Source of the DNA: Arachidicoccus soli
GTDB lineage: Bacteria; Bacteroidota; Bacteroidia; Chitinophagales; Chitinophagaceae
Assembly (NCBI RefSeq): GCF_003600625.1
Contig: NZ_CP032489.1
Coordinates: 310,001-374,000, forward strand
Direction of reading: 5' to 3'
DNA: 64,000 bases
A program made the translations under genes and the position numbers. The notes beneath the pieces are model-generated. The model worked only from the letters and a program-made list of their open reading frames with translations. It did no database searches and was not told where the DNA came from. This document shows, in pieces, positions 1 through 64,000 of this stretch. The stretch's first letter is position 1. The number at the start of each line of letters is the position of its first letter.

Positions 1-1
1 T

Positions 2-847
2 AAACAACAATTTGCCATTCCTATTGATAAATTTGGTGAGCAACAGCAAAAAGAGCATCTGCGCAAAATGCTTTTCCCTTTCATCTTAAGAAGGACAAAA
101 GAGCAAGTCGCAAAAGATCTTCCAGAAAAAACTGAGCAAGTTCTGTATTGCGAGATGGGTGCACAGCAAAGAAAGATTTATGATGCTTATCGCAACGATG
201 TGCGTGATAAAATTTTGGGCTTGATCGAGCAACAAGGTATGCAACGTTCGCAATTATCTATATTACAAGGATTAATGAAACTTCGTCAGATATGCGACAG
301 CCCTGCAATTATTAAAGAAGAAGATTATCCGAACCATTCGATAAAAATACATGAGCTGGGGAGTGAGTTAGAGGATAATCTGAGTAATCATAAAGCACTT
401 ATTTTCTCTCAATTCTTGGGGATGCTCGGTCTTATAAAAACAAAATTAGAAGAACTGGGGATTAAATATGAATATTTTGATGGAGGAACTTCAGTAAAGG
501 ATAGGGAAAAAGCTATTCAGAATTTTCAAAATGATGAGGAGTGTCGCGTGTTCCTCATTTCATTGAAAGCTGGCGGGGTAGGGCTCAATCTTACTGCGGC
601 AGATTATGTGTACATCGTAGATCCTTGGTGGAATCCGGCTGTGGAGCAACAAGCAATTGACCGCACACATCGTATTGGACAGACCAAAAATATCTTCGCT
701 TATCGTATGATTTGCAAAGACACAGTAGAAGATAAAATATTGTTGTTGCAAGAAAAGAAACGTGCACTTGCAAATGAGCTTATCGCTGATGAAAGTGGTT
801 TTGTGAAAAATCTTTCAAAAGCAGATATCGAATATTTATTCAGTTAG
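2..847 (+). CDS. SNF2-family DEAD/DEAH helicase, C-terminal part (partial)
   Basis: The reading frame is open from base 2, so the start lies outside the window; about 281 residues remain. What is left is the second RecA-like lobe of a SNF2/Rad54-type DNA translocase. It has an RRTK block early, a motif V region with SLKAGGVGLNL and, soon after, motif VI with QAIDRTHRIGQ, whose arginines contact ATP in this superfamily. The family remodels protein-DNA complexes with ATP hydrolysis; the specific target cannot be told from this part. It converges on argH with only 5 bases between the stop codons. Identification as SNF2 family is firm, the subfamily is not. Confidence 0.93.
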   Translation, partial: KQQFAIPIDKFGEQQQKEHLRKMLFPFILRRTKEQVAKDLPEKTEQVLYCEMGAQQRKIYDAYRNDVRDKILGLIEQQGMQRSQLSILQGLMKLRQICDSPAIIKEEDYPNHSIKIHELGSELEDNLSNHKALIFSQFLGMLGLIKTKLEELGIKYEYFDGGTSVKDREKAIQNFQNDEECRVFLISLKAGGVGLNLTAADYVYIVDPWWNPAVEQQAIDRTHRIGQTKNIFAYRMICKDTVEDKILLLQEKKRALANELIADESGFVKNLSKADIEYLFS

Positions 848-852
848 CGCTT

Positions 853-2184
853 TTATTTTACCAACTTATCTATTGCTATATGATATGTTTCGAAGTCAAA
901 ACTATGAATGGTCTTCTGCATATTCGTAACAATTTTATCGTTGCATAAATTGCCTAAACTGCCTTCATGCGTATGATGTACTTTGGTAGAATAACTAAAA
1001 TTACCTGCTTCTATTGCTAATCCTACTTGTTTATATGCATCACGGAATGGTATACCTTGTAACACCAATTTATTCACCTCCTCAACACTAAAAATATATT
1101 TGTATTTATCATCTTCCACAATATCTTCTTTTACTTGCATATTGCTCAGCATCAAACCGGCCATTTCAATACAATTTCTTAAGGTCGTGAATGCAGGAAA
1201 AAGATGCTCTTTTAATAATTGCAACTCCCGATGATAGCCTGAAGGTAAATTAGTCGTCATCATCATAACTTCATTAGGTAGAGCTTTTAGACGGTTGCAG
1301 TAACCTCTTATTAATTCAAAAACATCGGGGTTTTTTTTGTGCGGCATAATGCTGCTTCCTGTGGTCAATTGCGGGGGAAAGGAAATAAATGAAAAGTTTT
1401 GAGACAAATACAAACAAGCATCCATCGATAATTTGGCTAGCGTTTCAGCGATATTTGCCAGACCCATTGCTGTAATCCGCTCTGCTTTTCCTCTGCCCAT
1501 TTGTGCATATACGACATTGTAGTTTAAATCTGCAAAACCTAATAGATTCGTAGTGAGTGTTCTATTAATTGGGAAAGAAGAACCATAGCCTGCAGCGGAG
1601 CCTAGAGGGTTTTTATTCACAACTTCATATGCTGATTTCAGTACGTTTAAATCATCTACTAGGCTTTCAGCATAAGCACCTAGCCATAAACCAAAAGAAG
1701 AGGGCATGGCTATTTGTAAATGTGTGTAACCCGGCAATAATATATCTTTATACTGTTCGCTTTTTTCAATCAATAAATTGAAAAATTCTTGAACGGCAAT
1801 AACTGTTTGTTCTATTTCGTTGCGCAGATATAATTTTATATCGACTAAAACTTGATCATTGCGACTACGCGCAGAATGGATTTTTTTTCCAATATCGCCT
1901 AATTTTTCTGTCAGCAAAAACTCTACTTGCGAATGCACATCTTCCACATCATCTTGAATCTTGAAGGACCCATTTTGTATCGTTGCATAAATTTTTTTCA
2001 ATTCTGCTATTAATAAATCCTTTTCTTCATTAGTCAGTAAATCTATAGTAGCGAGCATTTCTGCATGAGCTATATTCCCTACTACATCAAAAGAGGCCAA
2101 CATTAAATCAAATTCACGATCTCTACCCACTGTAAATGTTTCTACTTCTTTTAAAGAGGTAATGTTTTTTTGCCAAAGCTTCAT
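853..2184 (-). CDS. argH: Argininosuccinate lyase
   Basis: Splits argininosuccinate into arginine and fumarate, the last step of arginine synthesis, in the cytoplasm. The fumarase/aspartase superfamily signature GSSIMPHKKNP is present in the C-terminal half, and SARSRNDQ, typical of this lyase, lies near residue 105. I start at the ATG giving MKLWQKN, about 443 residues, which fits the family; the frame stays open upstream to a TTG, but those residues do not resemble the family. The gene is on the same strand as the other arginine genes but is separated from them by a plus-strand gluconokinase and a small membrane gene, so it must have its own promoter or be reached by a very long transcript. 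I see no clear TAnnTTTG box in front of it. Confidence 0.95.
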   Translation of the reverse strand: MKLWQKNITSLKEVETFTVGRDREFDLMLASFDVVGNIAHAEMLATIDLLTNEEKDLLIAELKKIYATIQNGSFKIQDDVEDVHSQVEFLLTEKLGDIGKKIHSARSRNDQVLVDIKLYLRNEIEQTVIAVQEFFNLLIEKSEQYKDILLPGYTHLQIAMPSSFGLWLGAYAESLVDDLNVLKSAYEVVNKNPLGSAAGYGSSFPINRTLTTNLLGFADLNYNVVYAQMGRGKAERITAMGLANIAETLAKLSMDACLYLSQNFSFISFPPQLTTGSSIMPHKKNPDVFELIRGYCNRLKALPNEVMMMTTNLPSGYHRELQLLKEHLFPAFTTLRNCIEMAGLMLSNMQVKEDIVEDDKYKYIFSVEEVNKLVLQGIPFRDAYKQVGLAIEAGNFSYSTKVHHTHEGSLGNLCNDKIVTNMQKTIHSFDFETYHIAIDKLVK

Positions 2185-2279
2185 TGCATATATTTTTAAG
2201 GAATCGATAATCTTTTTCTGCTGCAAAGAAACGCTTTTATTCTATTTTGATATATCTTTAAACACATAATTATTGAAAG

Positions 2280-2801
2280 ATGAAAGGGAAATGTGTAATT
2301 GTAATGGGTGTATCTGGCTGTGGAAAATCCACTATTGCCAAAGCGATAGCCAAAGATATGAATGCCACCTTTTTGGAAGGAGATGATTTTCATTCGCAAA
2401 GTAATATAGATAAAATGAAAGCGGGCATTCCGCTTACGGATGAAGATAGGCGGGGATGGCTGGAAAGTATTCATGCAAAAATAGAATCATTCACTGAAAA
2501 TGGAAGTGATTGTGTAGTGTCTTGCTCTGCGTTAAAACATAAGTATAGAGATGTTTTGCGGGAAAACTTAGAGCATATTTTATTTGTATATTTAAAGGGG
2601 TCTTTCGAATTAATACATAGCTGGATGGAAAAGCGGAAACATCATTTTATGCCACCTGAGCTTCTAAAGAGTCAATTCGATACTTTAGAAGAGCCAAATG
2701 CAGATGAAAAAGATGTAATCACCGCTGAGATAAATAAAGATATTGATGATGAAATGCTCAATATTTTGCAACAATTAAAGGAAAGAAATTTTTTTTCTTA
2801 G
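2280..2801 (+). CDS. gntK: Gluconokinase
   Basis: Phosphorylates D-gluconate to 6-phosphogluconate with ATP, feeding the pentose phosphate or Entner-Doudoroff routes. The 173-residue length is normal for the GntK family of the P-loop kinases. The Walker A motif GVSGCGKST is at residues 10-18, followed by the family block EGDDFHSQSNIDKM and later the CSALKHKYRD and HFMPPELLKSQFDTLEEP segments that are very typical of GntK. It is divergent from argH and is not obviously part of a gluconate operon: no transporter or dehydratase is next to it. The small membrane gene downstream is 89 bases away. The position splits the arginine cluster. Confidence 0.93.
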   Translation: MKGKCVIVMGVSGCGKSTIAKAIAKDMNATFLEGDDFHSQSNIDKMKAGIPLTDEDRRGWLESIHAKIESFTENGSDCVVSCSALKHKYRDVLRENLEHILFVYLKGSFELIHSWMEKRKHHFMPPELLKSQFDTLEEPNADEKDVITAEINKDIDDEMLNILQQLKERNFFS

Positions 2802-2890
2802 AATGCGACAAAGCATTATTAAGAAAGATTTTTTAACTTTAAAATGTAAAATGGCTAAAAAGTTTCAGTAACTATATAATAAGAAAAGAG

Positions 2891-3142
2891 ATGGAGACGC
2901 AATCAAATAAAAATAAGCACAATCTTTTTGATTTAAAACATCTTAATAAAAGCAAGATAATTTGGCTGACGCTTTTATGGATTATTGCCATTGGTTGTTG
3001 TATTATTTCCATAAGTGACAACTTTACTAAGTCTATTTTTCAAAAAAAATACTTGACTATTTGGATCATAATGATTGCTTCCACTTATACCATAATAAAA
3101 ATCCATTTGGATTATTTCCGAAATAAGAATAAGCAACCTTAA
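2891..3142 (+). CDS. Small two-helix membrane protein, unknown
   Basis: An 83-residue protein with a charged N-terminus rich in Asn and Lys, then two hydrophobic stretches (about residues 23-43 and 55-72) that look like transmembrane helices, and a short basic tail. I do not recognise a family. The start ATG follows AAGAAAAGAG, a reasonable purine-rich site. Its stop codon overlaps the stop of the convergent argE-like gene by four bases (TTAA read on both strands), which argues that the ends of both genes are real. It may be co-transcribed with gntK. Function unknown. Confidence 0.6.
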   Translation: METQSNKNKHNLFDLKHLNKSKIIWLTLLWIIAIGCCIISISDNFTKSIFQKKYLTIWIIMIASTYTIIKIHLDYFRNKNKQP

Positions 3143-4248
3143 AAATCTTTTCCCATTCTTTCCAACATCTTAACGTATGTTTCTATACCATCCTTTATTT
3201 CATTAACGATAATAAATTCGTCTGCTGTATGGCTGCGTGCACTGTCGCCCGGGCCACATTTTAAAGCTGGAAAAGGCATTAAAGCCTTATCAGAACAAGT
3301 AGGTGAGCCATAAGGTTTATTTCCCAACTTTATTCCAGCTTGAACTAATGGATGCTCTACTTCAATTCTGGAAGAGCGAAGACGAATACTTCTTTCTTTA
3401 AAGTCGCTTTGAATGTTTTTACGGATAATATCCATCACCTCTTCGTGCGTATAACAATCGGGTAATCGCAAATCCACAACAAAATTGCAAGTGGCCGGCA
3501 CTACATTGTGGGCCTTATTTTCGGTTTCTATTACCGTAACTGTTTGCTTTACTTCGCCCAGCCATTCCGAGACTTTTGGGTATTTATAAGTACTAAACCA
3601 GGCAATATCTTGCATCGCTTTATATAAGGCATTATCGCCCTCGTTGCGCGCTGCATGACCGGCTCTGCCATTTGCTACCACATCTAAAACCATCAATCCT
3701 TTTTCGGCAATAGCTAATTGCATTTTGGTGGGCTCGCCCACAACTGCAAACCATTTATCTTTATTATTTTTAAAATCGGGATTCAGTAAACTTTCTAAAA
3801 ATTTATCATAAATAAGCAATGCTTCAATACCATTTTTACCGGTAATTTCTTCTTCGGCAGTAGCTGCCATGACTACATTAAATGAAAGATTTTCTTTATT
3901 GTAAAAATGAACGAAAGTCGCGATTAAAGAAACCAAACATCCGCCAGCATCATTGCTGCCGAGACCATAGAGTTTTCCATTTTCTTCGATGGGCGTAAAA
4001 GGGTCTTTGGTGTATTTGGGATTGGGCTTTACCGTATCATGATGTGAATTCAATACTACTGTAGGTTTTGACGAATCGAAATATTTGTTTAATGCCCAAA
4101 CATTATTTAAATAGCGTTGAGCAGGAATATTTTTATCAAGCAAAAACTGTTCTATAATAGTAGCTGTTTTATCTTCTTCTTTTGAGAAAGAAGGCGTAGC
4201 AATTAATTGTTTTAATAACGTAATCGCATCTATGAATAAGTGTTCCAT
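3139..4248 (-). CDS. argE: M20 metallohydrolase, N-acyl-citrulline/ornithine deacylase (ArgE/DapE type)
   Basis: A 369-residue M20 peptidase-family protein. The di-metal site is visible as SHHDTV (His69, Asp71), Asp100 in GSNDAGG and AEEE at 131-134, with the later VGEPT and GPGDSARSHTADE blocks. In the Bacteroidota arginine route carbamoylation happens on the N-acylated ornithine, so the expected reaction is removal of the acyl group (acetyl or succinyl) from N-acyl-citrulline rather than from acetylornithine. It is the last gene of the minus-strand arginine operon, 56 bases behind argB. DapE-like desuccinylase is the main alternative reading by homology, and it would fit succinyl substrates equally well. 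Confidence 0.88.
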   Translation of the reverse strand: MEHLFIDAITLLKQLIATPSFSKEEDKTATIIEQFLLDKNIPAQRYLNNVWALNKYFDSSKPTVVLNSHHDTVKPNPKYTKDPFTPIEENGKLYGLGSNDAGGCLVSLIATFVHFYNKENLSFNVVMAATAEEEITGKNGIEALLIYDKFLESLLNPDFKNNKDKWFAVVGEPTKMQLAIAEKGLMVLDVVANGRAGHAARNEGDNALYKAMQDIAWFSTYKYPKVSEWLGEVKQTVTVIETENKAHNVVPATCNFVVDLRLPDCYTHEEVMDIIRKNIQSDFKERSIRLRSSRIEVEHPLVQAGIKLGNKPYGSPTCSDKALMPFPALKCGPGDSARSHTADEFIIVNEIKDGIETYVKMLERMGKDF

Positions 4249-4304
4249 TTATTGTTTTTAATTCAAAAAAAGGCAATAATGATTTAATAAATCATATGCC
4301 ATTA

Positions 4305-5096
4305 TTACTTTATCAGTGTTCCTTCTGTTTTACTTGTTATATTTTGTAGCAAGTCTTTGGCATCGCCAATCAATACGTCTTTTACTCCTGCATTAATGGC
4401 ATCAAAAGCATTCTCTATTTTTGGAATAATGCCTTCAAATAATTTATTTTCTTGCAAAAGGTGTTGGTATTTTTCTTTGTTAATTAAACGAATGACAGAA
4501 TTCTCATCATCTACATTTTCCAATACACCTTTCTTTTCAAAACAATACATCAAACGTACATCATATAACTTCGACAATGCAACGGACAAGGCAGAAGCAA
4601 TAGTATCAGCATTGGTATTGAGAATATGGCCTTCCCCATCATGTGTAAGCGCTGCAAATACAGGAACAATATCGGCGCTCAGTAATAATTCTAAACTATT
4701 AATTTTTAATTCTTCAATATTTATATCGCCGACCCATCCAAAATCAATATCTTTTACAGGGCGCTTTTTGGCAGGAATAATATTGGCATCAGCTCCGGTT
4801 AAACCAATCGCATTACAATTTTTCTGCTGCAACTGTGCTACTATTTTTTTATTGACTAATCCGCCGTATACCATTGTTACTAGATCAATAGTATGGTCAT
4901 CTGTGATTCTGCGACCATTAATATAGTTAGGCTTTAGACCAAGTTGCTCACCAATTTTAGTGGCGATTTTCCCACCGCCGTGCACGAGGATTTTCTTCCC
5001 ATCAATTTCAGAGAAGTTCTCTAAAAAAGAAGAAAGGGTTTCTTCATTATCGATTACGTTGCCGCCAATTTTTATAATAAATAAAGAAGATTTCAA
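4305..5096 (-). CDS. argB: N-acetyl(acyl)glutamate kinase
   Basis: Phosphorylates the gamma-carboxyl of N-acylglutamate, the second step of arginine synthesis. The 263-residue amino-acid-kinase fold shows KIGGNVI at the N-terminus, VHGGGK near residue 38, GLTGADAN, LNTNADTIAS and KIENAFDAINAGV, all in the usual order. There is no in-frame ATG before the conserved beta-strand; the best start is TTG at 5094-5096, 20 bases after the MORN gene stop. A TTG start suggests modest or coupled translation. The gene lies in the middle of the arginine operon. Whether it acts on acetyl- or succinyl-glutamate cannot be read from these motifs. Confidence 0.93.
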   Translation of the reverse strand: MKSSLFIIKIGGNVIDNEETLSSFLENFSEIDGKKILVHGGGKIATKIGEQLGLKPNYINGRRITDDHTIDLVTMVYGGLVNKKIVAQLQQKNCNAIGLTGADANIIPAKKRPVKDIDFGWVGDINIEELKINSLELLLSADIVPVFAALTHDGEGHILNTNADTIASALSVALSKLYDVRLMYCFEKKGVLENVDDENSVIRLINKEKYQHLLQENKLFEGIIPKIENAFDAINAGVKDVLIGDAKDLLQNITSKTEGTLIK

Positions 5097-5116
5097 ATTA
5101 CCAAGAATTTTAAATT

Positions 5117-5599
5117 TTATTTAATCAGTTTACCATTTTTATATACTTGAGTTGTCTTTGTCCCATCTTCATTGTAAATATTCCATTCTCCATCATATAC
5201 TCCGTCTTTCCAATTTCCTATTCCTCTTAAATGCCCATCCTCATACCAATATTTATGAGTTCCATCGGGCTTGCCATCTACAAAATTTCCTTCACGAGCT
5301 TCATTCCCGTTTAAATTCCAGAATTTCCAATAACCATTTCTCTTTCCATTCTTTATTGTTCCTTGTGAATATACTTTACCATTCAAATAATAAATAATTT
5401 TTTGCCCATCCGCGATTGGCATGAATTGTAAATTCTTTAATCTTGATGAATCAAGCAAACTACCATTTTTTATAAAATCAGATTTGGATATTATAGTATC
5501 TCCAAGGTGAATTTCATATTTATCTAAATCAATGTTTTGTGTAAATGACTTTACACCAAAACATAATACACAAAATAAGATAAATATTAGTCGCTTCAT
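5117..5599 (-). CDS. Secreted MORN-repeat (YwqK-like) protein
   Basis: 160 residues with an N-terminal signal peptide (MKRLIFILFCVLCFG then SFTQ) and a C-terminal half built of MORN-variant repeats: YLNGKVYSQGTIKNGKRNG, YWKFWNLNGNEAREGNFVDG, YWYEDGHLRGIGNWKDG and EWNIYNEDG. Proteins of this type are very common in Bacteroidota and are often annotated as YwqK antitoxin-like without experimental support. It probably ends up in the periplasm. It sits between argF' and argB in the arginine operon with short spacers (26 and 20 bases), so it is probably co-transcribed although no arginine role is known for this family. I infer no toxin partner here. Confidence 0.8.
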   Translation of the reverse strand: MKRLIFILFCVLCFGVKSFTQNIDLDKYEIHLGDTIISKSDFIKNGSLLDSSRLKNLQFMPIADGQKIIYYLNGKVYSQGTIKNGKRNGYWKFWNLNGNEAREGNFVDGKPDGTHKYWYEDGHLRGIGNWKDGVYDGEWNIYNEDGTKTTQVYKNGKLIK

Positions 5600-5625
5600 T
5601 TTATCAAAATTAATTCAATTACTAT

Positions 5626-6642
5626 TTACTTCAGCAATTCGCTAATTACTGCCTGCGCCGCCCAGACCCGATTAGCTGCTTCCTGAGTGACAATGCTGTG
5701 CGAACTATCTAACACATCGTCACTTAATTCAACATTGCGCCTTACCGGAAGACAATGCATCACACGCGCATCATTAGTTGTTTTTAATTTATCTAAAGAG
5801 AGCATCCAAGCAGGATCATTCTCATATATTTTGCCATAATCTTCATAAGTACTCCAATTTTTTACATACACAAAATCTGCATCTTTCAATGCTTCATCTT
5901 GGTTGGTTGTAATAGTAGCGCCTTTGGTGAACTGTTCTGCTAACTGATAATTCTCCGGATGTGCTATCACAAATTCCCCTGTCCCTTTCCAGGCATTCAT
6001 CCACTGGGAAAAACTATTCGCCACACATTGTGGAAGTGGCTTTATATGAGGTGCCCAGGTTAATACAATCTTTGGCTTACGTCCAAGGGGTTTTGCTTGT
6101 AGAATCTCAGTAATAGTTGTGACGTCAGTAAGGCTTTGCAACGGATGTAAAGTTGCGCTTTCTAAACTTATCACCGGGCGCCCACAATACCTTACAAATG
6201 CATTGATAAAAAGTTCGCTATAATCATCTTCTCTATTTACGAGTTGTGGAAAAGTACGAATACATAATATATCGAAATAGCTGCCTAATACGGGACCCGC
6301 ATCTTTTATATGTTCCGATGTGTTACCACTCATCACTACGCCATCTTCAAATTCTAACTGCCAGCCTTCTTTATCTACATTAAATACTATTGCTTCCATT
6401 CCTAAATTCCTGGCAGCTATCTGTGTGCTCAAACGCGTACGCAGACTAGGATTAAGAAATAATAATCCAATACGTTTGTTTATCCCTAAAGTTGCATCCT
6501 TAAGCGGATTTACTTTGTACGCCAAAGCCTTTTTTACAAGGGCATCAATGTCATTTACATCTTCAACGGAAGTAAATTTTTTAAGTTTATTGTCGCCTAT
6601 TTTCCATTCTTTGAGTAGCCCTGAGGGAATAGAATCGTCCAT
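5626..6642 (-). CDS. argF': N-acyl-L-ornithine carbamoyltransferase (predicted N-succinylornithine type)
   Basis: Transfers carbamoyl from carbamoyl phosphate to the delta-amine of an N-acylated ornithine. The carbamoyl-phosphate loop reads SLRTR at 66-70, and HCLPVRRN near the C-terminus is the binding motif of this AOTC/SOTC subgroup; the whole protein lines up from memory with Bacteroides fragilis SOTCase, including PLPQ and EAANR. The residue equivalent to Xanthomonas AOTCase Glu92 and B. fragilis Pro90 is Ser109 (in SGNTSEH). Published mutagenesis of AOTCase, as I recall it, converted Glu92 to Ser, Pro, Ala or Val with a switch to succinylornithine. I therefore infer succinyl specificity. 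It starts at ATG with a 20-residue extension before the shared KKFTSVED start region. Confidence 0.93.
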   Translation of the reverse strand: MDDSIPSGLLKEWKIGDNKLKKFTSVEDVNDIDALVKKALAYKVNPLKDATLGINKRIGLLFLNPSLRTRLSTQIAARNLGMEAIVFNVDKEGWQLEFEDGVVMSGNTSEHIKDAGPVLGSYFDILCIRTFPQLVNREDDYSELFINAFVRYCGRPVISLESATLHPLQSLTDVTTITEILQAKPLGRKPKIVLTWAPHIKPLPQCVANSFSQWMNAWKGTGEFVIAHPENYQLAEQFTKGATITTNQDEALKDADFVYVKNWSTYEDYGKIYENDPAWMLSLDKLKTTNDARVMHCLPVRRNVELSDDVLDSSHSIVTQEAANRVWAAQAVISELLK

Positions 6643-6688
6643 CTTTTTTTAAATATTTAATTTATAAAGAGAAAATATATTGTACAAA

Positions 6689-7849
6689 CTAAGACTCTGT
6701 AACTACGGTAGAAAGCGTTGCAATTTCTTCTTTCAACACATCCAAAAATTCATCCACTTGTTTTTTAGCAATTGCCAGAGAAGGCAACAAACGAATAACA
6801 TTTGGATTGGCGGCACCGGTAAAAATATGGTGATTGAATAATAGATTTTTTCTTAAATCTTTTAGGGCATCTGGCACATCAAAACCTATCATTAATCCTT
6901 TACCACGCAAATTTTCTATACCATCTATGCTTTTTAAACGATTGAAAAGGTAGGTGCCACGTAGCTTTGCTTGTTCAATCAGGTTTTCTTTTTCTATTAC
7001 TTCCAGCACTGCCAAAGCCGCCGCACAAGCAAGATGATTGCCCCCAAAAGTAGTTCCTAACATGCCAAATTTGGCTTCGATTTTTGGAGAAATCAAAACG
7101 CCTCCGATAGGAAATCCATTGCCCATTCCTTTAGCCATTGTATAAATATCTGCATCTACGCCAGCATAATCGTGCGAGAAAAATTTACCACTTCTTCCAT
7201 AACCGCATTGCACGCTGTCGGCAATATAGATAGCACCATATTTGTCACACAAAGAACGTATTTTTTGCAAGAAAGATTCGTCTGCAATTCTGATACCGCC
7301 TACCCCTTGTATGCCTTCGATAATTACGGATGAAATTTCTTTTCCATTTTCTGCGAAGTATTTTTCTAAAGCTTTCTCATCATTAAAAGGCAAGAAGATT
7401 ATATTTTCCGTTTCATTTACCGGTGCCACAATCTTCTGATTATCTGTTGCGGCTACCGCTAAGGAAGTACGACCATGAAAAGATTTTTTGAATGCAATAA
7501 TTTTCTTTCTTCCATTATGAAAAGAAGCCAATTTCATAGCATTCTCATTCGCTTCTGCACCACTGTTACACAAAAAAAGTTGATAATCTGTTTTGCCGCT
7601 TATCTGACACAATTTAGCAGCCAACTCTTCTTGTAAAGGAATTTTTATGGAATTAGAATAAAAGGCAATTTTGTGTAATTGATCTTCAATTCGTTGTACC
7701 CAATGGGGGTGTGTATGACCGATAGAGATTACGGCGTGACCGCCATACATATCTAGATACTGCACGCCATTATCATCCCAGACATAAGAACCAATGCCTT
7801 TCGTGATAGTGATGTCGTTGATTGGGTAAACGTTGAAAAGATTGTTCAT
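6689..7849 (-). CDS. argD: N-acyl-ornithine aminotransferase
   Basis: PLP-dependent class III aminotransferase, 386 residues, converting N-acyl-glutamate semialdehyde to N-acyl-ornithine. The CNSGAEANENAMKLA block begins at 94, Asp211 in DSVQCGYGRSG should bind the pyridine nitrogen, and Lys240 in TMAKGMGNGFPIGG should form the Schiff base. TTFGGNHLA for the phosphate follows. The start ATG overlaps the stop of a 37-codon upstream ORF in an ATGA arrangement, suggesting translational coupling. It is followed 46 bases later by argF'. Confidence 0.94.
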   Translation of the reverse strand: MNNLFNVYPINDITITKGIGSYVWDDNGVQYLDMYGGHAVISIGHTHPHWVQRIEDQLHKIAFYSNSIKIPLQEELAAKLCQISGKTDYQLFLCNSGAEANENAMKLASFHNGRKKIIAFKKSFHGRTSLAVAATDNQKIVAPVNETENIIFLPFNDEKALEKYFAENGKEISSVIIEGIQGVGGIRIADESFLQKIRSLCDKYGAIYIADSVQCGYGRSGKFFSHDYAGVDADIYTMAKGMGNGFPIGGVLISPKIEAKFGMLGTTFGGNHLACAAALAVLEVIEKENLIEQAKLRGTYLFNRLKSIDGIENLRGKGLMIGFDVPDALKDLRKNLLFNHHIFTGAANPNVIRLLPSLAIAKKQVDEFLDVLKEEIATLSTVVTES

Positions 7850-7959
7850 ATATTTTGCTTAATGCCTATGCTTAGAGACAAAGCCCAAAGCTTGAAGCGA
7901 TGATAATTTTTATTTTCTAATATCTTTTGTGCGATTGATAAGTATTGATTTTCGTTCAT
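7846..7959 (-). CDS. Possible 37-residue small protein coupled to argD
   Basis: A short ATG-initiated ORF fills the space between argC and argD. It begins 20 bases after the argC stop and ends with TGA overlapping the argD ATG. The product would start MNENQYLSIAQKILENKNYH and end in a basic-hydrophobic tail. I do not recognise it. The evidence is only position and the ATGA overlap; chance is possible at this length. It could be a real microprotein, a translational coupler, or the remnant of a longer gene. Confidence 0.35.
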   Translation of the reverse strand: MNENQYLSIAQKILENKNYHRFKLWALSLSIGIKQNI

Positions 7960-7979
7960 TTTACTTTTGCCTTCTGCCC

Positions 7980-8972
7980 TTAGAAGTAATTCGCTTTCAA
8001 CCTCAACCCTGCATCTTCATCCAAGCCAAAAATCAAATTCATATTTTGTACTGCTTGTCCAGATGCGCCTTTTAGTAGATTGTCAGTAGCGGAATGAACC
8101 ACTAATTTAGAGCCAATTTTTTCTAAATAAATAACTGCGTTATTGGTATTTACAATTTGTTTCAGAAAGATAGGTTCATCACTTACAAAAGTGAATTTTG
8201 CATCTTTATAAAAATTCTTATAAGTTCTATTCAATTCTTCTAATGATAAATCGCAACTAACTGTAGAACTGATATAAATACCACGTGGAAAATCGCCACG
8301 CCAAGGAACAAAATTCAACACTTCTTTATTCTCTGACCAGGTTGGAAAGCTATTTTGCAATTGATGCAACGATTGTTGGATCTCATCTAAATGCTGATGC
8401 GTCAATGTTTTATAAGCCTGAATATTATTGGCTCTCCAGCTAAAATGCGATGTAGCCGATAGTTTTTGACCGGCACCGGTTGATCCGGTAATGCCTGTTG
8501 TATAAATTTCTTTTAATAAGTTTTCTTTTGCTAAAGGCAGTAATCCCAATTGTATAGAAGTGGCAAAACATCCCGGATTCGCAATATTCTGTGCTGATTG
8601 TATCGCTGCTTTGTTTATTTCCGGTAATCCGTAAACAAATTCCCTATCGCCAAATTTCGCATCTTTTATGAGTCGAAAATCATTGGCTAAATCTATTATT
8701 TTTATATTGCCGGGAATAGTATTTTCGGTGAGGAATTTTTTAGAATCGCCGTGTCCCATACAGAGAAATAGTACGTCAATGTCATTACTCAATTCGCTTG
8801 TAAATTTCAGAGAATTTTCACTGATTAAATCCTGATGAACTTTGGAAACAAGATTGCCCGCATTACTTTTACTATGAATAAAACCAATTTCTACTCCCGG
8901 GTGATTTACTAAAATTCTTATGAGTTCTCCACCTGTGTAGCCCGCGCCACCTATTATTCCTACTTTTATCAT
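7980..8972 (-). CDS. argC: N-acyl-gamma-glutamyl-phosphate reductase
   Basis: Reduces N-acyl-glutamyl phosphate with NADPH to the semialdehyde, third step of the pathway. The Rossmann start KVGIIGGAGYTGGEL is at 3-17, the catalytic cysteine is Cys135 in NPGCFAT, and the HFSWRANN / HQHLDEI region follows. I start at ATG 8970-8972 (MIKVGI, 330 residues) because that places the nucleotide-binding strand right at the N-terminus as in the family; a TTG six codons upstream is the alternative. It lies 65 bases downstream of argG on the same strand. Confidence 0.94.
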   Translation of the reverse strand: MIKVGIIGGAGYTGGELIRILVNHPGVEIGFIHSKSNAGNLVSKVHQDLISENSLKFTSELSNDIDVLFLCMGHGDSKKFLTENTIPGNIKIIDLANDFRLIKDAKFGDREFVYGLPEINKAAIQSAQNIANPGCFATSIQLGLLPLAKENLLKEIYTTGITGSTGAGQKLSATSHFSWRANNIQAYKTLTHQHLDEIQQSLHQLQNSFPTWSENKEVLNFVPWRGDFPRGIYISSTVSCDLSLEELNRTYKNFYKDAKFTFVSDEPIFLKQIVNTNNAVIYLEKIGSKLVVHSATDNLLKGASGQAVQNMNLIFGLDEDAGLRLKANYF

Positions 8973-9037
8973 TTCTTCTTTTTTAGCCAAAGGTTAAAAG
9001 CTTTATGCATGAAACCTTCTTATTAAAATAATCTTGT

Positions 9038-10240
9038 TTAAGTTTTATCGTTGGCATTAAATTTTACACTTTCATAAATTGCTACTTGATTGCCAAATAT
9101 TTTACTGAATCCGCGTACGTCTTCGCCCGTCCATCCATTATTCATTTCACCATATTTTCCAAATTTCGCACTCATCAAATCATATTTTGATTCGATACCT
9201 AAAATTTGAAAACGATAAGGTAATAATTGTACAAAAACGTCGCCAGTTACGTGCGCTTGTGCACTCGTAAAGTAAGCTTCAATATCGCGCATTACCGGAT
9301 CTAGAATTTGTCCTTCGTGCAAATAATTGCCATAGAATATAGACAAATTATCTTTCATCGGCAATTGCCATTTGGTCAATACATGTTTTTCCAAAGCGTG
9401 ATGTGCTTTGATAATGACTACTGGTGCGGCAGCTTCAAAACCTACTCGACCTTTGATGCCGATAATCGTATCTCCCACATGAATGTCGCGACCGATGCCA
9501 AAAGGTGCAGCAACACTTTGCAAATGCTGAATAGCTTCTGTAGGATGTGCAAATTTTTTACCATCGATAGCAATTAATTCACCTTTTTCAAAACTCAATT
9601 TCACCTCTTCGGGTTCAGATTTTGTAACCTGTATTGGCCAGGCTTCATCAGGTAAAAAACCCTTACTTGTCAATGTTTCTCGACCGCCTACACTTGTTCC
9701 CCAAAGTCCTTTGTTGATTGAATAAGCAGCTTTCGCAAAATTCATATCCACTCCTTTGCTTTTCAAATATTCAATCTCTTCTTCACGACTCAATTTTAAA
9801 TCGCGAATGGGTGTGATGATTTCAATGCCAGGAGTAACTGTATTTAAAATCATGTCAAAACGTACTTGATCATTACCTGCTCCTGTACTTCCGTGTGCAA
9901 CAGCATCTGCGTTTAATTTCTTTGCGTGCTCTGCCATGTGTAAAGCTTGCACCAAACGTTCTGCGCTTACACTTAGTGGATAGGTATTGTTTTTTAATAC
10001 ATTTCCAAAGATTAAATATTTTACAATCCTGTCGTAATAATTTTTTACGGCATCAATAGTTGTGTGGGTTTTTACCCCTAAAGCATAAGCGTGTGCTTCT
10101 ATTTTTTTTAATTCTTCTTCATTAAAGCCACCGGTATTCACAATAATGCTATGAATATCGTAACCTTTATCTTGAAAATGTTTTACACAAAAAGTAGTGT
10201 CTAATCCACCGCTAAAGCCCAATACAACTGATTTTGCCAT
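9038..10240 (-). CDS. argG: Argininosuccinate synthase
   Basis: Joins citrulline and aspartate using ATP to make argininosuccinate. The 400-residue protein shows the N-type ATP pyrophosphatase loop FSGGLDTT at 9-16 and the GSTGAGNDQVRFD block typical of the enzyme. It is the second gene of the arginine operon, 19 bases after the GNAT gene stop. Having argG and the GNAT gene as the first two cistrons means the putative leader attenuator would control both the entry reaction and the committed late step. Confidence 0.95.
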   Translation of the reverse strand: MAKSVVLGFSGGLDTTFCVKHFQDKGYDIHSIIVNTGGFNEEELKKIEAHAYALGVKTHTTIDAVKNYYDRIVKYLIFGNVLKNNTYPLSVSAERLVQALHMAEHAKKLNADAVAHGSTGAGNDQVRFDMILNTVTPGIEIITPIRDLKLSREEEIEYLKSKGVDMNFAKAAYSINKGLWGTSVGGRETLTSKGFLPDEAWPIQVTKSEPEEVKLSFEKGELIAIDGKKFAHPTEAIQHLQSVAAPFGIGRDIHVGDTIIGIKGRVGFEAAAPVVIIKAHHALEKHVLTKWQLPMKDNLSIFYGNYLHEGQILDPVMRDIEAYFTSAQAHVTGDVFVQLLPYRFQILGIESKYDLMSAKFGKYGEMNNGWTGEDVRGFSKIFGNQVAIYESVKFNANDKT

Positions 10241-10259
10241 TGTTGTTTTATTATTCTTT

Positions 10260-10952
10260 TTATAAATTAAATAAACTCAGAAAAAAAGATTTACCATTCA
10301 CTTTTTTACGAAATGCTTGTAAAAATTTATGTTGTTTCAAACGCATCAACCTTTCGTAAATTTTTGATTTTTCTTTAAAATACTCTTTCGTTTCCTCTGG
10401 CTTGTAATGATCTTTTGGGTCGAACAGCATTGCAGTACACATGCAATTTTTTCTCTCCTTACTCATCAAAATATCGTAATTGACGCAACTTTTACAACCG
10501 GCCCAGAAGTCATCATCATCTGTCAATTCGCTGTATGTTACTGGTTCGTATCCTAAATCAGAATTGATCTTCATGACAGCCAATCCTGTTGTTAAACCAA
10601 AGATTTTTGCGTCTGGGTATTTTTTTCTTGAAAGTGCGAAGGTAGTTTCTTTGATGCGTTTTGCCACACCACTTTTTCTAAAATTAGGTGAAACAATAAG
10701 ACCGGAATTGGCTACAAATTTACCATGACTCCATTCTTCAATATAGCAAAAGCCTGCCCAATGACCTTCTACTGAGAGGGCAATGACAGCCTTTCCTTCC
10801 AGCATCTTATTGACTATATATTCAGGTGAACGTTTGGCTATACCTGTGCCGCGCACTTTGGCTGAGTCAGCCATTTCGTCTACAATTTCTTGAGCATAAC
10901 CTGTATCGCCATCATTTGCAATACGTACAATAATATTATTTATATTTTCCAC
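10260..10952 (-). CDS. GNAT acyltransferase, candidate N-acylglutamate synthase of the arginine operon
   Basis: A 230-residue GNAT protein, first gene of the arginine operon. The acyl-CoA pyrophosphate loop is SPNFRKSGVAKRI (88-100). After the GNAT fold comes CKSC at 153-156 and CMC at 170-172, so CxxC-x13-CxC, which could hold a metal and is not part of a standard GNAT domain. The C-terminus is helical and basic. No ArgA or ArgJ is in the window, so by position it may supply N-acetyl- or N-succinyl-glutamate; this is an inference from context. The only start available is GTG at 10950-10952, because no in-frame ATG exists between the leader peptide stop and this point. Translation may depend on the leader RNA fold. 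Confidence 0.8.
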   Translation of the reverse strand: MENINNIIVRIANDGDTGYAQEIVDEMADSAKVRGTGIAKRSPEYIVNKMLEGKAVIALSVEGHWAGFCYIEEWSHGKFVANSGLIVSPNFRKSGVAKRIKETTFALSRKKYPDAKIFGLTTGLAVMKINSDLGYEPVTYSELTDDDDFWAGCKSCVNYDILMSKERKNCMCTAMLFDPKDHYKPEETKEYFKEKSKIYERLMRLKQHKFLQAFRKKVNGKSFFLSLFNL

Positions 10953-10980
10953 AGTTCTTGTGCTTATAGTATAATGAATA

Positions 10981-11101
10981 AACCTCGCAATGGAAAAAAC
11001 ATGCGAAGTACTAAGGTTAAGAGGCCACCATATGGATTAAGGCCTCGGTCGTCGGATTAGCGGGAAAAAAGAGCGGGGGGCATTAACAAAAGAAACCTTA
11101 G
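10981..11101 (-). promoter_or_regulatory. Candidate arginine attenuator: alternative RNA pairings
   Basis: Three pairings are visible on the minus-strand RNA. Segment 1 (CTAAGGTT, 11094-11101, inside the leader ORF) is perfectly complementary to segment 3 (AACCTTAG, 11011-11018). Stem B pairs GAGGCC (11041-11046, over the last Arg codon) with GGCCTC (11021-11026). Stem C pairs AACC and TCGCA (11015-11018 and 11002-11006) with TGCGA and GGTT (10981-10989). Segment 3 cannot be in the 1:3 duplex and in stem C at once. A ribosome at the CGA CGA codons would cover stem B. No strong U-tract follows stem C, so control of translation of the GTG-started GNAT gene is as possible as termination. Confidence 0.55.
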
Positions 11102-11114
11102 CACACACCAACAT
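11037..11114 (-). CDS. Arginine-rich leader peptide of the arg operon (25 residues)
   Basis: An ATG-initiated 26-codon ORF in the 5' leader of the arginine operon. The peptide starts MLVCAK and ends IRRPRP followed by TAA; Arg residues are at 14, 21, 22 and 24, with two adjacent CGA codons at 11049-11054. The 3' end of the ORF forms the 5' arm of a hairpin (11041-11046 with 11021-11026). It has no obvious SD, and its ATG lies in the loop of a 5-bp stem (11105-11121). The layout is that of an amino-acid leader peptide whose ribosome stalls at Arg codons when charged tRNA-Arg is low. Not recognised from any named family; inference from arrangement. Confidence 0.65.
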   Translation of the reverse strand: MLVCAKVSFVNAPRSFFPLIRRPRP

Positions 11115-11217
11115 GGGGTGTCCGGCTAAAAAAAGGCTATTTGTGTCGTAATTTTTCAACTTCTAATTATAAATGAAGTGTGAGTGAAAATTGTTATTTC
11201 TCTTTTCGTTTGCGGCG

Positions 11218-11247
11218 TAAAGGTACAATACTTCTAAAGAATGACAA
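11218..11247 (-). promoter_or_regulatory. Predicted promoter of the arg operon
   Basis: On the minus strand TTG (11245-11247) is followed after 19 bases by TACCTTTA (11218-11225), one mismatch from the Bacteroidota -7 consensus TAnnTTTG with a normal spacing to the -33 element. Transcription would start near 11211, about 100 bases before the leader peptide and 260 before the GNAT gene. Inferred from consensus only. Confidence 0.5.
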
Positions 11248-11347
11248 TTTTTTTAGTGAAAAAATTATAAAAAATTGGCTTTTGTTCCAGCGTTCCCTTA
11301 AAGAGCGAAGCAGAAGATATAATCGTAAATTAATGATTTCCAAATTT

Positions 11348-11749
11348 CTACATCTTATCGTTTTCGTTATATTTTACATCAATTTTCCAACTACCGTTTT
11401 TATTTGTTGCCTTCAATTTATGTTCTATTTTGTCGTAAGAGTTTTTGTAAGTAATAATTTCCGTATTAGTATTTACTACAGAATCTTGTTCAATGATGAT
11501 GTTGGCCGACCTATATTCTACACGTTGGTCACTTGAGTTCTTGTAGTAATTTTCTTTCAGTCTATTTAATTGTTGTTGATTAGCTGTATCTGGTAAAATA
11601 TAGAATTCTGCTCTCTTAAAATCTCCTTTCAAACAAGCATCAACGAAATATTGACTGGCAACCAAGCCATTTTCTGCGGAAGGATAGTGATCACTTCCAC
11701 AAGATGTCATTAAAAATAAGGATAAACAGATATAGAGATATTTTTTCAT
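11348..11749 (-). CDS. Small lipoprotein with DUF4878/NTF2-like domain
   Basis: 133 residues starting MKKYLYICLSLFLMTSCGSD, a clear lipoprotein signal with the lipidated Cys at about residue 16. The remainder (ASQYFVDACLKGDFKRAEFY and then strands ending in GSWKIDVKY) fits the DUF4878-type NTF2-like fold in which a long helix packs on a curved sheet. The frame stays open upstream, but the signal peptide fixes the start at 11749. A promoter TTG-N18-TACTTTTG lies upstream at 11804-11832. It probably sits on the periplasmic or outer face of a membrane; function unknown. Confidence 0.8.
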   Translation of the reverse strand: MKKYLYICLSLFLMTSCGSDHYPSAENGLVASQYFVDACLKGDFKRAEFYILPDTANQQQLNRLKENYYKNSSDQRVEYRSANIIIEQDSVVNTNTEIITYKNSYDKIEHKLKATNKNGSWKIDVKYNENDKM

Positions 11750-11803
11750 AATAAGTGTTTTGAATGCCTTTTCAAGCGAATAAAATAAACTGATTCCTGC
11801 TTT

Positions 11804-11832
11804 CAAAAGTAGCACAGTTTGCCCTTGTGCAA
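11804..11832 (-). promoter_or_regulatory. Predicted promoter of the lipoprotein gene
   Basis: The minus strand has TTG (11830-11832), 18 bases, then TACTTTTG (11804-11811), an exact match to TAnnTTTG. It overlaps head to head with the -33 region of the divergent queG promoter, so the two may compete. Confidence 0.5.
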
Positions 11833-11858
11833 TAGTTAATAAAAAAGAAATATTTTTG
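11825..11858 (+). promoter_or_regulatory. Predicted promoter of queG
   Basis: TTG at 11825-11827, 23 bases, then TATTTTTG at 11851-11858, an exact -7 consensus. The spacing is at the long end. The transcript would have a leader of only about 13 bases before the TTG start codon. Confidence 0.4.
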
Positions 11859-11878
11859 CGAGATAATTTGAGGAAGCT

Positions 11879-12805
11879 TTGAATATTAGAGAACGTACAC
11901 ATATTATCAAACAAATAGCTGCAGAACTTGGATTTGATTTCTGCGGAATAGCCCAAGCTGTAAAGTTAGACGAAGATGCACGTCGCCTGGAAGCTTGGCT
12001 CAATAAAGGTATGCATGGTAACATGCATTATATGGAGAAATATTTTGAACTGCGGGTAGACCCCACCCAATTAGTTCCGGGAGCTAAATCTGTCATCACT
12101 TTATTAAAAAATTATTATCCTGAAGCAAAACAAAATATTGAGGCGCCTAAAATATCTAAATACGCTTATGGCAATGATTATCACGAAATAATAAAAGAAA
12201 AACTAAATCTTTTTTTTGATAAATTAAATGACACATTTGGCGAAATACATGGTCGGGGCTTTGTTGATAGCGCGCCGGTATTGGAGCGTACTTGGGCTCA
12301 GAAAACTGGTTTGGGCTGGATTGGGAAAAACGGAATGCTCATCAATAAAGGCAGTGGTTCTTTCTTTTTTATTGCTTCGCTCATTATTGATTGGGAACTG
12401 GAATACGATTTGCCGATGGCGAAAGATTTTTGCGGTAGTTGTACCCGTTGTATTGATGCTTGTCCTACAGAAGCTATTCTACCAGAAAAAGTAATTAATG
12501 GAAGTAAATGTATCAGTTATTTTACTATCGAATTAAAAGACTTATTGATTCCTGACCAAATGAGACCTAAGTTTGATAATTGGATGTTCGGTTGCGATAT
12601 TTGCCAGGATGTTTGCCCATGGAATCGGTTTAGTAAACCTACCACAGATACTGCTTTCAAACCCATATTTGAAATACTTAATTTTTCTGAAAAAGAATGG
12701 AACGATTTGAGCGAAGAAAGTTTCCGTGCCATTTTTAAACACTCACCCATCAAGCGTAGTAAGTACAAAGGTATTATGCGTAATTTAAAATTTATTTCTT
12801 CATAA
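11879..12805 (+). CDS. queG: Epoxyqueuosine reductase
   Basis: Reduces epoxyqueuosine to queuosine in the wobble position of tRNAs with GUN anticodons; a cobalamin-dependent enzyme with two [4Fe-4S] clusters. Two ferredoxin-like cysteine groups are visible, CGSCTRCIDACP in the middle and CDICQDVCPWN near the end, and the catalytic region GRGFVDSAPVLERTWAQKTG is characteristic. 308 residues is normal. The start is TTG at 11879 with GAGGAAG six bases upstream; the only upstream in-frame codons run into a stop after five triplets and contain no ATG. Stands alone, followed by an unrelated acyltransferase. Confidence 0.94.
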   Translation: MNIRERTHIIKQIAAELGFDFCGIAQAVKLDEDARRLEAWLNKGMHGNMHYMEKYFELRVDPTQLVPGAKSVITLLKNYYPEAKQNIEAPKISKYAYGNDYHEIIKEKLNLFFDKLNDTFGEIHGRGFVDSAPVLERTWAQKTGLGWIGKNGMLINKGSGSFFFIASLIIDWELEYDLPMAKDFCGSCTRCIDACPTEAILPEKVINGSKCISYFTIELKDLLIPDQMRPKFDNWMFGCDICQDVCPWNRFSKPTTDTAFKPIFEILNFSEKEWNDLSEESFRAIFKHSPIKRSKYKGIMRNLKFISS

Positions 12806-12868
12806 TTTTTTTTATCTTTAGTTGTGCTTAGTTGGAAATGTTTACCGGCAACAAATAACTGATAAAAA

Positions 12869-14020
12869 ATGAAAGAACGTTTTTATTCGCTCGATGTGTT
12901 TCGCGGTGCTACTGTAGCCTTGATGATAATGGTAAATAATCCAGGCTCCTGGACACATATTTATGCGCCGCTAGACCATGCAAAATGGGTGGGCTGTACA
13001 CCAACCGATTTGGTCTTTCCTTTTTTTTTATTTGTAGTTGGTAATGCAATGGCATTCGTAATTCCGCGCTTACGAGAAGCTGGATCAACTGCATTTCTAA
13101 AGAAAGTAATCAAGCGTTCTATTCTTATTTTCGCTATTGGGTTATTTTTAAATTGGTGCCCATTTGTGGAATGGCATAACAATGTTTTAGTCTTCAAACC
13201 ATGGCACGAAGTACGTATTTTTGGAGTATTGCAACGTATTGCTGTCGCTTATTTATTTGCCTCTCTAATTGTTTATTTCTTTAAACGGAAAACGACAATT
13301 ATTATTAGTCTTATACTTCTTTTAGGTTATTGGTGGCTTTGCTATGCATTGGGTACTGCCGGGGATCCTTATAGTTTGCAAGGGTGGTTTGGGACCCGAA
13401 TGGTTGATATGAAGATTATTGGTGCTAATCATATGTATCGCGGAGAAGGGGTGGTCTTTGATCCAGAAGGAATCGCCAGCTCTTTGGCGCCAATCGTACA
13501 GGTGATCATAGGATATTTAACGGGAATGTTTATTCGTGAGAAAGGAAAGAGTTACGAGATGGTTACGAAGTTATTCGTTACCGCAGCTATACTGTTGTTT
13601 ATAGGAGCTTTTTGGGGTCAGTTTTTTCCAATAAGTAAAAAAATATGGACGAGTACTTTCGTGATTTACAGTTCCGGAATGGCAATGTTAATACTTTCGG
13701 TAATTATATATTTTATTGAGTTGCAACATAAACATACCTTGCTGGATAGATTTTTCAATGTCTTTGGTAAAAATCCTTTATTTATATTTTTTCTAAGTGG
13801 ATTTTTGCCGCGAGTAATATGGTTAATAAGAATTCCAAATGGTACTGCAAATGGCCAGCAAAATTTCATAAATCCTCTAAGTTGGTTTTACGAAAATGTC
13901 TGTAAACCAGTATTTTCTAATGAAAATAATAGCTCATTAATGTATGCCTTGTGCTTTATTGTATTTATGTGGGTAATTGTATATTTTATGGATAAGAAAA
14001 AGATTTATATCAAAGTATAG
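12869..14020 (+). CDS. DUF5009 / HGSNAT-like membrane acyltransferase
   Basis: 383 residues with about ten hydrophobic helices. The N-terminal RFYSLDVFRGATVALMIMVN with the following WVGCTPTDLVFPFFLFVVG is the hallmark of the family that includes heparan-alpha-glucosaminide N-acetyltransferase and bacterial NagX-type proteins. Those transfer acetyl from cytosolic acetyl-CoA to an amino sugar across the membrane, so a role in modifying envelope or scavenged amino sugars is likely but unproven. It follows queG by 63 bases and precedes a CBS protein by 39 bases; co-transcription is possible. Confidence 0.82.
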   Translation: MKERFYSLDVFRGATVALMIMVNNPGSWTHIYAPLDHAKWVGCTPTDLVFPFFLFVVGNAMAFVIPRLREAGSTAFLKKVIKRSILIFAIGLFLNWCPFVEWHNNVLVFKPWHEVRIFGVLQRIAVAYLFASLIVYFFKRKTTIIISLILLLGYWWLCYALGTAGDPYSLQGWFGTRMVDMKIIGANHMYRGEGVVFDPEGIASSLAPIVQVIIGYLTGMFIREKGKSYEMVTKLFVTAAILLFIGAFWGQFFPISKKIWTSTFVIYSSGMAMLILSVIIYFIELQHKHTLLDRFFNVFGKNPLFIFFLSGFLPRVIWLIRIPNGTANGQQNFINPLSWFYENVCKPVFSNENNSSLMYALCFIVFMWVIVYFMDKKKIYIKV

Positions 14021-14059
14021 AAAATCGGCATTGTTTATTCTAAATTTAAATTTTTCCTT

Positions 14060-14488
14060 ATGAAGACAGTACATTCAATTATGGAGAAGAAACCGGAAGT
14101 AGTATTCTCTGTTACAGCATCTACCAGTGTTTATGATGCTTTGCAATTAATGATGGATAAGAATATCAGTGCTCTTTTGATAATGCAAGGAAGTGAATTG
14201 CAAGGTATTTTTACGGAGAGAGATTATGCGCGTAAAATCATTTTGAAAGGCAAAGCATCTAAAACTACTACTATTGATGAAGTAATGACTAAAAACCCGA
14301 TTGTGGTAGCATCTTCTGAACAGGTTGATAGATGTATGCAGATAATGACCGATATGCACATCCGGCATTTGCCTGTGTCAGAAAAAGGTACAGTTATCGG
14401 AATGATTTCAATCGGAGATATATTGAAGCATTTAATAGAAGATCAAAAAAATACCATTGATCATTTGCAAAACTATATCAGCAGCTAG
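14060..14488 (+). CDS. Tandem CBS-domain protein
   Basis: 142 residues consisting of two CBS domains (about 5-60 and 70-130) and nothing else. The first carries GIFTERDYARKIILKGK and the second VIGMISIGDILKHLI, both typical. Stand-alone CBS pairs bind adenine nucleotides or S-adenosylmethionine and report energy status to partners; no partner is identified here. It converges on the menaquinone methyltransferase gene with only six bases between stops. Confidence 0.9.
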   Translation: MKTVHSIMEKKPEVVFSVTASTSVYDALQLMMDKNISALLIMQGSELQGIFTERDYARKIILKGKASKTTTIDEVMTKNPIVVASSEQVDRCMQIMTDMHIRHLPVSEKGTVIGMISIGDILKHLIEDQKNTIDHLQNYISS

Positions 14489-14494
14489 CAGTTT

Positions 14495-15238
14495 TTATTT
14501 TATGCCTTCATAAATGCAACAGATGCCCATTGTAAGCGGTTTGTAGAGCGTATTCTTAAAGGTAGCATTGTTCATGAGTTTTACAAAATCGTTGCGCTCT
14601 GGAAATGCTTGCACCGATTCGTTAAGATATTGATAGGCCTCCTTGTTTTTAGAAAATAATTTGCCAATGCCGGGCGTTACTACATTCATATAAAAATGAT
14701 AGATGCTTTTAAATATTTTCTGTTTGGGGCGTGAAAATTCTAAGACGACTAACTTGCCTCCCGGACGCAGAACCCGGTGCATTTCACTTAAACCTTTTTC
14801 CAAATTTTGAAAATTACGCACGCCAAAAGCTACAGTAATGGCGTCAAAAGACCCATCTTCAAATGGTAAGTTTTCGCTGTCACCTACTTGTAGATATATT
14901 CTATTATTTAAGCCGGCTTTTTGTATTTTATCCCGACCGATATTTAACATGCCCTCAGAAATATCAATGCCAATAATTTGCGCAGGCTTTAATATTTTAT
15001 AGGTCATCAATGCTACATCGGCCGTACCTGTAGCGACGTCTAAAACCCTTGCAGGTTGGGTGTCTTTTATTCGATCAATGGCTTTTTTTCTCCAGCGAAC
15101 ATCAATTCCGGCACTTAAAAAACGATTCAAAAAGTCATATTTGAAGGCAATATCGTTAAACATTTCAGCAACCTGTTCTTTCTTCTCTAAATTACTTCCC
15201 TGAATAGGTTTTATGTCGTCGTGCGCAAATTTTGTCAT
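14495..15238 (-). CDS. ubiE: Demethylmenaquinone methyltransferase
   Basis: SAM-dependent methyltransferase, 247 residues, last step of menaquinone synthesis. The UbiE family pattern is clear: YDFLNRFLSAGIDVRWRKK, motif I VLDVATGTADVA, then GIDISEGMLNIGR and the second signature RVLRPGGKLVVLEFS. I start at ATG 15236-15238 (MTKFAHDD); a longer frame exists, but an exact -7 element TACCTTTG ends just four bases before this ATG, so upstream codons would not be transcribed and the mRNA is probably nearly leaderless. Expected in a menaquinone-respiring Bacteroidota. Confidence 0.94.
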   Translation of the reverse strand: MTKFAHDDIKPIQGSNLEKKEQVAEMFNDIAFKYDFLNRFLSAGIDVRWRKKAIDRIKDTQPARVLDVATGTADVALMTYKILKPAQIIGIDISEGMLNIGRDKIQKAGLNNRIYLQVGDSENLPFEDGSFDAITVAFGVRNFQNLEKGLSEMHRVLRPGGKLVVLEFSRPKQKIFKSIYHFYMNVVTPGIGKLFSKNKEAYQYLNESVQAFPERNDFVKLMNNATFKNTLYKPLTMGICCIYEGIK

Positions 15239-15242
15239 TCGG

Positions 15243-15275
15243 CAAAGGTAAGTTTTGAATGATAAATAATTGAAA
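15243..15275 (-). promoter_or_regulatory. Predicted leaderless promoter of ubiE
   Basis: The minus strand has TTTC (15272-15275), 21 bases, then TACCTTTG (15243-15250), exact to the -7 consensus. The ATG starts four bases beyond, so the transcription start falls at or within a few bases of the start codon. Confidence 0.55.
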
Positions 15276-15403
15276 ACGATGAATGAATAATTTAGATGGA
15301 TACAATAATTTGAATTTTCATGAGTGACAAAGAACAAATATTAAATTATCATTAACCAATTGGAACATTATACTTCGTACATTCACGCTCTAATTTTAAA
15401 ATA

Positions 15404-16402
15404 ATGAATATAGAAGAAGATATACTCAGGGTGAATGAAGCTGTTGAAGCGAAAGCTACGTTTATCGAACAAATTAGGAAGGAGTTATCAGAAAAAATAG
15501 TGGGTCAATCTTATATGATCGACCGTCTGTTGATTGGATTGTTGAGTAATGGACATGTGCTATTAGAAGGTGTTCCTGGCTTGGCTAAGACACTTACGAT
15601 TAAATCTTTGGCACAATCTGTACACGGGCAATTTAGCCGTATACAGTTTACGCCGGATTTATTACCTGCTGATGTTATTGGTACCATGATTTACAATCAG
15701 CCAAAGAATGAATTTTCGGTGCGCAAAGGGCCTATTTTTGCCAACTTTGTTTTGGCTGATGAAATCAATCGGGCTCCAGCGAAAGTACAAAGTGCATTGC
15801 TTGAAGCGATGCAAGAAAAACAAGTCACTATTGGTGATAAGTCTTACAAGATAGATGAGCCTTTCCTCGTATTAGCCACTCAAAACCCTTTGGAGCAAGA
15901 AGGAACTTATGCTTTGCCTGAAGCACAGGTGGATAGGTTTATGCTTAAAGTAATAGTTGGCTACCCTTCTAAAAAAGAAGAACAGATTATTATTCGTCAA
16001 CAAACACAAGGCAAACAAAACACATCAGTAAATGCAGTTGTAACACTTGACGAAATAAGGGAAGCCCGAGAACTTGTTGACCAGATCTATATGGATGAAA
16101 AAATTGAGAAATACATTCTGGATATTGTGTTTGCAACAAGATACCCCGAACAATATGGCTTAGATGCATTGAAACCTTTTATCAGTTATGGTGGATCGCC
16201 AAGAGCCAGTATCAATATGGCTTTGGCGGGAAAGGCGCATGCCTTTATGCAACAACGTGGCTATGTAATTCCTGAAGATATTAAGGCCATTTGTAAAGAT
16301 GTTTTGCGCCATCGAATTGGTATAACTTATGAAGCAGAAGCAGAAAATATTACTTCGGAAAATATCATTGATGATATATTAAAAACTGTACAGGTTCCTT
16401 AG
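15404..16402 (+). CDS. MoxR-family AAA+ ATPase
   Basis: 332 residues. Walker A is GVPGLAKT (56-63), the Walker B/sensor region ADEINRAPAKVQSALLEAMQE and the NPLEQEGTYALPEAQVDRFM block are diagnostic of the MoxR branch. These chaperone-like ATPases work with von Willebrand factor A proteins encoded next door. First gene of an operon with a DUF58 protein, a BatD-like membrane protein and a BatA-like VWA protein. The family is linked to aerotolerance and envelope stress in Bacteroides; the exact client is unknown. Confidence 0.93.
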   Translation: MNIEEDILRVNEAVEAKATFIEQIRKELSEKIVGQSYMIDRLLIGLLSNGHVLLEGVPGLAKTLTIKSLAQSVHGQFSRIQFTPDLLPADVIGTMIYNQPKNEFSVRKGPIFANFVLADEINRAPAKVQSALLEAMQEKQVTIGDKSYKIDEPFLVLATQNPLEQEGTYALPEAQVDRFMLKVIVGYPSKKEEQIIIRQQTQGKQNTSVNAVVTLDEIREARELVDQIYMDEKIEKYILDIVFATRYPEQYGLDALKPFISYGGSPRASINMALAGKAHAFMQQRGYVIPEDIKAICKDVLRHRIGITYEAEAENITSENIIDDILKTVQVP

Positions 16403-16439
16403 TAATTATTTAGTCATAAGTTAATTTATTTATCATTCC

Positions 16440-17378
16440 GTGTTCTCTTTTAAGAAAAATAAATATCACTCACAGCAACATAGTAATATCAATACGCCGT
16501 TGCAATCAGAAGAAGCTACTTCTTCGATTCCTAGTCGTGTACGCGAATTAGAGATTAAAAGTAAAAGACTTACCAATCTTTTATTTACCGGAGAATATCA
16601 TTCTGCTTTTAAAGGGCGAGGCATGTCTTTTAAAGAAGTGCGAGAATACCAGGCTGGCGATGATATTCGATTTATTGAGTGGAATGCATCTGCAAGAATG
16701 GGGCACACATACAGCAAGCTATTTGAAGAGGAAAGAGAATTAAGTGTTTTTTTACTTATTGATACAAGTGCCAGTAATTTGTTTGGTACATACAAACAAT
16801 CCAAAAAGGACTTAATTACAGAGATATCCGCTGCACTGGCTTTCTCAGCAACAAGTAATAATGATAAAATCAGTATGGTATTTTTCAATGAAAAAGTTGA
16901 AAGATACATACCTGAGAAAAAGGGGCGCCAACATGTGTTACGATTAATGAGGGAATTATTATCATTTGCTCCAACATCTTCTAAAACTAATATTTCACAA
17001 GCGCTTCATTTCTTAAATAGTACAACTAAACATAAAAGTATCGTTTTTATATTGAGTGATTTTGTAGATGAGGGTTATGAACAACTTTTAGGGATCTCTG
17101 CTAAAAAGCATGATGTAATTGGCATACAGGTTTTTGATAAACTTGATAAACAATTGCCAAGAGTGGGTTTAATAGAAATGGGGGATCCCGAAACTGGAGA
17201 AACTATGTTGTTTGATACGAATAATAAAAATGCCAGATTACAATATAGTAAGCAATTTGACAAAATCATTTCATTGGCTAAAGAACATTTCAAAAAAGCT
17301 GGTGCAGATTTATTGCAGATTGAGACAGGAGAAGACTTTGTAAAAAAGCTTCAAGATTTTTTTATAAAAAGAAAATGA
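16440..17378 (+). CDS. DUF58 domain protein of the Bat operon
   Basis: 312 residues; the signature GRGMSFKEVREYQAGDD with FIEWNASARMG (about residues 60-92) defines DUF58, followed by a VWA-like fold with LLIDTSAS replacing a perfect MIDAS DxSxS. The start is GTG at 16440; the in-frame region upstream contains only a stop, and no ATG exists before the conserved domain. It follows moxR by 37 bases and its stop overlaps the next ATG in an ATGA junction. A cytoplasmic partner of MoxR by context. Confidence 0.9.
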   Translation: MFSFKKNKYHSQQHSNINTPLQSEEATSSIPSRVRELEIKSKRLTNLLFTGEYHSAFKGRGMSFKEVREYQAGDDIRFIEWNASARMGHTYSKLFEEERELSVFLLIDTSASNLFGTYKQSKKDLITEISAALAFSATSNNDKISMVFFNEKVERYIPEKKGRQHVLRLMRELLSFAPTSSKTNISQALHFLNSTTKHKSIVFILSDFVDEGYEQLLGISAKKHDVIGIQVFDKLDKQLPRVGLIEMGDPETGETMLFDTNNKNARLQYSKQFDKIISLAKEHFKKAGADLLQIETGEDFVKKLQDFFIKRK

Positions 17379-18373
17379 TAAGAAAGGCTTCCTTTATGAC
17401 AGAAAAGAGAAAACTGCGTCCTCAATGGTGGAAATGCATTATAGCATTTCTGCTGGCTTTTTCTTTAATACCTATTAATATTCAAGCGCAAACCGCTTCT
17501 GTAACCCTGGATCGTCAACAAATACTACTGGGAGAACATGTTACCCTTCAGCTAAAAATTGATAATGTTTCTGATGAAGCGCAAAATGTTCAAACTTGGT
17601 TCAATGTCCCGGATACGGGCAATCATATAGAAGTTTTAGATAGAGGAAAAATTGATACCATTGATTTACAAAATGGTCAATCAGCCTACATACAAAGAAT
17701 TACCATTACTTCTTTTGATTCAGGTCATTGGGCAATACCAGTAATTGCGCCGCAAATGAAAAATGTATCTGGCGATACGATTTCGCTTCCTCTGAATACT
17801 GTGGCTTTGCAAGTATTGCCGGTAGATGTATCTCAACTTAAAGATTTCCATCCTGAAAAAAGTATTCTCCAGGTAAAATATACTGATTACACTTGGCTAT
17901 ATATATCAATTGGCATAATCATATTAGCGCTGATTATTTTCTTAATAATTCGCTGGTTGAAGGGGCGTACAGGTCAGATTTCGAAAAGAAAAGAAATCAT
18001 GAAGGGACCTCCTTTCGAATGGGCAATGCAGCAAATAACTTTATTAGAAAAAGAAAATTTAATTGAAAAAGGAGAGGGAAAGTTATTTTTTATTCGCCTG
18101 GATGATATTTGTAGGATATACTTTGATGAACGTACACAAAGTCATACTTTACAATCCACTTCAATGGAAATGATTGAAGATTTGAGAAAATATTTAATAC
18201 GGGAAAAAGACAGACAAGCACTTATAAAATACACTAAATTAAGTACGAGTGTAAAATTTGCAAAGCATTTACCGGCGGAAGAACAAGGAAAAGAAGCGAT
18301 AAATATTACCAAAGAAACAATAACAAGTATAGAAAAACAAGTAATAGAACTTAATAAGAACAATGCTCACTAA
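17375..18373 (+). CDS. BatD/DUF4381-like membrane protein of the Bat operon
   Basis: 332 residues. A hydrophobic signal (IIAFLLAFSLIPINIQAQ, residues about 24-41) is followed by a beta-sandwich-like extracytoplasmic region, a single transmembrane helix (LYISIGIIILALIIFLIIRW) near residue 180, and a charged cytoplasmic tail. This organisation fits the BatD-like component that accompanies MoxR, DUF58 and VWA proteins. Overlaps the DUF58 gene by four bases and the VWA gene by eleven, so translation is coupled. Two ATGs lie close together; either MIRKAS or MTEKRK could be used. Confidence 0.75.
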   Translation: MIRKASFMTEKRKLRPQWWKCIIAFLLAFSLIPINIQAQTASVTLDRQQILLGEHVTLQLKIDNVSDEAQNVQTWFNVPDTGNHIEVLDRGKIDTIDLQNGQSAYIQRITITSFDSGHWAIPVIAPQMKNVSGDTISLPLNTVALQVLPVDVSQLKDFHPEKSILQVKYTDYTWLYISIGIIILALIIFLIIRWLKGRTGQISKRKEIMKGPPFEWAMQQITLLEKENLIEKGEGKLFFIRLDDICRIYFDERTQSHTLQSTSMEMIEDLRKYLIREKDRQALIKYTKLSTSVKFAKHLPAEEQGKEAINITKETITSIEKQVIELNKNNAH

Positions 18374-19370
18374 TTGGCTACAACATACAGATTTTGCATA
18401 TCCATGGGTATTGGTACTTTTGTTATTCATCCCCCTAATTGCCTATGTGTATTCCCGAAGAGGGAAAAAACTGAAGGCAAGTTTGCCAATATCCTCTACC
18501 AGATTTATAAACAAAACAAGGACATTAAAGACACAATTAAAACCATTACCCTTTATTTTACGCCTTTTAGCGTTGGCTTTTTTAATTGTTGCTTTAGCTA
18601 GACCAAGAGATAAGTTTACAGAAACTGAAACCAATGGCAAAGGAATAGATATTGTACTCTGTTTTGACATTAGTGGAAGTATGACGGAACGTGATTTTGT
18701 TCCTAACAGATTGGAAGCTGCAAAGGAAGTTGCGACTAATTTCGTACAAGAACGCCCTGGTGACCGCATAGGCATTACCATTTTTAGCAATATTAGTTTT
18801 ACACTTTGTCCGATAACCACCGATCATAATATGGTTTTGCAACAAATTCAAAAAATCAATAGTGGTTATTTACAAGAAGAAGGGACAGCTATTGGCTCTG
18901 GATTGGCAACAAGTATTGACAGGCTTCAATATAGTAAGGCAAAAAGTAAAATCATTATTCTATTGACAGATGGTGTAGACTTCGGAGGTAAGGTTTCCCC
19001 AGATATTGCAACTTCTATGGCCAAGACATTCGGTATAAGAGTGTACACAATAGGTATAGGTAGCAATAAACAAATTGAAGAAACAGTGCAAACGCCTTTT
19101 GGTCCTCAAGTGCAGAAACATCAACTGGAATTTAATCCTGCTTTACTTAAAAATATTGCATCCCAAACAGGGGGGCAATATTTTCAAGCGGAGGATAAAG
19201 AATCATTGCAAAAAATTTATTCTAGCATTAATCAATTAGAAAAATCTGATATAAAAATCAGTACTTATAATCGATACGAAGAAAAGTTTCTACCTTGGTT
19301 GATTATTGGTCTTATTTTCCTTTTTGTAGAAATAATATTCCGATACACAGTATTGCGAAGGTTTCCGTGA
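18363..19370 (+). CDS. batA: VWA-domain membrane protein, BatA-like
   Basis: 335 residues with two N-terminal hydrophobic helices, a von Willebrand A domain and a C-terminal membrane helix (LPWLIIGLIFLFVEIIF). The MIDAS metal site is complete: DISGS at 102-106, a Thr in the GTAIGSG loop and Asp in LLTDGVDFGG. It is the last gene of the moxR operon here. Typical Bacteroidota clusters continue with batB, a TPR batC and larger batD/E; the next gene here is nhaA on the other strand, so the cluster is short. Confidence 0.9.
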   Translation: MLTNWLQHTDFAYPWVLVLLLFIPLIAYVYSRRGKKLKASLPISSTRFINKTRTLKTQLKPLPFILRLLALAFLIVALARPRDKFTETETNGKGIDIVLCFDISGSMTERDFVPNRLEAAKEVATNFVQERPGDRIGITIFSNISFTLCPITTDHNMVLQQIQKINSGYLQEEGTAIGSGLATSIDRLQYSKAKSKIIILLTDGVDFGGKVSPDIATSMAKTFGIRVYTIGIGSNKQIEETVQTPFGPQVQKHQLEFNPALLKNIASQTGGQYFQAEDKESLQKIYSSINQLEKSDIKISTYNRYEEKFLPWLIIGLIFLFVEIIFRYTVLRRFP

Positions 19371-19400
19371 TTTATAAATTTGCAACCTTAATTGACCGAT

Positions 19401-20576
19401 TCAGGATTCGCTTGCAGTTTTTGAAGTCATTCGTAACCAGACAAATCCTAATAACATTGCGATAAATGATGCTAGGATAATGGCTATTTTGGCTATGTCC
19501 TGTGCGCCTATATCATCAAAAGCAAGTGAAGAAACAAAAATAGACATCGTAAATCCAATGCCCGCTAGCATAGCTACGCCAATAAATTGATGCCAGCTGG
19601 ACCCTGCCGGCAAAACAGCCCATTTTCGTTTGACCATAAAATAACAAGAAGCCAGAATGCCCAATGGTTTACCAATTAATAACCCTAAAATAATGCCCCA
19701 AGAAAGTGTGGATTGCATGAAGTCTGCTAAGCTAATTTTTAAAAGGATGGCTGTATTGGCTAGCGCAAAAATTGGGATAATGAAGAAGTTGACAAATACG
19801 TGGATTTTATTTTCATAAACATTTAATAATTCAACGGGGACTAAAAAGGCAAAAATAACACCTGCAACTGTAGCATGGATACCTGAATGAAACATACAAA
19901 ACCATAAAGCTAAACCAAACAAAAAGCGTAAAAACTCTAACTTGGGTTTCTTTATTTTATTAAGAAGAATTATTAACAAAATAAAAATAGCTACACCCAG
20001 AAGCCACAACCCGTGAACATTTGCGCCATAAAACAATGCAATAATAAATATAGCACACAAATCATCTATAATGGCAAGTGCGGTTAAAAAAACACGAAGA
20101 GACATGGGCACTCTTTTCCCTAGAAGTGCAGCTATACCTAAGGAAAAGGCAATATCGGTAGCAGTAGGAATGCCCCAACCATGCGCAAAATCAGTTCCTT
20201 TATTGAAGAGTAAAAAGATAATAGTTGGCACTACTACACCGCTTACTGCAGCAATTGTGGGAAGCAATGCTTGTTGCGGTGATGATAGTTCTCCACCCAC
20301 CAATTCTCTTTTTATTTCCATGCCAGCCATAAAAAAGAAAACGGCCATTAGCCCATCATTGATGAAATGTAAAATGCCATGAGGCAGATGCAGGCTTTCA
20401 AAAAGAGGTATTTCCAGTTCCCAAAAATGCCGATAAGCAACTGTTGTAAAGCTATTGTTGGCGAGAATTAAGGATAGAATTGTACATAATAATAACAGGA
20501 TTCCCACCGAACGGCTATCCTGTATGAAGTTAATTAAAGTATACCGTATTTTTTTGCCTATAGATAGATTTGTCAT
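19401..20576 (-). CDS. nhaA: Na+/H+ antiporter NhaA
   Basis: Electrogenic sodium/proton antiporter of the inner membrane, for pH and sodium homeostasis. The 391-residue protein starting MTNLSIGKK has about 12 hydrophobic helices; the paired aspartates of the ion site are in LAIIDDLCAIF, and the pH-sensor region VNDGLMAVFFFMAGMEIKRE (as INDGLMAV) and GWGIPTATDIAFSLG are typical. The frame is open 15 codons upstream to another ATG-like start, but the family start matches the chosen one. Single gene, convergent with the Bat operon. Confidence 0.95.
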   Translation of the reverse strand: MTNLSIGKKIRYTLINFIQDSRSVGILLLLCTILSLILANNSFTTVAYRHFWELEIPLFESLHLPHGILHFINDGLMAVFFFMAGMEIKRELVGGELSSPQQALLPTIAAVSGVVVPTIIFLLFNKGTDFAHGWGIPTATDIAFSLGIAALLGKRVPMSLRVFLTALAIIDDLCAIFIIALFYGANVHGLWLLGVAIFILLIILLNKIKKPKLEFLRFLFGLALWFCMFHSGIHATVAGVIFAFLVPVELLNVYENKIHVFVNFFIIPIFALANTAILLKISLADFMQSTLSWGIILGLLIGKPLGILASCYFMVKRKWAVLPAGSSWHQFIGVAMLAGIGFTMSIFVSSLAFDDIGAQDIAKIAIILASFIAMLLGFVWLRMTSKTASES

Positions 20577-20682
20577 TTCCTGCGTTTTAAGAAATAAGGA
20601 GCCAATACATCCAAACGGCAAAATGACTTTAAATTTAGCGTAAATGTAAATTCACTTCTTTGAGATAAAGAATTAATTAAAA

Positions 20683-22833
20683 TCAGTGCGCTAGCAATTC
20701 GTATTTTGATTTGGGCCGTTTATCATCAAGCCAATCGAAATGATTTAATCTTATGGATTTATGATCAACCTGCCGCATTGGATATGTTTTACCGACTACA
20801 TCGTACAAACCAACAGCACGTTGCAGGGCTTTATTTTTAAAATAGAAATTAAAGTTGCGGGAACTTTGTACATCCACTCCAATATATTTATTGTAAGCAT
20901 CTAATAAGTAAAACACAAGTTGCGCATTTCCTTTTGCAGAAATACTATCTATCTGACCATCTGTAAACCAAGATTCGATGGAGTTTCCGGATATCTGATT
21001 AAAATATTCACTTGTCGCATCTATGTGTAAAGTATCGGCCTGGCTAATCATAATTGCATTGCGCCAAACTTTTAAATAATGCGGTTTATTGTTCTCAGTA
21101 TATAAGTTTATAGTATCTCCCGAAATCTGAGATATTTGGTTGTTTGAGGTGGTCCAGACTGTTGGTTTTTTAAATAATTGGAATAAGGAATCTCGAGAAG
21201 AATAATATAAACTGTCGCCGATGCCCTGCAGCGAATCGCTGTAAATGCGTACATTGTAATAAGCTTCTAAAAACCGACTTTTGTTATCTTCTTGTTTTAT
21301 AGAGTCCTTTTTATTGACACTCGAACTTGGAGTCATGTCAATCCCCAGAGGTTGATTCTTTAAAGCGACGGAATCTATGATAGCAGGCTTTAATTTTGCA
21401 TCTCTAGCACTATCAATAATAGAAGGAGTCCTCTTTCCAACATTTACTCTATCTACTTTTTTTGAATTAGGTAGGGAATCCTTCGCCCCTGATGCATGGG
21501 TATCTTCATTAATCTTCCGTTTAAACAATCCAAACAAGTTTCGTTTATTAGAATGATTTTCTCCGTCTTTAATGGATGATCGCTGCTCTTTATTTTCGGA
21601 GCTACCATTAGTAGAATCTTTAGCCCAAACAAATGTTTTTCCTATTTTCTTAAATGCAGGGATTATTTTTTTCTGAACTGTTGTATCTGGAATTTGACTT
21701 GTGGAATCAGGTTTTATGCTGATGTGAGAAGAGGGTACGGGTACTTGTATCGTGTCCGTTGGATTGTTTACACTTTGATCCTTTGCTGCAGTTTTCTGGT
21801 CTAAAGAATCATCTGCATATCTTGCTGAGTATAATGTATCGGCGGCTATAAACACAGAATCAGCTCCTTGTTTTAAAATCATGACAGGGTTCACCGTGGC
21901 TAGGAAGGAGGATTGAACTCTATTTGTTTTTAAATCGTTACAAAGTAGTACAATCCCTTGTGCAGTATCTTTAAAAATGACTTTACCTCGAGCCTCCCCA
22001 AAACCACTCTTGTCGTCTGCTGCAACTTCATCTGCGATTAAAGTGGAACTGCTATCAATAATTATCGGGCGTTTACCTAAATAAGATTTTTTATTGATTA
22101 GGTCATAATATCCATCAGAAGTTATAATTTTTTTATACTTACCGCTTGTGATTTTTGTCGGTACTGTAAATGTAGCTATTTTAGAATAGGTGTTATACAA
22201 CAAAGTATCCGTAGCTATTGTATATTGAGGATCTACTAACAAAACATTCGTTGTAAAATTGGCGTCGCGCGTATCTCCATAATAAACACCCCCTAGACTT
22301 GTAAGTACACTGCTTCCATTAATTAACTTACCGCCAAGCGTATAAACAGCAACTTTGGTATTTAGATCATAGTCCAATTGTGTAGTTGTAAGTGTACTTT
22401 TAGAATCTGTAAGTTTTACATTGTTTTTCAGAAAAGCTTTTCTTTCCACGCCTTGATAGCGTAAGAAATCTGCATAAATATTTACGCTGTCATTATCATT
22501 AATATGCACATGACCATATGCCTCCAAAATACGCGTAGTCGGATTGAGCATTAAACTATCACAATAAAATAAAGTACTTTTTTGTTTAACTTCTACATGA
22601 CCGCTGAGAATTTTTAGGGCTGTTGTATCGTCTAATTTTCGATAAATTGTTCTATCGGAATGGATAATTATAATATCATTTAAAGGTGTGGAACTTGTAT
22701 CTTTTTTAGGAGTATTTGCTATGGATTTAGCGGGTTGTTGAGCATATAATAACCCATTCGTTCCTATTAATAAGAACATAATAGAGACAAAAAATTTCAA
22801 ATAGATATGTTTTATTTTTTTATTTCTATTCAT
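20683..22833 (-). CDS. OstA/LptA-like periplasmic protein with long charged linker
   Basis: 716 residues. Signal segment (IYLKFFVSIMFLLIGTNGLLYAQ), then OstA-type beta-jellyroll repeats (ALKILSGHVEVKQKSTLFYC, ILEAYGHVHINDNDSVNIYA) up to about residue 330, a Ser/Lys/Asp-rich disordered linker (roughly 340-510), and a second OstA-like part (YNVRIYSDSLQGIGDSLYYS onwards). This resembles the LPS transport bridge LptA, though with two blocks rather than one. It begins two bases after the mlaD stop, so both are one transcript. A role in moving lipopolysaccharide or another lipid is inferred from domain type and from the LptD-like gene nearby. Confidence 0.82.
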   Translation of the reverse strand: MNRNKKIKHIYLKFFVSIMFLLIGTNGLLYAQQPAKSIANTPKKDTSSTPLNDIIIIHSDRTIYRKLDDTTALKILSGHVEVKQKSTLFYCDSLMLNPTTRILEAYGHVHINDNDSVNIYADFLRYQGVERKAFLKNNVKLTDSKSTLTTTQLDYDLNTKVAVYTLGGKLINGSSVLTSLGGVYYGDTRDANFTTNVLLVDPQYTIATDTLLYNTYSKIATFTVPTKITSGKYKKIITSDGYYDLINKKSYLGKRPIIIDSSSTLIADEVAADDKSGFGEARGKVIFKDTAQGIVLLCNDLKTNRVQSSFLATVNPVMILKQGADSVFIAADTLYSARYADDSLDQKTAAKDQSVNNPTDTIQVPVPSSHISIKPDSTSQIPDTTVQKKIIPAFKKIGKTFVWAKDSTNGSSENKEQRSSIKDGENHSNKRNLFGLFKRKINEDTHASGAKDSLPNSKKVDRVNVGKRTPSIIDSARDAKLKPAIIDSVALKNQPLGIDMTPSSSVNKKDSIKQEDNKSRFLEAYYNVRIYSDSLQGIGDSLYYSSRDSLFQLFKKPTVWTTSNNQISQISGDTINLYTENNKPHYLKVWRNAIMISQADTLHIDATSEYFNQISGNSIESWFTDGQIDSISAKGNAQLVFYLLDAYNKYIGVDVQSSRNFNFYFKNKALQRAVGLYDVVGKTYPMRQVDHKSIRLNHFDWLDDKRPKSKYELLAH

Positions 22834-22835
22834 TT

Positions 22836-23849
22836 TTATTTTTGGGTTGAACTAGATAAAGTGTCTTGCGGTAAGGGTTTTACAAGATAGTTACCTTTAT
22901 CTTTTTTGCCAAAAACCGATATGTTTACATATCTTTTCGGATGTACGCGTAAATCGTCTAATAGAATGCGTAAACTGTTTGTTGTTGTATTAAGATTGTT
23001 ATATAATTCTTTACTGTTAATAATAGCGCCTAATGTGCCATCGGTTGAATTTATTTTAGCAAATACTAAATTCAAACTATCTACTGACCCTTTGAGCTTA
23101 TCCATCACACCTTTAATATCAGCCTCTGAAAGATTATTCGTCGTTTTCTGCATGTTTGTCATAATAGAATCGAGCTTTCCATTATTGGCTGCTAGGTTCT
23201 TTGAAAAGTCATCAAAATTTCTAACGATACCTGCGAATGCACCTGTTTGGAAATTAAGTGCTTCATTAAATGAATGGGTAGTTGTGACCAATCCCTGCGT
23301 AATATTGTTAAGGTTGACAATAATTTGTTGCAGATTTTCTTTTCCGGTGGAATCTAATATTTGATTGATATTCAGCATTACTGAGTCAAAATCCTGCAAA
23401 GTGTTTTTTGCTTGCTCCGCCAATGGTTTTATTTGACTCCCTACCATTCCTAAAAATCCGGGAGTGAGAGAAGTTATCAAAGTGTCTTTGGTAGACAGAA
23501 ATTTTGTTGATTTTCCCAATGTAATTTCTACACTAGACGTTCCCAGTGGGTTGCTGTTGATATTTGCTAAAGAGCTGTCAGGAATATTATAATCTTGATT
23601 AAGTTTTATTTCGACCAAAATTTCTTTAAGATCCTTACTTGCTGATACTTCGGAAACGGTTCCTGCCTGAAAACCGTTAATGAATACTGGATTTGATCCG
23701 ACAATACCTTTTGATTCAGGGAATTTAGCATATAAATAAAACCCATTTTTAAATATGCTCTTGCCTTTTAAAAAGTTAAATCCTAAAAATAGAAACACAA
23801 TGGCTACAATCGTTAGAGCACCGATTTTTGTTTCATTATTTATCTTCAT
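22836..23849 (-). CDS. MlaD/MCE-family lipid-binding protein
   Basis: 337 residues. An N-terminal transmembrane anchor (IGALTIVAIVFLFLGFNFLKG) is followed by one MCE domain (about 38-115, with GSNPVFINGFQAGTVSEV) and a long helical C-terminal region with repeated NLN/TTN segments. MCE proteins form rings that carry phospholipids between membranes. There is no neighbouring MlaE permease or MlaF ATPase in the window. Lies between the cell-wall amidase upstream and the OstA-like gene two bases downstream. Confidence 0.88.
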   Translation of the reverse strand: MKINNETKIGALTIVAIVFLFLGFNFLKGKSIFKNGFYLYAKFPESKGIVGSNPVFINGFQAGTVSEVSASKDLKEILVEIKLNQDYNIPDSSLANINSNPLGTSSVEITLGKSTKFLSTKDTLITSLTPGFLGMVGSQIKPLAEQAKNTLQDFDSVMLNINQILDSTGKENLQQIIVNLNNITQGLVTTTHSFNEALNFQTGAFAGIVRNFDDFSKNLAANNGKLDSIMTNMQKTTNNLSEADIKGVMDKLKGSVDSLNLVFAKINSTDGTLGAIINSKELYNNLNTTTNSLRILLDDLRVHPKRYVNISVFGKKDKGNYLVKPLPQDTLSSSTQK

Positions 23850-24083
23850 ATTATATTTTTTGCGTTATAGCTTTTATTCGAAGTCCGCAAATGTTTATGG
23901 TGTCGTTTACAGGTTTGCAAATTAACGCCTTTGCTGCTCAACTTTCTAAGAATGCAAATAAAAATAACCAATTATTTGCAACCAGCGTAAAAAAGTCATT
24001 TGAATGATAAAATTAAAGTGCTATACATTTTGCAAAGAATGATTAATCAGTCATAGCAAATAGTGTACCTTAAGTTGTTAATC

Positions 24084-25043
24084 TTAATCTGTAGATTTAA
24101 TTATTCCGGAATCTATTTGTTTTTTATATTTTATCACAGCCCTTAGAATGGCACCGCTGATCTCATCCTGCCCCGATTGGCTATTAAGATAATCCTCTTC
24201 TTTAGGATTGGAAATAAAGCCCACTTCTGTAAGAATACTGGGCATGGCAGTTGCATGCAATACCCAAATACCTGTTTCTCGCTGCTTTACACCACGGCTT
24301 GCACGACCTTCTTTTATATATTCGTTTTGAATCAGACTGGCAAATAGAAGACTGCGAGCAAAATACTTTTTAGCACGTAAAGCTGCTAATATCTTTTCTT
24401 CTGAAGTAGTAAAATAATCATTTGACGAGTCTACACTTTCACCCATCAGTTCGGATGAGTCCTGATTATCCTGAATGAATTTTTGTTTAGATTCATTTTT
24501 ATTTACGCCCCAGACATATGTCTCTGTTCCAACAACCGGGTTTGGCGTGGTCCAATATTTATAAATAGGTACGTGTCTTGTATGGCGTCTTCTTTTTTTG
24601 CCATGACCTGTATAATAAACTTTAGTTCTATGGCCTACAATTTCCGAATGATGAATTGGATTTACATCATTACAATGTATACAAATAAAGAGGTTACCAT
24701 GGTTTTCGTTAGCAAATTTAGCTCTCCATCTATTGGCTTCATCCTTATCATGTAAACCACCGGGTAAGTTTCGGTCGGTACGTGTCATCAATATCCTGCA
24801 TTGAGGAAGAGAATCCCTTAATTTATTATACAATTTTTGTGCAATAGCCAAAGCAATATCCGATTCGTTACTATATGACCCCCGTGCACCGGGATCGGGT
24901 AATCCATGGCCCGCATCTATAATAATTGTTTTTAATGGGGAATTAGAATTTTGCGCCTGTATAGGCGAAATTACCATGACTGCTGCACATACTATTATTG
25001 CACTAAAAAACATCTTCCAATGCCTAAAACAATAGTTTTTCAT
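24084..25043 (-). CDS. N-acetylmuramoyl-L-alanine amidase (Amidase_3, AmiC-like)
   Basis: Cuts the bond between muramic acid and the stem peptide of peptidoglycan in the periplasm. I start at ATG 25041-25043, which gives a clean signal peptide ending PIQAQ. The zinc site is IIIDAGHG (His), Glu in YSNESDIALA and CIHCND (His), and the catalytic Glu lies in LTEVGFISNPKEEDYL. A region rich in HRTKVYYTGHGKKRRRHTRH forms an insertion that is unusually basic. The gene is divergent from the LptD-like gene and upstream of mlaD by 234 bases. 319 residues is usual. Confidence 0.92.
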   Translation of the reverse strand: MKNYCFRHWKMFFSAIIVCAAVMVISPIQAQNSNSPLKTIIIDAGHGLPDPGARGSYSNESDIALAIAQKLYNKLRDSLPQCRILMTRTDRNLPGGLHDKDEANRWRAKFANENHGNLFICIHCNDVNPIHHSEIVGHRTKVYYTGHGKKRRRHTRHVPIYKYWTTPNPVVGTETYVWGVNKNESKQKFIQDNQDSSELMGESVDSSNDYFTTSEEKILAALRAKKYFARSLLFASLIQNEYIKEGRASRGVKQRETGIWVLHATAMPSILTEVGFISNPKEEDYLNSQSGQDEISGAILRAVIKYKKQIDSGIIKSTD

Positions 25044-25246
25044 CTTTAAATATTCATTACTTTTTGCAATAATAATATGATAATTTTTTAATCCTTTCAT
25101 TTTTGAAAATAAAATATGTTATAATTTACTCTGTTTGGTTTTTCTATTTAGGCATAAAGAGTACTTTTGTGCTCTTTTAGAAATATAAATTTAATGAATA
25201 TAGCCTATGTTTAGATATTGCTAATTAGATTTGGTTTATTATTGCA

Positions 25247-27961
25247 ATGTTTAAAAAGCAGGCTCTTCCAACGAGTATGGTAAATCGATGTAAAGTACGA
25301 ACAAAATATTTATTGTGGGCCTGTATAGGCTTCTTATTTTTGTTTGCTTTCCTGAGCCCTGCAAAATCTTTTCCCCATTCTCCTTACTACTTTATTAATA
25401 ATAATGCTGACAGTATACCTGCAAGTTGGGCTTCTAAATTAATCTATAAAAATGCCTCCAATGCGCTTACTTTAAGTAATAAACCTCCACTCGATTTAAG
25501 CATTTACTCCAAGGATTCTCTTGCTTTTATCGTTGATTATAAAGCGAAAGACTCCACCGTATTAATGGTTCCGCAAAATCAATTCTATTTACATAATGAG
25601 GCAGAAATTAAAAACCCAGATGCAGATATCTCGGCCAATACAATTGAATTTAATAAAAATACCAATATTGTGAAGTTTTATGGAAATAAAGATACTTCAA
25701 ATGCCATTTCAGGTAGACCAACTATTTTACAAAATGGAAGTAAATCAATCTTAGACTCAGGCTATTACAATATTAAATCGCAAAAAGGGATTTTAAAAAA
25801 TACGTATTACAACGAAGGAGAAATATATGTGCAGGCAGCTATTGCAAAAAAGATAGATAGTAATTCTATTTTTGTAAAGGATGCACGATTTACAACCTGT
25901 AATTTAGATCCTCCGCATTTTGATTTACATGCATTCAAAATGAAGATGATTAGTGGAAAATTGGCTGTCTCAGGTCCTGCGATTCCTGAATTTGAAGGGG
26001 TTCCAATGCCAATTGTGATTCCTTTTGGTATATATCCGCTTACAAGAGGCAGGCATTCGGGATTATTGCCGGCAGTTTTTCAACAAGATAATATTAAAGG
26101 ACTTGGCTTAACAGGTTTGGGTTATTACAAAGTAATTAATGACTATTGGGATGTTACCACAAGGGTTGATTTGTATAGCTATGGTGGATATACAATAAAC
26201 GTAAACCCGGATTATTACAAGCGATATGCATATAGAGGCAATCTGAATGTGTCCTATCAATTTACTAAAACCTTAAACAGTTATGGAAATGTAGCGCAGG
26301 AATACACTAAAAATAAAACTATACATATTGGTTGGAGTCATTCTATGGATAGTAAGGCACATCCGGGAGAAAGTTTTTCTGCAAGTGTAAATGCCGGAAG
26401 TACTTTGTATAACAGTCTACAAACACTAAACCCTTATCAAAGTTTTAATAACCAATTAAACTCATCCATCACTTTCTCAAAGAACTGGGATAATGGTAAG
26501 TACAACTTATCAATGCAGGCCAACCATAGTCAAAACAGCGTCAACCATTCAATTAACATACAATTTCCAACTATAAACTTTTCGACCGCAACGATTAACC
26601 CTTTCCAGAAAAAGGAATTGGTAGGGAAACCTAAATGGTACGAAAATATAGGTATTTCCTATAATGGTACTTTCCAAAATCAATTGTCTTTTTATGATAC
26701 CGCTAAAAATTCCATCAAAAGCTTACTTGACACGATGCAATGGGGAGCGCAACACCAAATTCCAATTACACTCACTTTGCCGGCCGTGGGACCTTTATTA
26801 TTTTCTCCTTCGGTTTCGTATTCTGAAAACTGGATTAGTAGGAAATTGATAAGCCATTGGGATTCTACCTTAGCGAAAGTGGATACCACTATCGAAAAGG
26901 GTTTTTTTACGGCTAGACAAATGAGTTTTGGCATCGCTATGAATACACGCATTTTTGGTACAATGAATTTTAAGCACGGAAATATTAGAGCTATTCATCA
27001 TGAGATAAGGCCAACAATTAGTCTTAACTACACGCCCAATATGGCCAGTAGTTATTTTAAAACTTTGCAGGTTGATACAACCGGACGTAAGCAAAGAGTT
27101 TCGGAATATTCTTACCCAGGAAGCGTAGGGGGTTTTAGTGAAACGACTTTTGGAGGAATCAATTTCGGTATCGATAATATTCTCCAGATGAAAGTCTTGA
27201 ATAAAAAAGATACAACAGGAGATCCTGATAAAGAAACAAAAAAAGTAAGCTTAATAGATGGATTGAGTATTAATTCGGGTTACAATTTAGTTGCAGATTC
27301 TCTTAATTGGTCACCGGTGAGTTTTAGCTTGCGTAGTTCTTTGTTCAACAACAAATTGAACTTCAACGCTAACATGACTTTAGATCAATATGAGACGGAT
27401 GCTTATGGAACACGTATTAATAAGCTTCTTTGGTCGCAAGGGAAATTAGGTAGAATAACGAATGGTACAATTTCTATGTCAACCTCATTCTCCAGTAAAA
27501 AAACAGATCAAAAAACCGACCAGCAACGTGTCGCTAGCGATCCCGATCCAAATATGCCCCCTGACCAACAATTGCAACAACTTAATTATGTACGGGATCA
27601 TGCTTCTGACTTTGTAGATTTTAATATTCCCTGGAATATACAGGCTTCATATGCAATGGGTTTTAGTAAGGTGATTAATCCTGATTATAGCGGGTTTCAC
27701 AACGTATATAATTCGAGTTTAAACCTTAATGGGGACTTTAGCCTGTCGCCAAAATGGAAAGCAGGTGGTAGTATTTATTTCGATGTTATACACCATCAAG
27801 TTGGCATGATGACACTTTTCCTCACGCGTGATATGCACTGTTGGCAAATGGCTATTAACGTTTCACCCATTGGCCGTTTTAAATCATTCAGTATTGTACT
27901 CAACCCTAAATCAGGTATTTTACGAGACTTGCGTATCAACCGCAGTAGATCTTTCTATTAA
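25247..27961 (+). CDS. LptD-like outer-membrane LPS assembly protein
   Basis: 904 residues. After an N-terminal hydrophobic stretch (LLWACIGFLFLFAFLSPA) come OstA-like repeats (about 110-220), then a long beta-barrel region with alternating aromatic/polar strands ending in SRSFY, a typical outer-membrane C-terminal Phe/Tyr. The segment PMPIVIPFGIYPLTRGRHSG is the conserved entry to the barrel in Bacteroidota LptD-like proteins. The four paired cysteines of E. coli LptD are not obvious. Divergent from the amidase; a TACTTTTG box lies at 25162-25169 but its -33 spacing is too long to claim. Likely inserts lipopolysaccharide in the outer leaflet. Confidence 0.85.
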   Translation: MFKKQALPTSMVNRCKVRTKYLLWACIGFLFLFAFLSPAKSFPHSPYYFINNNADSIPASWASKLIYKNASNALTLSNKPPLDLSIYSKDSLAFIVDYKAKDSTVLMVPQNQFYLHNEAEIKNPDADISANTIEFNKNTNIVKFYGNKDTSNAISGRPTILQNGSKSILDSGYYNIKSQKGILKNTYYNEGEIYVQAAIAKKIDSNSIFVKDARFTTCNLDPPHFDLHAFKMKMISGKLAVSGPAIPEFEGVPMPIVIPFGIYPLTRGRHSGLLPAVFQQDNIKGLGLTGLGYYKVINDYWDVTTRVDLYSYGGYTINVNPDYYKRYAYRGNLNVSYQFTKTLNSYGNVAQEYTKNKTIHIGWSHSMDSKAHPGESFSASVNAGSTLYNSLQTLNPYQSFNNQLNSSITFSKNWDNGKYNLSMQANHSQNSVNHSINIQFPTINFSTATINPFQKKELVGKPKWYENIGISYNGTFQNQLSFYDTAKNSIKSLLDTMQWGAQHQIPITLTLPAVGPLLFSPSVSYSENWISRKLISHWDSTLAKVDTTIEKGFFTARQMSFGIAMNTRIFGTMNFKHGNIRAIHHEIRPTISLNYTPNMASSYFKTLQVDTTGRKQRVSEYSYPGSVGGFSETTFGGINFGIDNILQMKVLNKKDTTGDPDKETKKVSLIDGLSINSGYNLVADSLNWSPVSFSLRSSLFNNKLNFNANMTLDQYETDAYGTRINKLLWSQGKLGRITNGTISMSTSFSSKKTDQKTDQQRVASDPDPNMPPDQQLQQLNYVRDHASDFVDFNIPWNIQASYAMGFSKVINPDYSGFHNVYNSSLNLNGDFSLSPKWKAGGSIYFDVIHHQVGMMTLFLTRDMHCWQMAINVSPIGRFKSFSIVLNPKSGILRDLRINRSRSFY

Positions 27962-28031
27962 TTAAGTTGCCAATTTTATTATTTCTCTTTGACAAACAAT
28001 GCTTTCCTTTGTGAGCAATATCCTTAAGAAA

Positions 28032-29162
28032 ATGGCAGGTATTTATATTCATATTCCTTATTGCAAAAAAGCTTGTCATTATTGCAATTTCCATTTTTCG
28101 ACTACTAAGTATACCGTATCTGAGATGCTTGAAAGTATTGGATTGGAAGCTGCATTAAGAAAGGATTATTTTAGAGAAACTGTTCACACTATTTATTTTG
28201 GAGGCGGCACCCCTTCTATTGTTTCACCTCTAGAACTTCAATTGCTTATAGAAAAAATAAAAGCAATTTACCAAGTTGATGACCAGTCAGAAATAACACT
28301 AGAGGTCAATCCGGATGACATTTCCAGAGAAAATTTGGCTGCCTGGAAGACCGCCGGTTTTAATAGATTAAGCATCGGGATTCAATCTTTTTATGAACCC
28401 GATTTAAAATGGATGAATCGCTCGCACAATGCTGTTCAAGCATTACGTGCCATTGAATGCGCACAAGAATTTGGCTTTGAAAATATTTCTATCGACCTTA
28501 TTTATGGTACACCCTTATTAACAGATGAGTTGTGGTATAAGAATCTTGCTCAAGTCGCTTCTTTAAATATCCCTCATCTATCGGCATATGCACTTACAGT
28601 AGAACCTAAAACGCCTTTGGATAAAATGATTACAAAGGGTAAAGCGGCTGCAATTCAACCACAGAAGCAGGCAGAGCAGTTTGACATTTTAATGCAATGG
28701 GCATCTACAAGTAATTTTGAACATTACGAAATATCTAATTTTGCAAAGCCCGGATGCCGTAGTAAACACAATAGCAACTATTGGCAGGGAATTGCTTATT
28801 TGGGGCTTGGACCATCAGCACATTCTTTTGATGGAAATACACGTCAATGGAATATTGCGAATAATGCGCTTTATTTGCAATCCTTAAAAAATGGGCAATT
28901 AAATTATGAAGAAGAGATGCTTTCGCGCGAAAATAAAATCAATGAGCAGCTCATGATCTCACTCCGGACTAATGAAGGTATTGATTTAGAAAAGCTAAAA
29001 ATAGTTTTTGGAGAAGAAGAAAAAATTAGGGTAGAGCAGTTGGCAATACCATGGATTAAGCATCATCATCTTTATAAAAATGAAGATCATTTAATACTTA
29101 CTAATACGGGAAAGCATTTTGCTGATGGGATTGCAGCAGATTTGTTTTTGGTAAAAGGCTAA
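28032..29162 (+). CDS. hemW: Radical SAM heme chaperone HemW
   Basis: 376 residues starting MAGIYIHIPYCKKACHYC; the radical SAM cysteines are Cys11, Cys15 and Cys18 in CxxxCxxC, followed by the HemN/HemW block YFGGGTPS and the C-terminal HemN_C region. The HemW type lacks the extra N-terminal cysteine context of true coproporphyrinogen dehydrogenase and carries heme to respiratory enzymes. An upstream ATG 11 codons earlier exists, but the family begins at the chosen one. It ends overlapping gpsA by four bases, convergent. Confidence 0.92.
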   Translation: MAGIYIHIPYCKKACHYCNFHFSTTKYTVSEMLESIGLEAALRKDYFRETVHTIYFGGGTPSIVSPLELQLLIEKIKAIYQVDDQSEITLEVNPDDISRENLAAWKTAGFNRLSIGIQSFYEPDLKWMNRSHNAVQALRAIECAQEFGFENISIDLIYGTPLLTDELWYKNLAQVASLNIPHLSAYALTVEPKTPLDKMITKGKAAAIQPQKQAEQFDILMQWASTSNFEHYEISNFAKPGCRSKHNSNYWQGIAYLGLGPSAHSFDGNTRQWNIANNALYLQSLKNGQLNYEEEMLSRENKINEQLMISLRTNEGIDLEKLKIVFGEEEKIRVEQLAIPWIKHHHLYKNEDHLILTNTGKHFADGIAADLFLVKG

Positions 29163-30163
29163 TGTAAGAGGCTTTCCAATTGTGAAAATGCTATTTCTGC
29201 TGTGGCGTTATTCCACAAAATTTCATAGACAGTATTTACAATAGGTGTATCGGCATTTATTTTTTCATTAATATCAAAGATGCATTTACTGGCATTATAG
29301 CCTTCAGCGACCATATTTAATTCGAGTTGTGCTGCTTTTACTGAATAACCTTTTCCTATCATTGTTCCAAACATACGGTTACGACTATATAAAGAATAGC
29401 AAGTAACTAACAAATCGCCTAAATATACAGATGATGCATACTTGGGATTGGTGCAGTCGTTTTGATGAACGGATAATTTCTTTAAAAAATGAACCATCTC
29501 ATCGGCTGCATTTGCAATATATACGCTCAGAAAATTGTCGCCGTAATCAAGACCATGAGCAATACCTGCACCCAGAGCATATATATTTTTTAAGACTGCC
29601 GCATATTGTACCCCAATCACATCTGAATTGGTGCGCGTATTTAAATATGCTGTTTGAAAAAATGCAGCGATAGCTTGCACTTCGCTTTCGTCCGTGCCAG
29701 AAAAAGTTAGATATGAAAGCTTTTCGGCTGCCACCTCTTCTGCGTGGCAGGGCCCTAAAACTGTAAAGTACTTTTCTAACGGAAAATTAAATTCTCTTTG
29801 CAAATATTCATGCAGGAGTTCTGTTTTCTCAGGCAAAATGCCTTTTACGGCAGAAATGATCTTTTTGTCTTTAAAAATATCTTTAGGCAAATCGTTTAAC
29901 GCGTCATTTACATATGCCGAAGGTGTGGCTATCAAAAGTATGTCTGAATTGTCTATTACAAAATGAATACTATCGCTAAATGTAATTTTTGAAATATCGA
30001 AGAAGGATTTAGATAAATATCGAGGGTTGTGCCCCCGCAGTTTAAAATGTTCTATAGAATTGCTGTTTCGGAACCACCAATTTATAGCATGTTCATTATC
30101 GGTTAGTAATTTTGCCAATGCTGTTGCCCAACTCCCACTCCCTACGATTCCCACCTTACTCAT
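29159..30163 (-). CDS. gpsA: NAD(P)-dependent glycerol-3-phosphate dehydrogenase
   Basis: Makes sn-glycerol 3-phosphate from dihydroxyacetone phosphate, the backbone for phospholipids. 334 residues starting MSKVGIVGSGSWATALAKLL, with the dinucleotide loop GSGSWAT at the N-terminus, TVLGPCHAEEVA, the catalytic Lys in YAAVLKNIYALGAGI and the NRMFGTMIGKG region, in family order. An earlier ATG 11 codons upstream is unlikely, as the Rossmann strand starts here. Single gene divergent from dnaB. Confidence 0.95.
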   Translation of the reverse strand: MSKVGIVGSGSWATALAKLLTDNEHAINWWFRNSNSIEHFKLRGHNPRYLSKSFFDISKITFSDSIHFVIDNSDILLIATPSAYVNDALNDLPKDIFKDKKIISAVKGILPEKTELLHEYLQREFNFPLEKYFTVLGPCHAEEVAAEKLSYLTFSGTDESEVQAIAAFFQTAYLNTRTNSDVIGVQYAAVLKNIYALGAGIAHGLDYGDNFLSVYIANAADEMVHFLKKLSVHQNDCTNPKYASSVYLGDLLVTCYSLYSRNRMFGTMIGKGYSVKAAQLELNMVAEGYNASKCIFDINEKINADTPIVNTVYEILWNNATAEIAFSQLESLLH

Positions 30164-30619
30164 ATCTCTGATTTTTGTATAGGCAAAATACATCAAAAAT
30201 TATATACTTTCCAATTTATTTGATCCCTTTCTCTTTCAAATGAAAATCCTAAAACCATATGTATTCGATTCGATAAAATGGGTTTTATGCGGAAATATCT
30301 TTTTGCACTCTTAATTGTGCATTAATCACATTTTTTGCTGTAAAACTTTTTTTCCCGTTCAAAAACTACTATAATTTGTGAAAAAACTATGAAACTATGT
30401 TGATAACTTTGTGTCTAGCATATGAATAAAATTTCTGTTAAACAAAGTTTTTTAGGAGGACACACAAACCTATATTCGCTATTCTTTACAGCTGAATAAT
30501 GAATTTATTGTGAAGAAATTATTATTTAATTGTAAACAAAAGAGATTCTACATTTAATGAACCCAACAATCATTAATACCTAATTAAAAAGTAACTGGAA
30601 AGAAAATAATTTATTATCA
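30164..30619. other. 456-base divergent intergenic region before dnaB
   Basis: AT-rich interval between gpsA and dnaB. Visible: an exact -7 element TAACTTTG at 30404-30411 with TTTG 25 bases upstream (spacing too long to be sure), then ATG at 30422 opening a 25-residue ORF (to 30499) with no recognisable similarity, and an isolated AGGAGGA at 30454-30460 with no start codon at proper distance. No DnaA-box cluster is seen. A long 5' leader for dnaB is likely. Confidence 0.4.
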
Positions 30620-32188
30620 ATGGACAACTTGCCAAATATAAATCGCAAAACAACAAGAAAGAAAACATCTTCAATAGACTTAAACCCCATGATGTATGGC
30701 AAAGTGCCACCACAAGCAAAGGAATTAGAAGAAGCAATTTTAGGTGCGGTAATGTTAGAAAAAGCTGCATTTGATAATGTGATTGAAATTATCCAATCCG
30801 AATGTTTTTATGTAGATGCCCATCAACGTATTTTTAAGGCTTGTGAGCGTTTGGCCGAAAAAAACATGCCAATAGATATGTTGACGGTAGTAGAAAATCT
30901 AAAAGCTAATGAAGAATTAGATTTAGTTGGGGGCGCTTTTTATATTTCTAAGCTTACTATGGCTGTGACTTCTTCTGCCAACATTATTACACACGGACGT
31001 ATTTTATTAGAGAAATTTATTCAAAGAAAACTAATTGAAATAAGCGGAGAGATTATTAACAATGCTTACATAGAAAGTACAGATGTTTTTGATTTGTTAG
31101 ATGAGGCGGAGCAAAAAATATTCAACATTACCAATAATTATTTGAAGAAAGATTATGATGACATTGGTGGCGCTCTTGCAAAAGCGATAACGAGAATAGA
31201 TAAGTTGAGGCAAGAGAAAAATGAAATATCAGGTGTTCCTAGCGGATTTCCAAGTATGGATAAAGTAACTTATGGTTGGCAGCCGAGCGATTTGATTATT
31301 TTAGCGGCAAGACCTTCTGTAGGTAAAACAGCTTTTGCACTTAATCTTATTCGAAATGCGGCTTTGCATCCTACAAATCCAACGCCCGTAGCTTTCTTCT
31401 CTTTGGAAATGAGCTCTGCGCAATTAGTGCAGCGTATTCTTTCTGCCGAAAGTGAAATTAAATTAGAAAAAATATCACGTGGTAATTTAGAAGATTATGA
31501 ATACCAACAATTACAAACTAAAGGCATACAAAGGTTGGAACAGGCTCCGATATTTATCGATGATACTGCTGCGCTTAATATTTTTGAATTTCGCGCAAAG
31601 GCCCGCAGGCTGGTAAACAAGAGTAAGGTTGGCCTTATCGTAATTGACTATTTGCAGTTAATGAGTGGGAGTGGAGACAGAAATTCTAACCGGGAACAGG
31701 AAATAAGTACGATTTCCAGAAACTTAAAAGTATTGGCTAAAGAATTAAATATTCCTATCATTGCGCTGAGCCAATTGAGTCGTGCTGTAGAATCGCGTAA
31801 AGAAAGTAAAATCCCTCAATTGAGCGATTTGCGTGAATCGGGTGCTATCGAGCAAGATGCGGATATGGTAATGTTTATCTATCGTCCGGAATATTATGAA
31901 ATGCAGAATGAACCTTCCGGGGAAGTTATTCAGGGAGAAACACTGATTAAAATAGCTAAACACCGTAATGGTTCTCTTGAAACAGTTCATCTGCGTGCAA
32001 GATTAGATATTCAAAAATTCGAAGATGCCGGCACCGATTCAAATTTTAATGCGGGCAGCTGGAAGCCAATGGGGGCAAAAGGTGCAGCACCGGAATCTTC
32101 GGGTGGAGCACAATTCTTTACCAAAGGAAGTAAAATGAATACCGGAGATTTTGATGAGGGTTTTGATAATAATAATGCACCGTTTTAA
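30620..32188 (+). CDS. dnaB: Replicative DNA helicase DnaB
   Basis: Hexameric helicase that unwinds the fork ahead of polymerase III. 522 residues: the N-terminal helical domain (VPPQAKELEEAILGAVMLE, about 29-47) followed by a RecA-like domain with Walker A ARPSVGKTA (230-238), Walker B LIVIDYLQLM and the RDSLRESGAIEQDADM-type block (SDLRESGAIEQDAD). No intein is present. A perfect terminator hairpin lies 66 bases after the stop. Confidence 0.97.
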   Translation: MDNLPNINRKTTRKKTSSIDLNPMMYGKVPPQAKELEEAILGAVMLEKAAFDNVIEIIQSECFYVDAHQRIFKACERLAEKNMPIDMLTVVENLKANEELDLVGGAFYISKLTMAVTSSANIITHGRILLEKFIQRKLIEISGEIINNAYIESTDVFDLLDEAEQKIFNITNNYLKKDYDDIGGALAKAITRIDKLRQEKNEISGVPSGFPSMDKVTYGWQPSDLIILAARPSVGKTAFALNLIRNAALHPTNPTPVAFFSLEMSSAQLVQRILSAESEIKLEKISRGNLEDYEYQQLQTKGIQRLEQAPIFIDDTAALNIFEFRAKARRLVNKSKVGLIVIDYLQLMSGSGDRNSNREQEISTISRNLKVLAKELNIPIIALSQLSRAVESRKESKIPQLSDLRESGAIEQDADMVMFIYRPEYYEMQNEPSGEVIQGETLIKIAKHRNGSLETVHLRARLDIQKFEDAGTDSNFNAGSWKPMGAKGAAPESSGGAQFFTKGSKMNTGDFDEGFDNNNAPF

Positions 32189-32253
32189 GGATTCCTCCAT
32201 AAAATTTATTTAGAAATATTTACCATTTATAGCAACGATAACAAGAATATTTT

Positions 32254-32291
32254 CAATAAAATATCCCTTACCTTAGAGGGATATTTTATTG
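32254..32291 (+). terminator. Terminator downstream of dnaB
   Basis: Perfect 15-bp inverted repeat (CAATAAAATATCCCT at 32254-32268 and its complement at 32277-32291) with an 8-base loop. AT-rich arms make the 3' side U-rich. It is symmetrical, so it could act in both directions. Confidence 0.7.
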
Positions 32292-32328
32292 ATAGTTAAA
32301 GTAAGTTCATTTCATTAAACATAAATCA

Positions 32329-34768
32329 ATGACTCAACATTTTTCTTCTGTAAAGAAAAAAATTGGCACACTGCTTTTTCTTTTAGCCGGCTGCTTTGGA
32401 TTTACGCATTTATTTGCACAAAGATTGGATACACTTATCAATACTTTCGGAGCTAAATTTCAGGCGGAAAGAGTTCATCTACAGTTTGACAAACAAACTT
32501 ATTCTCCCAAAGAAACAATTTGGTTCAAAGCTTATATCGTTTCGGGTATTATGCCGGAAGAAAAGAGTAAAAGCTTGTATGTCGACTTTAGTGATGAAAA
32601 GGGGAAAGTGTTAGCTCATGATGTCTTTCCGATATCACAAGGAGTGAGTAGGGGGGCAGTTTGATATTCCGGATAGTTTAAAAGGGAGCCTTATTCACGT
32701 GCGTGCTTATACGAAATGGATGCTTAATTTTGATACGGCATTCTTGTATAATAATAACTTGAAAGTTGTTCAGGCAAAAGAAAAACGCATAAAAGGTAAA
32801 CCTCCTGTACCAAAGGCTACATTGTACTTTTTCCCGGAAGGAGGAGATGCCATTGCAGGATTGCGTACAAGAATGGCATTTATGGCTGAAGATCAATATG
32901 CCCAACCTGTGAATGTCTCTGGTGTAGTAAAAGATAATGATGGAAATAAAGTAGCAGATTTATTAGTACAACATGATGGTATGGGGAGTTTCTATTTTAT
33001 CCCCGATGCTTCTAAAACATATACAGCCACCTGGAAAGATGGCCAAGGAGAAACACATACAACAAATCTGCCTGCTATTCATAATAACGGAGTATCTCTG
33101 TCGATACAAGCCTCTAAAGACGAAAAATTATTTGCGATTGAACGCTCTGAGAACGTAAGTGATAATTTAAAAGAGCTGCATATAGTGGCAACGATGTATC
33201 AGCAAACGGTCTATTTAGCCAATATATCCTTGGTGGATAAAACAATGATAAGCGGAGCAATTCCTACTACTTATTTTCCCTCAGGAATATTGCAAATAAC
33301 TGTTTTGGATAAGAATATGGAACCGATAGCGGAAAGGATAGCCTATGTAAAAAGCAAAGACGATACTTTTCATCCTGAAGTAGGGTTTTCAAAATTGAGT
33401 TTTGATAAAAGAGGAGCTAATGAGCTTATCGTGAATGTATTGGATTCTGTTCCGGCTAATTTATCGGTTTCTGTAACAGATGCGAGTATTGGCACAGATA
33501 GCAGTAACAACTTAGTTTCAGACATGCTGCTTTCCAGTCAAGTAAAAGGGAAAATATATCAACCTTATTATTATTTTTCTAGTGACTCTGAGAAAGTAAA
33601 CAAGGATTTAGATTTAGTTATGTTGACGCATGGCTGGCGTCGTTTTAATTGGGAGAAGATTATTAATAAAGAACCTTTGAATATCACATATCCTAAGGAC
33701 TCTACTTATTTAACTCTTTCCGGAAAAGTTTTTGGAGCAACTCCGGCACAGCTGGCAGCGAGCGGTACCTTATTTGCTATCTTAAAATCAAAGACCGATA
33801 CGACGAATAAGTTTATAATGCTCCCTCTTAATTCAGATGGAACTTTTTCTGACCCGAATGCGATATTCTTTGATTCTCTCAATGTGTATTATAAGTTTGC
33901 TGGCAAAAAAAATTATTTAGATAATACTGAGATAACTTTTATGCCCGACCGGCTTCCTTCTCCCGGACACATCCCGTTAAACTTTAACGATATCGTAAAA
34001 GCAAGGGATTACGACACTTCTGGTTTAGCAGGAAGCCAACATTTATATGATCAGTATTGGGCACTGGCACATTTTCAAACCGAGAATGCTTTGGCAGATG
34101 TTACTGTAAAGACAAGGCAAAAATCACCAACAGAAAAGCTGGATGATGAATATACTTCTGGGATGTTCAAAGACGATAATGGGTATACTTTTGATGTTAT
34201 GAATGATATTTCTGCACAAGGGGCCATGAATGTATTTAGCTATTTGCAAGGTCGCGTAGCTGGCTTACAAATTAGTAACCCAATGGCTGACCCCCCAAGT
34301 CTTAGCTGGCGTGGTGGTACTCCATCCCTGTTTTTAGATGAAATACCCGTTTCTGATGCCAGTCAGATTAGCAACATGAGTATGAGTGATATTGCTATGA
34401 TTAAAATATATCGACCTCCGTTTATGGGTGGTTTCGGTGGAAGCCCGGGTGGCGCTATCGCAGTATATACACGTAAAGGTGCTGATGTTGCGGTGGATAG
34501 CAAAACAGGCATGCCACATAAAATTATTGCAGGCTATACTGCAATAAGAGAGTTCTATTCCCCTAACTATTTAAGCCTTTCGCAAGATCGAGATAAATTT
34601 GATGCGCGCTCTACATTGTATTGGAATTCGTTGATCATGACAACTCCACAGAATCATGAGCTCAGATTTAAATTTTTCAACAATGATTTTACAAAAGCCT
34701 ATAGAATAATTTTAGAGGGGATGAATGACAATGGGCAGTTTACACATATTGAGAAAGTAATTCAATAA
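32329..34768 (+). pseudogene. MG2/TonB-plug secreted protein, interrupted by +1 frameshift in a G6 tract
   Basis: Two frames make one protein of about 810 residues. The first part (32329-32664) has a signal peptide and an MG2 alpha-2-macroglobulin-type domain (ERVHLQFDKQTYSPKETIWFKAY). The second continues with DIPDSLKGSLIHVRAYTKWM, ending in a TonB-dependent receptor plug-like domain (ISNPMADPPSLSWRGGTPSLFLDEIPV, and SPGGAIAVYTRKG). Removing one G of the six at 32651-32656 restores SRGQFDIP with no missing residues. This type is common in Bacteroidota, and its role is unknown. The break may be an assembly error, a recent mutation or phase switching; the rest shows no decay. Confidence 0.8.
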
Positions 34769-34872
34769 AAGAATTACAAAAGCTTAACTATCTTTTTTAT
34801 TTAAAAAATAAATAAATTGTTAACTTTAGAGTCAATATTTTAATTTAATAATCCTATTTAAAACAAAAATTA

Positions 34873-35139
34873 ATGAGCGAAGAACACAAAAGCTTTTTTG
34901 ATAAAGCAAAAGACGCATTATCGGGCTTAAAAGATAAAGCATCAGAAATTTCGTCAGAAATATCTGAAAAAGCTGAATCGGCTTTTGATGCGGCAAAAGA
35001 AAAAGCATCAGAAATATCTGATGAAATATCTGAAAAAACTGGTGGATTAGATGGATTGAAAGAGAAAGCAAGTGATGCTTTCAATTCGCTAAAAAGCAAA
35101 GTAGACGATTTTACGCACAAAGGTTCAGAAGAAGCATAA
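34873..35139 (+). CDS. 88-residue amphipathic helical protein, LEA/YtxH-like
   Basis: Very rich in Lys, Glu, Ser, Ala and Asp, with no cysteine and no signal peptide. It is built of repeats of an 11-like pattern: KDALSGLKDKASEISSEISE, then KEKASEISDEISEKTGG, then LKEKASDAFNSLKSK. The two ASEIS-EISEK units are nearly the same in DNA as well. Such proteins form long amphipathic helices on drying or on lipid surfaces, as in group 3 LEA proteins; apolipoprotein-like and YtxH-like proteins are the other close types. A stress role is an inference from composition. A strong terminator follows 22 bases after the stop. Confidence 0.75.
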   Translation: MSEEHKSFFDKAKDALSGLKDKASEISSEISEKAESAFDAAKEKASEISDEISEKTGGLDGLKEKASDAFNSLKSKVDDFTHKGSEEA

Positions 35140-35161
35140 GCATTATAACAATATTGCTTAT

Positions 35162-35193
35162 AAAGAGCAACTCAAATTTTTGAGTTGCTCTTT
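35162..35193. terminator. Bidirectional terminator between the LEA-like gene and GH92
   Basis: Perfect 15-bp stem (AAAGAGCAACTCAAA and its complement) with a 2-base loop and U-rich sequence after each arm. It lies between two convergent genes and can serve both. Confidence 0.9.
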
Positions 35194-35206
35194 ATTTTTC
35201 AACAAC

Positions 35207-37465
35207 TTAATTATCAATAGGTCTGTCCTGCGGGTTTTTCCCAAAGTTTTTATTGGGCTTTGCACCCATTATAAATTCAAGGTTACCTCCACCCATAATA
35301 TCTTTATAGGTAATATAGGATTTAGTATAGGCCTTTCCATTTAATCTCACAGACTGGATATAGATATTTTTGTCTGATAAATCTTTTGCCCTTATCACAA
35401 ATTCTTTGTTCTTCGTTATTTTTATCGTGGCTTTATCAAAACCAGGTGTACCAAAGACAAAAATACCACTAGCAGGATTTACCTGATAAAATCCCAGCGA
35501 AGAGATGACATACCAGGCACTCATTTCTCCACAGTCATCATTACCGCAAAGGCCATTGGTGCTATCTGTATAAAACTCCTGTTCTATCTGATGAACCTTT
35601 TCAGCTGTTTTCCATTGCTCTCCCGCATAAGGGTACATATAGGCTACGTGATGTTCAGGCTCATTGCCTTGTGCATACATACCTATTAATCCGGAGATAT
35701 CCGGAGAAGCCTGTGAACCCATATTGCCCGTAACCACAAAGAGGCTATCCAGCTTTCTGGTAAAAGAAGCATCACTGCCAAATAAATCGATAAGTCCGTG
35801 TACATCTTGTGGCACTAACCAGATATATTGCCAGGCATTACCTTCTGTATAATCGTTTTCGCGATGAATAGACTGAAAGGGATTGAATGGTTCGCGGAAT
35901 TTACCATCGGACATAATACCGCGCATAAACTGCGTTTGCTTATCAAAGTATTTTTTATAATACTCGGACCGCTTTTTGTATAATGTATAGTCTGCTTGCT
36001 TGTTTAACTTTTTGGCAACCAGGGCAATACAACCATCATCTACGGCGTATTCTAATGCTTTGGATACAGATTCTACTTCTTTATCTGCCGGGATATAGCC
36101 TAAGGTAGTTAAATATTTCAAGCCAAATTCCCCTGTGTTGGCGGTTGTTTTCATCGCCTCAAAGGCAAGGTTCTGATCAAAGCCATCGAAACCTTTTATC
36201 ATTGCATCAGCTATGACAGGCACCGCACTATAACCCACCATACAGTTGGTTTCATTGCCCATCAAATGCCAGACAGGTAATTTGCCCTGTTGTTGATAAA
36301 TAGCTAACATGCTGTTAACAAAATCGTTGACCAATTCCGGATGCATAACAGTGATCAATGGATTTAAGGCACGATAGGTATCCCATAAAGAGAAAACAGT
36401 ATAATTGTTGAACTTAGCATGCGGATAGACCTTCTTGTCTGTCCCCCTGTAAGAGCTGTCGTGGTCATTAAATAAAGCAGGGTCTATCATGGAATGATAC
36501 ATCGCGGTATAAAATACCCGTTTCTTAGCCGCATCATTAGATGCTACTTTTATGCGGGAGATCGCTGCGCGCCATTTGTCTTGCGCTTTGGCCACTACCG
36601 CATCAAAATCCCAGTCAGGTATCTCTGCTTCTATATTGGCTAAGGCGTTTTCGCTACTGACAGGTGATATACCTACTTTAAATTCTATCTTGCCGATATT
36701 TTTCCCAAAAGAGATGACAGCTTTTGTCCTTTTGGCGGTAAGTGAATCGGAAGATTTAAGTGTCGTGGTATCATAGACCCTAAAATCTTGGATGGGTTGA
36801 GAGCTTCTGATAGCAAACCATAAACGCTGGTCATTTGCCCATCCTTGGGAGAAACGATAACCGAGTAAAGTAGAATCATTTAGCTTCTCTATAAAAGTCT
36901 TTGTCGGTGAATCCCAACCTATTCCTTGGGATAAATCTATTATCACCCTTGCTGAATCGGTATGGGGGAAAATATATTTATGGAAGCCTACTCTTTCTGA
37001 AGCTGTCAGCGATACCGCAATATTATAATCGGTGAGTTTTACACTATAGAAACCGGGAGAGACTTTCTCGTTGGCGTGCGAATAATGAGAGCTGTATCCG
37101 GAACTCGGATCTTGCTGGCTACCTACATTCGTTCTTATTTTGCCGGTATAGGGCATCATCAACACATCACCCAGGTCACCAATGCCGGTACCACTCAAAT
37201 GCAGCTCAGAAAAGCCCCTGAGGACACTGTCGGAATAATTGTAGCCCGAGCACCAATCCCAGCCTTCGGTAATATTTGTAGGTCCCACTTGCACTGCACC
37301 CCCAGGTACACTTGCGCCCACAAATACATGCCCGTGCGCCGCAGAGCCAATATAAGGATCTACATATTGCAGTACATCATCACTCGTACTTTTATGAATG
37401 GTATTGCAGGCACTAGATAATAAAATAAAAATTGCTAGAAATCTTATATTTTTCATTTGCATCAT
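35207..37465 (-). CDS. GH92 alpha-mannosidase lipoprotein
   Basis: A 752-residue glycoside hydrolase of family 92, which cleaves alpha-mannosides (mostly 1,2 linkages) with calcium and inversion. The N-terminal signal ends LLSSAC with lipidation at Cys20, so it is a membrane lipoprotein, possibly surface-exposed. Family marks are YVDPYIGSAAHGHVFVGASVPGG, GWDWCSGYNYSD, YTVFSLWDTYRALNPL, LPVWHLMGNETNCMVGYSAVPV and GNDDCGEMSAWYVISSLGFYQVNPASG. I use ATG 37463-37465; GTG 37475-37477 would lie inside a hairpin. Downstream of a hexose transporter and kinase on the same strand. Confidence 0.93.
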   Translation of the reverse strand: MMQMKNIRFLAIFILLSSACNTIHKSTSDDVLQYVDPYIGSAAHGHVFVGASVPGGAVQVGPTNITEGWDWCSGYNYSDSVLRGFSELHLSGTGIGDLGDVLMMPYTGKIRTNVGSQQDPSSGYSSHYSHANEKVSPGFYSVKLTDYNIAVSLTASERVGFHKYIFPHTDSARVIIDLSQGIGWDSPTKTFIEKLNDSTLLGYRFSQGWANDQRLWFAIRSSQPIQDFRVYDTTTLKSSDSLTAKRTKAVISFGKNIGKIEFKVGISPVSSENALANIEAEIPDWDFDAVVAKAQDKWRAAISRIKVASNDAAKKRVFYTAMYHSMIDPALFNDHDSSYRGTDKKVYPHAKFNNYTVFSLWDTYRALNPLITVMHPELVNDFVNSMLAIYQQQGKLPVWHLMGNETNCMVGYSAVPVIADAMIKGFDGFDQNLAFEAMKTTANTGEFGLKYLTTLGYIPADKEVESVSKALEYAVDDGCIALVAKKLNKQADYTLYKKRSEYYKKYFDKQTQFMRGIMSDGKFREPFNPFQSIHRENDYTEGNAWQYIWLVPQDVHGLIDLFGSDASFTRKLDSLFVVTGNMGSQASPDISGLIGMYAQGNEPEHHVAYMYPYAGEQWKTAEKVHQIEQEFYTDSTNGLCGNDDCGEMSAWYVISSLGFYQVNPASGIFVFGTPGFDKATIKITKNKEFVIRAKDLSDKNIYIQSVRLNGKAYTKSYITYKDIMGGGNLEFIMGAKPNKNFGKNPQDRPIDN

Positions 37466-37471
37466 TTTAAA

Positions 37472-37515
37472 AACCACAACTATACGAATTTCATTGAGCT
37501 CGTACGGTTGTGGTT
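37472..37515 (-). terminator. Hairpin between ROK kinase and GH92 genes
   Basis: On the minus strand AACCACAAC (37507-37515) and GTTGTGGTT (37472-37480) pair perfectly, with further inner pairs GTACGA/TCGTA. Five U bases follow, then the GH92 ATG six bases on. It may end the transporter-kinase transcript, or act as an attenuator or translation block for GH92, since it sits directly in front of the start codon. Confidence 0.6.
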
Positions 37516-37540
37516 GTTATAAAAGAATTTAAGTTGTTTA

Positions 37541-38518
37541 TTATTTTAACTCCCAAACTAAGGCACTAGCACCCAGAACGGCCGCGTCAGATTCTTTTAA
37601 TTCACTCGGCATTATTTGTACTTTGTTCCTATAAATAGGCAGGAGGTTAGCCTCCATTGATCTTTTTGCCGGTTGAAAAATAAAGTTACCTGCATTGCAA
37701 AGACCGCCAAAAAGAATAATCGCTTCAGGGGAAGAGAACATGACAAAATTGGCTAGCGCTTTTCCTAAAACATCTCCGGTAAATCTATATGTTTCAATAG
37801 CAATTTCATCACCTTGAATAGCACAATCATACACCAAACGGCTATCTATTTCATCAAGATCATAATGTCGTAAAAGGCTTGGCTTGTTTTTATCTTTCTC
37901 CAATAGTTCTATGGCAGTAAGCCGCACACCGGTAGCCGAAGCGTAAGCTTCTAAAGATCCTTCAAACCCGGTTGACCAATGTTTTCTCCCTCCAGGAATA
38001 ATAATCGTATGCCCTAATTCTCCGGCAAAACCATCATGGCCATACACCATTTCCCCATTTACTACGATACCGCTCCCAACACCTGTACCTAAAGTAATCA
38101 TTATAAAATCTTTCATGCCTTTGGCGGCACCATAAGTCATTTCGCCGACAGCTGCCGCATTGGCATCATTGGTTAGTGCAGAAGGTAGGTTAAATCTTTC
38201 TTGAATTAATTTTACAAGTGGAATTTTACCTGGCCATCTAAGATTAGGAGCGTACTCAATCTCTCCACTATAATAGTTGCCATTCGGTGCGCCAATTCCA
38301 ATCCCGCGAACGAGCTTATCGCTCCCAAATTGATTCAAAGAGGGTAAAATAGCTTGATATAATTCTTCAATATAATCTTCTATTTTTTCATGTTTGTTGG
38401 TTGTAATAGCTCCTCGGTAATTGATCTCACCACGATGATCTACAATTCCAAAGACAGTATTGGTGCCACCTATATCAATACCGATGGCCATTTGTTGAGA
38501 GATAGGGATAGATAACAT
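37541..38518 (-). CDS. ROK-family sugar kinase with altered zinc motif
   Basis: 325 residues; the N-terminal phosphate loop IGIDIGGTNT is at 12-21, GAPNG, TNDANAAAVGE near 117-126 and GTGVGSGI near 144-151 are typical of ROK glucokinases/mannokinases. The usual CxCGxxGCxE zinc site after GH170 reads HWSTGFEGSLE here (180-190): all three cysteines are replaced. This is uncommon and could mean metal-free folding. Position between a hexose transporter (63 bases upstream) and an alpha-mannosidase suggests glucose or mannose as substrate. Confidence 0.88.
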   Translation of the reverse strand: MLSIPISQQMAIGIDIGGTNTVFGIVDHRGEINYRGAITTNKHEKIEDYIEELYQAILPSLNQFGSDKLVRGIGIGAPNGNYYSGEIEYAPNLRWPGKIPLVKLIQERFNLPSALTNDANAAAVGEMTYGAAKGMKDFIMITLGTGVGSGIVVNGEMVYGHDGFAGELGHTIIIPGGRKHWSTGFEGSLEAYASATGVRLTAIELLEKDKNKPSLLRHYDLDEIDSRLVYDCAIQGDEIAIETYRFTGDVLGKALANFVMFSSPEAIILFGGLCNAGNFIFQPAKRSMEANLLPIYRNKVQIMPSELKESDAAVLGASALVWELK

Positions 38519-38581
38519 ATTAAATACAGATTGTGTATTTTGATTAAAAAAATGTTTGCATAAGTCGAAACAGCTGCAAAG

Positions 38582-40042
38582 TTAATGCCCTCCGCTGACT
38601 TTTACATCATAATCTATTCCTTGATGTGCCAATACTTTCTTAACTCTCCATGCATAAAAGCCTAAATATAAGAAACAAGCTACCGGAACAAAGTAAGAAT
38701 ATTGAATGCCTAATAAATGCGGAGAAGCTAAAAGTCCTTGAAATAACGCCATTACACCACCTCCCATAATCATCATAATAAGCATGCTGGATCCCTTGTT
38801 GGTATATTTTCCCAATCCGGCAACGGCCAAAGTAAAAATACATGGCCATAAAGTTGAGCAAAATAATCCTACGCTAATAAAAGCAAATACACTAACCATG
38901 CCATCTGAAAAAATGCCTATTAATAAAGCAGTTATTCCCATACCACTAAATATTAATAACTGACGTGCAGGATTTCCTTTGCTTAGAATATCGCAAATAA
39001 TCAATCCTATAATAATGATTAAATATATATAAAATGGAGTAATATCGTGCTGTGCAATTTTATTGACTAATAGGAATACGCCAAAAGCAATATAAGGCAT
39101 TACAAAACGCAAAACTTCTTTCGCTCCTTTTGAAATATCAAAAGCACCTACCGATCCAGTCCAACGACCAATCATTAAACTCGCCCAATATAAAGAAACA
39201 AAAGGTGCAATTTTATCTGTTGACGTCCCTAAATGTTCCTTCATAAATTCTGGAAGATTGGATGCAGTTGTAACTTCTACGCCAACATAAACAAAAATCG
39301 CAATCATTCCTAAGACCAATTGTGGGTACTTAAACACACTTGAACGATGCGATACTTTAGTGACATCTGAAGCTTCTTCTTCAGCAACTTCATCTAAATT
39401 TATTTTATTGGGGACTTTTGAAAATTTGAAAATAATCGCTACTAAAACAAATGCCGCTCCTAGAATTAGATAGGGTGTTTTAATACTGGAGATACTGGCA
39501 TGAACATTTGCACTCGAAACAGATCCAAAAATAGCAAAGCTTACAATCAATGGCCCAATAGTAGTACCAAAATTATTGATCCCTCCAGCCATACTTAATC
39601 TTTGTGAACCTGTTTTTGGGTCACCCATAATAATGGCTAATGGATTGGCTGCAATTTGTTGTAAAGCCATTCCCAAACCAATAATGAATAGCCCGGAAAT
39701 AAACAATCCAAAGGAAGAAGTTTGGGCAGCGGGATAAAAAAGTAAAGCTCCTAAAGCTGAGATAAGCAAACCAACTGAAATTCCATTTTTATATCCTAAA
39801 TCTTGTAATAAATCTTTCTTTCTGGTTTCGCTAATAATGAAAAAAATAATGGACCCTACTGTATAAGCAATATAAAAAGCAAAAGATACAAGCTGGCTCA
39901 CAGCTTGAGAAAGGTGTAAATTTTCTTTAAATACAGGAATTAAAATATCGTTGCTTGCTGCAACGAAACCCCAAAAAAAGAACACAATAATCAAGGTGCC
40001 GAATTGCCCCCAGTTTGTTTTGTGCGCAGGTTGATTTTGCAT
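38582..40042 (-). CDS. Hexose MFS transporter (FucP/GluP family)
   Basis: 486 residues, about 12 transmembrane helices of the FHS subfamily of the major facilitator superfamily that imports glucose, galactose, mannose or fucose with protons. Characteristic blocks are FFFWGFVAASNDILIPVFKE at the N-terminus, LQQIAANPLAIIMGDPKTGSQRLSMAGGINNFGTTIGP in the middle and SLYWASLMIGRWTGS. The gene is the first of a probable operon with the ROK kinase. Together with GH92 they form a coherent mannose-use group. Confidence 0.9.
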   Translation of the reverse strand: MQNQPAHKTNWGQFGTLIIVFFFWGFVAASNDILIPVFKENLHLSQAVSQLVSFAFYIAYTVGSIIFFIISETRKKDLLQDLGYKNGISVGLLISALGALLFYPAAQTSSFGLFISGLFIIGLGMALQQIAANPLAIIMGDPKTGSQRLSMAGGINNFGTTIGPLIVSFAIFGSVSSANVHASISSIKTPYLILGAAFVLVAIIFKFSKVPNKINLDEVAEEEASDVTKVSHRSSVFKYPQLVLGMIAIFVYVGVEVTTASNLPEFMKEHLGTSTDKIAPFVSLYWASLMIGRWTGSVGAFDISKGAKEVLRFVMPYIAFGVFLLVNKIAQHDITPFYIYLIIIIGLIICDILSKGNPARQLLIFSGMGITALLIGIFSDGMVSVFAFISVGLFCSTLWPCIFTLAVAGLGKYTNKGSSMLIMMIMGGGVMALFQGLLASPHLLGIQYSYFVPVACFLYLGFYAWRVKKVLAHQGIDYDVKVSGGH

Positions 40043-40120
40043 AAAAATATTTATTTTTTTGTTTTGTGAAATGACTGGCTAATGTACTATTGTTTTTTTA
40101 TTTATATAAAATTTATTATG

Positions 40121-41497
40121 TTAGAAAAGATAGCTATATAACTCTTCGACTTTACCTAAGGCGACTACTTCAATATTTGCTGATTTAGCATTCAATCCTT
40201 TTTTATTATATTTAGATACAATAATTTTCTCAAAACCTAACTTTTCTGCTTCGGCGATACGTTGTTCAATCCTATTCACTGCACGTATTTCACCATTCAA
40301 CCCCACCTCACCGGCAAAACATATCTGCTGTGGTAAAGGCACATCTTCATAAGAAGAAAGTAAAGCAGAGATAACTGCCAAGTCAATGGAAGGGTCTTCT
40401 ACTTTCAACCCGCCGGCAATATTTACAAAAACATCCTTCATCCCAAATAAAAAGCCTCCACGTTTTTCCAATACAGCTAACAGTAATTGTAACCTTCGCA
40501 GGTCAAAACCGCTATTGGTTCGCTGTGGTGTACCATAAACACTTTGAGTAACTAAGGCCTGCACTTCAATTAATAGTGGGCGCATTCCTTCCATGCTAGC
40601 TGCGATCGCACTGCCACTTAGATAATCTTCTTTTTGGGTTATTAGAATTTCTGAAGGGTTATTTACAGCACGCATGCCCTGACTGTTCATTTCATAAATA
40701 CCTAATTCGGCTGTGCTGCCAAAACGATTTTTCAATGTTCGTAAAATTCTATAAGCATAATGGCGATCTCCTTCAAATTGTAAAACAGTGTCTACCATAT
40801 GTTCTAAAATCTTTGGTCCTGCAATATTGCCGTCTTTTGTGATATGACCAATTAAAAAAACAGGGGTGTTGGTTTCTTTAGCGAAGCGTTGAAATTCTGC
40901 GGCACATTCACGTATCTGTGATACACTTCCGGGGGAAGCATCTATTACTTCTGAATGTAAAGTTTGTACACTATCGACAATGACTAAATTCGGTCTTAGT
41001 TTTTTTATTTCCTTAAAAATAGTTTGTGTAACCGTTTCGGTAAGTAAATAAAAATTTTCATTTTGTATGTTTAAACGATCGGCACGCATTTTTATTTGTT
41101 GTGCACTCTCTTCACCACTTATATAAAGGGTTACTATTTTATCGATCTGTAAAGCTGTTTGTAAGAACAATGTACTCTTTCCAATTCCCGGCTCACCTGC
41201 GACTAATACAATACTACCAGGCACAATCCCTCCCCCCAATACACGATTTATTTCCAAATCTTTGGTAAATATTCTCTCTTCTTCTGTTGTATTAATTTCG
41301 CCAAGAGAAAGAATTTTTGCATCTTTCGCATTGACTGTATTATGATAATTCTTCCAGGTGGAAGTAGTATCCGTTCCTCTATCAATCACTTCTTCAACAA
41401 AAGTATTCCATTCGCTACAAGCAGGGCATTTGCCCAACCATTTGGCGGATTCATAACCACAATTATTACAAAAAAAAGCTGTTTTTGTCTTGGGCAT
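40121..41497 (-). CDS. radA: DNA repair protein RadA
   Basis: 458 residues. N-terminal zinc finger CNNCGYESAKWLGKCPAC, RecA-like core with Walker A GEPGIGKST, the RadA-specific KNRFGST motif and a C-terminal Lon-like domain. RadA is a branch-migration motor in recombination repair. It is downstream of the amidase lipoprotein gene by 43 bases and probably belongs to the same minus-strand transcript. Confidence 0.96.
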   Translation of the reverse strand: MPKTKTAFFCNNCGYESAKWLGKCPACSEWNTFVEEVIDRGTDTTSTWKNYHNTVNAKDAKILSLGEINTTEEERIFTKDLEINRVLGGGIVPGSIVLVAGEPGIGKSTLFLQTALQIDKIVTLYISGEESAQQIKMRADRLNIQNENFYLLTETVTQTIFKEIKKLRPNLVIVDSVQTLHSEVIDASPGSVSQIRECAAEFQRFAKETNTPVFLIGHITKDGNIAGPKILEHMVDTVLQFEGDRHYAYRILRTLKNRFGSTAELGIYEMNSQGMRAVNNPSEILITQKEDYLSGSAIAASMEGMRPLLIEVQALVTQSVYGTPQRTNSGFDLRRLQLLLAVLEKRGGFLFGMKDVFVNIAGGLKVEDPSIDLAVISALLSSYEDVPLPQQICFAGEVGLNGEIRAVNRIEQRIAEAEKLGFEKIIVSKYNKKGLNAKSANIEVVALGKVEELYSYLF

Positions 41498-41540
41498 TCC
41501 CTAAATTATTTTTCTAATATTATTTATTTTTCTTTCTTCC

Positions 41541-42569
41541 TTAGATATACTTGGTATAAAGCATATACAATATCTTTCTTTCTTCAGGAGACATTGAAGT
41601 GTCTTTGGATTCTATTCCACAAAAATGCCTGCGAAAAGCAATAATGGCCTTACCTAAATCTCGAACATCATATCCAATAATACGCAATGCTAGATATTCA
41701 TTAAAATCCTGTGGTACAACTACGTTCGTGGTATCGTCCCACCAGAGACCAAATCCTTTATTTGCCAATAGCTTCCAAGGGAAATTTACATTCGGGTCGT
41801 CTTTCCTGATAGGAGCATAATCGGCATGACCGATAAAGTTTGCAGTTGGGATATTGAATCGTTCCTTCAAATTTTGAAGCACCAATAACAAACTATTTAT
41901 TTGTTTATCAGTGAATGGTTCAAATCCATCGTTATCTAGTTCTATCCCTACTGAACAAGAATTCATATCTGTAATATTACCCCATTTGCCTTGCCCTGCT
42001 TGCCATGCCCGTAAATAATCATTTACCATGTGATGCACTGACCCATCTCGACCGATTACATATTGTGCGCTCACTTGTGTTCTTTCCAATGTGAAAGTAC
42101 GTAAAGTCTCACCAACAGAGTCTTGTGCAGTATGATGAATGATGACAAACTGAGGTTTTCGAAGATTAAAGTTAGTGGACCCTACAAAATCACTTGAATA
42201 ATCTACGCCCTTGTCGTTGGTGCTGGGCAAGGCTGCAATCGTATCCGCATATTCATTGGCAAGTTTTGTATAGATATAATTGGCATAGTTGGCATCATAA
42301 TATTTTGAGTTGTCCCTAAGAACAGGTGAACCTATTTTCTCCTCGCTTCCTGTTTCTATCACTTTTGGTATTGTTTTTTTTCGATTATGTTTTGCATGAC
42401 GTAGAACTGTTGCAATAGCACTAGATGAGTCTTTCTGTCTCAGAGCTTGAGCCCTTTCTGCTTTTAATTGTTCTATTCGACTAGGAATAATTTTTCGAGC
42501 ACATCCTACCAAGCTTATTAACAGTATAATTAAAGGAATAATTATTTTTTTTATATGCAACTCTTTCAT
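41541..42569 (-). CDS. N-acetylmuramoyl-L-alanine amidase lipoprotein (Amidase_2/PGRP fold)
   Basis: 342 residues. A lipoprotein signal (IIIPLIILLISLVGCAR) puts it in the periplasm, anchored by the Cys near residue 23. The Amidase_2 domain begins at FVIIHHTAQD with the first zinc His, has the QYVIGRDGSVHHMVND strand and ends with FIGHADYAPIRKDDPNVNFPW containing the second His and an Asp. It should cut stem peptides from peptidoglycan fragments, for recycling or remodelling. The N-terminal 100 residues are charged and probably a linker. Confidence 0.85.
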   Translation of the reverse strand: MKELHIKKIIIPLIILLISLVGCARKIIPSRIEQLKAERAQALRQKDSSSAIATVLRHAKHNRKKTIPKVIETGSEEKIGSPVLRDNSKYYDANYANYIYTKLANEYADTIAALPSTNDKGVDYSSDFVGSTNFNLRKPQFVIIHHTAQDSVGETLRTFTLERTQVSAQYVIGRDGSVHHMVNDYLRAWQAGQGKWGNITDMNSCSVGIELDNDGFEPFTDKQINSLLLVLQNLKERFNIPTANFIGHADYAPIRKDDPNVNFPWKLLANKGFGLWWDDTTNVVVPQDFNEYLALRIIGYDVRDLGKAIIAFRRHFCGIESKDTSMSPEERKILYMLYTKYI

Positions 42570-42590
42570 TCAATTTCATTTTTTGTTTGT

Positions 42591-43445
42591 CTAATTTAGA
42601 TCCTCAATTGAAAAGCAGTCTTTTATAACCACCTTCCCTTTCTCATTTTTTCGTAAGGTGCAGCATTCAACTAAAGCATCATGTTCAAAAAATAAAATAA
42701 AATCCTTTGCCAAAGCTTCTTCTAAGAAGCATGTTTTTTCATGCATCGTTAACAAGGGGAACATATCGTAACTGGCAATATATGGGGTAGGTAGATGAGC
42801 CGGCGTAGGAATGAGATCGGCGACAAAAACTATTGTGCGATTCTTATATTGAATTTGCGGTAACATCATGGCTTTTGTATGACCAGAGACAAAACGAATA
42901 GAAATTTTTTCGGTAAAAGAAACAAGGTTATCATTTTTTGGCAAATCGATGAATTTCAATTGGTTATTTTCTTGTAAGGGTAAAATATTCTCTTTTAAAA
43001 AGGAAGCACTTTCCCTTGCGTTCGGTTTTATTGCCCATTCCCAGTGGCTTTCATTTGACCAATATACTGCATTTTTAAAAGCAGGGCTTAATTGACCTTT
43101 ATTATTTTCTACTGCGCCACCCACATGATCAAAATGTAAATGAGTTAAAAATACATCTGTAATATCATCTTTTGAGAAACCGTGTTTTGCTAAAGATTTC
43201 TCTAAAGTATTGTTGCCATGCAGGAAATAATGATTAAAGAATTTCTCATCTTGTTTATTGCCAATGCCTGTGTCAATTAAGATTAACCGCTCCTCCTCCT
43301 TTATCAATAAGCAGCGCATTGCCAATTCACACATATTATTATCATCTGCCGGGAGCACTTTATCCCACAAGGTTTTTGGCACTACACCAAACATTGCACC
43401 GCCGTCCAGTCGAAACAGTTCTGTATCAATTGTGTAAAGGTTCAT
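42591..43445 (-). CDS. MBL-fold metallohydrolase
   Basis: 284 residues of the metallo-beta-lactamase superfamily, with the metal-binding HLHFDH at 102-107, LIDTGIGN upstream and FVSGHTKAM in the second half. The N-terminal form MNLYTIDTELFRLDGGAMFG and the LTHLHFDHVGG fit the AHL-lactonase/quorum-quenching-like group, but many are of unknown substrate. In the transcript between an Fe-S membrane protein and the amidase. No signal peptide, so cytoplasmic. Confidence 0.85.
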   Translation of the reverse strand: MNLYTIDTELFRLDGGAMFGVVPKTLWDKVLPADDNNMCELAMRCLLIKEEERLILIDTGIGNKQDEKFFNHYFLHGNNTLEKSLAKHGFSKDDITDVFLTHLHFDHVGGAVENNKGQLSPAFKNAVYWSNESHWEWAIKPNARESASFLKENILPLQENNQLKFIDLPKNDNLVSFTEKISIRFVSGHTKAMMLPQIQYKNRTIVFVADLIPTPAHLPTPYIASYDMFPLLTMHEKTCFLEEALAKDFILFFEHDALVECCTLRKNEKGKVVIKDCFSIEDLN

Positions 43446-43489
43446 CTCTGTTATTTATTTTGTACCTGAAGAGAATCCGGCATTTTGCT

Positions 43490-44809
43490 TTAAACTTCTG
43501 TTGCCCATTTGTCACGATCGTCAGGCGAAAATTTCCAGGGAGCAAAATTGTTTTCTGTGTTGCTGAACATTGCATTCCACTCCTGTGGAGCTTTACTTGC
43601 ATCCATCACCAAATAACGACGCATCTGTAAAATAATATCAAGAGGTGATATACTAACCGGGCATTCCTGTACACATGCATTACATGTAGTACAGGCATTT
43701 AACTCCTCTTCAGTAATATAATCGTATAATAAAGCTTTTCCATCCTCTTTAAATGTTTTGTGCGCTGAAATATTTTTACCCACTTCTTCTAAACGATCGC
43801 GCGTTTTCATCATAATCGTACGCGGGCTCAATGCCTTCCCTGTCATATTTGCCGGACATGCTGCAGAACAACGGCCACATTCTGTACAAGTATAGGCGTC
43901 TAGCAAATTCTTCCAACTCAAGTCAAATACGTCTTTTGCGCCAAAGTTCCTAGGTTCATCTGTTGTAGGTTCAGTTGGGGCAAGTTCGGGTTGCATTGCA
44001 TATAATACTTCTTGTTGAATTTCCGGCATATTCTTCATCTCTCCTCTTGGGACTAGAGACGCATAATATGCATTGGGGAATGCCAAAATAATATGCAAAT
44101 GTTTGGAATAGGGCAGATAATTCATGAAAGCCAAAATGCCAATAATATGCAGCCACCAGGCAGCTCGTTCAATAATGATTAGGGTTGAACTGCTCAATCC
44201 ATTAAATAAAGGATGTATTAAAGAAGATATTAAAAAATGAGTGGTAGGCGTATTAATATATTCACCAACACCACGCATATTTAGAATGGTATCGCAACTA
44301 TTCATCGTAAGGAACAGCGACATTAAAATAATTTCTGTCACAAGAATAGCATTGGCATCTGTCTTCGGAAATCCCTTTAGTTCAATACTTTTAAGCCTAT
44401 TTACTTTTATGATATTTCTTCTTATAAGAAAAATAACACATGAAATCAATACTAACAAGGCAAGTACTTCAAAAGCATTAATAAGATAAATATACCAGTC
44501 GCCAATACCCGCAAACAGCCTGTGGTATCCTAAAATCCCATCGAGAATAATTTCTAAAATTTCTATATTAATAATGATAAATCCTGCATATACAAAAAGA
44601 TGCAAGAATGCAACCAAGGGATTACGGAACATCTTTTTTTGACCAAGAGCCAATAATAACAAGTTTTTGATACGTGTAGTCTTATTGTCATTTAAATTTT
44701 CTTCACGCCCTAAATTAATATTGCGTGCGATATGACGACAGTTTTTTGCAAATAATGCTATCGCTGAAACGAATATTATAACAAAAATAATTTGAGACAA
44801 GATATGCAT
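43490..44809 (-). CDS. Membrane-bound 4Fe-4S dicluster protein (heterodisulfide-reductase-like)
   Basis: 439 residues: about five N-terminal membrane helices with several histidines that could bind heme, then a cytoplasmic ferredoxin domain with CTECGRCSAACP and CTTCNACVQECP, two [4Fe-4S] sites. This is the HdrE+HdrC-like architecture common in Bacteroidota, normally encoded next to a CCG-domain protein that acts as its partner. Here the next gene downstream is an MBL hydrolase and the CCG partner is not in the window. Probably quinone-linked electron transfer. Confidence 0.85.
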   Translation of the reverse strand: MHILSQIIFVIIFVSAIALFAKNCRHIARNINLGREENLNDNKTTRIKNLLLLALGQKKMFRNPLVAFLHLFVYAGFIIINIEILEIILDGILGYHRLFAGIGDWYIYLINAFEVLALLVLISCVIFLIRRNIIKVNRLKSIELKGFPKTDANAILVTEIILMSLFLTMNSCDTILNMRGVGEYINTPTTHFLISSLIHPLFNGLSSSTLIIIERAAWWLHIIGILAFMNYLPYSKHLHIILAFPNAYYASLVPRGEMKNMPEIQQEVLYAMQPELAPTEPTTDEPRNFGAKDVFDLSWKNLLDAYTCTECGRCSAACPANMTGKALSPRTIMMKTRDRLEEVGKNISAHKTFKEDGKALLYDYITEEELNACTTCNACVQECPVSISPLDIILQMRRYLVMDASKAPQEWNAMFSNTENNFAPWKFSPDDRDKWATEV

Positions 44810-44973
44810 ACCTAGAAGTTGATGCGCTAAGATAATTGATAATTGGGAAATGATAGAGGCAATTATTTTTTCATTATTTTTTTCAATTTGTTTTTAAAGC
44901 CTCTTCGCAATAATATAGAAGCTTTTTTGGCATTTACTATTAAAAATATTACAATCTTTCGACGCAAATACAG

Positions 44974-44981
44974 TAGATTTG
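44974..44981 (+). promoter_or_regulatory. Predicted -7 element before the phosphoribosyltransferase
   Basis: TAGATTTG matches TAnnTTTG exactly, 23 bases before the ATG at 45005. No TTTG was found at normal spacing upstream. It helps to choose the shorter start. Confidence 0.35.
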
Positions 44982-45004
44982 GCGAAAGAAAAAGCTTTAT
45001 AGAT

Positions 45005-45502
45005 ATGACGCAACATAGCATTCTTTCAAAAGAATCGGCACAGGAAAAATTACATCGGATGGCGCTCGAAATTGCCGAAAATATCGGCGAAGGAGAGGGG
45101 GGATTGATTTTGATTGGTATTGAGAAGAATGGTGTGGCAATTGCTGAAAAAATAAAAGCCTTTCTAATAAAATATTATCGTGAAAATGTGGAAGTTCTTT
45201 CCCTTTCTTTAAATAAAGATTTCCCGGAAGATATTTTATTAAATAAAGTAATGGACTTAAATGATAAAAATATTGTGTTGATTGATGATGTGAGCAATAG
45301 CGGTAAGACCCTTCTTTATGCGCTGAAACCTTTGTTGGAATACCACCCTAAAAGGATACAAACCCTGGTAATGATAGAAAGAATGCATAAACTTTTTCCC
45401 ATCAAACCTGATTATGTAGGGCTTTCTTTAGCCACTACTTCGCAAGATCATATTCATGTAATTATTGAAAACGGTGATTTGGTAGGTGTTACGTTTGAAT
45501 AG
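45005..45502 (+). CDS. Phosphoribosyltransferase (PyrR-like)
   Basis: 165 residues, type I PRTase fold. The PRPP loop is NIVLIDDVSNSGKTLLYAL near 95-115. I use ATG 45005-45007; the frame is open 54 codons upstream but those are unlike the family, and an exact -7 box TAGATTTG lies at 44974-44981. PyrR-like proteins regulate pyrimidine genes or act as uracil phosphoribosyltransferases; which applies cannot be decided. It lies 38 bases before the phosphoglucomutase gene. Confidence 0.85.
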   Translation: MTQHSILSKESAQEKLHRMALEIAENIGEGEGGLILIGIEKNGVAIAEKIKAFLIKYYRENVEVLSLSLNKDFPEDILLNKVMDLNDKNIVLIDDVSNSGKTLLYALKPLLEYHPKRIQTLVMIERMHKLFPIKPDYVGLSLATTSQDHIHVIIENGDLVGVTFE

Positions 45503-45540
45503 AATTATTTATAAAATTTGAAAACCCTAAATACAAAACT

Positions 45541-47266
45541 ATGGAAGCAAAGACTCAACAGAAGATAGATAGTTGGATCAATGGTAATTATGATCAGCAA
45601 ACTAAAGAGGAAATAAAGAAGCTTGCGCAAGAAAATACTAAAGAATTAGAGGAATCTTTTTATAAAGATTTGGAATTTGGTACGGGTGGACTGCGCGGAA
45701 TTATGGGTGTGGGGACTAATCGAATGAACAAGTATACTGTAGGAACGGCCACACAAGGTTTTGCTAATTACTTAAATAAGATATACCCAAATCAAGAGAT
45801 AAAGGTGGCTATCGCACACGACTGCCGCAATAATAGCCGTTTTTTTTGCCGAGACTACGGCGAATGTTTTTGCTGCTAATGGCATCAAAGTATTTCTTTT
45901 TGATAGCCTCCGGCCTACTCCGGAACTGTCTTTTGCTATTAGGCATTTGGGCTGCCAAGGTGGTGTTGTCTGTACGGCCTCGCATAACCCTAAAGAATAT
46001 AATGGCTATAAAGCTTATGGAGATGATGGTGGGCAATTAGTCCCTCCTCATGATGTAAATGTAATGAACGAAGTCGCTAATATAAAGAATATTGATGAAG
46101 TGAAATTCAGTGGAGGAGAGCAACAGATTTCAATCATAGGAAAAGATATAGACGAAGCATATATTGCAATGGTGAAAAGTTTGAGTGTATATCCTGATAC
46201 AATTGCCCGACAAAAAGATTTGAAGATTGTGTACACGCCTATTCATGGTAGTGGCATTAAACTTGTACCCAAAGTGCTGGAATCTTTTGGATTTACCAAT
46301 GTACATATTGTAAAAGAACAAGAAACGCCTGATGGAAATTTCCCCACAGTTATTTATCCAAACCCGGAAGAAGCCGAAACAATGAGTATCGGTTTGAAAC
46401 AGGCCAAAGAATTGGATGCGGATATTTTATTAGGTACAGATCCGGATGCCGACCGTGTAGGCATTGGTATTAAAAACCATAAAGGAGATTGGGTTTTGAT
46501 GAATGGTAATCAAACGGCTGTATTGGCATTTGCTTATATGATTGAAGCGCGCAAAGCAAAGAATATTGCTCAGCCCAATGATATGATTGTTAAAACCATT
46601 GTTACTACTGATATGATTGATGAGATTGCTAAACGTAATGATGTAGCTTGTTACAACGTATTAACAGGGTTTAAATGGATTGCCGAAATGATCAAAGAAA
46701 AAGAAGGCAAAGAAAATTATGTAATTGGGGGTGAGGAAAGTTTTGGGTTAATGATTGGCGACCAGGTAAGAGATAAAGACTCGGTTTCGGCAGTGGCATT
46801 ACTCTGCGAAATGGCAGCCTACGAAAAAAATCTGGGAAGAACCTTATACGATAAATTGATTGAACTCTATATTGAATATGCTTTTTATTATGAAAAACTT
46901 ATAAGTATCACGAAAAAAGGTATGCATGGTCAGGAGGAAATTGCTGACATGATGAAAGGCTATCGTGATAATCCTCCCAAAGAGTTAAATGGGTCTAAAG
47001 TGAAAGAATTGCTAGATTATACATTGCAAGTTGGAAAGAATTTAGACACCGGCGAAACTTGGAATATAGACTTACCAAAGAGCAATGTTTTACAATTTAT
47101 ATTAGAAGATGGTTCTAAGATCTCAGCAAGGCCATCGGGTACTGAGCCTAAAATAAAATTTTATTTTAGTGTAAAAACGGCATTGAAGAGTAAAGAAGAC
47201 TTTGATAATAAGTTTACAGTGGTAGAAGAAAAGATTAAAAAGATTATTAAGGATTTGGGGGTATAA
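45541..47266 (+). pseudogene. Phospho-sugar mutase (phosphoglucomutase/phosphomannomutase), frameshifted at a T8 tract
   Basis: Two frames make a full-length alpha-D-phosphohexomutase of about 574 residues. Part one has EFGTGGLRGIMGVGTNRMN; part two has the phosphoserine loop TASHNPKEYNGYK, the metal loop GTDPDADRVGIG, the sugar loop GGEESFG and the phosphate loop RPSGTEPKIKFY. The frame breaks at the eight T bases 45840-45847; with seven the reading is NNSRFFAETTANVFAANG, which is a normal sequence. The enzyme interconverts hexose 1- and 6-phosphates and is usually housekeeping, so a real null would be costly and an assembly error is likely. Otherwise no decay is visible. Confidence 0.85.
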
Positions 47267-47384
47267 ATTTTATAAAATTACTAGGAATGCATGAATGATT
47301 TTTTAAGACATTCTCCATTTAGATAGGATTTCTATGTCAAATATTCCCTAACAGGTGGGCCTATCCTTAAAAAAATGTATTTTT

Positions 47385-47396
47385 GAAAACGTTCTC
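47385..47396 (+). promoter_or_regulatory. LacI-type operator-like site before sulfatase 1
   Basis: GAAAACGTTCTC is a near-palindrome with a central CG, typical of LacI/GalR operators. It overlaps the end of a -7-like box TATTTTTG (47378-47385), so a repressor bound here would block the transcription start. No LacI-family gene is in the window. Ten of twelve positions are symmetrical. Confidence 0.45.
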
Positions 47397-47466
47397 AGAA
47401 AACTTAAATTTTAACCTACTGGATTACCTGAGAAAAGAAACTACCGTAAATAATTAAATCTATATA

Positions 47467-49077
47467 ATGAAAAAAGCTATTAAAGGACTAATCCTATCAA
47501 TTATTGTAGTGAGCGTTTCGTTTTATGTTGCCGGTTGCTCGGGTCAACAGAAGGGATCTGAAAAAGAAAAAAATGGAAGTAAAGCAACAAAGACTTCTTT
47601 GGTAAAAAGACCTCCAAATATTCTCATCATTTTCCCTGATGAACTAAGGCGGTATAGTGCAGGTTTCTGGTCTCAAAAACCTTATAAAGAGGATGTAGTC
47701 GGAAAACCCGATCCTGTATTTTCGCCAAATATCGATCGTTTGGCCAAAACAGGTGTAGTATTTACCAGTGCAATTGCTAATTATTCCTTGTGTAGTCCAT
47801 CAAGAGGAATGTTTTTGTCCGGGATGTATCCTGAACAAACAGGAATCTGGAATAATTGTTTTATAGGCAGAGATGAGAGCTTAAAAGATAATGTAGCAAC
47901 CCTTACTGATTTGTTTTATCAAGCAGGATACAATACTTCCTATTTTGGCAAATGTCATTGGTTAAAACCAGAGCCTTATTTTGATGAAGAAGGAAATTAT
48001 ATAGGTTCTGATCGATTTCCTGGAGGACACTATATGAATAGCTTTGGTACTTATGTGCCCCCTGGATTAGGTCGTCATAGCATACAGTATTTTTATCAAG
48101 CGGTTAAGGATAATCATTATGACCCTTATGTATATTCAAGTGATCCTCATACAATAGATGGGAAAAAAGACGGAGAAGTGTATCGTCCAAAAATATGGTC
48201 GCCTAAATTAGAAGCTGCTAAGATTATAGATTATCTTCAAAATAAAAATGACGTAAGAGATACATCAAAGCCATTCTTTATGATGTGGGCATTGAACCCA
48301 CCCCACCCTCCTTATGGCTATAAAAATTCTGATACAGTTTTTGAAAAGAAATATTACGGAACAGATAAATTTCCTTCACTGCAGGACTTGGTTGTTCGCG
48401 ACAATGCAAATCCAAAAGTTGCCGCATATGCGCCTTATTATTTTGGTAATGTTACTAGCGTTGATTATTACATGGGGCTCGTATTGGATGAATTAAAAAA
48501 GATGGGTGCTTTGGATAACACAATTGTCATTTTTAGTTCCGATCATGGAGAAATGCTTGGAAGTCATGACCTTAACGGTAAAAATGTTTTATATACTGAG
48601 TCCTTGGCAGTTCCTTTTATCATTTCTTGGCCAGATGGATTGCAACCGGGAATAAGTAATATCATGTTTGGCTCTCCAGATGCATTACCAACGATTATGG
48701 GGCTTGCAGGGTTATCTAACAAAATTCCTGCAAAGGTGCAAGGAACAAACTTTGCCACATTACTTACAGACCCTTCTGAGAGTAAAATACAGAAACCTAC
48801 AGCACAATTATTGATGTTGGTAGATTCTAGAGGCATACTTACGGATAGATACACCCTTGGTTTGCAAGAAAGCAAAGAAAAATCAAATTTGATTAAAGAA
48901 GCATTTATTTATGATAATTTAAAAGACCCATATCAATTAAATAAAATCAGTCTTAAAGAGAAGCCGGATGTAGCTAAAGAGTTGCTTGCTCAATTAGGTG
49001 TGCTACTCAAGAAGGCCAATGATCCTTGGTATAAACAAAAAAAGCACAGTGATATTATTCCATATCCATCTAAATAG
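47467..49077 (+). CDS. Sulfatase 1, S1 family lipoprotein, Cys type
   Basis: 536 residues. Lipoprotein signal with Cys24 in VAGCSGQ, then a formylglycine sulfatase fold: metal-binding FPDELR (Asp58), catalytic Cys109 in CSPSR (needs conversion to formylglycine), GKCHW, and VIFSSDHGEMLGSHD (metal Asp and His). A sulfate ester of unknown carbohydrate is the likely substrate. The second metal ligand near residue 59 is Glu rather than Asp. No maturation enzyme, SusC/D pair or glycosidase lies next to it. A LacI-like site is upstream and an IS1380 element follows 85 bases after its stop. Confidence 0.9.
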   Translation: MKKAIKGLILSIIVVSVSFYVAGCSGQQKGSEKEKNGSKATKTSLVKRPPNILIIFPDELRRYSAGFWSQKPYKEDVVGKPDPVFSPNIDRLAKTGVVFTSAIANYSLCSPSRGMFLSGMYPEQTGIWNNCFIGRDESLKDNVATLTDLFYQAGYNTSYFGKCHWLKPEPYFDEEGNYIGSDRFPGGHYMNSFGTYVPPGLGRHSIQYFYQAVKDNHYDPYVYSSDPHTIDGKKDGEVYRPKIWSPKLEAAKIIDYLQNKNDVRDTSKPFFMMWALNPPHPPYGYKNSDTVFEKKYYGTDKFPSLQDLVVRDNANPKVAAYAPYYFGNVTSVDYYMGLVLDELKKMGALDNTIVIFSSDHGEMLGSHDLNGKNVLYTESLAVPFIISWPDGLQPGISNIMFGSPDALPTIMGLAGLSNKIPAKVQGTNFATLLTDPSESKIQKPTAQLLMLVDSRGILTDRYTLGLQESKEKSNLIKEAFIYDNLKDPYQLNKISLKEKPDVAKELLAQLGVLLKKANDPWYKQKKHSDIIPYPSK

Positions 49078-49187
49078 TATGGGTTATGAATAATCATGTT
49101 TGCATTCTTTTAGCTCGAGTTCACCTTCCTAAATTATTACTTGGAAAGCATTTTACTTTATCCCAAAAAGTTCAATGGAACCAAATT

Positions 49188-49206
49188 TCTAATGACGGTC
49201 ATTAGA
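49188..49206. repeat. Palindrome in the left end of the IS
   Basis: TCTAATGAC and GTCATTAGA flank a single G, a perfect 9-bp inverted repeat 26 bases inside the left end and about 94 bases before the transposase ATG. It could bind a regulator or the transposase itself. Confidence 0.6.
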
Positions 49207-49299
49207 GATTTGTAGTTGTAAGTTATTGGATATCAAAGATTAATTTTGCATAGTACTAGTATGATTTTTTGTAATTTAGTGTAAGAAAATCTTACAGCC

Positions 49300-50625
49300 A
49301 TGACCGTTACCAAAATTGAGTTTACAGATAAGGAAGTGACCGCTCATGGAGGCATTATTTTGCTACAAAAGATGCTGGAACAAATGAAGTTTACCCATTT
49401 TTTGGAGCGGACTCCGTTGCCTCAGCCCGGCTCCAACAGAGGTTATGATCCTGTTCAGATTATTCTGCAGTTCATTGTTTCTATTTGGTGTGGAGCTAAT
49501 AGGTACGAGCATTTGGAAGTGGCCCGTTTCGATGGTGTTTTACAACAGTTATTCGGCTGGGAACGCATGGCGGGACATAGGGCCTTTGTAAGATTTTTTC
49601 AAAAGTTTACCATGAAGACCAACAGCCGCGTGTTTCCGGCTTTCTACAAATGGTTTTTCGACAATCTTTCTTTTGACAACTATACTTTGGATTTTGATTC
49701 TTCCGTCATTACCCGTTATGGGGAGCAGGAAGGTGCAGCAGTAGGCTACAACGCGAAGAAGCCGGGCCGTAAGTCGCACCATCCGCTTATGGCTTTTGTG
49801 TCTGATGTGCAAATGGTGGCCAATTTTTGGCTCAGAAGTGGTGACGCACATACTGCCAACAATTTTGAGGCATTTATGGAGTCGACTTTGGCCAATCTTC
49901 AAAACAAACAAATTGGGCTGCTGAGGGCGGATAGCGGATTTTATTCCAAGAAAATATTTGAACTTTTGGAAAACAGGGCTGACCCTGTTTCCTATATCAT
50001 AGCCTGTCCCCTGTACACTACCATTCAGCGGCATATTCAAAGCCAAAAGACATGGCTACAGCTTGACAATGGTATCGAAATTTGTGCTACGCATTACCAA
50101 TCACCTATGTGGGACGCACCCCGAAGATTGATAATAGTTAGGCAAGAAATAGCAGAAAGGCCTAAGGCTACCGGCAAAACATTACGACTGTTTGAAGATG
50201 ACGATATAGTGTCAGGTTATCGGCACAGCTGCTATATAACCAATCTAAAACTCCCTGCCGCAGAGGTTTGGAGACTATATAGAGGTAGGGCCAATTGTGA
50301 AAATCAAATCAAAGAACTCAAATATGATTATGCGGTAGACAAGATGAATCAAAACAGTTTTGACGCTACAGAAACTACTATGAATTTTATCATGATAGCC
50401 TATAATTTAATGAGCTTGTTTAAACAGGTAGTGATTCCTACCAAAGCAAAACCCATGCTTAAAACGATCAGATACACTACTTTAAACATTGGAAGCTACA
50501 TCGTGAAAAATGGCAGGGACAGCGTGCTCAAAATGTCTTTACAGATGAAACATCGAAAATGGATTAGGCAACTCTGGGCTAACATCGACAACATCAAACA
50601 ACCGTTCATAATCATTGATTCATAG
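49300..50625 (+). CDS. IS1380-family transposase
   Basis: 441 residues, DDE transposase. The first acidic residue lies in TLDFDSSVITRYGEQEGA, typical of this family with GYNAKKPGRKSHHPLMAF right after, the second Asp in LLRADSGFYSKK and the Glu in the YRGRANCENQIKELK (YREK-like) block. The product is full-length, so the element may be active. Starts at ATG 49300 with no clear SD. Confidence 0.95.
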   Translation: MTVTKIEFTDKEVTAHGGIILLQKMLEQMKFTHFLERTPLPQPGSNRGYDPVQIILQFIVSIWCGANRYEHLEVARFDGVLQQLFGWERMAGHRAFVRFFQKFTMKTNSRVFPAFYKWFFDNLSFDNYTLDFDSSVITRYGEQEGAAVGYNAKKPGRKSHHPLMAFVSDVQMVANFWLRSGDAHTANNFEAFMESTLANLQNKQIGLLRADSGFYSKKIFELLENRADPVSYIIACPLYTTIQRHIQSQKTWLQLDNGIEICATHYQSPMWDAPRRLIIVRQEIAERPKATGKTLRLFEDDDIVSGYRHSCYITNLKLPAAEVWRLYRGRANCENQIKELKYDYAVDKMNQNSFDATETTMNFIMIAYNLMSLFKQVVIPTKAKPMLKTIRYTTLNIGSYIVKNGRDSVLKMSLQMKHRKWIRQLWANIDNIKQPFIIIDS

Positions 50626-50681
50626 TTCTAATGAACTTTTTGGGTTTATATGCTATTAATAGCTAAAAAACTTAGATAAAG

Positions 50682-50727
50682 ATTGTCGGGAATACAGGTA
50701 TTATTTTATTCCTGCATTCCTGACAAT
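50682..50727. terminator. Terminator downstream of the M1 peptidase
   Basis: ATTGTC, GGAAT and CAGG on one side pair with CCTG, ATTCC and GACAAT on the other with single mismatches between the blocks, about 15 pairs and a 12-base loop. On the minus strand it comes right after the peptidase stop. Confidence 0.7.
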
Positions 50728-50733
50728 AAAATC

Positions 50734-52581
50734 TTACTCCCATACATTATTGATTCTATCCACATCTGCCATGCGTTGCGTTGGATCTATCACAATTGAT
50801 TTTATTTTCGATGCTGATTTTGATAATTCTAAATCGTATGAAGGGCTTGTCCATCTCCATTCCGGAGCAAATATCCAAGGATAATAATGATTCTCTGCTG
50901 GCTTGTGACCATACATCATCCCCACAGGAATATTGTACATTTCTTCCGAGCCATCTTTGTAGGTGACCAATATGTCTAATGGCATGGGCATTTTGCCAAT
51001 ACGTTGTAAACTCACAATTGCATGATTTTCTTTGGAAGAAACCTTACCTATGGCATAATCAATTGTCTTAGTCGAATAAATCCAGTATTGTTTGTACCAC
51101 TCCAATTCTAAACCACTTACTTTTTCAGCAATACGTATCAGATCGTTGGCATTTGGATGTTTGAATTGCCAAACTTTATAATATTCCAAAAGAAATTTAT
51201 CCATATTCTTATTACCGATAATATAGGAGAGTTGTTCATAGAATACTGCGCCCTTTCCATATGCAGCTAATTCATATCCATAATTTGTATTATAATGGTC
51301 TGCGTGTGTGGTCATAGGTTCTTCTAAACCACTTTTGACCAATTTAAAGTAACTATCATAACTTCTTTTGTACCACAAACTGTCTCGGGCACTCCAACCC
51401 GCAATATGTGTCTGGAAATAAGTTGCCCCACCTTCATCCATCCATGGAAAAAGACTTTCATTGCTGCCTAAAACACCTTGATACCAACTATGTCCAAACT
51501 CATGTAAGGCCGTCCCAATGCTTGCCGACTTAATTAATGTGGCCATTGGATATTCCATTCCCCCATCTCCGCCTTGTATAAAAGAATAATTATTATATGG
51601 ATAATTGCCAAATGTTTTAGCAATAAAATGAGGGTATAAATAGGCAACCGAATCAGCCAATATGTTCCATTGTTTATCGGTGGTTGTATCTTTCTTTTTA
51701 TAAACGAAATAAAATAATGGACCGCCTTTTATTTGCCTTTTTAATAAGGTATAATCATTATCTGCTGCCCAAACAAAATCGTGTACATTGTGTGCGGCAA
51801 AATGCCAAGTAGTGGTTGCAGAAGTAGTTTTTGGCACACCTTGTATTTTTCCATATCCAAATCCAACCTCCTCCGGGTTTTGAATCGTACCTGTGGCGGC
51901 GACTAAATAATTCTTATCTATTGTAATGTTTACATTAAAATCGCCCCACACACCATAAAACTCGCGTGCGATATAAGGATTGGCATTCCATCCTTCATAA
52001 TCATATTCTGCAATTTTTGGATACCATTGACTCATGCTAAAGCGGACACCTTCTGCATTATCGCGGCCACTTCTGCGAATTTGAACTGGTACTTGTGCAT
52101 TAAATTTTATTTTTAAATTGTTTTGAGATTTTGGCAGAAGAGGTCTGTCTAAATCTACTTCAAGTATAGTTTCATGCTCAATTAATTTTTGATTGACTCC
52201 ATTCACTTCTACATATTCTACCTGCTGAAAACCTTGTTCAGTAGGAGATAAGTGACTAATTCTATCGCGTACACGCTCATCCCAGTCGCGAACTTCATAG
52301 CCATTCTTAGTATAACCCAAAATTTTTTTGCCCAATTCTTGACTGCGTATATCCATCATACTGCCAGGCTGAAAAGCATTCCAATAAAGATAAATAAATA
52401 TCCGGTGAAGCGAATCCGGTGAATTATTCCAATAAACAATATTTTCATTTCCTGAAAGTAGATTAGTATTTACATCCAATTTTGCATCAATACTGTATTT
52501 TACTTTTTGTTGCCACCTTTCAGGCTGAGCCCATACAAAGGAACCATATATACAAAAAGCTAAGAGTAAATATTTTCTCAT
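50734..52581 (-). CDS. M1-family metallopeptidase
   Basis: 615 residues, secreted (signal MRKYLLLAFCIYGSFVWA). The zinc site is HEFGH at 360-364 with Glu383 in DEGGATYF, exactly the HExxH-x18-E spacing of gluzincins, and GGMEYP at 340-345 takes the place of the aminopeptidase exopeptidase motif GxMEN. It should trim peptides in the periplasm or outside. Follows the GHL10 hydrolase gene by 44 bases and probably shares its transcript. Confidence 0.93.
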   Translation of the reverse strand: MRKYLLLAFCIYGSFVWAQPERWQQKVKYSIDAKLDVNTNLLSGNENIVYWNNSPDSLHRIFIYLYWNAFQPGSMMDIRSQELGKKILGYTKNGYEVRDWDERVRDRISHLSPTEQGFQQVEYVEVNGVNQKLIEHETILEVDLDRPLLPKSQNNLKIKFNAQVPVQIRRSGRDNAEGVRFSMSQWYPKIAEYDYEGWNANPYIAREFYGVWGDFNVNITIDKNYLVAATGTIQNPEEVGFGYGKIQGVPKTTSATTTWHFAAHNVHDFVWAADNDYTLLKRQIKGGPLFYFVYKKKDTTTDKQWNILADSVAYLYPHFIAKTFGNYPYNNYSFIQGGDGGMEYPMATLIKSASIGTALHEFGHSWYQGVLGSNESLFPWMDEGGATYFQTHIAGWSARDSLWYKRSYDSYFKLVKSGLEEPMTTHADHYNTNYGYELAAYGKGAVFYEQLSYIIGNKNMDKFLLEYYKVWQFKHPNANDLIRIAEKVSGLELEWYKQYWIYSTKTIDYAIGKVSSKENHAIVSLQRIGKMPMPLDILVTYKDGSEEMYNIPVGMMYGHKPAENHYYPWIFAPEWRWTSPSYDLELSKSASKIKSIVIDPTQRMADVDRINNVWE

Positions 52582-52625
52582 AGTTTTTTATTAATTGTTA
52601 TTGTTTGTAATATTTTTATAAGAGT

Positions 52626-54188
52626 TTAGTGGCCTGAAAGTCCTTGCCATTGGCCATTTCTCCCCTTCTCAAATATAATAATATTACTTAAATCACTTTC
52701 ATTATTTTCCTTATCTACGCTGGTTACAGACACATATATCTTGGTGCAATCAGGGGGTAGTTTTTGTTGTACATTTGAAAAACTAAATATATGTATGCCA
52801 TTATCTCCACCAATAATTTGCATGGGGAGTTGGCCTAATTTTGCAGGATCAGATGTAGCATATAAAACATATTTATTTACAATTTCTTTCTTGGATATTT
52901 CATCAAGCGAACCGGAGATTTGCAATAAGTTATCTGATGAGACCCATATCTCTGGTGCATTCGGTGGATTATTGTCAATCCATTTCATAGGCGGAACAAG
53001 TGCAGGATAGTAATAATAGTTATTTTCTAAACTATCTACAAATCCGTGGGGGTTTGAATTAAAGGATTTATTGCTAAAATAAATACTTCCTTGTACATCC
53101 GGGTATTGACGAATCAGTTTTATCTCATTTGGCAACTCATAAGAATTATTGAACGCTGAAACATCTCGCTCATCGGCATGATAAAGTGCTTGACCAATAT
53201 ATAATGCTTTGCCATATGTATGATGTGCCCACCAGTCAAGTAATACACGAAAATCTTGCCCCTGTTTACCAATAGGCCAATATAATTGTGGTGCAACATA
53301 ATCTATCCAACCATTTTTTAACCACAATAAAACATCTGCATATAATTGATGATAATCAGTCGTTCCCCTTGTGTCACTCCCTTCTGGATCTTGAGATTTA
53401 TTTTGATAAATACCAAAGGGACTTACACCAAATTTTATCATGGGTTTCAATTTCAACAAAGTCTCATGAACTCGCTTGATAGCAGAGTCGCAATTAGATC
53501 TTCGCCAGTCAGCCAAGCTTAAACCCTTACCATACATACGATAGGCGGCGTCATCATTAAAATGTTGACTAGTAGGATAAGGGTAAAAATAATCGTCAAA
53601 ATGAATGCCATCTATATCATAACGATGCGCAATATCAGACACGACTCCAACAAGGTAATCGATGGTCTGTGGTAATCCCGGATTGAATATTTTTTGTTTT
53701 CCATAGGATACAAACCATTCAGGATGACGACGCGTAATACTATTTTCGGCTATTGAGGATTTGGTGACATCAAAGACCATTCGATATGGATTAATCCATG
53801 CATGAAATTCCATACCTCTTTTATGTGTTTCTTCAATCATAAACCTCAAAGGATCATAAAAAGGAGAAGGTGCTTGGCCTTGTTTGCCTGTTAAATATTC
53901 ACTCCAAGGATCATATTGTGAAGGGTAAAATGCATCTCCTACCGGACGAACTTGTACAAATACAGCATTTATACCCATCTCTTTGTCTTTATTCAAAATG
54001 TTTATAAACTCTTGTTTTTGTTCTGCTACACTTAAGCCTGGCTTACTTGGCCAATCTATGTTAAGTACAGTTGCGATCCATGACCCGCGCATTTCGTATT
54101 TGGGATGCGCATTTTGAGCAAATAAAAAAGTGAGGAAAGAGCTAAAAATGAGCGATAGAAAAGTGATTTTAAAATATCGATTTGACAT
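52626..54188 (-). CDS. GHL10-family glycoside hydrolase-like protein (DUF187, YngK type)
   Basis: 520 residues with a signal peptide (LSLIFSSFLTFLFAQ). The barrel begins with MRGSWIATVLNIDWPSK, the hallmark of the GHL10 domain, and shows FHAWINPYRM, YDIDGIHFDDYFYPYP and GVSPFGIYQNK with acidic residues at strand ends. A C-terminal fibronectin-like part follows residue 410. This group is related to GH13/GH10-like hydrolases and has been linked to peptidoglycan-type glycans; substrate unknown. First gene of the pair with the M1 peptidase. Confidence 0.88.
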   Translation of the reverse strand: MSNRYFKITFLSLIFSSFLTFLFAQNAHPKYEMRGSWIATVLNIDWPSKPGLSVAEQKQEFINILNKDKEMGINAVFVQVRPVGDAFYPSQYDPWSEYLTGKQGQAPSPFYDPLRFMIEETHKRGMEFHAWINPYRMVFDVTKSSIAENSITRRHPEWFVSYGKQKIFNPGLPQTIDYLVGVVSDIAHRYDIDGIHFDDYFYPYPTSQHFNDDAAYRMYGKGLSLADWRRSNCDSAIKRVHETLLKLKPMIKFGVSPFGIYQNKSQDPEGSDTRGTTDYHQLYADVLLWLKNGWIDYVAPQLYWPIGKQGQDFRVLLDWWAHHTYGKALYIGQALYHADERDVSAFNNSYELPNEIKLIRQYPDVQGSIYFSNKSFNSNPHGFVDSLENNYYYYPALVPPMKWIDNNPPNAPEIWVSSDNLLQISGSLDEISKKEIVNKYVLYATSDPAKLGQLPMQIIGGDNGIHIFSFSNVQQKLPPDCTKIYVSVTSVDKENNESDLSNIIIFEKGRNGQWQGLSGH

Positions 54189-54374
54189 CGGTTTGAAAGA
54201 CTTAAGTTATATTAGAGAAGGAATTGAATATTTATTGCATAACATATATTGCACCGTAAATGCAAATATGAAATTTTTTTTACAAGAATTTAAATAATAA
54301 TCAAAAAGAAGACAATAAAACTATAGAAACTCCATTAAAATACTTGGAAATTAAAAGGTGAAATTAGCAGTTTA

Positions 54375-54836
54375 TTAATTGCTTTCGTGACGGCGCATTT
54401 TTACTAATAAATTACTCAGTATTTCTGCCTCTTCTTCTGTTAAACCTTTCAAAGGCAAATCCAATACTTCAATCCCTGCTAATATTTTGGTTAATAGATC
54501 TTCTCCTTGAGTAGTTAAATAAATTTCAACTAAACGTCTGTCAACGGTAGACTTTCTTTTCCCCACCAAACCCTTCGCAATTAATCGATCTACCAAACGA
54601 CTTGTATCGCTCATTTTCTCGAACATTTGCTCGCGTAATTGAAGAACACTCAAATGATTACCTTGATTCCGATGTATAATTCGTAATATATTATATTGTT
54701 GACCTGTAATGTCATACTTTTCCATAAATCGGCGAATAAATTCGCCCATCCAGGATGCAGAGAATAAAACATTTAATCTGGCTCTATGATATACGCTTCT
54801 GTATACCTTTGGTAAGTATTCGTTATCATGATTCAT
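54375..54836 (-). CDS. MarR-family transcriptional regulator
   Basis: 153 residues with a winged helix fold (LSVLQLREQMFEKMSDTSRLVDRLIAKGLVGKRKSTVDRRLVEIYLT) typical of MarR. It likely binds a palindromic site as a dimer; ligand unknown. It starts 16 bases after the stop of a radical SAM gene on the same strand, so they form one transcript, and may regulate it. Confidence 0.9.
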   Translation of the reverse strand: MNHDNEYLPKVYRSVYHRARLNVLFSASWMGEFIRRFMEKYDITGQQYNILRIIHRNQGNHLSVLQLREQMFEKMSDTSRLVDRLIAKGLVGKRKSTVDRRLVEIYLTTQGEDLLTKILAGIEVLDLPLKGLTEEEAEILSNLLVKMRRHESN

Positions 54837-54852
54837 ATGAAGCTATTTATGG

Positions 54853-55881
54853 TTATTTTTCCCAAACTTTAAGTCCTTCAGAACAGTTAGCACAAATGTC
54901 GATATTTTTCCTGCCTGCCATTAACTCACTACGAAATTGTTTATAATTTTCATTGTGCCAGATTTCTTTAAAAGATTGATTTTTTAAATTTCCAAGTCTG
55001 TGCATCGCATCTTTATCAAAGCAACAAGGAACTACGAGTCCGTCCCAGGTGATTACGTTCGCTTGCCACAATTTCCAACAATGGTTTTTCAGGCCACTTT
55101 TTACCTGCATTTTACCCTTACTATCCTTTTTGTAACGACTGTATTTATCAATGGAAGGAATTAATTTATGTGGATCATTTTCATAATCATAAACTTGTGC
55201 AGTTTTAAATCTCACCTGGTCAACACCTATTTCTTTAGCTAAACGTTTTACATCTTCAATCTGATGCTCATTAGGTTTTACAACTAAGAATTGAAAAAAG
55301 ATAAATGGAGTTTTGCTATTCATTTCTTTTTTACATTTTACAATATTGCGTGCACCAGTCAATACTTTTTCCAAATGACCACCTACACGATATTGTTCGT
55401 AAACATCTTGTGTAGTTCCATCAATAGAAATGATGAGTCTATCTAATCCACTTTCAACAGTTTCTCTAGCTTTTTCTTCAGTAAGATAATGTGCATTGGT
55501 AGAGGTAGCGGTGTACATCCCCTTGTTGTTGGCGTATTTTACCATCTTTAAAAAGTCCGGATTAAGGTAAGGCTCACCCTGAAAATAAAATATTAAGTAT
55601 AATACTTCTTTATAAATCTCGTCAATAGTATCGGTGAAGAAATTGTTTTGAAGCATCCCCTTTGGCCTGGTAAATGCGCGTAAACCACTTGGGCATTCCG
55701 GGCAGCGTAAATTGCATGAAGTTGTAGGTTCAAAAGAAATGGAAATGGGAAAGCCCCATTGTATAGGTTTCTTTTTTATTTTGCTCAGTTGATAACTGGA
55801 CATCACTTTGATTACATTCCACGCGCGGCGAAACGTAAGCTTTCTTAAGAGGTTTACACTATCTTTTAAATTAAAATACAT
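54853..55881 (-). CDS. Radical SAM/SPASM protein
   Basis: 342 residues. The radical SAM cluster cysteines are Cys56, Cys60 and Cys63 in CNLRCPEC, followed by FQGEPYLNP, and a SPASM-type C-terminal cysteine set (CCFDKD, then ICANCSEG) that would hold an auxiliary cluster. The CPSG after the third Cys differs from sulfatase-maturing enzymes, which carry YCYY. No precursor peptide is seen near. Its mRNA may be nearly leaderless: TACATTTG ends four bases before the ATG. Substrate unknown. Confidence 0.88.
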   Translation of the reverse strand: MYFNLKDSVNLLRKLTFRRAWNVIKVMSSYQLSKIKKKPIQWGFPISISFEPTTSCNLRCPECPSGLRAFTRPKGMLQNNFFTDTIDEIYKEVLYLIFYFQGEPYLNPDFLKMVKYANNKGMYTATSTNAHYLTEEKARETVESGLDRLIISIDGTTQDVYEQYRVGGHLEKVLTGARNIVKCKKEMNSKTPFIFFQFLVVKPNEHQIEDVKRLAKEIGVDQVRFKTAQVYDYENDPHKLIPSIDKYSRYKKDSKGKMQVKSGLKNHCWKLWQANVITWDGLVVPCCFDKDAMHRLGNLKNQSFKEIWHNENYKQFRSELMAGRKNIDICANCSEGLKVWEK

Positions 55882-55885
55882 CGTA

Positions 55886-55893
55886 CAAATGTA
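55886..55893 (-). promoter_or_regulatory. Predicted leaderless -7 element before radical SAM gene
   Basis: The minus strand TACATTTG matches TAnnTTTG exactly and ends four bases before the ATG at 55881. No -33 TTTG is seen at normal spacing. Confidence 0.4.
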
Positions 55894-56104
55894 ATATTTA
55901 TCACCGAGTTTTAATAGATTGAATTATAACTAAGGAATGTTTGAGTGCTAATGTAATTAAATAATAGGAAAAGTCCCGTTTTGTCTATTTAAAATGCGCT
56001 TATTTTCTTCAGCCTCCAAAATTTTACAGAGATAATATTAGCGATTTTGCTTTTTTCTTTGAGGAAGAAACCATTATCTTCGTAAGCGTAAAAAATAAAT
56101 TTCG

Positions 56105-57193
56105 GTGGAAAAGAATGATCATCATTATGTGATAATATTGGCAGGTGGTATAGGAAGTAGGCTTTGGCCTAAAAGTTTGATAGCAAAGCCTAAACAATTT
56201 CTGGATATATTAAATATTGGCAAGACATTAATACAACAGACTTACGAGCGTTTTGTCCCTTTCATCAAGAAGGAAAATATTTTTGTTATTACTCATCAGG
56301 ATTATCTGAGGTTTGCACAACAACAATTACCTGATTTGGCCATTGAAAATATATTGGTTGAGCCCAGCAGAAAAAGTACAGCTCCCTGTGTTACTTATAT
56401 CTCGATGAAACTTATGGCACGTGATCCGGAAGCAAATCTTATTATAGCACCCAGCGATCATATAATTTTTGATACGGAAGTTTTTTCGCAATTTGTATTG
56501 ACTGCCTTGGATTTTTCTGCCCATTTAAATTCTCTTGTTACATTGGGTATAAAACCACTTTACCCAAATACAGGCTACGGGTATATTCAATATGAAACAC
56601 GTGAAGTGGCTTCAGATATTTATAAAGTAAAAACATTTACAGAAAAGCCCAATTTGGAATTAGCAAAGGTTTTTATAGAGAGTGGAGAGTTTTTATGGAA
56701 TTCTGGTATCTTCATTTGGCGCGCGAAGAGTGTTTTGAAAGCAATTGAAAAACATTTGCCGGAATTGTATGAGATTTTTGATGCAGAAAAAGAATATTTA
56801 AATACACCGCAGGAACGGGAAGCTCTTGATAGAATATACCCTCTTTGCACCAATATTTCCATTGATTTTGCCATAATGGAAAAATCTGAAAATGTATATG
56901 TAATACCTTCTTCATTTGGCTGGAGTGATTTGGGAACCTGGAATAGTACTTATGAGAATTTAGAGAAGGACTATTTAGGGAATGCTGTACATGGAAAACA
57001 TATTTTGGTGATTGATGCGACTAAATGCATGATTAGCGCTAATAATAATAAGTTAGTGGTACTACAAGGGTTAGACGACTTTATAGTAATAGATACGCCT
57101 GAAACATTACTTGTTTGCAAAAAGGATAAAGAACAGGAAATAAAAGATTATATAGCAGAAGTAAAAAGAAATTTTGACGAAGATTATTTATAA
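56105..57193 (+). CDS. manC: Mannose-1-phosphate guanylyltransferase
   Basis: 362 residues, nucleotidyltransferase that makes GDP-mannose. ILAGGIGSRLWPKS at 11-24 is the GTP-binding signature, followed by APSDHI, LGIKPLYPNTGYGYIQ, TFTEKPNLELAK and FGWSDLGTWNS. It is the single-domain form lacking a phosphomannose isomerase tail. The start is GTG at 56105; an in-frame stop lies three codons upstream and no ATG is available. Makes sugar donor for envelope glycans; substrate comes from phosphomannomutase. Confidence 0.93.
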   Translation: MEKNDHHYVIILAGGIGSRLWPKSLIAKPKQFLDILNIGKTLIQQTYERFVPFIKKENIFVITHQDYLRFAQQQLPDLAIENILVEPSRKSTAPCVTYISMKLMARDPEANLIIAPSDHIIFDTEVFSQFVLTALDFSAHLNSLVTLGIKPLYPNTGYGYIQYETREVASDIYKVKTFTEKPNLELAKVFIESGEFLWNSGIFIWRAKSVLKAIEKHLPELYEIFDAEKEYLNTPQEREALDRIYPLCTNISIDFAIMEKSENVYVIPSSFGWSDLGTWNSTYENLEKDYLGNAVHGKHILVIDATKCMISANNNKLVVLQGLDDFIVIDTPETLLVCKKDKEQEIKDYIAEVKRNFDEDYL

Positions 57194-57644
57194 TTCTGTA
57201 CAATGATTAAATCGTAAATCGAAATAATTTGCGCTGTTACTTTTTCAGAATTATAATTAGGTAGTGCGTTGGTAGCAATTTAGAAGAGATTGTTGTTGGA
57301 GTATTATAATATTTCGTACCAATGGGTAATTACATTCATGGGTGTTTCTTCACCTCATGAAGGAGGCAAATAGGCTATGGATGAAGCTTCTCATCACTCA
57401 GACGAAGATTTTAAATAAGACTTCTGAAAAGTAGCGCAAGCCGATGGAATACGAAGCCAATTTATTGATAGCCGATCAGCTGTTCTCCATCAAGTGTTCT
57501 AATAAAAATAATCTTTCTACTATTTATCAATGTTCCTTGAAAAATAACGAAAAATACCTTTCTTAAAATAAGTAAATGAAATAATGATGCAAACGTTATT
57601 ATTTAGTTTACACAGATAATTACCCACTTATTAATTTGGTAAAA
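57194..57644. other. 451-base interval between manC and fabH
   Basis: No intact gene. A decayed frame at 57284-57502 is listed separately. The rest is AT-rich, without an obvious hairpin terminator or promoter. Confidence 0.5.
57284..57502 (+). pseudogene. Possible decayed ORF, unknown
   Basis: One frame reads as protein-like sequence broken by three stops: WVITFMGVSSPHEGGK, stop, AMDEASHHSDEDFK, stop, DF, stop, then KVAQADGIRSQFIDSRSAVL. Composition fits a former protein but I do not recognise it, and chance is possible. Confidence 0.25.
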
Positions 57645-58634
57645 TTAATAAGCCCACTTAATATAAGTGGCTCCCCAAGTAAAACCGCCACCAAATGCTG
57701 CTAGAACAATATTATCTCCTTTTTTCAATTTACTTTCCCATTCCCACAAACAAAGAGGTATAGTGGCTGCAGTAGTGTTACCGTATTTATGAATATTTAT
57801 CATCACTTTTTCTTCTGCCAAGCCTATTCTAGAACGTGTCGCATCTATTATGCGTAAGTTGGCTTGGTGAGGCACCAACCAATCAATATCATCTCCGGTT
57901 AAATTATTTTTCTCTAAAAGCTCTTGACTTACATCTGCCATTCCGGTAACAGCAAATTTAAATACGTGTTTCCCTTCTTGATAAATAAAATGATCACCAG
58001 CAGTTACAGTTTCGATGCTTGCGGGCTTAGCAGAGCCACCGGCTTTCATATGTAAATAATCTTTTCCAGAGCCGTCACTTTTTAATATCGCATCAATTAT
58101 ACCATTCTCGTCAGTACTGGGTTCTAATAATACTGCCCCCGCACCGTCTCCGAAAATAATACAGGTGGTACGATCGGTATAATCTACAATAGAACTCATT
58201 TTGTCAACACCTACAACAATTACTTTTTTATAACGCCCACTTTCGATAAATGCAGTCCCTACACTTAATGCATAAATGAATCCACTACAAGCCGCACTTA
58301 AGTCAAATCCAAAAGCATTTGTTGCTCCTATTTTATGCCCAATTAAATTAGCAGTAGCTGGGAAAAGCATATCCGGCGTCACTGTTGCGCAGACAATGCA
58401 ATCAATCTCCTTTGGGTCAATATTCTTTTTGCGTAAAATCTCTTGGACTGCTGGCACAGCCATGTCACTGCTTGCTGCTCCAGGGGTTCTTAATATCCTT
58501 CTTTCTTTGATGCCTGTGCGAGTAGTAATCCACTCATCAGAGGTATCGATCATTTTTTCTAAATCACTATTGGTTAGTTTCGTTTCAGGCACATATCCGC
58601 CAACGGAAGTAATTGCAGCACTAATTTTATTCAT
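57645..58634 (-). CDS. fabH: Beta-ketoacyl-ACP synthase III
   Basis: Starts fatty acid synthesis by condensing acetyl-CoA (or a branched acyl-CoA) with malonyl-ACP. 329 residues from ATG 58632-58634 ([13 protein letters not shown]). The triad is Cys116 in DLSAACSGF, His in [10 protein letters not shown] and Asn in HKYGNTTAA. The frame is open 18 codons upstream but that part is not family-like. A promoter TTTC-N20-TACTTTTG lies at 58686-58717. Confidence 0.95.
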
Positions 58635-58685
58635 TCGTAAATTATTTTGTATATTTTCTTTATAAAAGAAAAGAAAATAAAGGCT

Positions 58686-58717
58686 CAAAAGTATTTAAAA
58701 CAATTGAAAAGTAGAAA
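58686..58717 (-). promoter_or_regulatory. Predicted promoter of fabH
   Basis: The minus strand has TTTC (58714-58717), 20 bases, then TACTTTTG (58686-58693), an exact -7 element. Leader about 45 bases. Confidence 0.5.
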
Positions 58718-58908
58718 TTGTTGTGTCACTTTTATACCCATACTAAGTAATAACCATTTGTCTGAATGCATCAGGATGGCATGTTGCGTTGCATAAAAAA
58801 AGCCTTTATAAAGATGTAAATTTGACATATAAGTAGCATTTATTCTGGAATCTTGAATAACACAATCGTTTGATTAATATAACATAGATTTTTCCACGAA
58901 AAAAAAAT

Positions 58909-58942
58909 TAAATTTGAATGCTCATTTATTTTAATAAATGAG
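58909..58942 (+). promoter_or_regulatory. -7 element and palindromic operator before sulfatase 2
   Basis: TAAATTTG (58909-58916) is an exact -7 element. Three bases on lies a perfect 10-bp inverted repeat, CTCATTTATT (58921-58930), two T, then AATAAATGAG (58933-58942), on the transcription start. It could be an operator or an mRNA hairpin. An 11-mer GCTCATTTATT including the left arm recurs before sulfatase 3. Confidence 0.5.
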
Positions 58943-58970
58943 ATTGTGTTATCACTTACAAAATGAAAAA

Positions 58971-60488
58971 ATGAAAAAATCGATTCTATTATCTTTTTTT
59001 TGTGTTGCAATGCTCCTATTGCATGCCCAACAACGTCCCAATGTGTTGATATTATATGCAGATGATTTAGGATATGGCGACCTCAGTTGTTATGGTGCGC
59101 AACATATTTCTACACCGCGTATTGACTGGCTTGCTGAAAATGGATTACGTTTCACAAATGCACACTGTACCGGGTCTACCTGTACGCCTTCACGCTTTTC
59201 TATCCTTTCCGGAAGATATGCATGGCGTAAAAAAGGAACGAACATTCTTCCCGGCAATGCCAATCTCACGATTCCTACAGATATTACCACTCTGCCGAAA
59301 GTCTTCCAACATGCGGGCTATACGACTGCAGTAGTAGGTAAATGGCATCTTGGATTGGGCGATACATTTCCGATAGATTGGAACAAAGAGGTAACACCAG
59401 GTCCCAAAGAAGTAGGCTTTGATTATTCTTTTATTTTCCCGGCGACCGCCGACCGTACACCTACTGTGTTTATGGAAAATGGAACTATACTGGGATTGGA
59501 TAGTTTAGATCCTATTCAGGTGAATTATAAACATGCTTATCCTGGAGAGCTTACAGGCAAGAATCATCCTGAAATGTTAAAGATCAAAAGCTCACAGGGG
59601 CACGATGGACATATCGTTAATGGTATTGGTCGTATAGGCTTTATGGAGGGAGGTAAGCGTGCGGAATGGACAGATGAAGAACTAGGCTATACTTTCAACA
59701 CAAAGGCAATAGACTTTATAGATCAAAGCCTTCAAGAAAAGAAACCCTTCTTTCTGTATTATGCTATTCACAATATTCATGTACCTCGTATGCCGGGGAC
59801 AGCTTTTAAAGGTAAAAGTCAATTAGGCTATCGCGGGGATGCTATTTTAGAAATGAATCATAGCGTTGGAGTTATCTTAGATGCATTGAAAGATCGTGGG
59901 TTACTAGAGAACACCATTATTATTTTCAGTAGTGATAATGGTCCTGTATTGGATGATGGGTATTTTGATAATTCTGCAGAAACTGCTGCCAAACTGGGTT
60001 ACAAGCCTGCAGGAATATATCGTGGTGGAAAATATAGCGCTTTGGAAGGCGGCACCCGCATACCTTTTATCGTTTATTGGCCAAAGCATGTAAAACCAAA
60101 TACAGTTTCCAATGCCTTGTTCACTCAAGTAGACTTAATGGCTTCTTTTGCCAAAATGTTACATGAAAAATTGCCTCTTAATGAATTCACAGATAGTCGC
60201 GATTATTTTACCACAATGATTGGAAAGAGCGATAGAGACCGCAATTATATTATAGAACAACCGGAAAATATGGCACTTTGTATTGTGAAAGATGGCTGGA
60301 AATATTTGACCCCCGCGAATGGCCCTGCTATATTACCTGGCGTAAATATTGAAAGTGGCATAAGTCAAGAAGATCAATTGTACAATCTTAAAAATGATCC
60401 ACGTGAATTACACAATCTTGCAAGAGCGTATCCCCAAAAAGTTGCAGAGTTGAAAAAGCTATTAGAAAAGACAAAAGCAGAAATGTAA
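58971..60488 (+). CDS. Sulfatase 2, S1 family, Cys type
   Basis: 505 residues from ATG 58971, with a signal peptide MKKSILLSFFCVAMLLLHAQ. The formylglycine sulfatase signature is complete: metal pair DD at 31-32 in ADDLGYGDLSCYG, Cys71 in TCTPSR, GKWHLG and IIFSSDNGPVLDDG. It should hydrolyse a sulfate ester outside the cytoplasm; N-acetylglucosamine-6-sulfatase or arylsulfatase groups are similar but I cannot choose. Followed by sulfatase 3 after 131 bases. Confidence 0.92.
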   Translation: MKKSILLSFFCVAMLLLHAQQRPNVLILYADDLGYGDLSCYGAQHISTPRIDWLAENGLRFTNAHCTGSTCTPSRFSILSGRYAWRKKGTNILPGNANLTIPTDITTLPKVFQHAGYTTAVVGKWHLGLGDTFPIDWNKEVTPGPKEVGFDYSFIFPATADRTPTVFMENGTILGLDSLDPIQVNYKHAYPGELTGKNHPEMLKIKSSQGHDGHIVNGIGRIGFMEGGKRAEWTDEELGYTFNTKAIDFIDQSLQEKKPFFLYYAIHNIHVPRMPGTAFKGKSQLGYRGDAILEMNHSVGVILDALKDRGLLENTIIIFSSDNGPVLDDGYFDNSAETAAKLGYKPAGIYRGGKYSALEGGTRIPFIVYWPKHVKPNTVSNALFTQVDLMASFAKMLHEKLPLNEFTDSRDYFTTMIGKSDRDRNYIIEQPENMALCIVKDGWKYLTPANGPAILPGVNIESGISQEDQLYNLKNDPRELHNLARAYPQKVAELKKLLEKTKAEM

Positions 60489-60571
60489 TTGTTTGAACTA
60501 AATTTAAACGACTAAATGATAATAGTTCTGCAAAAGACAAATGACAGGAGAGTATTCATTTTATTTGTGGC

Positions 60572-60582
60572 GCTCATTTATT
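60572..60582 (+). promoter_or_regulatory. Shared 11-mer before sulfatase 3
   Basis: GCTCATTTATT occurs four bases after TTTATTTG (a near -7 box at 60560-60567), as it does three bases after the -7 box of sulfatase 2. Only the left half-site is kept here. Confidence 0.35.
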
Positions 60583-60619
60583 AAATTGTATATTCAAAAG
60601 GTTTTAATTAAAAAAGAAA

Positions 60620-62164
60620 ATGAATAAAAAGACAAGTTTTCTATTCTTCCTATTACTAATAAGTTTTGCGGGAAAAACCTATGCTCAAAAAAATAGTACT
60701 TCAAAACCCAATATTATTTTCTTTTTGGTAGATGATATGGGCTGGCAAGATAGTTCTGTTCCTTTTTGGGATAGCACCACTACCCAAAACAAAAAGTTTC
60801 AAACGCCGAATATGGTGCAGTTTGCTACCACTGCCGAAAAGTTTACAAATGCCTATTCGACACCCATATGTACACCCTCCCGTGTAAGTTTAATGACAGG
60901 GATGAATGCGGCCCGCCATCGAGTAACCAATTGGACAGCCTATAAAAATCGGTCTGTAGATGCGAGAGACAGTTTGTTAGCTGTGCCTAAATGGAATGTG
61001 AATGGCTTATCGCCTAAACCGCAAGAAAGGAGTGTAGTGGCAACACCCTTGGCTCAGGTACTAGAAGATAACGGATACTTTACGATTCAATGTGGTAAAG
61101 CACATTTTGGGGCTTATGGTACAATCGGTGCCAATCCACTGAACCTCGGGTTTACGAAAAATATTGGAGGCAGTGCAGCAGGCAACCCTGCATCTTATTT
61201 GGCAGAAGATGATTTTGGATGGAACCCGAAGCATTTTAATATAAAAGCGGATATTCCGAATATGAAAGAATATTGGGGAACTAAAACCTTTCTTACCGAA
61301 GATCTTGCCCAATCGGCTATGCGCGAATTAGACACGGCACAAATGCTAGACAAACCATTCTTTTTATACATGGCACATTATGCCGTGCACTTGCCATATA
61401 ATGTAGATAAAAGATTTATACAAAAATATATAGACGAAGGCTATACCAAACCCGAAGCTGCCTATTGCGCATTGGTAGAAGGTATGGATAAAAGTTTAGG
61501 AGAATTGCTGAATTATTTAAAACAACATCATCTGGAAAAAAATACCATAGTGGTTTTCATGTCAGATAATGGAGGTTATTCACATGCACCCAGAGAAGGC
61601 AAAGATAATACGCAGAACTATCCCTTAAAAGGGGGTAAAGGTTCTTTGTACGAAGGAGGCATTCGTGAACCGATGATGGTACGTTGGCCTGGCGTTACAA
61701 CAGCAGGGACAGTAAGTAAACAATACACCATTATGGAAGATTTTTATCCTACACTTTTAGAGATGGCAGGCATCCGGCATTACAAAACTATCCAAAGGAT
61801 AGATGGTGAATCGATGGTTCCCTATCTTAAAAACCCAAAGGCTGTAAATGATAAGCGAGTATTGGTTTGGAATTACCCTAATGACTGGACAGGAGGGAAT
61901 TGGGGAGAGGACAACTCCTTTATGACCGCCATTCGAAAAGGTGATTGGAAACTCATATATTTTGAAAAATATGGTAGACTTGAATTGTATAATATTAAAG
62001 ACGATATTAAGGAGCAAAACGATCTTGCTAAAAAATACCCCCAAAGAGTAAAAGAATTGGCAAAGTTGTTAACGAAGAAATTGAAAGAAGAAGGAGGCCA
62101 GTTACCTATAATAAAGGCTACCGGTAAAACTGTTCCTTATCCAGATGAGATTGGTAATAGTTAG
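60620..62164 (+). CDS. Sulfatase 3, S1 family, Cys type
   Basis: 514 residues with a signal peptide (FLFFLLLISFAGKTYAQ). The catalytic Cys84 lies in ICTPSRVSLMTG, the metal pair is DD at 38-39, and VVFMSDNGGYSH and GKAHFG follow in family order. Different enough from sulfatase 2 (different spacing and insertions) that a separate substrate or position is likely. Followed by a good terminator. Confidence 0.92.
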   Translation: MNKKTSFLFFLLLISFAGKTYAQKNSTSKPNIIFFLVDDMGWQDSSVPFWDSTTTQNKKFQTPNMVQFATTAEKFTNAYSTPICTPSRVSLMTGMNAARHRVTNWTAYKNRSVDARDSLLAVPKWNVNGLSPKPQERSVVATPLAQVLEDNGYFTIQCGKAHFGAYGTIGANPLNLGFTKNIGGSAAGNPASYLAEDDFGWNPKHFNIKADIPNMKEYWGTKTFLTEDLAQSAMRELDTAQMLDKPFFLYMAHYAVHLPYNVDKRFIQKYIDEGYTKPEAAYCALVEGMDKSLGELLNYLKQHHLEKNTIVVFMSDNGGYSHAPREGKDNTQNYPLKGGKGSLYEGGIREPMMVRWPGVTTAGTVSKQYTIMEDFYPTLLEMAGIRHYKTIQRIDGESMVPYLKNPKAVNDKRVLVWNYPNDWTGGNWGEDNSFMTAIRKGDWKLIYFEKYGRLELYNIKDDIKEQNDLAKKYPQRVKELAKLLTKKLKEEGGQLPIIKATGKTVPYPDEIGNS

Positions 62165-62189
62165 GTTAGTAAGTATAATCTTAAAAATT

Positions 62190-62228
62190 AATGCCCTTAG
62201 AATCTATTTCAGGGGCATTCGTTTTTTT
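62190..62228 (+). terminator. Terminator downstream of sulfatase 3
   Basis: AATGCCC (62190-62196) pairs with GGGCATT (62213-62219), followed by CG and seven T at 62222-62228. Confidence 0.75.
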
Positions 62229-62302
62229 CAATAGTAAGAGGCGAGGTTCGATTACACAAAGCGGTGGAGTTCTTGTCAATATTTTAGTATCTCTTTTTCA
62301 TG

Positions 62303-62310
62303 TACTTTTG
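62303..62310 (+). promoter_or_regulatory. Predicted -7 element of the enoyl-CoA hydratase gene
   Basis: TACTTTTG is an exact match, with TTTT (62282-62285) 17 bases upstream as a weak -33. The ATG is 19 bases on. Confidence 0.4.
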
Positions 62311-62329
62311 AAACAAATGAAAAAGCTTT

Positions 62330-63091
62330 ATGAATATAGATCTTATAATAGAAAATAAAATTGCAATCATAACGATTAATCGCCCTGAGAGCCTTAATGC
62401 ATTAAACAGACAAACTTTGCAAGAGATTAGTGTAGCACTCTCGGAAGCGGAAAAAAACCTTTCTGCTAGAGTGATTGTAATTACCGGCGGCGGAGAAAAA
62501 TCCTTTGTAGCAGGAGCAGATATTAAAGAATTTGCTGATTATAATACTAAAGAAGGAACAAAAATGGCACGTGATGGGCAAGCGAACGTTTTTGATAAGA
62601 TTGAAAATCTAAGGAAGCCTGTAATTGCTGCTATCAACGGATTTGCTTTAGGTGGTGGGTTAGAACTTGCATTGGCATGTCATATTCGTTATGCTTCAGA
62701 AAATGCCAAATTAGGATTTCCAGAAGCTGCTTTAGGGCTTATTCCCGGCTATGGCGGAACACAGAGGCTGCCTAAAATAGTAGGGAAAGGTTTAGCCAAT
62801 GAGCTTATATTTTCTTCTAAAATGATATCTGCACAAAAAGCAAAAGAGATAGGGTTGGTGAATGAAATATTTCCTTTATCCGAATTGATGGATAAAACAA
62901 AAGAATTGGCTAATACTATTGCTAAGAACTCGCCATTAGCTATTACAGAAGCTATTGCTGCAATAAATGCCTCAGACACGGAACAAGGATTTGAAAAAGA
63001 AATTAACGCCTTTGGAATGCTTTTCGAATCGGAGGATAAAAAAGAAGGGGTCACTGCATTTTTGGCAAAACGCAAACCAAATTTTAATTAG
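62330..63091 (+). CDS. Enoyl-CoA hydratase
   Basis: 253 residues of the crotonase fold. The oxyanion hole residues are in SFVAGADIKEF and ALGGGLELALACHIRYA, and the catalytic glutamates in AKLGFPEAALGLIPGYGGTQRL. This set fits a true short-chain enoyl-CoA hydratase acting in beta-oxidation or in amino acid breakdown. Methylisocitrate lyase follows 125 bases on, so a link with propionyl-CoA metabolism is possible but not shown. Confidence 0.92.
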   Translation: MNIDLIIENKIAIITINRPESLNALNRQTLQEISVALSEAEKNLSARVIVITGGGEKSFVAGADIKEFADYNTKEGTKMARDGQANVFDKIENLRKPVIAAINGFALGGGLELALACHIRYASENAKLGFPEAALGLIPGYGGTQRLPKIVGKGLANELIFSSKMISAQKAKEIGLVNEIFPLSELMDKTKELANTIAKNSPLAITEAIAAINASDTEQGFEKEINAFGMLFESEDKKEGVTAFLAKRKPNFN

Positions 63092-63216
63092 TTATAAATA
63101 ATCCAAACTTCTGCCAAGAAAGGATGTTTTATTATTTTAGCATACATTTGTTAGTATTGAGAAAGTTGATAAAATTTTCATCATTTTGTGTCCTAATATT
63201 TTCAATGTAATTTTTT

Positions 63217-64000
63217 ATGAATATTTCCCAGGGATTAGCCTTTAGAAACGCTTTGGTGAGCGAGAAGCCACTTCAAGTTGTAGGAGCAATAAATGCAAAT
63301 CACGCACTTTTAGCAATGCAGGCAGGGTTTAAAGCTATATATCTTTCTGGCGGAGGTATTGCCGCCGGCTCTTTAGGTATTCCTGATTTAGGAATAACTA
63401 ACCTAAATGATATTTTGATTGATGCAGACAGAATTACCAATGTCTGTCCCTTGCCGTTGATGGTAGATATAGATACCGGATTTGGAGCATCTGCATTTAA
63501 TGTAGCAAGAACCATTAAATCATTGATTAAAATAGGTGCTGCAGCTGTGCACATGGAAGATCAGGTGGGTGCTAAAAGATGTGGACATAGACCCGGTAAG
63601 GAATTAGTTTCTACATCCGAAATGGTTGATCGTTTGAAAGCTGCTGTAGATGCCCGTACAGATGATCACTTTGTTATTGGTGCGCGTACAGATGCTTTGG
63701 CTTCTGAAGGGATGGATCTTGCATTGGAGCGTGCAGTGGCTTATAAAGAAGCAGGTGCTGATTTTATTTTTGCCGAAGCGGTCAAAAGTTTGGAAGAATA
63801 TAAAAGGTTTAGCGAGGTGACTGCTTTACCTATACTAGCTAATATTACGGAATTTGGACAGACGCCGGTATTTACGATAGCAGAATTATCTCAAGCAAAT
63901 GTATCTATTGTACTATATCCTTTGTCAGCATTTCGGGCGGCCAATAATGCTGCAAAAAATGTGTATCAACATATTCGCAATGATGGTAGCCAAAAAGAAG
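63217..64000 (+). CDS. prpB: Methylisocitrate lyase (partial, continues past the window)
   Basis: The first 261 codons of an isocitrate-lyase-superfamily protein. [16 protein letters not shown], the metal-binding DIDTGFG at 84-90 and the catalytic KRCGH at 120-124 are typical of PrpB, which splits 2-methylisocitrate into pyruvate and succinate in the methylcitrate cycle. The shorter length pattern and absence of the isocitrate lyase insertions separate it from AceA. The end is beyond the window. Confidence 0.92.

Follow-up and report, generated by a model that had tools for sequence, protein, structure and literature searches.

How could Bacteroidota lineages that lack ArgR sense arginine? 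The question is raised by the arginine operon of Arachidicoccus soli, carried on the minus strand of the 64,000-nt stretch of DNA that was analysed as a whole (the window, to which all coordinates refer). ArgR (PF02863) had no match in the A. soli genome, nor in 57 of the 58 other genomes searched, and the sole match in that 59-genome search was partial, with an internal stop. ArgR was rejected as the regulator here, since it was not found in the genome. The initial annotation had proposed an arginine-responsive leader peptide ahead of the operon, made up of a promoter-like element, a short ORF ending in Arg codons, a hairpin and a long-range complement, and as a whole this observation was confirmed on direct reading (Table 1).

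The arginine operon and its leader ORF

The operon runs from a GNAT acetyltransferase gene through argG, argC, an argD-like gene and a carbamoyltransferase gene to argB. At 1e-3 the GNAT protein matched neither Pfam nor NCBIfam; its weak matches were to PF00583 (18.5 bits) and to PDB PA4794 (E 4.9e-6). Four Cys residues of the protein (153, 156, 170, and 172) were invariant across 26 aligned sequences, and the enzyme is a candidate for the role of the N-acyl-glutamate synthase that is missing in these bacteria. In two sets of loci long enough to tell, argG followed GNAT on the same strand within 400 nt in 50/52 and 74/75 cases; the exceptions, with no argG found immediately behind GNAT, were L012, L038, and L143. 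The GNAT gene of one congener (G001:C1:900990-901642) was recovered in two overlapping matches, which suggests a frameshift or an assembly error. Inside the A. soli operon, a small repeat protein that we take to be MORN-like is encoded between the carbamoyltransferase gene and argB (5117-5599, minus strand). The minus-strand genes at 3139-4248 and 853-2226 are presumably argE-like and argH-like, respectively, and an opposite-strand gene (2280-2801) separates the argH-like gene downstream of the operon.

Table 1. Features of the arginine operon and its leader region in the window.
Feature	Position	Strand	Basis
Promoter-like element, Bacteroidota type, TTG-N19-TACCTTTA	11218-11247	-	Read from sequence
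Leader ORF, 40 codons from the most likely TTG start, MKNYDTNSLFLAGHPMLVCAKVSFVNAPRSFFPLIRRPRP-stop	11037-11159	-	Comparison, frame statistics, TTG kept in genus
Hairpin 0, within the leader ORF, with a U-rich stretch past it (11097-11085); proposed pause hairpin	11098-11129	-	Helix in 6/6 congeneric sequences
Tandem CGA CGA (Arg-Arg), proposed stall site	11049-11054	-	CGACGACCGAG identical in all 6 congeneric sequences
Third tail Arg codon, AGG	11043-11045	-	Relatives vary among synonymous codons here
Hairpin 1, 5' arm on the last Arg codon up to the stop	11021-11046	-	-11.1 kcal/mol; similar in 6 congeneric sequences (single folds)
Hairpin 2, with UUAUUCAUUAU behind it; weak, terminator-like	10982-11009	-	z -3.01, 2/200 shuffles equal; similar in the other five (single folds)
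GNAT acetyltransferase, first operon gene	10260-10952	-	Sequence/profile comparison
argG, argininosuccinate synthase	9038-10240	-	Profile match
argC	7980-8990	-	Profile match
argD-like acetyl/succinylornithine transaminase	6689-7849	-	NCBIfam argD 365.7 bits, under the 410 cut-off; Aminotran_3
Acetyl- or succinylornithine carbamoyltransferase	5626-6642	-	NCBIfam N-acetylornithine carbamoyltransferase 278 bits, under the 288 cut-off
argB, N-acyl-glutamate kinase	4305-5096	-	Profile match

Upstream of GNAT, direct reading of the minus strand confirmed the promoter-like element, with TTG at 11247-11245 and TACCTTTA at 11225-11218. The motif TAnnTTT[GAC] was present upstream of the leader in 112/127 family regions, compared with 40/127 after shuffling (one mononucleotide shuffle each). 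The leader ORF ends in ...PLIRRPRP-stop with tandem CGA codons, as first described, but its length had to be revised: the original count of 26 codons took an internal ATG (11114-11112) as the start. An in-frame TTG farther upstream (11159-11157) is kept at a constant distance in 6/6 congeneric sequences, within an invariant AAGTTG, and for this reason a start at the TTG, giving 40 codons, is most likely. Bacteroidota ribosomes work largely without Shine-Dalgarno pairing.

Conservation and coding constraint of the leader

GNAT was found in 307/394 Chitinophagaceae genomes; 132 loci were fetched, and 129 had a readable upstream region (L026 was N-masked, and the GNAT match was absent from the slices of L054 and L107). 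To be scored as a leader, an ORF had to have 18 codons or more, to match R.{0,2}R within its nine C-terminal residues, and to end 55-180 nt ahead of the GNAT match. By this measure an Arg-tailed ORF preceded GNAT in 128/129 regions, compared with 1/129 on the reverse strand and with a mean of 9.06/129 (maximum 19/129) in 50 sets of dinucleotide-shuffled controls. A second, named set, partly overlapping in species and scored with a slightly looser distance window, gave 79/80. The lone leaderless region of the first set (L072) and the one miss of the second (L171) are identical in upstream sequence. In L132, one of the 128, the regular expression took the wrong frame (the true tail is RPQRCCPLF), and this locus was excluded from the 127 leaders analysed further. 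The spacer between leader and GNAT match measured 71-150 nt (median 108). The conservation of the Arg-tailed ORF supports the claim of an arginine-specific leader peptide ahead of the arginine operon.

We sorted the 127 leaders by their tails into four groups: G1 (the genus of the window, 6), G2 (36), G3 (70, without L132), and G4 (15). Comparison within groups indicated coding constraint in the expected frame: in-frame pN/pS was 0.20 in the HTK clade (part of G3), 0.48 in G2, 0.59 in G4, and 0.58 in G1, and shifted frames ranged from 0.86 to 2.35 (0.86 and 1.62 for the two other frames of G1, from 10-12 pairs). Purifying selection in these four sets would also suit a functional small protein whose place beside the arg genes is incidental or reflects a simple operon. 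Such a protein is very unlikely in our judgement: the bodies of the leaders look unrelated by eye between several groups and the Arg tail is common to all, the ORF directly precedes GNAT almost without exception, and the tail combines the product of the operon with a rare codon. An arginine leader remains the preferred reading.

Beyond the family, we sampled 148 Bacteroidota genomes, of which 134 carried argG and 54 had an ArgR match (53 without the doubtful G009), and examined 70 of the 134. GNAT stood ahead of argG in 48/70 loci, and 34 of these 48 had a leader by the strict regular expression, compared with 4.45 expected. None of the 48 loci came from a genome counted as ArgR-positive; the match in G009 was left uncounted, being partial, with an internal stop, and at the cut-off. 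In ArgR genomes the leader was scored in 3/13 loci (2.35 expected), a weak negative control because the tested stretch precedes argG and not argR; in genomes with neither GNAT-argG nor ArgR the score was 3/9 (1.85 expected). Tails from the wider phylum include MQKSLAHRIDRRSVRRIPRRR, ...APTRRRP, and ...SPVRRRRYFFRV. Fourteen of the 48 GNAT operons failed the regular expression; two of them have an ORF ending in SRQNFTPRI, and inspection by eye of the remaining 12 gave no leader candidate. Divergent GNAT homologues (L220-L223, two of them in G034) also have upstream ORFs with Arg at the end (...SRRPRI, ...SPIRR, ...SDLRR, and ...CRRPRL).

The arginine tail and the RNA structure around it

Arginine accounts for 376/1143 (32.9%) of the last nine residues of the 127 leaders and for 82/3772 (2.2%) of the preceding body residues, so that codons for the end product are clustered ahead of an operon carrying argG, argC, argD, the carbamoyltransferase gene, and argB. 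Lys makes up 0.3% of tail residues, with no replacement of Arg by Lys. All 127 leaders have their last Arg within 0-4 codons of the stop, and the tails found among Chitinophagaceae are of the types RRPRx, RPRRGC/F, RRRPxF, RPMRCPDC, RPRPGF, and VRR.

The choice of Arg codon differs between tail and body. CGA provides 205/376 Arg codons of the tail, compared with 5/82 in the body and 6.3% of 826 in the GNAT genes; as a reference, 13 reading frames of the window itself have CGA at 22/173 Arg codons. Of 118 leaders with RR, 103 have CGA at the first Arg; in leaders with RR[PS]R, the third Arg is spread over synonymous codons (CGT 20, AGA 9, AGG 5, CGG 3, CGC 3, CGA 3). The A. soli genome has tRNA-Arg genes with the anticodons ACG, CCG, CCT, and TCT among the 42 tRNAs found (150 of 238 candidates scored); a TCG tRNA was absent from this set, and a pattern search of the genome also gave none. 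The ACG tRNA reads CGA through a modified I:A pairing, which is a poor one. Since no TCG tRNA was found, CGA seems to be decoded in A. soli by the ACG tRNA alone. In assays of the Salmonella his leader, Arg-Arg pairs containing CGA led to high de-attenuation in the part of that work consulted (PMC4046918). The choice of a rare codon favours a leader that would depend on charged tRNA-Arg.

Could the peptide itself, rather than the decoding of its codons, be the sensor? The Arg-rich C-terminus and the body might together arrest the ribosome with (or without) free arginine. The fungal arginine attenuator peptide (AAP) and enteric SpeFL are upstream peptides tied to arginine or ornithine that work by nascent-chain arrest and have defined sequences; unlike these, the leaders described here have only the Arg tail in common across all groups. 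The body of the HTK clade is conserved at the amino-acid level (pN 0.169, pS 0.740, pN/pS 0.23 over 26 codons, 20 sequences, and 178 pairs), a result unfavourable to pure codon reading in that clade. A looser pattern, TH-x(3,6)-A-x-H, is common to 14/36 G2 and 13/70 G3 bodies, and the closeness of the last Arg to the stop would also agree with arrest. The same pattern is found in 0/6 G1 and 0/15 G4 bodies, which nevertheless carry the Arg tail; tail variants (RPRP, RPMR, RPQR, VRR) are tolerated; and the synonymous preference for CGA fits decoding speed, not the peptide. Nascent-chain arrest is therefore less likely, because codon choice matters and the bodies of G1 and G4 differ, and we consider it improbable. 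Decoding of the tail codons is the reading followed below.

Three hairpins surround the tail in A. soli. Hairpin 0, within the ORF, is paired in 95.8% of cells of the G1 alignment, with double changes at two pairs. A hairpin followed by a U-tract was detected within the ORF in 68/127 leaders (28.8 expected), including 5/6 of the genus; the exception is the copy in the window, which falls under the threshold of that scan, and the window stretch 11080-11125 alone folded no better than shuffles (z 0.04). The in-ORF helix recurs in 6/6 G1 sequences, in 75% of 36 in G2, and in 86% of 14 in G4 (alignment of 14/15, L090 left out), with compensatory changes in G4 and G1. In the G4 leaders L016, L018, and L110 a CUGUAC/GUACAG-type hairpin inside the ORF is kept while the encoded residues change (PVQLRTV, PVLPGAV, and SVLPGTV). 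In an RNAalifold model of the six G1 sequences, the U-rich stretch that follows hairpin 0 was also paired with the Arg codons.

The hairpin said to have its 5' arm over the last Arg codon is present as hairpin 1, with arms GAGGCC (11046-11041) and GGCCTC (11026-11021); its own z was -1.59 (17/200 shuffles equally good), and the stretch from the Arg codons to +45 was better in energy than shuffles over the six G1 sequences (mean z -1.94). Less can be retained of the alternative pairings proposed at first. Hairpins 1 and 2 recur in position within the genus (six sequences), but the long-range pairing does not. The 8-bp complement (11101-11094 with 11018-11011) is real and stable in the window, where it grows to 11 pairs with G-U and its stretch has a z of -3.22 (0/200 shuffles equal); in five congeneric sequences the helix shrinks to just 6-9 bp in differing registers, and in this uncertain part of the alignment 77.1% of cells are paired, with shuffles scoring as high in 60/500 cases for pairing and 29/500 for covariation. 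The 8-bp helix was therefore rejected as a conserved feature. The whole 256-nt leader folded slightly better than shuffles (z -1.37, 20/200 as good), and the probability of pairing between the stop region and downstream sequence was not above that of shuffles in G1, G2, or G4. The long-range helix thus gives no conserved antiterminator that would exclude the other folds, and the further pairings are candidates.

In G3 the stop codon itself is part of the 5' arm of a hairpin, CUGA(C/U)AGG...CCU(G/A)UCAG. At least 7 of its 8 pairs can form in 68/70 sequences, compared with a mean of 10.9 and a maximum of 18 in shuffles. In an alignment of 61 of the 70 (56 distinct; left out were L027, L029, and L130 and the near-duplicates by eye L038, L039, L078, L089, L092, and L127), 100% of cells of the outer helix were paired. 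One pair varied (C-G 26, U-A 23, U-G 7); the other seven are invariant and so uninformative on covariation. The inner stem showed double changes. An ACGA internal loop is conserved in this hairpin 1 of G3 (L019:1240-1296 and others), the loop of the hairpin is often ACC, and GGNNUGGUNNUCC follows farther downstream in many loci. A loop-loop or alternative pairing with the downstream motif is possible: inspection by eye suggested that the ACC loop could kiss the GGNNUGGU motif or form an antiterminator with it, and RNAalifold supports two pairs of the second hairpin only.

So strong a conservation of one hairpin might point to a structured RNA, a riboswitch or a protein site, as the sensor, with the ORF as a by-product. 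This is extremely unlikely: the hairpin was seen in G3 only and the Arg tail occurs in all groups, and known cis elements of Rfam (riboswitch, T-box, Bacteroid-trp) gave no match at gathering score in the 64 kb, the best match near the leader having 16.1 bits (E 9.4). Structure at the proposed stall site ranges from the covarying G3 hairpin, through hairpin 1 of the window, which overlaps the last Arg codon, to weak signals in G2 and G4.

The sensor side of the leader thus appears well supported, by a conserved coding ORF with an Arg tail, by the preference for a rare CGA, and by hairpins conserved within clades. From these comparisons we conclude that the leader is quite probably an arginine-specific regulator of the arginine operon, in which arginine would be sensed by decoding of the Arg tail. 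The grounds on which this proposal might have fallen at the sequence level did not materialise: the ORF and its tail are kept, coding constraint is evident, and covarying stems were found in three clades.

The output step and known leader systems

How would the state of the ribosome reach the operon? When charged tRNA-Arg is low, the ribosome would stall on CGA-CGA (11054-11049) and cover the 5' arm of hairpin 1 (11046-11041); hairpin 1 would then be blocked and the operon read. With ample arginine the ribosome would reach the stop and leave, hairpins 1 and 2 would fold, and less transcription would pass into GNAT-argG. Hairpin 0 and the U-rich stretch may pause RNA polymerase, so that ribosome and polymerase would arrive together. 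Transcription read-through as the output is, in our estimate, roughly an even call, and the step is assigned indirectly because no conserved intrinsic terminator precedes GNAT.

A consensus scan of the window gave no intrinsic terminator ahead of GNAT. Across all groups, a hairpin with a U-tract was found between leader and GNAT in 41/127 loci, compared with 24.2 expected (G3 18/70 vs 13.3; G2 12/36 vs 5.8; G4 8/15 vs 4.3; G1 3/6 vs 0.8), and the stretch from +42 to GNAT was unstructured in G2 (mean z +0.27) and G3 (+0.36). A 3:4 terminator common to all clades is unsupported in view of the near-chance frequency in G3 and the unstructured stretch. Textbook attenuation needs a conserved intrinsic terminator ahead of the first gene; none was found in the larger clades, and the genus of the window has a recurrent weak one. 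The leader is for this reason not classed as a trp-type attenuator. As a whole, the arginine reading of the initial annotation is supported for an Arg-specific leader ahead of the operon, and unsupported for the exact alternative pairings and a textbook terminator.

The same sensor could instead act through another output, with the stalled or departing ribosome governing GNAT translation, the decay of the mRNA, or the access of Rho in place of an intrinsic terminator. The lack of a conserved terminator in the larger clades and the unstructured region past hairpin 1 in G2 and G3 speak for it, and an excess of C over G after the stop in G3 (C/G 1.49 from 0 to +60, 1.56 from +35 to GNAT) would agree with Rho; this excess is modest, and C also exceeds G ahead of the leader (C/G 1.31-2.03). 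In Staphylococcus aureus the rbfL leader, in the parts of the source consulted, senses arginine limitation through rare Arg codons and ribosome pausing, as tested there, and occludes a ribosome binding site under that limitation (PMC13009471). It is the nearest tested arginine case that we found, unrelated and opposite in sign: as described in those parts, rbfL encodes 8 aa of unrelated sequence, overlaps the ribosome binding site of the next gene, represses translation, and targets a biofilm regulator (PMC13009471). The leader-GNAT spacer given above is too long for direct occlusion as in rbfL, and hairpin 2 in the window genus resembles a weak terminator. An output of this kind has, in our view, a real chance of being correct while falling short of a probable one.

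The enteric trp, his, leu, and ilv operons have leader-peptide transcription attenuators. The arginine leader is like these in its short ORF with product codons clustered near the end, in the slow codons, which raise sensitivity, and in a hairpin touching the stop region; it is unlike them in its amino acid, in its occurrence in Bacteroidota, in the lack, among the larger clades, of a conserved intrinsic terminator ahead of the first gene, and in a further hairpin with U-tract that about half of the leaders have within the ORF. The Bacteroid-trp motif is a leader-type element. This Bacteroidetes element (RF01692) is tabled as probably cis-regulatory in the portion of the source consulted (PMC2864571), and the window contains no Rfam match to it. 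For Flavobacterium psychrophilum, strong clues for leader peptide attenuation before amino-acid biosynthesis operons have been described; no arginine leader is named in the part consulted, where 'arginine' in the main text concerns cyanophycin (PMC9723704). Leader-like sORFs of Bacteroides are mentioned in general terms in the corresponding part of another paper (PMC7366714). A search of the open-access literature, covering titles, abstract openings and selected passages, gave no arginine leader for Bacteroidota arginine operons.

For arginine sensing in Bacteroidota lineages that have no ArgR, the leader offers a concrete explanation that can be put to the test, and with it arginine would join the amino acids that biosynthetic operons monitor through a leader peptide. 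On a far-reaching view, which we hold to be a long shot, a large part of the ArgR-less Bacteroidota would use Arg leaders tuned by the rarest Arg codon, the nascent peptide of at least one clade, with its conserved HTKQFAFHAPITSGVYAVGYDVFTF body, would take part as an arginine-responsive arrest peptide, and the output would need no intrinsic terminator. The many natural variants of the leader could be used to learn how the response of such a sensor is set by rare codons, by a hairpin within the reading frame, and by a stem that contains the stop codon.
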